35,305 nt of DNA. Source: Fibrobacter succinogenes. Lineage in GTDB: Bacteria; Fibrobacterota; Fibrobacteria; Fibrobacterales; Fibrobacteraceae. The stretch covers positions 1 to 35,305 of the forward strand of contig CACXKY010000007.1 of NCBI GenBank assembly GCA_902768325.1, written 5' to 3'. The notes beneath the pieces were generated by a model. The model searched no databases. It worked only from the letters and a program-made list of their open reading frames with translations, and had not been told where the DNA came from. This document shows, piece after piece, positions 1 through 35,305 of the stretch. Position numbers and translations under genes: made by a program. How positions within the stretch are numbered: position 1 is the first letter of the stretch; every line of letters starts with the position of its first letter.

Positions 1-948
1 CTCGCCCCCACCGGCGCCGAATTCTCTCCCGAAGCTCCCGAGATGGTGCAGTCCCTCGTCCGCGCTTCGGTCACCCAGTCGGGCAACACCCTCGCCGAAA
101 GCTCCGATATCCAGCTCCGCACGAACCTCATGACCATGGGTAGCTCCATCGTGGTCGTCTGCGAACAGGTGAATAACGGTTCCGTGGTCGCCAGCGGCAA
201 GCAGAAGGCTGCCTCCATCGACGATCTCGACATGGCTATCGAAGGCGCTGTCAAGACGGCCCTCGCGAACCTCGCTCCGGAAGCTCCGGAAAGCGCCGCC
301 TACGCCCCGGCCCCGTCTTCCAACGATGAACCGCAGTACGTGTATGTGGTTCCGGCCGAAGGTTCCGGCAACGGCGAAGACCCCAACGACAAGTTCGCCC
401 ACAAGCGCCCCACCCGTAACTACGTGAGCTACGGTTTGGGTATGGCCATGTGGCACAACTACACGTTCAAGCCCGATGCCTGTAAGGAATTGGAAAATGG
501 TAGTATCAGCAAGCTTGAAGAATGCGCTAACAATTATGAGAAGAGGAGCTGGGAACAGGCGTTCGTCTTCCATTACGCCCGTATCTTCGAAGTGATTCCG
601 CAGGCCGCCATCACTATCGTGAACAACATGAACATGTCCTTCGGCGACGAATGGCAGTGGCACGAAACCTTCCTCATTGGTGGCCGCTGGTTCCCGAGCA
701 CGGGTACCATCACTCCGTTCCTCGGCGCTGGCCTCGGTCTCGGTATCCAGATTGACGGACACTACTACGATGAAGAAGAAGGCTTTGCCATCGGTCTTGC
801 TACCGGTGCCGAACTCGGTGTCATCTTCTTCCGCAATTCCGCCACGCAGCTCGAAGTCGGCTTTGCCTGGGACGCCCTGTGGGACGGCTTTGAAGCCTTT
901 GACCGTCGCTTCGGTGCGGGCAGCTTCTACATCGCTATCAACTATTAA
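1..948 (+). CDS. Outer-membrane beta-barrel protein, 5' end missing
   Basis: The reading frame is open from base 1, so the start lies outside the window; the first internal ATG is at 43 and 315 residues are visible. The N-terminal part (to about residue 110) reads like the repeating subdomain of CsgG/TolB-type periplasmic proteins: a run on a cysteine-containing strand (SSIVVVCEQV), then an ASIDDLDMAIEGAV helix. A Pro/Ala-rich linker follows. The last 170 residues alternate glycine and aromatic residues (GGRWFPSTGTITPFLGAGLG, ATGAELGVIFF) and finish in a terminal tyrosine (FYIAINY), as expected of an outer-membrane barrel. A strong terminator follows. No family name can be assigned with certainty; the barrel reading is inference from strand pattern. 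Confidence 0.7.
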   Translation, partial: LAPTGAEFSPEAPEMVQSLVRASVTQSGNTLAESSDIQLRTNLMTMGSSIVVVCEQVNNGSVVASGKQKAASIDDLDMAIEGAVKTALANLAPEAPESAAYAPAPSSNDEPQYVYVVPAEGSGNGEDPNDKFAHKRPTRNYVSYGLGMAMWHNYTFKPDACKELENGSISKLEECANNYEKRSWEQAFVFHYARIFEVIPQAAITIVNNMNMSFGDEWQWHETFLIGGRWFPSTGTITPFLGAGLGLGIQIDGHYYDEEEGFAIGLATGAELGVIFFRNSATQLEVGFAWDALWDGFEAFDRRFGAGSFYIAINY

Positions 949-984
949 TGAACGGCGGGCTTGGGCCCGCTTCGCAAGTTTGAA

Positions 985-1019
985 AAAGGCGGGTGTTGAA
1001 CCCGCCTTTCCCTTTTTTT
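985..1019 (+). terminator. Rho-independent terminator, probably bidirectional
   Basis: A 10-bp perfect stem (985-994 with 1000-1009, 5-base loop) is followed by CCC and seven T. On the minus strand the same stem runs into a short T run, so it may also stop rpe transcription from the right. A second hairpin (GCGGGC-TTGG-GCCCGC, 955-970) lies just after the stop codon of the barrel gene. Confidence 0.85.
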
Positions 1020-1044
1020 AAATGTTTGGTTAGTCGTTCACTTA

Positions 1045-1695
1045 TTAGCCGTTCACTTTCTGGACGAACTCGCGGCAGACGGCCTCGGGGTCGCTCTTTC
1101 CGAAAATGGCGGAACCTACGACGAACACGTTCGCGCCCGCTTCCTTGCAGGCGAGGATGTTGTCGAGCTTGACGCCGCCGTCAATCTGGATGTCCAGTTC
1201 CGGCTTGAGCTCACGCAAGGTGCGGATCTTGTCGAGGCAGTACGGGATCAGGCTCTGGCCGCCGAAACCGGGGTTCACCGACATGATGAGGACCATGTCC
1301 ACGATGTCGAGGACGTGCTTGATGCTCTCGAGGGGCGTTGCCGGGTTGATGGCGACTGCGGGTTTCACGCCGAGTTCGGCAATCTGGTGGAGCAGGCGGT
1401 CGAGGTGGTTCGTCGTTTCGGCGTGGACGCTAATGATGGAGGCGCCCGCCTTTGCGAATTCGGCGACGTAGTTTTCCGGATTCGAAATCATCAGGTGGCA
1501 ATCCAGCGGCAGGCTGGTTCCCTTCTTGACGCAGGCGGAAATGCCCGGACCGAAACTGATGTTCGGTACGAAGTGGCCGTCCATGATGTCGAGGTGGACA
1601 AGGCCCGCGCCACCGTTTTCGATGGCCTTGAGGCCCTTGCCGAGTTCAAGGAAGTTCGCGTTCAATACGCTGGGTGCGATAATTTGCTTCAACAT
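1045..1695 (-). CDS. rpe: Ribulose-phosphate 3-epimerase
   Basis: This cytoplasmic enzyme interconverts ribulose 5-phosphate and xylulose 5-phosphate in the pentose phosphate pathway. The product is 216 residues, the usual length. The family signatures are intact: HLDIMDGHFVPN with metal ligands His34 and Asp36, DCHLMI with His67, the phosphate loop VNPGFGGQ, and IDGGV with Asp172, followed by GSAIF. The start MLKQIIAPS matches the family's N-terminus, so the start is well supported even though no Shine-Dalgarno sequence is visible upstream. The gene faces away from the FISUMP lipoprotein at 1813, with about 117 bases for both promoters. Confidence 0.96.
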   Translation of the reverse strand: MLKQIIAPSVLNANFLELGKGLKAIENGGAGLVHLDIMDGHFVPNISFGPGISACVKKGTSLPLDCHLMISNPENYVAEFAKAGASIISVHAETTNHLDRLLHQIAELGVKPAVAINPATPLESIKHVLDIVDMVLIMSVNPGFGGQSLIPYCLDKIRTLRELKPELDIQIDGGVKLDNILACKEAGANVFVVGSAIFGKSDPEAVCREFVQKVNG

Positions 1696-1812
1696 GCCAC
1701 AAATCTAGTTAAAAGAGCGGTGTTTCGGGTAAAGGCGGTGCGGCGCGGTATGGATAATTCTAGCCCGGTGCCGTAATTTTATGTATTTTAGGGATGAGGA
1801 CTAGGAGGAACA

Positions 1813-2409
1813 ATGTCCCGCGTTATCTTTGTTTTTTTGATGGCCGTCCTTGCAGCCTGCTCGGATTCGTTCACGGATTCTCGTGACGGTAGTACATACA
1901 ACGTTGTACGTATTGGAAGCTTGATGTGGATGGCCGAGAACTTGGCGTATGAATCGGATGGAAGTTTTTGCCCGGACGGCGATGTGAAAAACTGCCCCAA
2001 GTACGGGCGGCTCTATACGTGGGATGCGGCCCGTAGCGCTTGCCCGGAGGGCTGGAGGCTGCCCGAGAAGCGCGACTTCGAATCCTTGATCGAGGCGGCC
2101 GGTGGAGCCTCCGTGGCCGGGGACGCCCTCAAGTCCGGTAGCGGCTGGTTCAAGAAGGGGAACGGCTCCGATGCTTTTGGATTCCGCGCCCTGCCTGCAG
2201 GGTACCGCAGCGCGGGTATTGAACCGGATACGCCTGCGAAATACGGCGGCATCGGTGGCTACACTTATTTCTGGAGTATTACCGAAGATGCGGAAGGGCT
2301 CGTCTATTACCTGTTCCTGGATTTCAGCAGCAAGGGAGCAAGCCTGAATGCATTCGGTAAAGACGCCGCGCGTTCCGTGCGTTGCGTTTCGGAACCGCTG
2401 GCGGAATAG
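1813..2409 (+). CDS. Small FISUMP-domain lipoprotein
   Basis: A 198-residue protein that starts after a clean AGGAGG sequence. The signal peptide ends in a lipobox (VLAAC), so Cys16 should be lipidated. The rest is essentially one FISUMP (TIGR02145) domain, the paralogous domain abundant in Fibrobacter: an opening strand VRIGSLMWMAENL, then YGRLYTWDAA, CPEGWRLPE, the core FRALPAGYR, and the closing RSVRCV. Its molecular function is unknown; family members are secreted or surface-linked. Unlike the two larger FISUMP lipoproteins near 19.3-22.6 kb, it has no N-terminal extra domain. Its stop codon abuts the stop codon of the convergent ttcA-like gene with no base between. Confidence 0.85.
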   Translation: MSRVIFVFLMAVLAACSDSFTDSRDGSTYNVVRIGSLMWMAENLAYESDGSFCPDGDVKNCPKYGRLYTWDAARSACPEGWRLPEKRDFESLIEAAGGASVAGDALKSGSGWFKKGNGSDAFGFRALPAGYRSAGIEPDTPAKYGGIGGYTYFWSITEDAEGLVYYLFLDFSSKGASLNAFGKDAARSVRCVSEPLAE

Positions 2410-3132
2410 TTACAGCAGGTAGTCCATGCGGATGTTCCGCATGCTTTCGAACAGGTTCGCCTTGAGCGTGGAGTTGCCCTTGGTGAGGCTCCTGATTTCT
2501 TCGCGAATGCTTTTGCGGTGGGACGCCTTCGAGAACTCGCAGGTGCAGGTGAACTTGCGGATGCCGGCGTCTTCGGCGTAGTCGATAATCTCGGATTCTT
2601 CGCAGTAGCACAGCGGGCGGATAATGCTACACGGGTATTTTTCGTAGGGCACCATCGGCGGCATGCCGCTGAACTCGCCCTTGTACAGCATGTTCATCAA
2701 GAGGGTTTCGACGATGTCGTCCATGTGGTGGCCTAGCGCAATCTTGTTGTAGCCGTTCTCGCGGGCGAACTTGATGAGCTCGGTACGGCGCTGCGTGCTG
2801 CACCAGTAGCAGTTCAGCTTGCGGCCTTCCTTGAGCCTGCCCTCTACCGCCACGTCCTTAAAGAAAAACGGAATCTGCGGGTACGCTTCGGAAAGATTCT
2901 GTAAAAATTCGCGCGGCGCCTTGTCGGCAAAGTCACTCTGGATGTGAATCGCGGCCACCTCGCAATCGGGGAGGAACCGCCCCATGCGGTTCGCCAGCTC
3001 CATCAGCAGTACGCTCGAGTCCTTGCCGCCACTCACGGCAATCAAGACGCGGTCCCCGGCTTCAATCAAGTTGAAGTCGTGGATGGCCTTCGTGATCTTC
3101 TTGCTGATGCGTTTGCGGATGGCGTTGGGCAT
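2410..3132 (-). CDS. ttcA: TtcA-family tRNA 2-thiolation enzyme
   Basis: A 240-residue PP-loop ATPase. The ATP-pyrophosphatase loop is SGGKDSS at residues 34-40, and GHHMDD lies at 134-139. Cys108 and Cys111 (CYWC) plus a C-terminal cysteine pair (Cys196/Cys198) match the three-cysteine Fe-S arrangement of TtcA, which installs 2-thiocytidine at position 32 of tRNAs using ATP. The RPLCYCEE segment is also TtcA-like. It is shorter than E. coli TtcA (about 311 residues), as in the compact TtcA/YdaO-like forms of many phyla, so the exact tRNA target is inferred. There is no Shine-Dalgarno sequence before the ATG. A terminator lies between it and dnaN, so it probably has its own promoter. Confidence 0.85.
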   Translation of the reverse strand: MPNAIRKRISKKITKAIHDFNLIEAGDRVLIAVSGGKDSSVLLMELANRMGRFLPDCEVAAIHIQSDFADKAPREFLQNLSEAYPQIPFFFKDVAVEGRLKEGRKLNCYWCSTQRRTELIKFARENGYNKIALGHHMDDIVETLLMNMLYKGEFSGMPPMVPYEKYPCSIIRPLCYCEESEIIDYAEDAGIRKFTCTCEFSKASHRKSIREEIRSLTKGNSTLKANLFESMRNIRMDYLL

Positions 3133-3143
3133 GGTTGATAGAT

Positions 3144-3171
3144 AAAAAGGGGCTCGCTTTCGCGACGCCCC
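3144..3171 (-). terminator. Terminator after dnaN
   Basis: On the minus strand GGGGC and GCCCC (3149-3171) enclose a CGC-GAAA-GCG type inner stem with one bulged base, followed by five T. It should separate dnaN transcription from the downstream ttcA-like gene. Confidence 0.8.
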
Positions 3172-3194
3172 GTTAGTTTCTTGGTTGACCCGTC

Positions 3195-4316
3195 TTACTC
3201 GTCGGTGAGGTGCGTCGGCATCAGCAAGAAGCTGAAGCCCATGTCGTCACCCACGGGTTCGATGATGCAGGCGCCGATGGGGTTGTTCATCTTCATGATG
3301 GTTTCTTCGCTCTTGCACATGCCGAAGATTTCGGTGATGTAGCGGCCGTCGAAACCGATGCTGAAGGAGCCTTCACCGTTGTGCGTCACGGCGAGGGCTT
3401 CGCGGGAATCGCCGCCGACATCCGGGTCGCTTGCGCTGAGTTCCATCGTGTTGCCGTCGATCTGCAGGCGCACCTTGTGGGTACGTGCGTTCGCCATGGA
3501 AATCACGCTGCGCATCTTGTTCTGGAATTCGACGGTATTGAGCTGGACGGTACGTTCGAACGTCTGCGGGATAACCGCGCGGTAGTTCGGATACGGACCT
3601 TCATAAAGCTTGGAGATGACCTGCGTGTCGCCGGTGCTGAAGAGGATGTGCGTTGCAGAAGTGCGGACCTCGATGGTCGCATCGCTCTTGGCCATATGGA
3701 GAATATGCTGCAAGGCCTTCTTCGGGATGATGGCGCCGTTCGAGAGCGAAGCTCCTTCGCGGTCAATCGTGGCGCGGCCGAGGCGGTGGCCATCGGTAGC
3801 GATCATGGAAATCTTGTTGTCCTTCGCTTCAAGGAACACGCCGTTCAAGCTGAGGCGGATGGAGTCGGTCGAGCAGGCGAAGGTCGTCTTCTCGGCGAGG
3901 AACGCAAGTTCAGTCGTGGAGAAGGAGAGCGTTTCGCCGTCGTCCACTTCGGGGAACGGAGGGAAGTCGCTGGCGTCAAAGCCGGTGATGCTGGCCTTAC
4001 CGCGTTCGCTCCACTGGATCTTGGCGAGGTAGTCCTGCACGTCGACGCTCACCATGGTGATGCTCGGGTCGACAAGGCTCTTCACGAGTTCGAGAAGCTT
4101 GCGGGCGTTGATGACAACGGAACCGTCGCGTTCGCCCTGGACTTCGACCTTGACCCTGATACCCAGGTCCAGGTCGGTCGCGCTCACTTCGAGGAAGTTT
4201 CCTTCCAGGCGCAGTGCGAAGTTGTTGAGAATCTGGATGGTAGACTTGTTGGGAACGGCGTTGATTGCGGACTGCAAAACGTCGAGGAACACGTTTTTCT
4301 CAATCTGGAACTTCAT
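3195..4316 (-). CDS. dnaN: DNA polymerase III sliding clamp (beta subunit)
   Basis: The 373-residue product has the length and three-fold repeated architecture of the bacterial beta clamp, which encircles DNA as a dimer and tethers polymerase III and other replication and repair proteins. Typical segments are MKFQIEKNVFLDVLQ at the start, LEVSATDLDLGI, VVINARKLLELVKSL, SMIATDGHRLG in the middle domain, and the end SFLLMPTHL. The start has AGAGG about nine bases upstream, inside the end of the preceding small gene. It is not next to dnaA or recF here; instead a 50-codon membrane-protein gene ends three bases before it, suggesting co-transcription. Confidence 0.97.
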   Translation of the reverse strand: MKFQIEKNVFLDVLQSAINAVPNKSTIQILNNFALRLEGNFLEVSATDLDLGIRVKVEVQGERDGSVVINARKLLELVKSLVDPSITMVSVDVQDYLAKIQWSERGKASITGFDASDFPPFPEVDDGETLSFSTTELAFLAEKTTFACSTDSIRLSLNGVFLEAKDNKISMIATDGHRLGRATIDREGASLSNGAIIPKKALQHILHMAKSDATIEVRTSATHILFSTGDTQVISKLYEGPYPNYRAVIPQTFERTVQLNTVEFQNKMRSVISMANARTHKVRLQIDGNTMELSASDPDVGGDSREALAVTHNGEGSFSIGFDGRYITEIFGMCKSEETIMKMNNPIGACIIEPVGDDMGFSFLLMPTHLTDE

Positions 4317-4319
4317 AAG

Positions 4320-4472
4320 TTATGCACCTCTTTGAATTAAAGTCGTTCCGACGAAGAAGACAACTGCGATAATCGCCAATGCCACGATAACCCACTTGTT
4401 CATGGAATTGGTCTTTTTCGGCACAAAATTCTTGGCGTTCTGCTTGGCGCGCCTGCGTTCACTTCGGCTCAT
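4320..4472 (-). CDS. Small single-pass membrane protein upstream of dnaN
   Basis: A 50-residue open reading frame. It starts with ATG preceded by GGAG at seven bases and ends three bases before the dnaN start. The N-terminal half is strongly basic (MSRSERRRAKQNAKNF). Residues 27-45 form one hydrophobic segment (WVIVALAIIAVVFFVGTTL), and the tail is short. The positive-inside rule predicts a cytoplasmic N-terminus. I do not recognise a family. The ribosome-binding site, the organised basic/hydrophobic layout and the tight spacing to dnaN support a real gene. It may simply provide translational coupling for the clamp gene, or anchor something at the membrane; neither can be decided from sequence. 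Confidence 0.72.
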   Translation of the reverse strand: MSRSERRRAKQNAKNFVPKKTNSMNKWVIVALAIIAVVFFVGTTLIQRGA

Positions 4473-4534
4473 TTTAAGTCTCCATTGTTTTACGCCTTAA
4501 AAACTACTATTTTTTAGGGCGAATGAGGTTCTCC

Positions 4535-4810
4535 ATGAACGAAACAACGCTAAATAAGCTCAAAAATAAAGCTACGGCATTTGCATCGGGCGCCCTGTCG
4601 CGGGTGGAAATCGCCACGGAAGAAAGTAGGCTCAAGGCGAAGTTCCAGGCATTAGGCCAAAAAGTGTACCAGGCGGTCCTGGGAGACCTGTTGAATGCGA
4701 TGAAGGACGACCCCTCCGTGGTCGCCCTGGTTGGCGAAATCGAGGAAACCAAGAAGAAAATTGCCGCACTTGAGGACAAGGTTGCTGGCAGGGAAGCCGG
4801 TTCCAAGTGA
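4535..4810 (+). CDS. Short helical coiled-coil protein, coupled to the M23 gene
   Basis: A 91-residue, almost wholly alpha-helical and charged protein with no signal peptide or membrane segment. The start at 4535 is preferred because GAGG lies six bases upstream; an in-frame ATG at 4523 would add four residues but has a poorly spaced site. The C-terminal half (EIEETKKKIAALEDKVAG) has heptad-like spacing. Its stop codon TGA overlaps the GTG start of the next gene (GTGA at 4807-4810), so the two proteins are almost certainly made together. No family recognised; a cytoplasmic partner of the membrane-anchored M23 protein is a reasonable inference. Confidence 0.72.
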   Translation: MNETTLNKLKNKATAFASGALSRVEIATEESRLKAKFQALGQKVYQAVLGDLLNAMKDDPSVVALVGEIEETKKKIAALEDKVAGREAGSK

Positions 4811-5634
4811 AGAAAGTCGAGATACACGTATTCCCCGACAAGACTTCGGGCAGCAAGAGCTATAGGGTTTCGTTCCTCGCGTTCGTGGCGTCTATCGCCT
4901 GCGTCGTGCTTTCGGTGGTGGGCTTTATCATCTTTTCCCCGGACCGCATTGTCGACAACCTCTCGAACGGGAACGCGTTGGCCGTGTTCCGCCAAAACAA
5001 GACTATCAAGAAAGAAATCAAGGTCATCCGCGAATCGGTGGACGAATCGATCCTGAAGGCCGAAGAGACGAAGATCCTGCGAGACAGTACGGTCTACCGC
5101 GGTGGCCTCGGGTTCATCCTCGAAGAGAACGCGATTGACGAAGTGCTTGCCGGCCCCCGCAAAAGCTTGAACGAAGTCGAAGCGACGTTCCGCAGGCTCG
5201 AAGAGCGCCTGCTGCAGGATTCCGCCCTTGCGGCGAACATCCCCGTCATCCATCCCCTCAAGAACGAGCACGTGGTGAAGAACCGCTTCGAGATGATCTA
5301 CGACCCGTTTACCGAACAGGAACTCCCGCACCGCGGTATCGACTATGTGGCCGCGGTCGGCGACACGGTCTATGCGACCGGCGGTGGCGTCGTGACCGAG
5401 GTCCGTTCGCACCGCGGTTTCGGGCTTTCGATGAAGGTCGAGCACCTGCCTAAGATCCGCACGTTCTATGCTCATTTGGGCAAGTCCTTGGTGAAGGTCG
5501 GCGAAAGGGTTCGCCGCGGGCAGCCGATCGCCATCGTGGGCGAAAGCGGTCGCGAATCGAGCGTCGCCTTGCACTACGAAATCCGCGTGGATGGCGTCCC
5601 CGTCAATCCCGAGGACTATTTCATAACAAAGTAA
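4807..5634 (+). CDS. Membrane-anchored M23 (LytM-type) peptidase-like protein
   Basis: A 275-residue protein starting at GTG. It has a short basic cytoplasmic N-terminus, one membrane segment (about residues 22-44), a helical coiled region (57-140) and a C-terminal M23/LytM domain (about 150-272). M23 enzymes cut peptide crosslinks in peptidoglycan. Metal ligands are visible: His175 and Asp179 in HRGID, and His256 in LHYEIR. His223 in FYAHL matches one catalytic histidine. The first His of the usual HxH motif is Ala254 (ALH), which removes the second catalytic histidine of LytM-type enzymes. It may therefore be weakly active or act as a regulator of other hydrolases. A terminator follows. Confidence 0.88.
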   Translation: MKKVEIHVFPDKTSGSKSYRVSFLAFVASIACVVLSVVGFIIFSPDRIVDNLSNGNALAVFRQNKTIKKEIKVIRESVDESILKAEETKILRDSTVYRGGLGFILEENAIDEVLAGPRKSLNEVEATFRRLEERLLQDSALAANIPVIHPLKNEHVVKNRFEMIYDPFTEQELPHRGIDYVAAVGDTVYATGGGVVTEVRSHRGFGLSMKVEHLPKIRTFYAHLGKSLVKVGERVRRGQPIAIVGESGRESSVALHYEIRVDGVPVNPEDYFITK

Positions 5635-5666
5635 CGTTTAAGGGGCGTATTGCCGGCCCGTTTGTG

Positions 5667-5692
5667 GAAAGGGGGTTCACCCCCCTTTTTTG
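5667..5692 (+). terminator. Terminator after the M23 gene
   Basis: GGGGG-TTCA-CCCCC (5671-5685) flanked by A residues on the left and one C plus six T on the right. It lies about 35 bases after the M23 stop codon. Confidence 0.85.
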
Positions 5693-5786
5693 CGTATAAG
5701 GGTGCGAAATGTGGTCCCCTGGCCCCGGTGGCGGCGGCGGATTTTACATTCTTAGTTATATTTAAGGTGCTTTAGGAGGGCGTTCC

Positions 5787-5858
5787 ATGTGTTTGGAGGG
5801 CCCTTTTGGAGTTGTTCAAAAAGTTTTGCTTTATTTCAAGGTTTGTAATGACGAATAA
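5787..5858 (+). CDS. Possible leader peptide overlapping the RNase E/G start
   Basis: A 23-codon open reading frame beginning at an ATG preceded by AGGAGGG with ideal spacing (5775-5781), the best ribosome-binding site in this stretch. It encodes MCLEGPFGVVQKVLL and a further eight residues, then stops with TAA at 5856-5858. That stop is 11 bases past the first base of the ATG of the RNase E/G gene, in a different frame. Overlap of this kind could couple translation of the two. It may instead be chance, with the ribosome-binding site serving nothing, so confidence is limited. Confidence 0.4.
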   Translation: MCLEGPFGVVQKVLLYFKVCNDE

Positions 5859-8800
5859 GTGTAAGCGTGGAATTCTGATCAGCAAGACTCCCTATGAGAA
5901 ACGCTTTGCCATCATGGAAGATGGGGAATTGGCGGAACTCATTGTCGAGGGGGCGTCTTCTGAACAGGTTCTCGGCAATATTTATAAGGGCATTGTGAAG
6001 AAGGTCGTTCCTTCCGCGAAGCTCGCCTACGTCGATATAGGGCTCGGGATGGATGGCGTCCTCTACCAGGAGGATGCGGTGGACCGTAACGCTTCGCCGA
6101 ACCGTAGGGGCGGCGATGACGATGACGGCGAGGCTTTCGACGAGGTCGCTATCGAGAAGGTGCTTCGCGAAGGCGACGAGATTATGGTGCAGGTGTCCAA
6201 GGAGCCCATCCCCGGCAAGGGCGCTGTCTTGACGATGCGCCTGCTCTTTGCGGGCAGCTACCTGGTTTGCATGCCCGGTACGAATTTCATTGGCGTTTCC
6301 AAGCGCGAACGCGACCCTGCCAAGCGCAGCGAGTTCAAGAGGATGATCAACCGCCTCAAGGCACACGACGTAGGCTACATCGTGCGTACCGAGGGCATGA
6401 ACGCCTCCGAAGACCAGATTGTGCAGCAGATGCGCGAGCTGGAAAGCCGTTGGGCCAGGACGAAGGATCGCTTCGATGCCGATGCGGCCCCGTCCTGCAT
6501 CTACGAAGATTCCAATTCTATCAACCGCGCTATCGGCGACTACTTCAACGGCAATACGGACTACGTCTATATCGACAACCGTGACGAATATTTCGCCCTG
6601 CGCGATTGCCTCAGGGAAGTGGCTCCGGATATGCTGGACAAGGTCAAGCTCTGGAGCTCCAGCGAGAGCCTGTTCGAATACTTCAAGATTGAAAACGATT
6701 TCGCCCGCTCCCTGCAGCGCCAGGTACCGCTTCCGCGCGGTGGAAACCTCGTCATCGAGCAGACCGAGGCGCTTACCTCCATCGACGTGAATACGGGTCC
6801 GAAGGTCCATGGCAAGGACCAGGGCAAGATTATCCTCGAGACGAACATCGACGCCTGTCGCGAAATCGCGAAGCAGCTTCGACTCAGGGACGTGGACGGC
6901 ATCACGATTATCGACTTTATCGATATGGAATCCGACGCGGACCGCGAAACGGTCTACCAGGAATTCTGCAAGGCCGTCCGTCGCGACAAGGCCGAAGTCA
7001 CGCCTTCCCCGATTAGCCAGTTCGGCTTGATGGAAGTGACGCGCAAGCGCATCCGTGAGACGGCCGGCAAGACGAAGTTCTGCCCGGTGTGTAGCGGCGG
7101 TGGCCGTATTGCCACGCTGGAATCGGCGCTCGGCATGATCGACCGCTGGATGGCCCGCGCCCATGCGAAGGGCAACCTCCGTGAAGTGACGCTCGTGGTG
7201 AGCGCTCCTCTGGTGGAGGTCCTCGTTCGTGACCGCGCCCGCATGCTCCATTACCTGGAATTCAAGCACAAGATGAGCGTCGAGCTCATCGAAGACGATC
7301 ACGCCCACGTGAACCAGTTCTGGATGTACAATTCCGAGAAGGAAGACATCACGGACCTCTACAACTTCGCCGAGATGGACAAGAGCGAAATGCGCGCGGT
7401 TGTCCCCAAGCGCCGCAACGAACGCGGCCGCAACAAGGTGAAGCGCGAGATCCTCATCAGCAAGACTCCGTACGAAAAGCGTATCGCTATCATGGAAGAC
7501 GGCGAGCTTGCCGAACTCGTGGTGGAGAGCGTCTCTTCGACCCGCGTGCTGGGCAACATCTACAAGGGCGTGGTACAGAAGGTATTGCCCGCGCTCAAGG
7601 CTGCATTTGTCGATATCGGTATGGAAAAGGCCGGATTCCTGCATCAGGACGACGCCATGGACCGTAACGAGCTGTTGCGCCGCGAATACGGTGACGACGA
7701 CGACGAAGGCGGCCCGTCCAAGGAAATCTCTATCGACGAGATCCTGAAGGAAGGCCAGGAGATCATGGTGCAGGTGGTGAAGGAACCGATCAGCACCAAG
7801 GGCGCCCGACTCACGACGCATTTGAGCTTTGCCGGACGTTTCCTCGTGTGTATGCCGGGGACGAACTTCATCGGCGTTTCCAAGCGCGAACGCGACCCCG
7901 CCAAGCGCCGCGAGTTCAAGAAGGTGGTCCGCCGCCTCAAGGCCCGCGACGTGGGTTATATCGTGCGTACGAACGGCCTTATCGAGTCCGAGTTCGAAAT
8001 CCAGAAGCAGATGCGCGAACTGGAAAGCAAGTGGGAACAGACGAAGTACAACTTCGCCTGCCAGCCTCCGGAAACGTGTATCTACGAGGAATCCGATTCC
8101 ATCGAACAGACCGTCCGCGAATACTTCGGCGAGAATACCGACTTCGTGTACATCGACAACCGCGAGGAATACCTCGCCCTGCGCGATTACCTGAAGGTGC
8201 TTTCTCCGGACAAGCTCGACAAGGTGAAGCTCTGGAACAAGAGCGAAAGCCTCTTCGAACATTTCAAGATTGAGAATGAATACGCACGCTCCCTGCAGCG
8301 CCGCATCCCGCTCGGCAACAACGGCAACCTCGTTATCGAACAGACGGAAGCGCTCGTGTCCATCGATGTGAACATGGGCCGTAACCGCGGTAAGGATTCG
8401 AACAAGGTCGCCCTCGAGACGAACCTCCTCGCCTGCCGCGAGATTGCGAAGCAGCTGCGCCTTAGGGACGTGGGTGGCCTTATCATCATCAAGTTCCTCG
8501 TCATGAATTCGGATAGCGACCGCGAGGCCGTGTTCCAGGAATTCCGCAGGTCTATCCGCCGCGACAAGGCGCCGATCAGCCCCGCGCAGATTGGCCAGTT
8601 CGGCGTGATGGAAGTGACCCGCAAGCGCGTGCGCGTGAACCTCATGACCGAGAAGACGGAACTCTGCCCGGTATGCCATGGCGGTGGCCGCATTGCCACG
8701 CTGGAATCCACGCTCGGCATGATCGACCGCTGGATGTCCCGCGCCTATGCCAAGGGTAAGCTCCGCGAAGTTACTTTGGTTGTAAGTCCGCGCCTGGTGG

Positions 8801-8958
8801 ACGAACTCTGCAAGGACGACTTGCGCATCTACCGTTATCTGGAAGCCAAGCACAACATGAAAATCAACCTCGTCGAAGACGAGTACGCCCATGTGAGCCA
8901 GTTCTGGATGTACGACAAGAACAAGGAAGACATCACGGACCAGTTCAACAACGTGTAG
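5848..8958 (+). CDS. Tandem-duplicated RNase E/G fusion; second copy catalytically altered
   Basis: A 1036-residue protein containing two complete RNase E/G modules: residues about 5-515 and 532-1036, joined by a basic linker (VPKRRNERGRNKVKR). RNase E/G endonucleases cut single-stranded RNA in mRNA decay and rRNA maturation. Copy 1 keeps the magnesium site (Asp313, Asn315, Asp356 in IIDFIDM), the 5'-monophosphate sensor pair Arg180-Thr181 and the zinc-link cysteines Cys412/Cys415. Copy 2 keeps Asp840, Asn842, Arg707-Thr708 and Cys940/Cys943, but the equivalent of E. coli RNase E Asp346 is Lys882 (IIIKFLVM), so it should not cleave. The start at ATG 5848 matches the start of copy 2 homology. 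A TTG at 5806 with GGAGGG five bases upstream would add 14 residues and cannot be excluded. A terminator follows. Confidence 0.93.
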   Translation: MTNKCKRGILISKTPYEKRFAIMEDGELAELIVEGASSEQVLGNIYKGIVKKVVPSAKLAYVDIGLGMDGVLYQEDAVDRNASPNRRGGDDDDGEAFDEVAIEKVLREGDEIMVQVSKEPIPGKGAVLTMRLLFAGSYLVCMPGTNFIGVSKRERDPAKRSEFKRMINRLKAHDVGYIVRTEGMNASEDQIVQQMRELESRWARTKDRFDADAAPSCIYEDSNSINRAIGDYFNGNTDYVYIDNRDEYFALRDCLREVAPDMLDKVKLWSSSESLFEYFKIENDFARSLQRQVPLPRGGNLVIEQTEALTSIDVNTGPKVHGKDQGKIILETNIDACREIAKQLRLRDVDGITIIDFIDMESDADRETVYQEFCKAVRRDKAEVTPSPISQFGLMEVTRKRIRETAGKTKFCPVCSGGGRIATLESALGMIDRWMARAHAKGNLREVTLVVSAPLVEVLVRDRARMLHYLEFKHKMSVELIEDDHAHVNQFWMYNSEKEDITDLYNFAEMDKSEMRAVVPKRRNERGRNKVKREILISKTPYEKRIAIMEDGELAELVVESVSSTRVLGNIYKGVVQKVLPALKAAFVDIGMEKAGFLHQDDAMDRNELLRREYGDDDDEGGPSKEISIDEILKEGQEIMVQVVKEPISTKGARLTTHLSFAGRFLVCMPGTNFIGVSKRERDPAKRREFKKVVRRLKARDVGYIVRTNGLIESEFEIQKQMRELESKWEQTKYNFACQPPETCIYEESDSIEQTVREYFGENTDFVYIDNREEYLALRDYLKVLSPDKLDKVKLWNKSESLFEHFKIENEYARSLQRRIPLGNNGNLVIEQTEALVSIDVNMGRNRGKDSNKVALETNLLACREIAKQLRLRDVGGLIIIKFLVMNSDSDREAVFQEFRRSIRRDKAPISPAQIGQFGVMEVTRKRVRVNLMTEKTELCPVCHGGGRIATLESTLGMIDRWMSRAYAKGKLREVTLVVSPRLVDELCKDDLRIYRYLEAKHNMKINLVEDEYAHVSQFWMYDKNKEDITDQFNNV

Positions 8959-8983
8959 CGTGACGGCTTGCGTAAAAATTGAA

Positions 8984-9013
8984 GGCGCCCCGGAAACCCC
9001 GGAGCGCTTTTTC
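8984..9013 (+). terminator. Terminator after the RNase E/G fusion
   Basis: GCGC-C-CCGG and CCGG-A-GCGC form a stem with one mismatch around a short loop, followed by five T (to 9012). Confidence 0.8.
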
Positions 9014-9030
9014 GATATAAAAGGCTCGAT

Positions 9031-9059
9031 AAAAAAAGGCGCCCCTTTTGCAGGGCGCC
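9031..9059 (-). terminator. Terminator after the first fibro-slime gene
   Basis: On the minus strand GGCGCCC and GGGCGCC pair around a short A-rich loop, followed by seven T. It faces the plus-strand terminator at 8984-9013, so the convergent RNase and fibro-slime genes each have their own stop signal. Confidence 0.85.
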
Positions 9060-9079
9060 AGTTTGAAGCAGTGAGATTT

Positions 9080-12000
9080 TTATTTCGTCGGGTCGAGCGT
9101 TATGCCGTTCTCTTTGCCGCGGCGAACGCCCCACAAGAAGTCACGTGTCGTATGCTTGATGACTTCTTCGTCAATCGTAATCTTGAATTCAAGCCTTGCG
9201 ATGTACACGCCCGTGGCGGCCAGCTTGCCCTTGTTGCTACGCATGTTCCAAGCGAGGAAGATCTTGCCGCTATTGGTAATGCAGTTCGCATCGGGGTCGT
9301 CTTCCTTGTACACCGGGTCTTCACAGCCGATCTTGCCGGACTGCCCGCCCACGAAGTGGCCGAGGTGCGAGTAGTAGTGCGTCTTGTAACTCAGGTGCAC
9401 CTGCTCGGGCGAAATCAGCGTGGAGTCGCCGCTGCGGAATGCATCGAGGTTCGAGGCGGTGAGCTTGTCGTTCTTGATGGCGTTGATGACGCGTTCGCTC
9501 ACGCCGGCATCCCTCAGCTTATCCGTCGAAATCGTACCGTTCTTGATCGCTTCGAATACCGCTTCCGCCGTGGCGTACTTGGCGAGGCTCGAGGTGATGG
9601 TGGTATCGATGCTGTTCGTGATGCTCGTGTTGACGAGTTCGTTGAACGCGCGCTTGTCGTCGTCGGAAAGCATCGGACTGGTGGTGAGGTTGCTAGCGGT
9701 AATCTTGCCTTCCTTGATGGCGTCGAGCACTTCTTCGCTGATGCCGTAGGCGCCACCGAGCCTATCGTTCTTGATATCGTCGATAAGCTTTGCCGTTGCC
9801 TCGGCCACGCTCATCTTGGTGATGGTCGTGTCGAAGGTTCCGCTGTTCATGAGCTGGTTGATGAAGGCATCCAGTTCGGCAATGTCTTCCTTCGTCTGGT
9901 CGCTGATAAGCGTACCGACGTCGAAGCTCACGAGGTGACCCTGTACACCGTATTCAGCCGCCACCTGTTCGACGCCCTTGGATTCTTCGGTCACGAGCTT
10001 GGGCACGGTCGAGGAATCGCTCTGTACGATCGGGTTGGACGGGTCGAGCGTTACGAGGCCCGCACTGGAAATGGTCATTTCCTGTTCACCCGTGATGCTT
10101 ACCCACGGGTTGTTCTTGTGCGCCCTGTTCTTCGAGAGGTCTTCGGCCGTCATGTGGTTGCCCGGCGTAAAGCGCACGAGGTCGCCCACGGAGGGAATCA
10201 CCTGGCTTACGGAGGATCCCACGAAGATAATGCTCATCATGTTCGCCGATTCGGCCGTCTGCGAAGTCGCCTTGATCGGTTCGGCCGCGACACCGGAACG
10301 GACGCAGGTGTACTGGAACATATCCGCATAGTACTTCTTGACGGAGTCGGTAATGGCTTCGCTGAAGGTGAGCGTCAAGATATGGTTCGTTGCATCCGAA
10401 ATCTTCTTGACGGCGGATTTGATAATCGGGTTCACGCCATCGCTCACGGGTTCGTTGCGGATGGTGAAGTGATAGTCCTTGCCGTTTTCCCTATAGGTGA
10501 TATAGGTCGTCATGTAGCCGGTGAATACGCCGGAATTGCTACCGGTGAACACGAGGCTTCCGAATCCGCAAGCCTTGTCCGGCTGGCAGGCGCCGGAAGT
10601 AAGTTCCAGGGTCTTGCCGTTGAAGGGCTTCACCTTCTGTTCCGGATGGTCTTCACCGAAGTTTACCTGCAGCGCGGTCAAGATGTTCTGCGAGTCGAAC
10701 GCCTTGTCCCAGGTGATGTGGAGGCTGTCGCCGCGTCCATCGCCGTTACGGTCGTAGAGCGTTGCGAGCTGCACATGCGGGATAGGCGGCTCGTCGAACT
10801 TGAGTTTCGTCCAGATAGCCGTCGAGGCCGCGGCGCCCTTCACTTGCAGGGTCGCGTCGGTTACGGGGCCGTTTGCCATCACGTAGAACGTCGCGCTCTT
10901 GCTCGCGGAATCAAGCGTCACCTTGCTGATGGGATTCCCGTCCTTGTCGAAAATGCCCACGAGCGGGTTCGACATGGAGATGTTCAGAATCTTATTGTAC
11001 GTAGTGACTTCCGCCCAGTCTTCTTCGAACTTGACGTTAACTTCGTACATTTCGTATGCCCAGCGGCCGAGCTGCAGCGTATCGCCGCTGATTTCCTTGC
11101 CGTATACCTTCTTCTTCTTTTCGTCGGTGAAGACGATGGTCGGTACGTTGTATTGCGGCACCGTGATGGACACCCTGGTAGACTGGCTCGGGTCGGCCTT
11201 GAGGGTGATGATCAGTTCGTAATGGCCGGGGCCGAGAGCGTAGTTTTCTACGATCTTCGTGGAGTCGATGCTGAAGCGTGCCGTACTCGGATCGATGGTG
11301 ATACCTTCGTAGTGGGTACCGACGCCGAGTTCCACGCCCTTTTCGCCGAGGTTTCCACCGATAAGGCGGAAGTTCGAGGGGCCTTCAACGGTATCGACTT
11401 CGGCAAGTGCGTTCGCGTTGAAGTCGCAGGAAAGCGCATCTTTCTTGACCACCTGCCAGATGTCGAAGTTCTTCACGGTGGCGACTACGTTGCCCGTGAG
11501 GAAGATGCTCGATTCGGTGTGCAGGTCCATGGACGTGCGCATCATGAAGTTGGAAGAGGAAACGTGGCGTTCCACGTAGAAGATGTGGAACGGGTATTCC
11601 TGGCCTTCAACGAGGCCGAGGGTATCGAGGTCCACAGAACCGAACACCTGCTGGTGCTGGCCGCCGAGGTCGACCACGAGGCGGTTGTTGATGAACACCC
11701 ACACGTCGTCGTCGCCGAAGAATTCAAAGTACTGGCCCTTCACGTATTCGAACTTCGCCTGGACCTTCATGGTGAAGCCAAAGTTGTGCCTCTTGCCATG
11801 TCCGGTTTCTTGGTCGAACATGGGGTTCTTCACGGTATTCGCCGCGTCAAGGTATTCAAAGTCATCAAGCAGGAAGAAACCGCCTTCGGGGCTCTGGTCG
11901 TCTTTCTGCCCGAGCCAGAAACCATCGTCGGTCATGTCGAGCTGAACGTCTCGACAAGTTGCGTTGGTGTATTCCTTGCCGGCGGCATCCTTACCGATGG

Positions 12001-12862
12001 TCACGGGCAGGAACCAGAAGTCGAGATAATCCGTCAGCCGGCAGTTTTCGGGGAAGCCCGTACTTTTGCGCGTCGGGACATTGCCCTGACCGAGCGTCGG
12101 TTCCACCATGCCAGCCATATAACCCATGCGGTTCTTGTCCTGGGTATTGCTACCGCCGCAGCCGCCGCTACCGAAATCGTTGCTGATCATGTAGGCCATG
12201 AGGAGGTCGGGATGAGCACCGCCAAGCTCCGGATTCTGGTCCTTGGCGCCGTTTCCGTAGGTCGTTTCCGTGGTGGTCGTGGAGTCCCTGTTGGTTCTTG
12301 TCCTTGTGGAGACTCCGCCATCGCCCTTGCTACCATGAAGCCAGTCGAACATCATCACGGACAAGGTCTTCACCGGGCATTCGCCTAAGCGCTGCGGGTA
12401 GGTGGAGTAGACCTCCGGGGCCAACGTATCCGGGTTGGCGATAATCCAGATGGTGTCGGTCTTGGCCGCCATCGTATCCAGTGTGATTTCTTCGCCTACC
12501 GGGAGTGCACCCGTCGCGACCTTCTCGATACCGTGGGTACCCACGTAGAGGTTACCGATGGTCTGCTTGAAGCGGACCTTGAAACCGCTTGCGGGTGCCG
12601 TCGTCTTGGCCTGGAACCAACCGCAGTAGTTTTTGACTGCGGTCATGACCGTTTCTTCGCCACCCTGGATGAGGATCGCGTTCGTGTTTGTCCATGTAGG
12701 CATAAAACGGATAACCGTATTCCCGGTTCCGTTCATATCGGGCGTTGTACCGCCTCTTCCGCCTCTTCCACCGGCTCCGCCGCGGCCGCCGATTTGTGCT
12801 TCTGCTGACAAAGCGAGGACTAGGCACAATACTAGTCCCCTTAAAAGGAATCTATACCACAT
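9080..12862 (-). CDS. Fibro-slime domain secreted surface protein (1260 aa)
   Basis: The start at 12862 is chosen because it has AGGAG eight bases upstream and opens a classic signal peptide (MWYRFLLRGLVLCLVLALSA, cleavage near residue 22). A mature Gly/Arg-rich stretch follows (GGRGGAGGRGGRGG). Residues about 35-160 hold a conserved domain with FMPTWTNTNAI and NYCGWFQAK. The fibro-slime domain (TIGR02148, PA14-like) spans about 285-440, with FLLDDFEYLD, KGQYFEFFGDDDVWVFINN (GDDDVW near residue 382) and SNFMMRTSMDLH. Ig-like modules follow, then a calcium-loop-like DRNGDGRGD near 702, two helical repeats (about 1008-1057 and 1084-1137), and a C-terminal domain ending in RDFLWGVRRGK. In Fibrobacter such proteins are outer-surface components linked to fibre attachment; this role is inferred. 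Its neighbour at 13086 is a paralogue. Confidence 0.9.
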   Translation of the reverse strand: MWYRFLLRGLVLCLVLALSAEAQIGGRGGAGGRGGRGGTTPDMNGTGNTVIRFMPTWTNTNAILIQGGEETVMTAVKNYCGWFQAKTTAPASGFKVRFKQTIGNLYVGTHGIEKVATGALPVGEEITLDTMAAKTDTIWIIANPDTLAPEVYSTYPQRLGECPVKTLSVMMFDWLHGSKGDGGVSTRTRTNRDSTTTTETTYGNGAKDQNPELGGAHPDLLMAYMISNDFGSGGCGGSNTQDKNRMGYMAGMVEPTLGQGNVPTRKSTGFPENCRLTDYLDFWFLPVTIGKDAAGKEYTNATCRDVQLDMTDDGFWLGQKDDQSPEGGFFLLDDFEYLDAANTVKNPMFDQETGHGKRHNFGFTMKVQAKFEYVKGQYFEFFGDDDVWVFINNRLVVDLGGQHQQVFGSVDLDTLGLVEGQEYPFHIFYVERHVSSSNFMMRTSMDLHTESSIFLTGNVVATVKNFDIWQVVKKDALSCDFNANALAEVDTVEGPSNFRLIGGNLGEKGVELGVGTHYEGITIDPSTARFSIDSTKIVENYALGPGHYELIITLKADPSQSTRVSITVPQYNVPTIVFTDEKKKKVYGKEISGDTLQLGRWAYEMYEVNVKFEEDWAEVTTYNKILNISMSNPLVGIFDKDGNPISKVTLDSASKSATFYVMANGPVTDATLQVKGAAASTAIWTKLKFDEPPIPHVQLATLYDRNGDGRGDSLHITWDKAFDSQNILTALQVNFGEDHPEQKVKPFNGKTLELTSGACQPDKACGFGSLVFTGSNSGVFTGYMTTYITYRENGKDYHFTIRNEPVSDGVNPIIKSAVKKISDATNHILTLTFSEAITDSVKKYYADMFQYTCVRSGVAAEPIKATSQTAESANMMSIIFVGSSVSQVIPSVGDLVRFTPGNHMTAEDLSKNRAHKNNPWVSITGEQEMTISSAGLVTLDPSNPIVQSDSSTVPKLVTEESKGVEQVAAEYGVQGHLVSFDVGTLISDQTKEDIAELDAFINQLMNSGTFDTTITKMSVAEATAKLIDDIKNDRLGGAYGISEEVLDAIKEGKITASNLTTSPMLSDDDKRAFNELVNTSITNSIDTTITSSLAKYATAEAVFEAIKNGTISTDKLRDAGVSERVINAIKNDKLTASNLDAFRSGDSTLISPEQVHLSYKTHYYSHLGHFVGGQSGKIGCEDPVYKEDDPDANCITNSGKIFLAWNMRSNKGKLAATGVYIARLEFKITIDEEVIKHTTRDFLWGVRRGKENGITLDPTK

Positions 12863-12868
12863 TCCCAC

Positions 12869-12942
12869 CGCTCCTTTAATTACCCCGACCCTTGTCGGGA
12901 GCGTCACATAGTAAATATCGCTTTTTATTTGGCCCAAGTCAA
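12869..12942 (-). promoter_or_regulatory. Promoter and structured 5' leader of the first fibro-slime gene
   Basis: On the minus strand TTGACT (12942-12937) and GATATT (12919-12914) are 17 bases apart, a good sigma-70-type promoter. The predicted leader starts near 12905. It contains a perfect hairpin CCCGAC-AAGG-GTCGGG (12899-12884) directly after the start. The hexamer CGCTCC (12903-12898) is exactly complementary to GGAGCG (12874-12869), which contains the Shine-Dalgarno sequence. Pairing of the two could hide the ribosome-binding site. The promoter and the complementarity are seen; a regulatory role is inference. Confidence 0.55.
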
Positions 12943-13013
12943 CTATTTTTTATTTATCTTTTATATGGAATGTATACAGAAGTTTACAAAGTGGCGAAAT
13001 TGTGTAAGAATAA

Positions 13014-13037
13014 GCAATTGTAGAAAGAAACAATTGC
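13014..13037 (-). terminator. Weak stem-loop after the second fibro-slime gene
   Basis: GCAATTG and CAATTGC form a 7-bp stem with a 10-base loop in an AT-rich stretch about 50 bases after the stop codon. It is followed on the minus strand by TTATTCTT, not a clean T run, so termination is only possible. The ten-base palindrome TTAACGTTAA (13074-13083) sits just after the stop codon. The rest of 12943-13085 is AT-rich with no further gene. Confidence 0.4.
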
Positions 13038-13085
13038 GTAAATTTTATTAAACTACAAAAAAGCGTGTAAAAATTAACGTTAAAA

Positions 13086-16000
13086 TTACAGCCCGAGGTC
13101 CGATTTGCTGATCCTTCCGTGGCGTACGCCCCAGAGGAAGTCCCTAGTCTGGTTGCTGATGCTCTTGCCGTTGACGGTGACCTTCAGTTCCAGGCGCGCG
13201 ATGTAGACTCCCGTGCCGGCAATTCGGCCGTTCGTGGCGCGCATGCTCCAGGCGAGGAAGAAGCGGCCTTCGCTATCGAGGCAGTTTTCTGCACCGTCCT
13301 GCTTGAAGATGGAATCGGTACAGGAAATCGAGCCGGAATGCATGTTCACGAAGTGCCCGAGGCTGGTGTAGTAATGCGACTCGTACTTCATTTCCGTATG
13401 GGCGGCGACGGTTTGCGCGATCATCTGGATGTCTTCCTCGGTACCGCTTGCGTAGTAGTGGAGGTTATCCAGGGTCAAGAGGCCGTTTTCGTAGGCTTCC
13501 ACGATGATGTCGCTCAGGCCGAAACGTTCCTGGGCGTCGTCGATGGATATCTTGCCGCTGCTGACCATGGTGAGGATGTCCTCGATGGTGTACGGCTCGG
13601 ACGATTCGCCGTTTTCGGCTGCGTTCTTGTCGACGTAGCTGGAGGTGGACTGGATGGCCTTCACGATTTCGGCGATTTCGTTCTTGACGAGTTCGCCCAT
13701 GTCGAGGTCACCCAGGTAATGGCCCTGCGTGCCGTAGATGGCCGCCACCTGCTTGGCCGTAAGTCCGCCGCCGTTGGGGACGAGCTTGGGGATGGTGGCG
13801 GTGTCGCTGCGCATGATGACGCGGGCGCTGTCGAATGTCGGGGCGTTCCTGTCGAGGTCCACGACGGTCGGGCTCGTAATACGCACGCTCTGTTCGCCGG
13901 TAATGCGTACCCAGGGGTTCAGCTCGTGCGGCGGGACTTCTTCGAGGTCGAGCGCGAGGCCGCCTATGGAGGGCGGTGCGAACCTCACGGAGTCGCCGAC
14001 GGCGGGAACCACGTCGGTAATCTTGCTCTTGACGAACACGAGGGTCCACTGGTTCGCCGGGGTCGTCTTGATGTGCGCCGGAGCGATCAGGTTCGAGCTT
14101 TGGCCTTCGCCTCCCCTGCTGCGGAACATGAACAGGTTGGCGTTCTTGCCGTCGTCGATGATGCCTTCGCTGAACGTGAGCTTGAGTTCGCTGTTGCCTT
14201 CGGATGATATCTGGATTTCGGCGGAGGTGATGACGGGGCCGACCTTGTCCATCAGCGGGCCGTCAACGGGGAATATGGCCTCCTTGCCGGTCTCTTCGTC
14301 GATGTAGGTGTAATAGATGTCCAGCTTGCCGGTATAGGGCTTCGAGGAGCCTCCGGTGAAGATGGCCGGGCTGAAGCTGTTGCCGGCAGAGGTGATGGTC
14401 GCGACGGAATCGCCGTCCTTGTAGGTAATCTTGTGCTGGCTGCTCGACGCCTTATGGTAGGCGCTGTCGGTCGTACCGAAGGTGAAGTGGATGGAGTCGA
14501 GCACGTTCGAGCCGCCCAGGGCCTTCTTGAAATGGATCCACACGCTATCGGCGCGTCCGTCACCGTTGCGGTCGTACATGTAGGCGCTTTCGATTTGCGG
14601 TACGGGCGGTTCCTTCAGGTTGATCTTGGTCCAGGCGACGCTTTCGTTCTTGGCGGCGGTCTTGACGGTCATGGTCGCGTTCACGACTTCGCCCAAGCCC
14701 TTGATGTAGAAGGTAGCGCGGCCGGAATCCAGGACGACTTCCTTGATGACGTTGCCGACGGAATCGCAAGCGACGAGCAGGGTGTCGGACATGGAAATGG
14801 TGGCCTTGATGCCGCTGTACATAATGGCCCAGTCTTCGGCGTACATGATGTTCACCTGGTAGAGCCTGCCTGCCCACATCTTTTCGTTCAGGTTCAGGTT
14901 GACCGGCAGCGTATCGCTAGAGACGTCGCGGCTGGAATCCGTACCGAAGGGCGCCCAGTACTGGCTGAAGCAGAGGGAGTCGCCTTCTTCGGATTCGATG
15001 TCCAAGATGCAGTAGCTCGAGTCGGTGATGCTTGCGTAGGCGATGTTCGGCAGTTCGTACGGGTCGACGGTGAAGTAGACGTCCTTGTAGTCGGCGGGGT
15101 TCGTCTTGAGCGAGACGCGCACGAAGTAGGTTCCCGGCGGCAGGGCCTGTGCCTTGCTGATGGCCTTAGGGTCGATGGTGAGCAACGTGTAGTCGTTGCC
15201 GATGGTGATGCCGCTGTAGTAGAGGGAGTCGAGGACGTTGAGCGGGATGCCCTTGGAATCGAGGCTACGCCCGAACAACACGAAGTTCGACGGTCCGAGT
15301 TCGGTGGATTCCTTTTCGGGTTCCGAAGAGAAGTCGCAGGCGAGCACGCGTTCGCGGATCTTTTGCCAGACTTCCTTCTTGATGAGGTCCGGATCGTCCG
15401 AGATATCGGTGAGGAACATGCTCGATTCCACATGCAGGTCGATGGAGGTACGCATCATGAAGTTCGAGGCTTCGCGCTTGCGTTCTGCGTAGAAGATGTG
15501 GAAGTTGTAGGTGGAATCTTCGATAAGGCCGAGCTTGTCCAGGTCGACGGATTTCTTGACTTTCTTGTGCTGGCCGCCGATGTCGACCACGAGCTTGTTG
15601 TCGATGAACACCCACACGTCGTCGTCGCCGTTGAATTCGAAGTACTGCCCCTTCACGTACTGGAAGGTGGCCTGGATTTTCATGGCGAAGCTGTAGTTGT
15701 GGTATTCGCGCTTGCCGTTCACTTCGAGGCCCACGATGGAGTCGTAGTGGACGTTTTCGACGGTCTGGGCGCTGTCCAAGTAGCGGAAGTCGTCGAGCAG
15801 GAAGAGGCCGCCTTCGGGGCTTTCGTCGTCGACCTGGGCGTACCAGAAGCCGTCATCGGTCAAGGAAAGGCTGATTTCGCGGCAGGTGACGTTCGTGTAT
15901 TCGTTGCCGGCGTCGTCGGTCGCGATGACTTGCGGCAGGAACCATTCGTTCAAGTGGGTCGAATTCTTACAACCGCTGGGGAAGTCGGAGGCCATTACGG

Positions 16001-17021
16001 GGACTCCGTTTGCACCGAGTTCCTTTTCGACCATGCCGGTCATGGGGTTGCCTTCGCAGCCGCCCTGGCCGAAGTCCAGGTTGGTGCCTTCGCCGAACAT
16101 GGGGACGCCGCGCGCATCGAAACCGTTGCGGCCTGCGCCCTTCTTGCGGTCATAGAGGCCGTCTTCGCTGCCATCGGAGTTCACGGAACCGTCATACCAG
16201 TCGAACATCATGACGGGGAGGTTCTTGATGGGGCAATCGCCGAGGACTTCCGGGTATTTCGTGGAGATGTCCGGGGCGCCAAACTGGTAGGCGTATACCC
16301 AGACGGTGTCCGATTCCTTCAGCACGGAGTCGAGATCGATTTCGTTCTCGATGGAGATGGAATCCTTGGTGACGCCCTCGTTGCCGACGAACGTTCCGCC
16401 GATGGTCTGCTTGAAGAATACGGTGAACTTGTCGTCTTTGGGCGGGGTGACCTTGGCTTCGAACCATCCGCAGTAATTGGGGACGGCCGTCATGAAGTTT
16501 TCGTCGAGGCCGTTCACGTACATGATGGCGTTCGTGCTGGTCCAGGTCGGGAAAAAGCGGATGACCTTCTTTTCGGAGACGGGCTGCGTATCGGGCTTTG
16601 TCTTGGAAAGGGTAAGGGTGCTGTCGTCGTTGATGATAATCCAGATTTCGGCAATGGGCTGGTCATCGACGCCGTTCTTGTAATCGGGGAAAAGTTCGGA
16701 GAGGAAGGGTTCGTGGCCTTCGTTCAAGTTCTTGCGGCAGGTGTTGCCGTTGCAGCTCAAGCCGAAGCGCAATTGGCGCACGTCTTCACGGCCTTGCCTG
16801 TCGGAACCTTCGAGGCGTTCCTGCGTGAAGTAGATGGTGAAATAGCCGTCCTCTTCCTTGGTGAGGGACTGGTACTTGAAATTGGACTCGTTGTCAGCGT
16901 AATAGAGGGAATTACCGTCGTAAAAGACGTGTGCGACCGCCACATAGTCGGCGGCATTCGAGAAAACAACAAACGGAGCCAAGCACAATGCCAAGCTCCG
17001 GAGTAGGCTGGTAAACCTCAT
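13086..17021 (-). CDS. Fibro-slime domain secreted surface protein (1311 aa)
   Basis: The start at ATG 17021 has GGAG six bases upstream and opens a signal peptide (MRFTSLLRSLALCLAPFVVF, cleavage after SNA). A TTG at 17033 is also in frame but poorly placed. Compared with the paralogue at 9080 it has an extra N-terminal domain of about 110 residues (two cysteines, CNGNTC) before the shared FFPTWTSTNAI/NYCGWFEAK domain. The fibro-slime domain has GDDDVWVFIDN near residue 464 and SNFMMRTSIDLH. DRNGDGRADS lies near 816 and one helical repeat near 1144-1195. The C-terminus (FLAWSMRATNGRIAGTGVYI, then RDFLWGVRHGR) closely matches the paralogue, so both probably use the same surface sorting route. 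Type IX secretion is a possibility for this lineage but is not shown here. Confidence 0.9.
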   Translation of the reverse strand: MRFTSLLRSLALCLAPFVVFSNAADYVAVAHVFYDGNSLYYADNESNFKYQSLTKEEDGYFTIYFTQERLEGSDRQGREDVRQLRFGLSCNGNTCRKNLNEGHEPFLSELFPDYKNGVDDQPIAEIWIIINDDSTLTLSKTKPDTQPVSEKKVIRFFPTWTSTNAIMYVNGLDENFMTAVPNYCGWFEAKVTPPKDDKFTVFFKQTIGGTFVGNEGVTKDSISIENEIDLDSVLKESDTVWVYAYQFGAPDISTKYPEVLGDCPIKNLPVMMFDWYDGSVNSDGSEDGLYDRKKGAGRNGFDARGVPMFGEGTNLDFGQGGCEGNPMTGMVEKELGANGVPVMASDFPSGCKNSTHLNEWFLPQVIATDDAGNEYTNVTCREISLSLTDDGFWYAQVDDESPEGGLFLLDDFRYLDSAQTVENVHYDSIVGLEVNGKREYHNYSFAMKIQATFQYVKGQYFEFNGDDDVWVFIDNKLVVDIGGQHKKVKKSVDLDKLGLIEDSTYNFHIFYAERKREASNFMMRTSIDLHVESSMFLTDISDDPDLIKKEVWQKIRERVLACDFSSEPEKESTELGPSNFVLFGRSLDSKGIPLNVLDSLYYSGITIGNDYTLLTIDPKAISKAQALPPGTYFVRVSLKTNPADYKDVYFTVDPYELPNIAYASITDSSYCILDIESEEGDSLCFSQYWAPFGTDSSRDVSSDTLPVNLNLNEKMWAGRLYQVNIMYAEDWAIMYSGIKATISMSDTLLVACDSVGNVIKEVVLDSGRATFYIKGLGEVVNATMTVKTAAKNESVAWTKINLKEPPVPQIESAYMYDRNGDGRADSVWIHFKKALGGSNVLDSIHFTFGTTDSAYHKASSSQHKITYKDGDSVATITSAGNSFSPAIFTGGSSKPYTGKLDIYYTYIDEETGKEAIFPVDGPLMDKVGPVITSAEIQISSEGNSELKLTFSEGIIDDGKNANLFMFRSRGGEGQSSNLIAPAHIKTTPANQWTLVFVKSKITDVVPAVGDSVRFAPPSIGGLALDLEEVPPHELNPWVRITGEQSVRITSPTVVDLDRNAPTFDSARVIMRSDTATIPKLVPNGGGLTAKQVAAIYGTQGHYLGDLDMGELVKNEIAEIVKAIQSTSSYVDKNAAENGESSEPYTIEDILTMVSSGKISIDDAQERFGLSDIIVEAYENGLLTLDNLHYYASGTEEDIQMIAQTVAAHTEMKYESHYYTSLGHFVNMHSGSISCTDSIFKQDGAENCLDSEGRFFLAWSMRATNGRIAGTGVYIARLELKVTVNGKSISNQTRDFLWGVRHGRISKSDLGL

Positions 17022-17079
17022 CCGAATCTCCAATTCCCTAACGTAACCTCTTATCCTAGATGGACTTAAAGATAATTTT

Positions 17080-17150
17080 TTTACAATGTAAAGCGAGGTT
17101 TTTCTTTCTGGGGAGTGTAAAACTTTATTAATAAAGGTTAAATCTTTACA
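17080..17150. promoter_or_regulatory. Divergent intergenic region with palindromes (fibro-slime / pta)
   Basis: The 200-base space between the divergent fibro-slime gene and pta is AT-rich and carries symmetrical sites: TTTACA-A-TGTAAA (17080-17092) and the perfect 14-base palindrome CTTTATTAATAAAG (17123-17136). TTTACA recurs at 17145-17150 and could be the -35 box of pta, with a weak CTAAAA box 17 bases on. The pta ribosome-binding site AGGAG lies just before 17222. The symmetry suggests regulator binding; no regulator can be named. Confidence 0.4.
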
Positions 17151-17221
17151 ATAACCGCGAATTTACGCTAAAACAAAAACCTAATTTTAGGGGCGGATAT
17201 TTAAAAAATAGGAGTTATTCT

Positions 17222-18610
17222 ATGAATCGAGTCTATTTGGTCGCTTCTGCCAACATGGAAGCAAAAGTCAAGGAAGTCATGGATGCCGTGGCCGACGCCG
17301 GTCTGATTGCCGCCGCCTACAAGCCTTGCGTGAACGGCGCCGAAGCCGTGAAGGAACTCAAGGCCCACAATTCCGCCGTGCTTATGGAAAAGATCGCGGC
17401 CGACTTCCTCAAGCAGGACTTTGATTCCGTGGACGCCGTCGTGGTCGAAGGCGCTACGGGCATGAGCGACGTGATGGCCCAGAAGTTCAACGACACGCTC
17501 GCGACCGCCCTCGATGCAAAGATTTATTCCGATGGCGAAGACGCCGACCTGTTCTGCCCCTGCCGTTTGCTCGCTTGCCCCAAGTGCCTTGCGAAAGACC
17601 TCGCTGCCGAGCCCGCCGAACGCAAGACGAGCCAGGCCATGTTCCGCGCCGGGCTCTTGCTCAAGGCTTCCAAGGCGAAGAAGAGGATCGTGCTCCCCGA
17701 AGGATCTGAACCGCGTACCGTGCAGGCTGCGAAGCTCGTGATTGACCGCGGCATCGCCGTGCCGGTGCTCATCGGCAAGAAGGATGAAATTGCCGCTGTC
17801 GCGAAGGAACAGGGCGTTGCCCTTCCGGCCGATATCGAAATCATCGAACCCACCGCCGAACTCGCCGAAAAGTACGTGCCGACGCTCGTGGAACTCCGCA
17901 AGTCGAAGGGCATGACCGAAGACCAGGCCCGCGCCGCCCTTGCCGACAATGTGATGCTCGGCACCATGATGCTCAAGATGGGCGAAGTGGACGGCCTCGT
18001 CTCTGGCGCCATCCATTCCACCGCCGATACGCTCCGCCCTGCCCTGCAGGTGATCAAGTGCGCTCCGGGTGTGAAGTCCGTGAGCTCCGTGTTCTTCATG
18101 TGCATGCCCGGCAAGACCTACATCTACGGCGACTGCGCTATCAACCTGAACCCGACCGCCGAAGAGCTTGCCGGTATCGCCATGCAGTGCGACGACACCG
18201 CGAAGGCCTTTGGCCTCCCCAGCCGCGTCGCGATGCTCAGCTACAGCACGATGAACAGCGGTAAGGGTCCGGATGCCGACCTCGTACGCGAAGCCACCAA
18301 GATTGTGAAGGAAGCCCGCCCCGAGATGCTCGTGGACGGTCCGCTCCAGTACGACGCGGCGACCGTGCCGAGCGTGGGTTCCCTCAAGGCCCCGGGCAGC
18401 ACCGTCGCCGGCAAGGCGACCGTGTTCGTGTTCCCGAGCCTCTCTGCCGGTAACATCGGCTACAAGGCCGTGCAGCGTAGCGCCCAGGGCACCATCGCCA
18501 TCGGCCCCATGCTCCAGGGCTTGGCCAAGCCGGTGAACGACCTTTCCCGCGGTGCGCTCGTTGAAGACATCGTCTATACGATTGCTTTGACCGCCGTGCA
18601 GGCTGGTTAA
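17222..18610 (+). CDS. pta: Phosphate acetyltransferase
   Basis: A 462-residue cytoplasmic enzyme that interconverts acetyl-CoA and acetyl phosphate, the first step of acetate formation, a main fermentation route of fibre-degrading Fibrobacter. Residues about 137-460 are the catalytic PTA_PTB domain: [64 protein letters not shown] and the end [13 protein letters not shown]. The N-terminal 100 residues resemble a shortened BioD-like region of long Pta enzymes ([13 protein letters not shown]). A cysteine cluster, Cys112, Cys114, Cys119 and Cys122 ([11 protein letters not shown]), joins the two parts and is not a textbook feature of the family. The start has AGGAG upstream, and a strong terminator follows. 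No ackA gene is adjacent. Confidence 0.95.
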
Positions 18611-18686
18611 GGGATGCTTGCGTTAAAAACGTGCAAAAATCCTTGACCTAAATCAACAAAAAAAGCATAGGCCGCTAATTTGTCTG

Positions 18687-18714
18687 TCCTCTCCCGTACG
18701 GGAGAGGATTTTTA
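18687..18714 (+). terminator. Terminator after pta
   Basis: A perfect 22-base palindrome (18687-18708, arms TCCTCTCCCGT and ACGGGAGAGGA) is followed by five T. This is one of the strongest stop signals in the window. Confidence 0.92.
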
Positions 18715-18744
18715 TGTTAATTTGTTGGAGGTTGGGGAGGAAGG

Positions 18745-19275
18745 ATGAGCAAAATATGGATAATCATATTTTCCCTCGCGTTTGTGGGGGTGGCTTTTGC
18801 GCATGGCAAGGCCTCTAAGCGTCAGCCCTTGCCCGATAGCACCAAGATTTACGAACACCTTATTGATATGGAAGACGAGGATGCCCATTATGGCCGTAAC
18901 ATTTTGGGCATTGTCGGCGGGACTACGCTTGTAGGGCTAGGGACGGCCTGCCTGTTCGGCGGGATATATTTTTTGAGGCGCCATGACAAAGAGAACAATA
19001 GGTGGGATGAATTTGTCGACGAGTCGACAGGCTTTGTCGCCCTGATTTTTTCAATACCGCTCTACATGGCGGGAATTCCTATCTTGGCTTACAATGTATA
19101 CACGTACAGCTTGCGCAAGGAGCATGCGAAAAAGCGTGACGTGTACAAGCGCGACCTCAAGTACTACAACATGCGTCACCACCGCGAAAAAGGGGAATCC
19201 GTGCAGATATCGCTGTTCCCCTCGGTGGACGTTATCCACGGCGGTGGCGGGCTAAACTTGCTGATGGCGTTTTGA
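18745..19275 (+). CDS. Uncharacterised membrane protein
   Basis: A 176-residue protein with GGAGG just before its ATG. It has a cleavable-looking signal (residues 1-19, ending VAFA). Two hydrophobic segments follow, at about 52-77 (ILGIVGGTTLVGLGTACLFG) and 95-118. Next comes a basic stretch (KEHAKKRDVYKRDLKYYNMR) and a C-terminal part that could be strands (VQISLFPSVDVIHGGGGLNL). I do not recognise the family. Small two-helix proteins with a short beta tail occur repeatedly in this lineage, but that is a general impression. It stands alone: a terminator precedes it and a convergent gene ends 22 bases after it. Confidence 0.75.
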   Translation: MSKIWIIIFSLAFVGVAFAHGKASKRQPLPDSTKIYEHLIDMEDEDAHYGRNILGIVGGTTLVGLGTACLFGGIYFLRRHDKENNRWDEFVDESTGFVALIFSIPLYMAGIPILAYNVYTYSLRKEHAKKRDVYKRDLKYYNMRHHREKGESVQISLFPSVDVIHGGGGLNLLMAF

Positions 19276-19297
19276 GGCGGGGCGTTTGTTCGGTTGA

Positions 19298-20899
19298 TCA
19301 ATCCATGACGCAGCGGACGGCAAATGAATATCCTAAATCGTGGATTTGGAAGCTTACCGCGTCTGGTTCAATCTCTATACGGGTCGTTTTGAAGAGTCCT
19401 CCCGCAAGTTCCATTTCATAGGGTGTGGATGTCCAATAAGTGGCGCTGTTGGAACCGACATAGTCAAGAAATCCAGAGCCGTAGGCATAGAATCCTGCAC
19501 TATAGGAGTTAAACCCGTATTCGTCCGAGCTGAAGTCGTCAGCAGCTATCAATGCATTTGCCGCTACGTCTTCTCCACCGACAGTTTCAATGAGCTGTTC
19601 CCACTCGCCTCTTGAAGGCAGGTGCCAGCCTTCGGGACAGACACCTCGCGAAGATTCTGTCAGATTAGCGGCAGGACTTGCAACGAAACCGTTACCGCCG
19701 CAACCGAGACCCCCGTTGCCGAACAGCCCGGCCGAATCGACGGCTGCCGCGAAGGGGTAGAGCCTTCCATAAGCGTCGCAGTTTTCTTGCTTGTTTTCGT
19801 GGCAAAGGGAGTGCGTTATTTCGGTTTGGTAGTCGTAGTTCAGGTTTTCGGCCATCCATACCTGTTCGCCGATTTGGACGGTCTTATAGGTATGTCCGTC
19901 CCTTTCGTCAGTCAAGGTTCCATAAACGCCTTTGTAGTTGCTTGAATTCTTGTTTGTGGACTCCCAGCGGACCCCGTTGCAGACAAATTGTTCGCCTGTT
20001 CGCTTGCTCAAGGGGTTCATGTTTTGAGTCGTGTCGCCCATGTTGGAGTTACTGCACTTGCCGAGCCCGTAGTTGTCGGCCCAGAACATGCTGATATTTT
20101 TTTCGAAGTCGGGTAGGGAATCGGAGAAGCCCCAGCCGAGGATGTTCTCCTTGACAGTTCCGTACATGTTGCGCTGATCCATTTCGCAGGCCCAGTCCGC
20201 AACGGCGGTTCTTGTTGCCTGGTCGTTCCAGGAGCCGTTCTCGGCCAGTTCCATGGCAAATTTTCCCAAGCGTTCTGTGAGCCCGGCAACGTCCTCGTCG
20301 CCCTGCAGCAGGATGCTTATGGCCAAAAGCTTCGCGTTGCCTTCGCCGGACTTGAAGATGTCTAGATCTTCGAAGGCGTCGCTGGATTCGTTCATGGCCA
20401 TGGTCGTAAGGATTTCTCTGTCGGCTTGGGCCTTGGCGTCGGTGACGGATTTCCCTTCGGAGACAAGTTTCTTCACGCGTTCGTATTCCAAGTGAGTGAG
20501 CAGGTTGACATTGACGATTTCACGGTTGCTGAGGTCGGTGATGGCGTTTAGTGTCAGCGGTCCCGAAGACTTTTTCCCGGTGATTTCGTTGCGATAGTAG
20601 CCGTTCACTTCTAGCAAAGCGTATTGGGAAGCGAGTTCGTTGCCTTCGATGGAAAAATCGCCCTTGTCGCTCTTGATGGACGACTTGAATATCTTTCCCG
20701 TCTGGATCAACGAATTTCCTTCGAGTTCCAAAACGTTTACCGTGGAACCTGTAACGAAGGGGCCTTTCTGGGATACGCCTTCGACGTTCCATTTTCCGAG
20801 AGGCTGGCTTTTTGTTTCTATTTCGGTTTCACTTGTAAAGTTGTCGGAACAACCCCAGAAGATCAAGGCGGTCAAGGATAAGATATATATGGGTTTCAT
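19298..20899 (-). CDS. FISUMP-domain lipoprotein, second gene after the regulator
   Basis: The start at 20899 is chosen because AAGGA lies seven bases upstream and it opens a lipoprotein signal (MKPIYILSLTALIFWGC, Cys17). The tryptophan before the Gly-Cys is unusual for a lipobox. Residues about 32-230 form a domain with VSQKGPFVTGSTVNVLELEG, ALLEVNGYYRNEITGKKSSG and NVNLLTHLEYERVKKLV, a beta-sandwich plus helical layout seen in secreted proteins of Bacteroidetes and Fibrobacter. The last 200 residues are a FISUMP domain (VQIGEQVWMAENLNY, YGRLYPFAAA, CPEGWHLPS, FAVRCVMD). The protein is 533 residues. The paralogue upstream ends 38 bases before it, so they form one operon. Confidence 0.88.
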   Translation of the reverse strand: MKPIYILSLTALIFWGCSDNFTSETEIETKSQPLGKWNVEGVSQKGPFVTGSTVNVLELEGNSLIQTGKIFKSSIKSDKGDFSIEGNELASQYALLEVNGYYRNEITGKKSSGPLTLNAITDLSNREIVNVNLLTHLEYERVKKLVSEGKSVTDAKAQADREILTTMAMNESSDAFEDLDIFKSGEGNAKLLAISILLQGDEDVAGLTERLGKFAMELAENGSWNDQATRTAVADWACEMDQRNMYGTVKENILGWGFSDSLPDFEKNISMFWADNYGLGKCSNSNMGDTTQNMNPLSKRTGEQFVCNGVRWESTNKNSSNYKGVYGTLTDERDGHTYKTVQIGEQVWMAENLNYDYQTEITHSLCHENKQENCDAYGRLYPFAAAVDSAGLFGNGGLGCGGNGFVASPAANLTESSRGVCPEGWHLPSRGEWEQLIETVGGEDVAANALIAADDFSSDEYGFNSYSAGFYAYGSGFLDYVGSNSATYWTSTPYEMELAGGLFKTTRIEIEPDAVSFQIHDLGYSFAVRCVMD

Positions 20900-20937
20900 G
20901 CGATGGTCCTTTTTTGAAAATTTTTTATGAGACGAAA

Positions 20938-22566
20938 TCAATCTATTATGCAACGGACGGGAAAAGCTGTGTTTGGATTAAAGCCGCATTGGAAATTGGG
21001 GGAGGCTATGTTATCCTGATCTATGTTGAAAATCAGGAGACAGGAATATAAACCGTACGATTTTACTCCCGATGTCGCCCAGTAAAATACGCCGTTGTAA
21101 TAGCCCTCTATGTTATTGGTATGGATAATGTTGAAACCGTAGTCGTCAGTGCCGATTCCGTCGGCCGTTCTCAATACGGTTGCCGCCTTGACCGCCCCGC
21201 CTACCGTCGTGAGTAGTTGTTCCCATTCGTTTTTCGAGGGGAGGTGCCATCCTTCTGGACAGACTCCCCGAGGAGAGTCTTTCAGGGTGCAATTGTCGCT
21301 ACGGGCATCATCAGCATGGCCGCAACCGAGGCCCCCGTCGCTGAACAGTCCGGCAGAATCAACTGCAGCCGCGAAGGGGTAGAATCTGCCGAACTTGGTG
21401 CAGTTTTCTTCCAAATCCTGGTAACAGAGGGAGTGGGTTATTTCTGTTTGGTAGTTATAGTTCAGGTTTTCGGCCATCCATACCTGTTTCCCGATTTTAA
21501 CAGTCTTGTAGGTGTGTCCGTCCCTTTCGTCGATCAAGGTTCCGTATGTTCCCTTGTAGTTGCTGGTCCTTTTGTTGGCGAAAACCCACTTGGCACTGTC
21601 GCAGACAAAGTATTCCCCATATCGCTTGCTCAGGGCGTTCGTGTTCACGGCGGTATCGCCCTTGTTGGAATCGCTGCACTTGCCGAGCCCGTAGTTGTCG
21701 GCCCAGAACTGGTTGGCATACTTCTCGAAGTCGGGCAGGGAATCGGAAATGCCCCATTTGAGAATGTTTTCCCTGATACCGGAAAAGCCGTGACCAGAAT
21801 CGTCTTCGTCGGGCTCGTCGTCATGGAAATCGTTGAGCAGTTCCATTTCGTAAGCCCAGTCCGCAATGGTGGTTCTTGTCACCGAATCGTTCCACGAGCC
21901 GCTTCGGGCGAGTTCCATCGAGAACTTCCCTAGGCGTTCCGTGAATCCGGCAACGTCCTCGTCGCCTTGCAGCAAGATGCTTATGGCCAAGAGCTTTGCG
22001 TTGCCTTCGCCGGATTTGAAGATGTCCAGGTCTTCGAAGGCGCCGCTGGATTCGTTCATGGCCATGGTTTCAAGGATTTCTCTTTCCGCTTGGGCCTTGG
22101 CGTCCGCGACGGATTTCCCTTCGGCGACCAACTTCTTCACCCGTTCAAATTCCAGATGGGTGAGCAGATTGACGTTGACGTTCTTGCGGTTGCTAAGATC
22201 AGTGATGGCGTTCAATGTCAGCGGTCCCGAGGACTTTTTCCCGGTGATTTCGTTGCGGTAATAGCCGTTCACTTCTAGCAGGGCGTACTGCGAGGCGAGT
22301 GAGGAGCCCGAGACGACAAAATCTCCCTTGTCGCTCTTAATGGACGACTTGAATACTTTTCCCGTTTGAAGCAACGAGTTTCCACCCAGTTCCAGGACGC
22401 TTACCGTAGAGCCGGTAATAAAGGGCCCCTTCTGGGACACGCCTTCGACTTTCCATTTCTCGAGGGCCACGATACCCTGATCTATACTGGTGCCGCCCGC
22501 AACCTCGCTATCGGAACACCCTAGGAACAGCAGGGATGCAAAAAACAAAATAAGAGTAGCGATCAT
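20938..22566 (-). CDS. FISUMP-domain lipoprotein, first gene after the regulator
   Basis: A 542-residue paralogue of the product of 19298-20899. The signal peptide ends in a normal lipobox (LFLGC, Cys17), and GGAGG precedes the ATG. The N-terminal 200 residues are nearly the same as in the paralogue, down to long runs of shared bases. A short acidic insertion (DDEPDEDDSGHG) follows the helical region. The C-terminal FISUMP domain starts at about residue 340 (VKIGKQVWMAENLNY), continues with FGRFYPFAAAVDSAG and CPEGWHLPSKNEW, and ends in FPVRCIID. The C-terminal half differs much more from its sister than the N-terminal half. It begins one base after the stop codon of the TIGR02147 regulator, so expression is coupled. 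Confidence 0.88.
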   Translation of the reverse strand: MIATLILFFASLLFLGCSDSEVAGGTSIDQGIVALEKWKVEGVSQKGPFITGSTVSVLELGGNSLLQTGKVFKSSIKSDKGDFVVSGSSLASQYALLEVNGYYRNEITGKKSSGPLTLNAITDLSNRKNVNVNLLTHLEFERVKKLVAEGKSVADAKAQAEREILETMAMNESSGAFEDLDIFKSGEGNAKLLAISILLQGDEDVAGFTERLGKFSMELARSGSWNDSVTRTTIADWAYEMELLNDFHDDEPDEDDSGHGFSGIRENILKWGISDSLPDFEKYANQFWADNYGLGKCSDSNKGDTAVNTNALSKRYGEYFVCDSAKWVFANKRTSNYKGTYGTLIDERDGHTYKTVKIGKQVWMAENLNYNYQTEITHSLCYQDLEENCTKFGRFYPFAAAVDSAGLFSDGGLGCGHADDARSDNCTLKDSPRGVCPEGWHLPSKNEWEQLLTTVGGAVKAATVLRTADGIGTDDYGFNIIHTNNIEGYYNGVFYWATSGVKSYGLYSCLLIFNIDQDNIASPNFQCGFNPNTAFPVRCIID

Positions 22567-22567
22567 A

Positions 22568-23395
22568 TCAGTTTCCTCCCCGAACTTTCGCGGTTAACGG
22601 GAAAAATTGTAGGTTCAGGCGATAGACTTGTTCTGTATCGCCGTCTTCGGCAACGATGGCTGCAATTTGGTGCCGGAATTTGTCCAGCGCGGCCACGATT
22701 TTATCGTACCCTTTGCGGGTAATTCCCATGGTGATGCCGGACATGTCTCTTTCGGAAAGCGGAAGGCTGATGGCGTCCAGGGCGAATGATCCCATTTGGC
22801 GCTGCAGGCTTCTTGCGGCGAGCGGGACGGCGTCGGAGACGCCCAGGGCGATGGCCTTGTTGGTCTGGTGGTATACGTTATCGTAATCCTTTTCCAGCAG
22901 GCCCAATTTCTGCAAAAAGGCCAGGGCTTCGATAACATCGTCGGTAGAAATCAAGGGCTTGCATGCCTTGGCCATTTCGGAAGGCTTTGCGCCGGGCATT
23001 GCGGGGGCAAGCTCGCGTATGACGGAATTTTTCCAGGATTTGTAGTAGTCGAACTCGTTGGCGCCGAGAATCCTGACCTTGCGTTCCTTTGCCATGGCTC
23101 GCATTTCTTCAAATATTTTTTTCTTGTCCTCGTCCGTCTTTGCTGTGCCGTAGGCGACCATTGAATAAAAATAGGTGGCGTCGAAACCGGTCAGCCCCAT
23201 TGCGGAGGCTACGGATATGGCTCCCCTGTGGCTGAGGTTCTTTTTTGCTTCGCAAACGTACTTGAGGAAGACCGCCGATGAAAAGCCCGCTGACTTGGCA
23301 AAATCGCGCCACGTAAAAGCCGACGTGCGCTTTTTTTCGTCGAAAAAGTCCTGGATGACCTTCCGGTAGTCTGTGTATTCGGTGATTGGCTTCAT
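22568..23395 (-). CDS. TIGR02147-family regulator
   Basis: A 275-residue cytoplasmic protein of the TIGR02147 family, a paralogous group first described in Fibrobacter succinogenes and presumed to act in transcription control. The start at 23395 gives the typical beginning MKPITEYTDYRKVIQDFFDE. A helix-turn-helix-like region follows (TWRDFAKSAGFSSAVFLKYV). The middle holds KSWKNSVIRELAP and a segment on a lengthening helix pair (ALAFLQKLGLLEKD) typical of the family. There is no Shine-Dalgarno sequence and the ATG sits close to a possible -10 box, so the message may have almost no leader. Tight coupling to the two FISUMP lipoproteins makes those its likely targets, with autoregulation possible. 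Confidence 0.87.
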   Translation of the reverse strand: MKPITEYTDYRKVIQDFFDEKKRTSAFTWRDFAKSAGFSSAVFLKYVCEAKKNLSHRGAISVASAMGLTGFDATYFYSMVAYGTAKTDEDKKKIFEEMRAMAKERKVRILGANEFDYYKSWKNSVIRELAPAMPGAKPSEMAKACKPLISTDDVIEALAFLQKLGLLEKDYDNVYHQTNKAIALGVSDAVPLAARSLQRQMGSFALDAISLPLSERDMSGITMGITRKGYDKIVAALDKFRHQIAAIVAEDGDTEQVYRLNLQFFPLTAKVRGGN

Positions 23396-23520
23396 ATTAA
23401 TAAAAATACCTAATTGAAACGGTCTGTACAATGGCTTTAGAACACAAAATCGCATAATTTTGTTAAAAAACATCAAATATTAGTTTGTATGTAGTTAAAA
23501 AAGCTGTCTCAGAACACAAA
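23396..23520 (-). promoter_or_regulatory. Promoter region of the TIGR02147-FISUMP operon with direct repeats
   Basis: The AT-rich spacer contains AGAACACAAA twice on the plus strand (23439-23448 and 23511-23520), 72 bases apart. On the minus strand TTGTAC and TATTTT are separated by 17 bases, and the second box ends within a few bases of the ATG at 23395. The repeats are candidate operators for the regulator itself; this is inference. Confidence 0.4.
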
Positions 23521-23538
23521 GGCGTATTCTGGGGATAC

Positions 23539-23564
23539 AAAAAAAGGCTTGGAATCCCAGGCCT
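23539..23564 (-). terminator. Terminator overlapping the stop codon of the repeat-protein gene
   Basis: On the minus strand AGGCCTGG-GATT-CCAAGCCT (one mismatch) is followed by seven T. The first arm includes two bases of the TAG stop at 23565-23563. Confidence 0.8.
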
Positions 23565-24324
23565 ACTTTTTGTCCAACTTGCTGTTGATTTTCTTTTGGA
23601 GTTCCTTGAGCTTCCAGCGACCGCGCTTGTCTTCAAGGAAATAGTTTGTACGTATTCCGCGCGAGAGTCCGCGTTCAATCAAGTTGAGCGCGTCGGCATA
23701 GCGCTTCTGGTCAAAGCGCAGTTCTGCCAAGAAGAAGTAGTTGTACAAGTCCTTCGGGTCTTGCTGTAGCGCCATGGCCAGGTACTTGTCGGCGAGCGCC
23801 TTGTCGGGCCACGAAAGGATAATCGGGATATAGGGGAGCAACTGGTGTGCGCGCCCGAGAATCTGGTAGTCGTTGGAGACTGTCGCCACGTCGCGAACCT
23901 TGGCGGCAACGCCTTCCTTTACGGCGGCGAGCGGGTTCTTTTCGGCGCCCCACATCGAAAGTGTCGAGGCGTAGATGTGCGCGATTTCCTTGTTCTTCGG
24001 GAATTTCTTGTAGGCGGCTTCGGAGATGTTCTTGAGCGAGTCGAGGTGGACGCTTCTCTTGTTCTTGTTGAAGGGGACGAAGCGGAACGCGAAGTAGTAG
24101 CTTTTGACGTAACCTTCGGTCGCTCTTTCGCGCACGGAGGAATCGTGCATGGCCTTGCGGTAGGCGTCTTTCATCAAGGCCGCGTTGTGGGCGTCGGCCT
24201 TTTCTCCATCGGCACGGTCGGCTCTTGCCGTGTAGCAGGAGTCGGCGAATGCCAAGTCGCTATTCGCCATGGAGGCCATGGCGCACAGCAACAGCGCGCA
24301 AAGCGATTTTTTCAGGTGGCCCAA
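23563..24324 (-). CDS. Secreted TPR-like repeat protein downstream of pfkA
   Basis: A 253-residue protein if it starts at TTG 24324, one base after the pfkA stop codon, with AAGG six bases upstream. That start gives a sound signal peptide (basic KK, hydrophobic SLCALLLCAMASMA, cleavage after AFA). Longer in-frame starts would lie inside pfkA and give an implausible Arg-rich leader. The mature part is helical, with tetratricopeptide-like units visible around AHIYASTLSMWGAEKNP, KYLAMALQQDPKDLYNYFFL and RYADALNLIERGLSRG. Such proteins usually bind partners in the periplasm. No specific function can be given. It is almost certainly co-transcribed with pfkA. Confidence 0.72.
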   Translation of the reverse strand: MGHLKKSLCALLLCAMASMANSDLAFADSCYTARADRADGEKADAHNAALMKDAYRKAMHDSSVRERATEGYVKSYYFAFRFVPFNKNKRSVHLDSLKNISEAAYKKFPKNKEIAHIYASTLSMWGAEKNPLAAVKEGVAAKVRDVATVSNDYQILGRAHQLLPYIPIILSWPDKALADKYLAMALQQDPKDLYNYFFLAELRFDQKRYADALNLIERGLSRGIRTNYFLEDKRGRWKLKELQKKINSKLDKK

Positions 24325-24325
24325 G

Positions 24326-25663
24326 CTAGACCTTCCCCTTCCCCTTGCCGGCGAAATAGTCCTGCTGGCGGGTCGCACCGAGCACGGCGTGCCAGAGCGT
24401 TCCATTGGGGTTGATCTTCTTCCTTTCGTTCACGGCGTATTCGATAGGCACGTGGGTGAATTCCCCGTTCATGCTACCGACGACCATGTCGGTCTTGCCT
24501 GCCATGCCGGCGTGTACGGCGCTTTCGGCGAGCTGGAAGCAGAAGATGGCGTCGGTTCCCTTGGCGGGGATGCTCCTGACCATGTAGCTCGGGTCGAAGT
24601 ACTTGATGTTGATTTCCTTGCCGACCTTGTCGAAGTGTTCCTTGATCTTTTCGGTGAGGAATTCGCCGATGTCGTTCTTCAAGATGTTGCCGCTCGCGTC
24701 ACGGCGTTCCTTTTGGTCCTTGAACAGGTCCTGTCCGGCACCTTCGGCTACGGCGATGACGGCGTGCGTCTTGCCGCTGGCGTAACGGCTTTCGAGGGCC
24801 TTGAACAGCCCTTCCAGCGTGAAGGGAACTTCGGGAACGAGGCAGAAGTTCACGACGGTGGTGGCGAGCGCCGCATAGGCGGCAATAAAGCCGGAATCGC
24901 GGCCCATGAGCTTCACGAGGCCGAGTCCGTTGAAGGCGCCGTTTGCTTCGTTATGGGCGCTGGTAATCACGTCGGTGGCGCTCAGCACGGCCGTTTCGAA
25001 ACCGAAGGTCTTGTCGATGAGGTTCAAGTCGTTGTCGATGGTCTTCGGGATGCCGATAATCGAGATGGGCTGGCGGCGCTTCTTGACTTCTTCGGCAATC
25101 GCGTGGGCGCCGCGGAGCGTGCCGTCACCGCCGATGCAGAACAGCACGTTGATGTTGAGGCGCATCAAGGTGTCGACCATGACAGAGGCTTCCTGCGTTC
25201 CGCGGGAGCTGCCGAGGATGGTACCGCCGTCTTCCTGGATAGAGTCGACGACGTCCGGATTGAGCGTGATGGGCGGGTAACCGTACTGCGGGTTGAGACC
25301 GCGGTAACCATAGGGAATGCCAAAGATGTTGCGGACGCCGTAGTCGAACCACAGCACCTGTACAAGGCCCTTGATCACGTTGTTGAGGCCGGGGCAAAGG
25401 CCGCCGCAGGTCACGATGCCCGCACGGGTCCAAGCGGGGTCATGGAAGATGGTTTCGCGCGGGCCGGCGGCCTCGAGCGAAGGGACCGCGATGCCCTTGT
25501 TGTAGAAATCCTGTATCCTGCGAACGTCGGTCGTAAGGCCGATGCGGTCTTCTTCCGATACGAACTGGATTCCCTTCATCGGGGACTTGAGTGTGCCTTT
25601 TCCGACGGTTTCGATGGAGAGGTCGAACTCCTCTGGGTTGCGAAGGATGTCTTCTTGCGTCAT
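24326..25663 (-). CDS. pfkA: 6-phosphofructokinase, long group-II type
   Basis: A 445-residue glycolytic enzyme that phosphorylates fructose 6-phosphate. Signatures: CGGLCPGLNNVI (86-97), GYRGL, the nucleotide loop GGDGT (178-182), PKTIDNDL (206-213) and GRDSGFIA. Gly181 at the position that is Asp in pyrophosphate-dependent enzymes favours ATP as donor, while Lys207 (where E. coli PfkA has Gly) is shared with pyrophosphate enzymes and with plant-like ATP enzymes. I infer an ATP-dependent member of the long clade. AGGA precedes the ATG. The histidine kinase gene ends 69 bases upstream with no clear terminator, so read-through from the two-component genes is possible. Confidence 0.93.
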   Translation of the reverse strand: MTQEDILRNPEEFDLSIETVGKGTLKSPMKGIQFVSEEDRIGLTTDVRRIQDFYNKGIAVPSLEAAGPRETIFHDPAWTRAGIVTCGGLCPGLNNVIKGLVQVLWFDYGVRNIFGIPYGYRGLNPQYGYPPITLNPDVVDSIQEDGGTILGSSRGTQEASVMVDTLMRLNINVLFCIGGDGTLRGAHAIAEEVKKRRQPISIIGIPKTIDNDLNLIDKTFGFETAVLSATDVITSAHNEANGAFNGLGLVKLMGRDSGFIAAYAALATTVVNFCLVPEVPFTLEGLFKALESRYASGKTHAVIAVAEGAGQDLFKDQKERRDASGNILKNDIGEFLTEKIKEHFDKVGKEINIKYFDPSYMVRSIPAKGTDAIFCFQLAESAVHAGMAGKTDMVVGSMNGEFTHVPIEYAVNERKKINPNGTLWHAVLGATRQQDYFAGKGKGKV

Positions 25664-25732
25664 GGTAAAAAATCCTGATTAAATGGGGCGGTTTTTTTCC
25701 GTCAACTGCTCCATAAAATACATAAAACGCGA

Positions 25733-27550
25733 CTAGATGGACAGGGGCGGGAAGTGGATTTTGGTACGTAGACCGGGGTTTGCGTTCTCGATTTCGATTT
25801 TCATGTTCGAAAGCGTGCAGAGTTTCTTCACCATGGAAAGTCCGATGCCTGTCCCCTGCGTGGTTCGGGTCATTTCGTTTTCCACGCGGTAGAATTCCTG
25901 GAACACCTTTTTCATTTCGGACTGCGGAATGCCCGGCCCGTAGTCGCGTACGGCCAGGTACACGTGGTCGACGGCCATGCGCAATTCGATGACGATCATC
26001 TTGTAGTCCGCCTTGACGGAGAACTTGAGCGAGTTGTCCACGAGGTTCGTTAAAATCTGCATCACGGCATCGCGGTCCATCATGAGCTGTACGCTGTCGA
26101 CTTCGGTATCGCACGATACGGTCAGTTCGAAACCGTGGTCTTCGATGTTCTTCGAATACATGGTGACGAAGTCGTCGAGTACGGCCTTCGGGCGGCCCTT
26201 CTTGATGTTGGCGACCCAGCGGTTGCCGTCCAGCTTGGAGAGGTTCAGCACGTTCTGGATAAGGCGCGTGAGGCGGTCCGATTCGCGGGCGATCTGGCTG
26301 TATTTCTGCAGGCGCTTCTCTTCGCTCATCTTGCTGTCGTACTGCTGCAGGAGTTCCGCGCTTACCTTGATGGCGGTTAGCGGCGTCTTGAGTTCATGAC
26401 TCACCGCCGAGATGAAGTCCTGGCGTTTTTTGGCGAGCGACACTTCGCTCTGGGTCAAGCGGTAGACGGCGATAAGGCCCGCGGCCAGCACGAACAGGAC
26501 GACAAAACCGAGGAATAGCAAGAGGGCGCTGCTGTTGAAGTTCTCGCTCTTTTTCATGTACATGTTGAGCGAGATGCTGTTGAGCGGCGGGAGCAGCGGT
26601 ACCGAAAGGATTTTCGTCGTCGCGTTGGCGGCACCGAACCGCAGGAGGTCCGTGTCACCGCTTGAGAAACCGAGGACGAGGTCTTTTTCCAGCGGGTAGA
26701 ACTGCGTTTCGTTCTTGACGAGGCTGCTCAGGTAAGTGCGCAGGTCGACGACGAAGCCCTGTACGAACAGTTCGCTGCCGCGGCGCACGTTACGCCGGAA
26801 GACGATGTAGTTCTTGTTGAATACGGCCCCGAAGGGTTCGATTTCCACTTCCTGGGGGCGCGTGATTTCGAAGGGGATTTCAAGAGTGTCAGTGCTGTCG
26901 AGCTTGGCCGATTCCGCATCGAAGGCGAATGTCTCCTTTTCGGAAGTTTGTTCGAAACGGTTCGCGCGTTCGGTCGTATTCCTTTTCCTCTTGTTCTTGC
27001 CGTGGAGTTTCGGGTCGCGCTTGTACACGGCGTCAATGACGCTTTCCACGGAATCGCGCGGCTGCGCGGTAGCCTCGATGCCTTCGTTTTTAACGCCGAG
27101 GTCGTTCAAGATGTTGTTGATGCGGAAACGGACTTCTTCGCGCTTCGTCCTTTCGGCAGGGGAAATCTGTTCGAGGAGGATTTCGCCGAACCGCCCTTCG
27201 GGCAAGAACGGCGTGCGTAGCGAGTTGTCCGGGGCGAGCTGGAAGTGCCCGATAAGGCCTTCGTACTGGCTCGTGATGGGGTAATCCACCAGTTCCGACA
27301 GCGTGTTTTCTTCGCCGCCGATTACCTGGATGGTGCGGATGAATCCGTATTCGGAATACGAACGCTTGTCTTCGATAGCGAGGTCTTTAGCGATTTGCTG
27401 GTTCAGCGTGTTCGCGACAAACATCGCATGGCCTTGGTACAGGGAATTCGTACCAATCTCCAATTGCGTATACGCCTGGTGGAGCAGAACCACCAGGGGC
27501 AACGTAATGACGAAGAATATCGCCAGGAATATTACGTGGATTTTGCGCAT
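25733..27550 (-). CDS. Sensor histidine kinase with large extracytoplasmic domain
   Basis: A 605-residue two-component sensor. One membrane segment lies at about residues 7-28 and a second at 342-363, enclosing an unusual sensor region of about 310 residues with a highly charged stretch (KNKRKRNTTERANRFEQ). No HAMP domain separates the second segment from the kinase core. The phosphoacceptor is His385 in SAVSHELKTPLTAIK. The ATP-binding boxes are NLVDNSLKFS, DYGPGIP, FQEFYRVEN and GTGIGLSMV. Its ATG overlaps the last 19 bases of the response regulator gene and has no good ribosome-binding site, so translation is probably coupled. The signal it senses is unknown. Confidence 0.93.
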   Translation of the reverse strand: MRKIHVIFLAIFFVITLPLVVLLHQAYTQLEIGTNSLYQGHAMFVANTLNQQIAKDLAIEDKRSYSEYGFIRTIQVIGGEENTLSELVDYPITSQYEGLIGHFQLAPDNSLRTPFLPEGRFGEILLEQISPAERTKREEVRFRINNILNDLGVKNEGIEATAQPRDSVESVIDAVYKRDPKLHGKNKRKRNTTERANRFEQTSEKETFAFDAESAKLDSTDTLEIPFEITRPQEVEIEPFGAVFNKNYIVFRRNVRRGSELFVQGFVVDLRTYLSSLVKNETQFYPLEKDLVLGFSSGDTDLLRFGAANATTKILSVPLLPPLNSISLNMYMKKSENFNSSALLLFLGFVVLFVLAAGLIAVYRLTQSEVSLAKKRQDFISAVSHELKTPLTAIKVSAELLQQYDSKMSEEKRLQKYSQIARESDRLTRLIQNVLNLSKLDGNRWVANIKKGRPKAVLDDFVTMYSKNIEDHGFELTVSCDTEVDSVQLMMDRDAVMQILTNLVDNSLKFSVKADYKMIVIELRMAVDHVYLAVRDYGPGIPQSEMKKVFQEFYRVENEMTRTTQGTGIGLSMVKKLCTLSNMKIEIENANPGLRTKIHFPPLSI

Positions 27551-28260
27551 TCAGGGGCCGAACGCATCTGGTAGCCTTCGCCGCGGAACGTGACGAGGAG
27601 CTTCGGGTGAGCCGGATCGTCCTCGATCTTCTTGCGGAGCTTCGTGATGTGGATGTCGACCGTGCGGGTATCTACGGATTCGGCATTCTCGTAACCCCAG
27701 ACCTTGCGGAGCAGTTCGGCACGCGGAACGGCGTGGTCGCGGTTGTTCCAGAGGTATTCGAGGATTTCGATTTCCTTACGGGTAAATGCGAGTTCTTCCT
27801 TGCCGCGGGTTCCGGTGTATTCGCGGAAGTTCACGCGGAGGTTGCCGGCAGAGAGCTTGCCTTCGTTCTCGAGGGACTGGCGGCTGCGGCGCAGCACCGC
27901 TTCGATACGTGCAAGGAGCATGGGGACGGAGAACGGCTTCGGGATGTAGTCGTCGGCGCCGAACTTGAGGCCGTTGATGATGTCCTCGTCGGCGTTCTTG
28001 GCCGAAAGGATGATAATCGGGAGGCTTCTGTCCTTTTCACGGATCTTATCGCAGACGGTAAAGCCGTCCATGCCGGGGAGCATGAGGTCCAGGAGGACCA
28101 GGCCATACTGGCCGGAAAGGGCCTCGGTAAGGCCGCTTTCGCCGTCGGCTACGTGCTTTACGGAATAGCCGTTGAGTTCGCAGAGGTCTACGAGCCCTTC
28201 GGCAATCGCTATTTCGTCTTCGATAATGAGAATGCTGGTGCTGCTAGAATTTTGAGACAT
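27532..28260 (-). CDS. OmpR/PhoB-family response regulator
   Basis: A 242-residue DNA-binding regulator paired with the overlapping histidine kinase. The receiver domain (about 9-122) has the acidic pair Glu14/Asp15, the phosphorylated Asp58 in LLDLMLPGMDG, Ser86 and Lys108 in KPF. The C-terminal winged helix (about 140-236) has LAFTRKEIEILEYL and the recognition region VDTRTVDIHITKLRKKI, with the end FRGEGYQMR. AAGGA lies four bases before the ATG. The outer-membrane protein gene ends 40 bases upstream on the same strand, so they may share a transcript. Phosphate- or envelope-type signals are common for this class, but the ligand cannot be told from sequence. Confidence 0.95.
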   Translation of the reverse strand: MSQNSSSTSILIIEDEIAIAEGLVDLCELNGYSVKHVADGESGLTEALSGQYGLVLLDLMLPGMDGFTVCDKIREKDRSLPIIILSAKNADEDIINGLKFGADDYIPKPFSVPMLLARIEAVLRRSRQSLENEGKLSAGNLRVNFREYTGTRGKEELAFTRKEIEILEYLWNNRDHAVPRAELLRKVWGYENAESVDTRTVDIHITKLRKKIEDDPAHPKLLVTFRGEGYQMRSAPECAKST

Positions 28261-28300
28261 TGTATCCTTGTTCCTTTGAAACTTTATTAGATCGCGAAGC

Positions 28301-29110
28301 TTAAATCGCGAAGCCGAGACCGAGTTCCAGGGTTACGATACCCGGATCGATTTCTTCCGGATAGTCGCCACCGAAGTAGAACTTGGTGTTGAAGTAGGCG
28401 GCAATCGGGATAATCGGGAGCTTGGCGCGGACGCCGATCAGGGCGTGACCACCGATGCTGGTCTTGACGCCTTCGTCCATAGCCTGGTCCTGGACGCGCT
28501 TTTTGAGGGCTTCGCCGGCTTCCTGGAATTTATCAGCCTGCTGCTGAGCCAAGGCCGGGTCCGCACCGCTTGCGACGGCATCTTGGATCATGCCGGCAAT
28601 GGTCGGGTCGTCGATGAGGCTAGCTACGAACGGATGGTTCAAGACGAAGCTGTTGGCGAAAATGGTAAGGCCACCGCCGATGTAGGGGCGGATAATGGGA
28701 AGCGTCGTGATGGGATAGGTGATAGAGATATCGCCGTTCATGGTGACGAACTTCGGGTTAGCCATACCGAACGGAGTGCCGCCCAGTTCAATTTCGAGGG
28801 GGATTTCCGTCTCGCTCTGGTCTACCGGGTTCTTGACATAGAGGCTGGCGTCATAAGAACCGAAACGGACGTTAAAAGTACCTTCAATGTCGATAATCGG
28901 GAGGAGGTCTACCCACAGTTTGAAACCGAATCCCTGCATCATTCCGTCGGCACCTTCGTGGCTGAAGCTGATTCCGTCAGAAACGGGGCCCTTTTCGCCG
29001 GCTTTCAGGGTCGTACCGAAACCGGGGTTATAGTGTGCGCCAATACCTATAATGGCGAAGGACTGGGTCGCGAGCAAGGCCGCGGCGGCGATAAGGATTT
29101 TGCAGTTCAT
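28301..29110 (-). CDS. Outer-membrane beta-barrel-like protein
   Basis: A 269-residue protein with AGGAG seven bases before its ATG and a clear signal peptide (MNCKILIAAAALLATQSFA). The mature part alternates glycine and aromatic residues in strand-sized units (IIGIGAHYNPGFG, YIGGGLTIFANSFV, YFNTKFYFGG) and ends LELGLGFAI, consistent with a barrel. A helical Gln/Ala-rich insertion (DPALAQQQADKFQEAGEALK) interrupts the strands in the second half and may form a periplasmic or surface loop. No family recognised. A 14-base sequence from its last codons and stop is repeated directly after the stop. It precedes the response regulator gene. Confidence 0.78.
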   Translation of the reverse strand: MNCKILIAAAALLATQSFAIIGIGAHYNPGFGTTLKAGEKGPVSDGISFSHEGADGMMQGFGFKLWVDLLPIIDIEGTFNVRFGSYDASLYVKNPVDQSETEIPLEIELGGTPFGMANPKFVTMNGDISITYPITTLPIIRPYIGGGLTIFANSFVLNHPFVASLIDDPTIAGMIQDAVASGADPALAQQQADKFQEAGEALKKRVQDQAMDEGVKTSIGGHALIGVRAKLPIIPIAAYFNTKFYFGGDYPEEIDPGIVTLELGLGFAI

Positions 29111-29202
29111 AATACTTCTCCTAATTAGACTCGTGTCTTGAAATTATATAAAAATAGGGGAAAAGGACAGCCAAAAAACTTAAAAATTGCCTTTTCAAGC
29201 GT

Positions 29203-29228
29203 AAAAAAAGCGCCTCGGAAAGGCGCCT
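29203..29228 (-). terminator. Terminator after the COG3014-like gene
   Basis: On the minus strand GCGCC and GGCGC form a stem around a 7-base loop, followed by seven T. The remainder of the 164-base gap (29111-29274) holds a TATAAT-like box upstream of the outer-membrane protein gene. Confidence 0.88.
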
Positions 29229-29274
29229 GTTTGTAAATGTTTCCAAAAATTTGGGGAAATGCGCGTTATAGCCG

Positions 29275-30669
29275 CTATTTGATGGCCGGGACGATGACGA
29301 AGACCTTCTGGCCCTTCTTGACGGGAATCTTGTCGAAGTTGTACACCCCGACGGTTTCGCCGTGGCTCCCCTGGGCGGCAACGCTCACGCTGTGGCTGCC
29401 CGGTTCGACGGGAATGCGGGTCATATAGAAGGAATTCGGCAAGAACAGCCCTACACGGAGGTCGGCTTTTTCCAGCTGCCCCTGGGCCAGGTCGACACCG
29501 ATGTTTTTCACGAGGTCGAAGAGGCCGTTACCCGTGTTGGTCGCGGATTTGGCTTTTTGGGCCGCGATGGTGCGCAGCGTGACCCTGACCGCGGTGCGCG
29601 TGATGGTGGAAGTCTTTTCGTCTTCCATGTTCCGGCGCAGTTCGCTATCCACGTCCATCACCTTCTCGGGCTTGATGCGGGTCTTGCCGTCCATCGATAC
29701 TTCAAAATGCGTGACGCGGCTCGGGTGCTTGCGGACTTCGGGGAGGGCAAAACCGATGTGGAAGGTGTTGCTCCCGGCGCCAGCGACCGGCGGTGCCACG
29801 AGCGTGAAGGAATTGCGTTGCCCGGTTTCGCCGTCCTTGTAGTAGAGGTTCATCACGCCGCCGCTCACGAACGTACCGGAGAGGTACATCTCGCCAAGGA
29901 TGGGGCTGTGGCCGGCATAGCCGATCACGATGATTTCCTGGCCCAGTTCCTGGACGGCGGTTGCCTTCGGAGTGCTTGCGAGTTCTTTCTTCTTGAGAGC
30001 GCGGATGTCGTCTTCGCGGTCCATGCGACGCAGGCTTTCGGTCACGAATTCGAACACTTCGTTCGGGACGCCCATCTTGCTTTCGTCGTAAGCCTTGATG
30101 GCCTTGTAGTAGGCGATGGCGGCATCGTCCTTTTCGTCATCCAGGTCGTACACGAGGGCGGAAAGGTAACGGAGGAATCCGTTGTCGTTTACTTTGTCCG
30201 AATCCTTCTGGTAGAGCCTGTTCATCGCTATCTGGGAACGTTTCACTTCGACGAGCGCACCGTCAAGGTCCATTTTCGCCAGGTAGTTCAAGATCTGGAA
30301 TTCGTACAGGGTCAAAAGCTCGAAGGGGCGCGCACGGTAGGGGCGAATATTGTCGTTCGTGAGGATGGCGGCCGCTTCGTTCGTTACAGATTTCGTGTAG
30401 AGATCGTCGTTGATCTTTTCGGCCTTCTCGAAGGCCTTGATACTCTCGTCGAAGTTCCTGTTGTAATGGTGCAGTACGCCCAAGTCGAAGTAGTAGAGGA
30501 ACTCGCTGTTGGAACCATAAAGGTCCTTCTGCTTCTTCTTGACCGTAGCGATGGTGGCTTCGAAGCCCTTCTTTTCAAGCGTCGGCGCGAGTTCGTCGTA
30601 TCGCGTCATGGACTTGTTCGCGCATGACGCTAGGAGAAATGCGGCTAGCAGAAGAAGATAACGCTTCAT
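29275..30669 (-). CDS. COG3014-like lipoprotein of the lpoB locus
   Basis: A 464-residue protein starting at ATG 30669, which opens a lipoprotein signal (MKRYLLLLAAFLLASC, Cys16). A longer in-frame start would lie in the GC-rich hairpin region and is rejected. Residues about 30-200 are helical, with TPR-like packing (FYYFDLGVLHHYNRNFDESI, then KAFEKAEKINDD). The second half is mostly strands and includes IIVIGYAGHSPIL and a closing FVIVPAIK. The layout and position beside lpoB match the COG3014 lipoproteins that often accompany lpoB, recalled from the family and not checked. It probably acts in the periplasm on cell-wall growth. Confidence 0.8.
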   Translation of the reverse strand: MKRYLLLLAAFLLASCANKSMTRYDELAPTLEKKGFEATIATVKKKQKDLYGSNSEFLYYFDLGVLHHYNRNFDESIKAFEKAEKINDDLYTKSVTNEAAAILTNDNIRPYRARPFELLTLYEFQILNYLAKMDLDGALVEVKRSQIAMNRLYQKDSDKVNDNGFLRYLSALVYDLDDEKDDAAIAYYKAIKAYDESKMGVPNEVFEFVTESLRRMDREDDIRALKKKELASTPKATAVQELGQEIIVIGYAGHSPILGEMYLSGTFVSGGVMNLYYKDGETGQRNSFTLVAPPVAGAGSNTFHIGFALPEVRKHPSRVTHFEVSMDGKTRIKPEKVMDVDSELRRNMEDEKTSTITRTAVRVTLRTIAAQKAKSATNTGNGLFDLVKNIGVDLAQGQLEKADLRVGLFLPNSFYMTRIPVEPGSHSVSVAAQGSHGETVGVYNFDKIPVKKGQKVFVIVPAIK

Positions 30670-30707
30670 GGCAGTATTCCAGATTCCGGTTATAAGTGTT
30701 GGGGTTT

Positions 30708-30821
30708 TAGGGGCGATGCCCCTAGGAGAAGGGGTAGCCCCGGAATGGGTCCGGGGCGAGGGGAAGGCTTTCCCCTTTGCCCCATTCTGCACTACACATT
30801 ACACACTGCACTTTGCAGTGC
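30708..30821. repeat. Cluster of four hairpins between lpoB and the COG3014-like gene
   Basis: Within 157 bases of intergenic DNA there are four perfect stem-loops: 30708-30724 (7 bp), 30737-30757 (8 bp, GCCCCGGA/TCCGGGGC), 30760-30775 (6 bp, GGGGAA/TTCCCC) and 30808-30821 (5 bp, GCACT/AGTGC). None has a T run, so they are not ordinary terminators. The density and GC-richness recall extragenic palindromic repeats. Their effect on the lpoB message is unknown. Confidence 0.65.
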
Positions 30822-30826
30822 TGGCT

Positions 30827-31435
30827 TTACATCTTCACGCTGGACTGGGAGACGTACTTCTTGATTTTCTTGTCGCCGATCCAGACCTTCTTGTGGCTCT
30901 GGATGTCGGTGAGTTCCATGTCGACCTGGTAGTAGATGACCTGTTCGCCACCTTCCTGGTCCACGATGGAGTTGAGCGTGCCGGTGAGCATGAGGTCGGC
31001 ACCGATTTCCTGACCGGCGTCCTTGCGGGTTTCTTCGGTGGCGTTGCCAGCCTGGCTTGCGAGTTCGTCGCGGAGTTCGGTACGTTCTTCGGCGTTGGCG
31101 ACGAAGTCGGCCTTGCCGCTGTTGATGAGGGCGCGTTCGATGTCCTTGATGAAGGTTTCGACGTTGATGTGTTCGTGGCTCTTGTTACGGACCTTGCCGA
31201 TGACGACGGTCGGGACCTGACCGTTCTTCTGCTGGAGCATGGTCTGGTACCAGGGGCGGTTGAGGCAGTCGGTAATCATTTCGTCGGCAACGAGGCGGGA
31301 ATCGGTATCGTTCCAGGCGCCGGAAAGGTCGGTCACGGAGTTGGAATCGATACGGGAGACCTTCTTGCCGCCGCTGGAGCAGCCGACGAGGAGGGCGAGA
31401 GAGGCACAAAGGCAGATGGTCCAAATTTTAGACAT
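30827..31435 (-). CDS. lpoB: LpoB-like penicillin-binding protein activator
   Basis: A 202-residue lipoprotein: the signal ends in LALLVGC (Cys19), and AGGAG lies six bases before the ATG. The body matches the LpoB family (COG3417): ADEMITDCLNRPW, VPTVVIGKVRNKSHEHINVE, the helical IKDIERALINSG, GADLMLTGTLNSIVDQ and the end KKVWIGDKKIKK. In E. coli LpoB reaches from the outer membrane through the peptidoglycan to activate PBP1b; the same type of role is inferred. It sits between a PEGA-domain gene and a COG3014-like lipoprotein, a wall-growth grouping. A promoter-like motif overlaps the terminator of the PEGA gene just upstream. Confidence 0.9.
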   Translation of the reverse strand: MSKIWTICLCASLALLVGCSSGGKKVSRIDSNSVTDLSGAWNDTDSRLVADEMITDCLNRPWYQTMLQQKNGQVPTVVIGKVRNKSHEHINVETFIKDIERALINSGKADFVANAEERTELRDELASQAGNATEETRKDAGQEIGADLMLTGTLNSIVDQEGGEQVIYYQVDMELTDIQSHKKVWIGDKKIKKYVSQSSVKM

Positions 31436-31459
31436 ATTGATCTCCTAGTTAAGTTTTAC

Positions 31460-31472
31460 GTACATAAATATA
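31460..31472 (-). promoter_or_regulatory. Promoter-like motif of lpoB
   Basis: The minus strand reads TATATTTATGTAC, almost the same as the motif upstream of the PEGA gene (TATATTTTATGTAC at 32097-32084). In both cases it lies 20 or so bases before the ribosome-binding site. It directly continues the T run of the preceding terminator. A -10 element is the simplest reading. Confidence 0.5.
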
Positions 31473-31504
31473 AAAAAACAGAGCTCCCGGTGGGAGCCCC
31501 TGTT
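31472..31504 (-). terminator. Terminator after the PEGA gene
   Basis: On the minus strand GCTCCC-ACC-GGGAGC is extended by ACAG/CTGT with a small internal bulge and followed by seven T. The T run merges into the lpoB promoter-like motif. Confidence 0.85.
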
Positions 31505-31528
31505 CTTTTATTCCAATTGGGCTTGGAA

Positions 31529-32065
31529 TTATTTCTTTTTCTTGCCGGCAGTGGCGTCGAGTTCGATTTCGACGGTTTCTTCGCCCTTGACGGTCACGAG
31601 GGTTTCGGCAGACTTGCGGTTAGAGCATTCGGCACGCACCACGTGGTCGCCTGCATCCAGGTTGTGGATGGTGAGCGGGGCGCCGTCGGTCTTGTCGGAG
31701 TTTTCACCGTCGACGAAGATGAGGCACTTGCCCGGCTTGGTGGAAACCTTGATGTGGCCCTTCGGGATCTTGGTGCCGAAGTCGAAGTTGTTGCGCTTGT
31801 CCTGGCCCGGCCAGATGTTGACGCGCTGGTTCACGAGTTCGTAACCCTGGTCGATGACCACGAGGGTCTGACGACCGGACTTGACCTGCATATGTTCGAT
31901 GGGGCTCTTGCCGAGCAGTTCGCCGCCCAGGTACACTTCGCTGTTAGGCGGTTCGGTGATGATGTTCACGGTAGCTGCCTTGCCACGGGGAGGCGGATCG
32001 TCGTCGGCGACGGCGGAAGTAAAGAGAAATGCCACCATAAGGGCAAAGATATAGAGTTTCTTCAT
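31529..32065 (-). CDS. Secreted protein with two PEGA domains
   Basis: A 178-residue protein with AAAGGAG six bases before the ATG and a signal peptide (MKKLYIFALMVAFLFTSAVA). Two PEGA-type beta domains are visible. The first, about residues 31-95, is the more regular: VNIITEPPNSEVYLGGELLG, then KSP and the turn GYELVNQRV. The second, about 103-170, has IKVSTKPGKCLIFVDGE and GAPLTIHNLDAGDHVV. PEGA domains are found in surface and cell-envelope proteins and are thought to bind partners. A lysine tail (KKKK) ends the protein. It is the first gene of the lpoB group, though a terminator follows it, so lpoB may be only partly co-transcribed. Confidence 0.88.
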   Translation of the reverse strand: MKKLYIFALMVAFLFTSAVADDDPPPRGKAATVNIITEPPNSEVYLGGELLGKSPIEHMQVKSGRQTLVVIDQGYELVNQRVNIWPGQDKRNNFDFGTKIPKGHIKVSTKPGKCLIFVDGENSDKTDGAPLTIHNLDAGDHVVRAECSNRKSAETLVTVKGEETVEIELDATAGKKKK

Positions 32066-32083
32066 GGATTACTCCTTTTGTTT

Positions 32084-32097
32084 GTACATAAAATATA
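32084..32097 (-). promoter_or_regulatory. Promoter-like motif of the PEGA gene
   Basis: The minus strand reads TATATTTTATGTAC about 20 bases before the start. It is the counterpart of the motif at 31460-31472 upstream of lpoB. The shared core suggests the same sigma factor or regulator for both. Confidence 0.5.
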
Positions 32098-32182
32098 ATG
32101 TTTTTCCGGAATTTAAAATAATTTTATGAAAAAGTTTGTGTACTTAGTGGGGAATTAGTAGAAAAAAGAGTAGAAAGTTCAG

Positions 32183-32198
32183 AGTTACTAGTTACTAG
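32183..32198 (+). repeat. Heptamer repeat, left arm (TTACTAG, two units)
   Basis: AGTTACTAGTTACTAG has two tandem TTACTAG units. It is the exact reverse complement of part of the repeat at 32288-32312. Together they form an inverted pair around about 90 bases with no gene. Confidence 0.8.
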
Positions 32199-32287
32199 AA
32201 AAGTGAAAACGGAATTTTTTTTCGCGGTAGGAAATGTAAATAACCTAGATGTACAATGCTTAAAATGTTTCTAGATGCACTACTTAG

Positions 32288-32312
32288 AACTAGTAACTAG
32301 TAACTAGTAACT
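32288..32312 (+). repeat. Heptamer repeat, right arm (ACTAGTA, three units)
   Basis: Three perfect tandem ACTAGTA units plus ACT. The arm ends 34 bases before the COG3044-type ATPase gene. Pairing with 32183-32198 would give a stem of up to 16 bp. The intervening DNA is AT-rich and has a T8 run (32215-32222). Confidence 0.85.
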
Positions 32313-32346
32313 GATGCCTTAAGTTCTTATACCTATATTTCTCAAC

Positions 32347-34035
32347 ATGAAAGCCCTTTACCAGAAAATTCGCGCTTTGAATGGCAAAAATTACGGCCTC
32401 TACAAGTCCCTTGCAGAACGGTCGTGGGATTTCGGAGACTTTGTTCTAGAATTTATCCATGTGCAAGGGGACCCGTTTGCACCGCCTTCGCGCGTGGTCG
32501 TACGCGTGAACCTCTCGACTCTCGGCTACGCCGCGGAATGGAGTTCCAGTTTTGAACGCCGCCTGGCCTTGAGCGATTTCTTGTACCGAAAGCTTGGGCG
32601 CCTGGTGCAGGAGCGCTATTCCGGGAAGGATGCCGCGATTGTATTCGAAACGACCGGACCCGAAATGCTGGTACGGAATTCCCTGTGGGTCGATAACGGG
32701 GAACTCAGGGCGTGCCTGCAGGTGCGCCTCCCTGGCGAAGGGCGTAAGATTCAGGCGGAGACGGCTTCGGAGATTTTGACGATGGTCTTGCCCGACCTTG
32801 TGTCGGCGGGTCTGTACTGCGACAAGGCGGATGCCCAGGCGTTGCAGGAACATTACCGCGTGCTAGCCGAACGTAGTGCGATTCTTGCAGAACTGGATGG
32901 GCGCGGGCTTTGTGCGTTCGTGCCCGACGGGGCGGTACTGCCGCGCGCTTCGGGCTTGAGCGAAAAGCCGCTCGAAGGGGCGGTGCCTTTTACCGCTCCC
33001 GAAGAAATGGCCGTGACGTTCGATGTCTGCGGCAAGCAGATTCGTGGCATGGGAATCCCCAAGGGCGTTACCGTCATTACGGGCGGGGCGTTCCACGGAA
33101 AGTCGACGTTGTTGCAGGCGTTGACCCGGGCGGTGTACCCGCATATCCCGGGCGATGGCCGTGAAGGAATCGTGGTGGACGAGTCTGCACTGCGCGTGGG
33201 CGTCGAAGACGGGCGTAGCGTGCGCGGGACCGACCTTTCGATGTTCGTGCGCGACTTGCCAGGGGGCGTGAGTACCAAGGAATTTACGACGCTTTCGGCT
33301 TCGGGCTCTACGAGCGAGGCGTCGAACTTGCTGGAGGCGATGGAAGCGGGGGCGAAGACGTTCCTGATCGACGAGGATTCCTCGGCGGTGAACTTCCTTA
33401 TCCGTGACGTGCGCGTACGCAAGCTCTTGGGCGATGACCGCGAACCGCTGATTCCGCTGACCGACCGCATCCGCGAAATTACGGCAAAGGGTTACAGCTT
33501 TATTTTGGTGGCGGGTGCCTGTGGCGATTACCTGGACCTTGCCGACAACATCGTGGTCATGGCAAATTACAAGGCCGAATGTGCCAAGTCCGGCGGTGAA
33601 GAGGCTGGTCGCACGGTCGCGAACCTTCCCCCGTTTGTGGCTCCCGTATCGCGCGCTTTCGCCCCTTACATGCAGCCCTTGCAGCATGCGGTGCGCCCGT
33701 TGTCTGGGGTGGAACGCCAGGTCAAGGTGAAACTTTCCGGCGATTCTCTGTTGCAAATCGGTTTCCTCGTGTCCGATACGTCGCGCCTCGATACGCTTGT
33801 CGATAAGCAGCAGCGGTTTGGGGCCGGGTTCGTGCTATTGAACTTGCTGCAGACCGCGGCAAGCAATGCCGACAGCATGGGGAACGATTCCGTGTCGGAT
33901 GCCGCAAGCAAACTGTGTGAAAACATCCGTAACGTCGGGTTCCGCAACTTGCCGCAGGGCATGAGCCGCGAGATGAGCCTGCCCCGTGTAGTCGATATCG
34001 CCTGTGTCGCGTTCCGGTTGCGCGGAAACCGCTAA
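32347..34035 (+). CDS. COG3044-type predicted ATPase of the ABC class
   Basis: A 562-residue cytoplasmic protein of the COG3044 group, ATPases related to ABC proteins but without transporter domains; their role is not established. The Walker A loop is GGAFHGKST at 246-254 (Lys252), and the Walker B-like segment is FLIDEDSSA with Asp342/Glu343. The N-terminus (LYQKIRALNGKNYGLYKSLA), VRVNLSTLGYAAEW, FVRDLPGG and VAGACGDYLDLADNIVVM are further family blocks. Between the Walker motifs is the ABC-signature-like SASGSTSEA. There is no Shine-Dalgarno sequence before the ATG. rsmA follows 38 bases later on the same strand. Confidence 0.9.
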   Translation: MKALYQKIRALNGKNYGLYKSLAERSWDFGDFVLEFIHVQGDPFAPPSRVVVRVNLSTLGYAAEWSSSFERRLALSDFLYRKLGRLVQERYSGKDAAIVFETTGPEMLVRNSLWVDNGELRACLQVRLPGEGRKIQAETASEILTMVLPDLVSAGLYCDKADAQALQEHYRVLAERSAILAELDGRGLCAFVPDGAVLPRASGLSEKPLEGAVPFTAPEEMAVTFDVCGKQIRGMGIPKGVTVITGGAFHGKSTLLQALTRAVYPHIPGDGREGIVVDESALRVGVEDGRSVRGTDLSMFVRDLPGGVSTKEFTTLSASGSTSEASNLLEAMEAGAKTFLIDEDSSAVNFLIRDVRVRKLLGDDREPLIPLTDRIREITAKGYSFILVAGACGDYLDLADNIVVMANYKAECAKSGGEEAGRTVANLPPFVAPVSRAFAPYMQPLQHAVRPLSGVERQVKVKLSGDSLLQIGFLVSDTSRLDTLVDKQQRFGAGFVLLNLLQTAASNADSMGNDSVSDAASKLCENIRNVGFRNLPQGMSREMSLPRVVDIACVAFRLRGNR

Positions 34036-34039
34036 CGGA

Positions 34040-34053
34040 CGCCCTTCGGGGTG
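34040..34053 (+). terminator. Small UUCG-loop hairpin between the ATPase gene and rsmA
   Basis: CGCCC-TTCG-GGGTG forms five pairs (one G-T) with the very stable UUCG tetraloop, then ATTTATT with no clean T run. It is too weak to be sure it terminates; it may only protect the 3' end of the ATPase message. Confidence 0.35.
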
Positions 34054-34073
34054 CATTTATTATCTTTTAAACT

Positions 34074-34853
34074 ATGGACAGAGCCCGCCGTCGCAAATTT
34101 GGACAGAACTTCTTGGATGTACCGACTGCACAGATGATTGCAGGGGACTTGCCCGCTGTTGCTGGCGAGGCGGTGCTGGAGATTGGCCCTGGGCACGGCG
34201 CGCTGACCGAGCACCTGCTCGCGCGCGACGTGCAACTCACTGCCGTCGAAATCGACGAGCAGTGCGTCGAATTTTTGCAACAAAAATTCCAGGGCCACAA
34301 GAATTTCCATATCGAAAACATCGACTTCTTGAAGTTCGACCTGCAGGCATTTCTAGATGAACACGAAAAGCCGTGGGTGACGGGAAACCTGCCGTACAAT
34401 GTTTCGACCGCGATTATTGCGGGCCTTATGCCGAAGTTGCACTTGACCAAGGGCTTTATGGGGATGGTGCAGCTCGAAGTTGCCGAACGCATCTGTGCGG
34501 CCCCGTGCAGCAGTAATTACGGGAGTCTCTCCGTACTCGTATCCGCCTTTGCCGACACACAAATCTTGAGGAAAATCGGGCCCGAACATTTTACGCCGCG
34601 CCCGAACGTCGATAGCGCGACGATGCTCTTGACGCCCAAGGCGAACCCGCTTACCGCCCCGGAAGGCTTTTTCGATTTCGTCCGCGCGGCCTTCACCCAG
34701 AAGAGAAAGACCTTGGCCAATTCGTTCGGCCGCGCTTATGACAAGAAAAAAATCCAGGAAGCGATAGAGCTCTTGGATTACCCGACGACCGTTCGCGCCG
34801 AGGAACTTTCCCCCGCGCAGTTCCTGGAATTTTATAAAGTCATTGTAGGCTAG
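34074..34853 (+). CDS. rsmA: 16S rRNA dimethyladenosine transferase
   Basis: A 259-residue enzyme that dimethylates A1518 and A1519 near the 3' end of 16S rRNA during small-subunit assembly, using S-adenosylmethionine. Signatures are complete: FGQNFL (9-14), the SAM loop EIGPGHGALT (36-45), VEID (58-61), NLPY (105-108) with NVST, and the C-terminal FTPRPNVDSA and RAAFTQKRKTL. The length is near the usual 260-270. The start MDRARRRKFGQNFL is the only suitable one, although no Shine-Dalgarno sequence precedes it. It may be co-transcribed with the COG3044-type ATPase. Confidence 0.96.
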   Translation: MDRARRRKFGQNFLDVPTAQMIAGDLPAVAGEAVLEIGPGHGALTEHLLARDVQLTAVEIDEQCVEFLQQKFQGHKNFHIENIDFLKFDLQAFLDEHEKPWVTGNLPYNVSTAIIAGLMPKLHLTKGFMGMVQLEVAERICAAPCSSNYGSLSVLVSAFADTQILRKIGPEHFTPRPNVDSATMLLTPKANPLTAPEGFFDFVRAAFTQKRKTLANSFGRAYDKKKIQEAIELLDYPTTVRAEELSPAQFLEFYKVIVG

Positions 34854-34876
34854 AACATCTAACCGGAGGATTGGAG

Positions 34877-35305
34877 ATGCGAAAGAATCTTGGAGTCAAG
34901 GCGTTTTTGTACCCGCAACCTACGCTGGTGATTGCGACCTATAACGAAGACGGTACCGCGAATGCGATGGTAGCCGCCTGGGGCAGCGTCAGCGATACGA
35001 ACCAGGTGGCAATCTATGTGGCCAAGAGCCATAAGACCATGCCGAATATCTTGGCTCGCAAGGCTTTTACCGTGAGCATGGCGACTGAAAAGGTCATCAA
35101 GGCCATCGACTACCTCGGTGTCACCAGCGGCAACAAGGTCGCCGATAAGTTTGCGAAGTCCGGCCTCACCGCTGTCAAGAGCGAAAACGTGGATGCACCG
35201 CTGATAGCGGAACTCCCGCTTGCGCTTGAGTGCAAGCTCGTGAGTTACGACGAAGAATCGGAACTCCTGCTCGGCGAAATCGTGAACGTGACCGCCGACG
35301 AATCC
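34877..35305 (+). CDS. Flavin reductase-like FMN-binding protein, 3' end missing
   Basis: The frame is open from an ATG with GGAGG seven bases upstream to the window edge, giving 143 residues without a stop. The beginning FLYPQPTLVIATYNEDGTAN and NAMVAAWGSVSDTNQVAIYV are typical of the flavin reductase-like domain, a split beta-barrel that binds FMN. ILARKAFTVSMATEK and the EIVNV strand also fit. Family members reduce flavins or have unknown redox roles; the substrate cannot be given. It follows rsmA by 23 bases, so the two are likely co-transcribed. Confidence 0.85.
   Translation, partial: MRKNLGVKAFLYPQPTLVIATYNEDGTANAMVAAWGSVSDTNQVAIYVAKSHKTMPNILARKAFTVSMATEKVIKAIDYLGVTSGNKVADKFAKSGLTAVKSENVDAPLIAELPLALECKLVSYDEESELLLGEIVNVTADES

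Follow-up and report, generated by a model that had tools for sequence, protein, structure and literature searches.

A fused tandem RNase E/G in Fibrobacter: reciprocal loss points to a likely asymmetric dimer in one chain

RNase E initiates the decay of most E. coli mRNA. The described enzymes of the RNase E/RNase G family (Rne/Rng; PF10150, TIGR00757) are single-module chains that form homodimers or tetramers. In the E. coli enzyme, the dimer interface lies between the DNase I domains, the S1 region and the 5' sensor move together as one body, and the literature describes an RNA held by one subunit and cut by its partner, an arrangement that a review also states for 5'-P substrates (PMC3997798). 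This cross-subunit site was inferred mainly from crystal structures. The uracil pocket of E. coli RNase E consists of F67, F57 and the K112-G-A-A loop (PMC6538622; PMC5222698).

The window studied here, a stretch of 35,305 nucleotides of Fibrobacter succinogenes DNA, contains a gene that shares with this family its RNase H-like, S1, 5' sensor and DNase I regions, its zinc link and its small domain, and that differs from it by having two modules in one chain, each with different losses. The forward frame runs uninterrupted from an ATG at position 5848, in agreement with the conserved beginning of single-module relatives (MANKCKRGILISK), to a stop at 8958, and encodes 1036 amino acids. The RNase_E_G family PF10150 matches this protein twice, at 543 bits against a cut-off of 25.5, as does the NCBIfam family TIGR00757, at 783 bits against a cut-off of 326. 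Both halves align with E. coli RNase E structures such as 2bx2 and 2vmk, and copies 1 and 2 are 65% identical over about 505 residues. All the sequence criteria tested place the fused protein in the RNase E/G family; it does not meet the usual form of one module per chain, and the sharing of one chain by two modules is what sets it apart from the known enzymes. Table 1 gives the coordinates of its parts.

Table 1. Features of the fused RNase E/G gene, in window coordinates
Feature	Position	Strand	Remarks
Fused tandem RNase E/G, whole gene	5848..8958	+	1036 aa and stop; same architecture in 19 other Fibrobacter genomes
Copy 1 module, residues 1-507, predicted catalytic half	5848..7368	+	D303/N305/D346/D349 equivalents kept in 20/20
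S1 and 5'-sensor region, copy 1, residues ~40-226, fast evolving	5965..6525	+	F67 equivalent is Val71, F57 equivalent is Tyr61
Val71 replacing uracil-pocket Phe67, copy 1	6058..6060	+	Phe lost in 20/20 fusions, kept in all single genes
Arg180-Thr181, 5'-phosphate sensor pair, copy 1, kept	6385..6390	+
DNase I subdomain, copy 1, residues ~290-410, slow evolving, metal site intact	6715..7077	+
Asp313 to Asn315, metal-site residues, copy 1	6784..6792	+
Asp356, second catalytic Asp, copy 1	6913..6915	+
Cys412-Pro-Val-Cys415, zinc link, copy 1	7081..7092	+
Linker, residues 508-529, basic	7369..7434	+	no start codon conserved among fusions
Copy 2 module, residues 530-1036, predicted RNA-binding half with dead metal site	7435..8955	+
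S1 and 5'-sensor region, copy 2, residues ~566-753	7543..8106	+	dN/dS 0.02-0.04; 0 conserved positions lost
Phe597, uracil-pocket Phe67, copy 2	7636..7638	+	kept in 20/20
Arg707-Thr708, 5'-phosphate sensor pair, copy 2	7966..7971	+
DNase I subdomain, copy 2, residues ~817-937, relaxed, metal site lost	8296..8658	+
Lys882 at the catalytic Asp346 position	8491..8493	+	Lys in 20/20 fusions, Asp in all single genes
Cys940-Pro-Val-Cys943, zinc link, copy 2	8665..8676	+

That copy 2 might be translated on its own, from a start inside the frame, is disfavoured: no methionine is conserved at the junction among the 20 fusions compared. On the opposite strand, an open frame of 1018 amino acids (window 5836-8892, minus strand) spans nearly the whole gene, and long antisense frames are also found opposite the gene in relatives, with 867 amino acids in L133 and 878 in L117. 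These frames are probably a by-product of codon usage.

Residues were mapped onto the numbering of E. coli RNase E and compared across the 20 fusions and the single-module genes. The metal-site residues D303, N305, D346 and D349, invariant in single-module genes, are retained in copy 1 of all 20 fusions; in the window, copy 1 has a complete site in which D313, N315 and D356 stand for D303, N305 and D346. In copy 2 of the same gene, D840 and N842 still correspond to D303 and N305, with K882 in the place of D346 and V885 in the place of D349. Across the fusions, D346 of copy 2 has become a lysine every time and D349 is changed in 19 of the 20, while D303 is altered in nine (seven Lys, two Asn) and N305 in five. 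Since the lysine is invariant while neighbouring residues drift, it likely has a role: it could conceivably hold an RNA phosphate, although there are no RNA-binding data. In one sublineage (L014-L020), copy 2 is without the loop that follows D303, the equivalent of GPKVHGKD, and D303 is itself a lysine; the dead site is decaying further there.

The RNA-binding surfaces show losses in the other copy. All single-module genes retain Phe57, Phe67 and K112. In copy 1, Phe67 is lost in every fusion (Val in 18, Ile in one, Ser in one), as is the arginine at position 115 that the single genes of the genus carry beside the K112 loop; Phe57 is a tyrosine in 11 of the 20, K106 is lost in 11, and K112 is retained in 18. 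Copy 2 meets the definition of the uracil pocket by F57, F67 and K112 (PMC6538622) in 20/20 fusions, and also retains the position-115 arginine and K106 in all of them. The 5'-sensor pair R169-T170 and both zinc-link cysteines are present in both copies of all 20 fusions. It is possible that the sensor of copy 1 keeps some phosphate binding, or that R169-T170 is structural there. One single-module gene, L058 (G128), seems to be without part of the 5'-sensor region, including R169-T170, which may be an assembly fault.

These comparisons bear on a preliminary description made from the sequence alone. It had claimed two full-length RNase E/G modules head to tail, identified D313, N315, D356, Lys882 and Val885 as the residues at the two metal sites, and stated that the Arg-Thr pair and the zinc-link cysteines are kept in both copies: all three claims held, the first by the double family matches in the 1036-residue frame, the second by the E. 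coli-numbered mapping, and the third in all the fusions. Its suggestion of a covalent enzyme/pseudoenzyme pair, in which copy 2 serves for RNA binding or 5'-end sensing, is supported by the comparative data. It needs correction on copy 1, which is not an ordinary intact enzyme, its uracil pocket being lost; the degeneration of the S1 and 5'-sensor regions had gone unnoticed.

In order to count losses, we call a position conserved when 95% or more of the single genes share its residue, and count a loss once per position, by majority. Among 90 conserved positions in the RNase H-a, S1 and 5'-sensor regions, copy 1 lost 22 and copy 2 lost none; among 57 conserved positions in DNase I, eight are lost in copy 2 and four in copy 1, where the metal ligands are spared. 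The pattern of loss by region and copy gives a Fisher exact p = 2.7e-5. This majority count keeps the large number of related sequences from inflating the test; positions are treated as independent, and the value is a rough guide.

Rates of evolution follow the same division. On a fixed topology, the ratio of total branch length of copy 1 to that of copy 2 is 9.0 for RNase H-a, 10.5 for S1 and 15.0 for the 5' sensor, against 1.7 for RNase H-b, 0.54 for DNase I and 0.58 for the zinc/small region: copy 1 evolves 10-15 times faster than copy 2 in the S1 and 5'-sensor regions, and copy 2 about twice as fast as copy 1 in DNase I. Pairwise dN/dS, computed on close and non-independent pairs of fusions, is 0.137 for S1, 0.164 for the 5' sensor and 0.049 for DNase I in copy 1, and 0.040, 0.021 and 0.135 respectively in copy 2; the zinc/small region is about equal in the two copies (0.079 and 0.088). 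Every value is far below 1, thus neither half is a pseudogene and both are under purifying selection. The most constrained part of the fused protein is the RNA-gripping region of its catalytically dead copy 2. The degeneration, the rates and the selection pattern are established for both halves.

The cross-subunit arrangement of E. coli RNase E predicts this pattern of loss. In the model that we propose, the ancestral homodimer would have had a pair of equivalent composite sites, in each of which the S1/5'-sensor surface of one subunit was combined with the DNase I metal site of the other. As the module tree described below shows, an ordinary single-module gene was duplicated in frame, head to tail, once, within Fibrobacter; joined in one chain, the two subunits would have become free to differ. 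One composite site would have been kept, in which copy 2 grips the RNA with its uracil pocket and 5'-phosphate sensor and the metal site of copy 1 cuts it. The reverse site, made of the S1/sensor surface of copy 1 and the metal site of copy 2, would have decayed on both sides, and the halves would face each other in the same chain, joined at the DNase I interface and by a zinc held in common. A model in which each module binds and cuts its own RNA is disfavoured, because one copy would then be expected to stay intact and the other to lose everything.

We consider it likely that the protein is a covalent asymmetric RNase E/G dimer in which copy 2 binds and copy 1 cuts, with the reservation that cutting by copy 1 and pairing within the chain are inferred, without biochemistry. 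Some observations go against the model: copy 1 keeps its sensor pair in 20/20 fusions and K112 in 18/20, and has lost the four conserved DNase I positions counted above. An AlphaFold2 model of the fusion, computed from an alignment of 20 sequences, has a pLDDT of 50.6 and a pTM of 0.27, and gives no support for intramolecular pairing. Pairing of copy 1 with copy 2 between two chains is compatible with the same data, which do not decide between the two possibilities; pairing within the chain is the simpler view.

How widespread is this architecture? The survey covers 168 genomes of one phylum, Fibrobacterota, and the distribution is known for that phylum only. A fused frame of 1033-1078 amino acids is found in 20 genomes, including the window's own, out of 80 Fibrobacter genomes, and all 20 belong to this one genus; in the remaining Fibrobacter genomes with a readable gene, the open frame is about 517-613 amino acids long and holds one module. 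The fusion is absent from all 47 genomes of other genera whose match was examined in detail; the 41 further genomes of other genera gave no match or are outside this comparison. In Fibrobacterota, the architecture is thus not general, and it is patchy within its genus. One single-module RNase E/G, L087 (G134), is split over two frames, which may be an assembly fault of a metagenome bin.

The preliminary description had named three outcomes that would tell against it: a second, single-module RNase E/G gene together with absence of the fusion from related genomes, an active copy 2, and an assembly error. No second RNase E/G match was found in the window's own genome, a 2.9 Mb assembly of 231 contigs that is 85.5% complete. 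Nine fusion genomes that are 98-100% complete contain exactly two RNase_E_G matches each, both within the fused frame: the fusion is the only RNase E/G in those nine species, and therefore must do the job alone. Neither the window's own genome nor these nine yielded an RNase J that passes the family cut-off, and the window's own genome yielded no RNase Y above the cut-off. The sequence is against an active copy 2, with a lysine for the catalytic aspartate in all the fusions. Chance and an assembly error are both excluded as the source of the fusion, which recurs in 20 Fibrobacter genomes with the same lysine at D346.

In a tree of 114 modules, all copies 1 form one group and all copies 2 another, with support of 99-100 each. 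Because each group is monophyletic, the duplication happened once, at a time before these species diverged or passed the gene between them. Single-module genes of the genus share about 83-86% identity with copy 2 and only about 72% with copy 1. In trees of the markers rpoB, gyrB, dnaK and alaS, fused and single-module species are adjacent: rpoB and gyrB, for instance, pair single-module G069 with fused G103 as sisters at full support, and a single group of fused species is rejected on the concatenated marker tree (AU p = 4e-4). Individual markers conflict with one another, possibly from recombination among Fibrobacter species or from mixed bins, and the concatenated tree is a guide only. Since the modules are monophyletic while fused and single species intermingle, it is probable that fused and single forms were exchanged or replaced at the locus. 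Three single-module genes, L029 (G069), L047 and L083 (G094, G097), lie in hosts whose rpoB and gyrB group with those of fused species. The marker rpoB itself was not found in 35 of the 80 Fibrobacter genomes, including nine that are 90% or more complete, nor in the window's own assembly; binning loss is the probable cause.

A gene for an M23 peptidase lies upstream of fused and single genes alike, where the sequence reaches, and also in other genera; the locus is therefore the ancestral site. The two forms may be able to substitute for each other. Elsewhere in the window, two neighbouring proteins of about 1300 amino acids (9080-12937 and 13086-17033, both on the minus strand) each have a PA14 domain, and relatives of the first are found downstream of RNase E/G in many Fibrobacter genomes. 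A Fib_succ_major domain occurs in three proteins, at 1813-2409 on the plus strand and at 19298-20953 and 20938-22566 on the minus strand, the last two being adjacent and overlapping.

Among other readings, the one that survives best goes beyond divided labour. Copy 2 would bind and copy 1 cut in trans, and the discarded site of copy 2 would have been rebuilt as a basic RNA anchor that does not cut: this second channel would hold a second RNA segment uncut and help direct the entry of structured RNA. In its favour, Lys882 is invariant while D303 and N305 drift, and D303 has also become a lysine in seven of the 20 fusions; the charge-reversed double mutant D303R/D346R is the form of the enzyme used for RNA co-crystallisation (PMC6202311); and two RNA segments in two channels have been proposed to speed cleavage by the E. 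coli enzyme (PMC2948425). However, the partner S1 surface of that channel, which belongs to copy 1, is without a base pocket, and no RNA-binding data exist, so that we regard this reading as no more than possible. If true, the fusion would be the counterpart of tRNase Z(L) among bacterial RNase E enzymes, and would offer a test by evolution of whether one subunit of RNase E binds and the other cuts, as has been claimed.

A less probable alternative is an ordinary dimer formed by the copies 1 of two chains, copy 2 being an appended RNA-binding or scaffold domain without a shared active site. Pairing between chains is possible, as RNase E forms dimers of dimers, and copy 1 retains both R169-T170 and its zinc cysteines. 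However, this arrangement would leave the dimer without any intact uracil pocket, F67 being lost in copy 1 of every fusion, and the pocket of copy 2 would face no active site, yet it is under the strongest constraint (dN/dS 0.02-0.04); we hold this alternative to be unlikely. The remaining one, that copy 2 is merely decaying after duplication, functionless and on its way to loss, can point to a vanished metal site and to the catalytic-loop deletions of sublineage L014-L020, but is very unlikely and largely refuted by a copy 2 that evolves more slowly outside the DNase I and zinc/small regions, that has lost 0/90 conserved positions in its RNase H-a, S1 and 5'-sensor regions, with a dN/dS there of 0.02-0.04, and that carries the identical lysine at its dead site in 20/20 fusions.

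We thus return to the divided-labour reading and to the systems with which it can be compared. No description of a tandem or fused RNase E/G was found in the open-access literature searched. The nearest relatives, the single-module RNase E/G of other Fibrobacter, occupy the same locus and differ in having one module, with catalytic and RNA-binding residues all intact. In the fused form, evolution has uncoupled RNA gripping from cutting: in twenty genomes, one half preserves the gripping surface and the other the metal site, a split not easily explained if each module is self-sufficient in binding and cutting. The fusion also offers biochemists, without engineering, an RNase E/G pair in which an active and a dead site have defined places.

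The closest parallel is by analogy, not homology. In tRNase Z(L)/ELAC2, a homodimeric RNA endonuclease underwent tandem duplication and fusion, after which one half retained the RNA-binding arm without the metal site and the other retained the metal site without the arm (PMC3714273); a comparable division is proposed for the Fibrobacter fusion. The two systems differ in that tRNase Z(L) has a metallo-beta-lactamase fold, is eukaryotic, processes tRNA, and has its catalytic half at the C-terminus, whereas that of the fusion would be N-terminal; no metallo-beta-lactamase or tRNA-binding-arm family is among the Pfam or NCBIfam matches of the fused protein. The Fibrobacter fusion would be a bacterial addition to the homodimeric nucleases that, like tRNase Z(L), have turned into divided-labour enzymes of a single chain.
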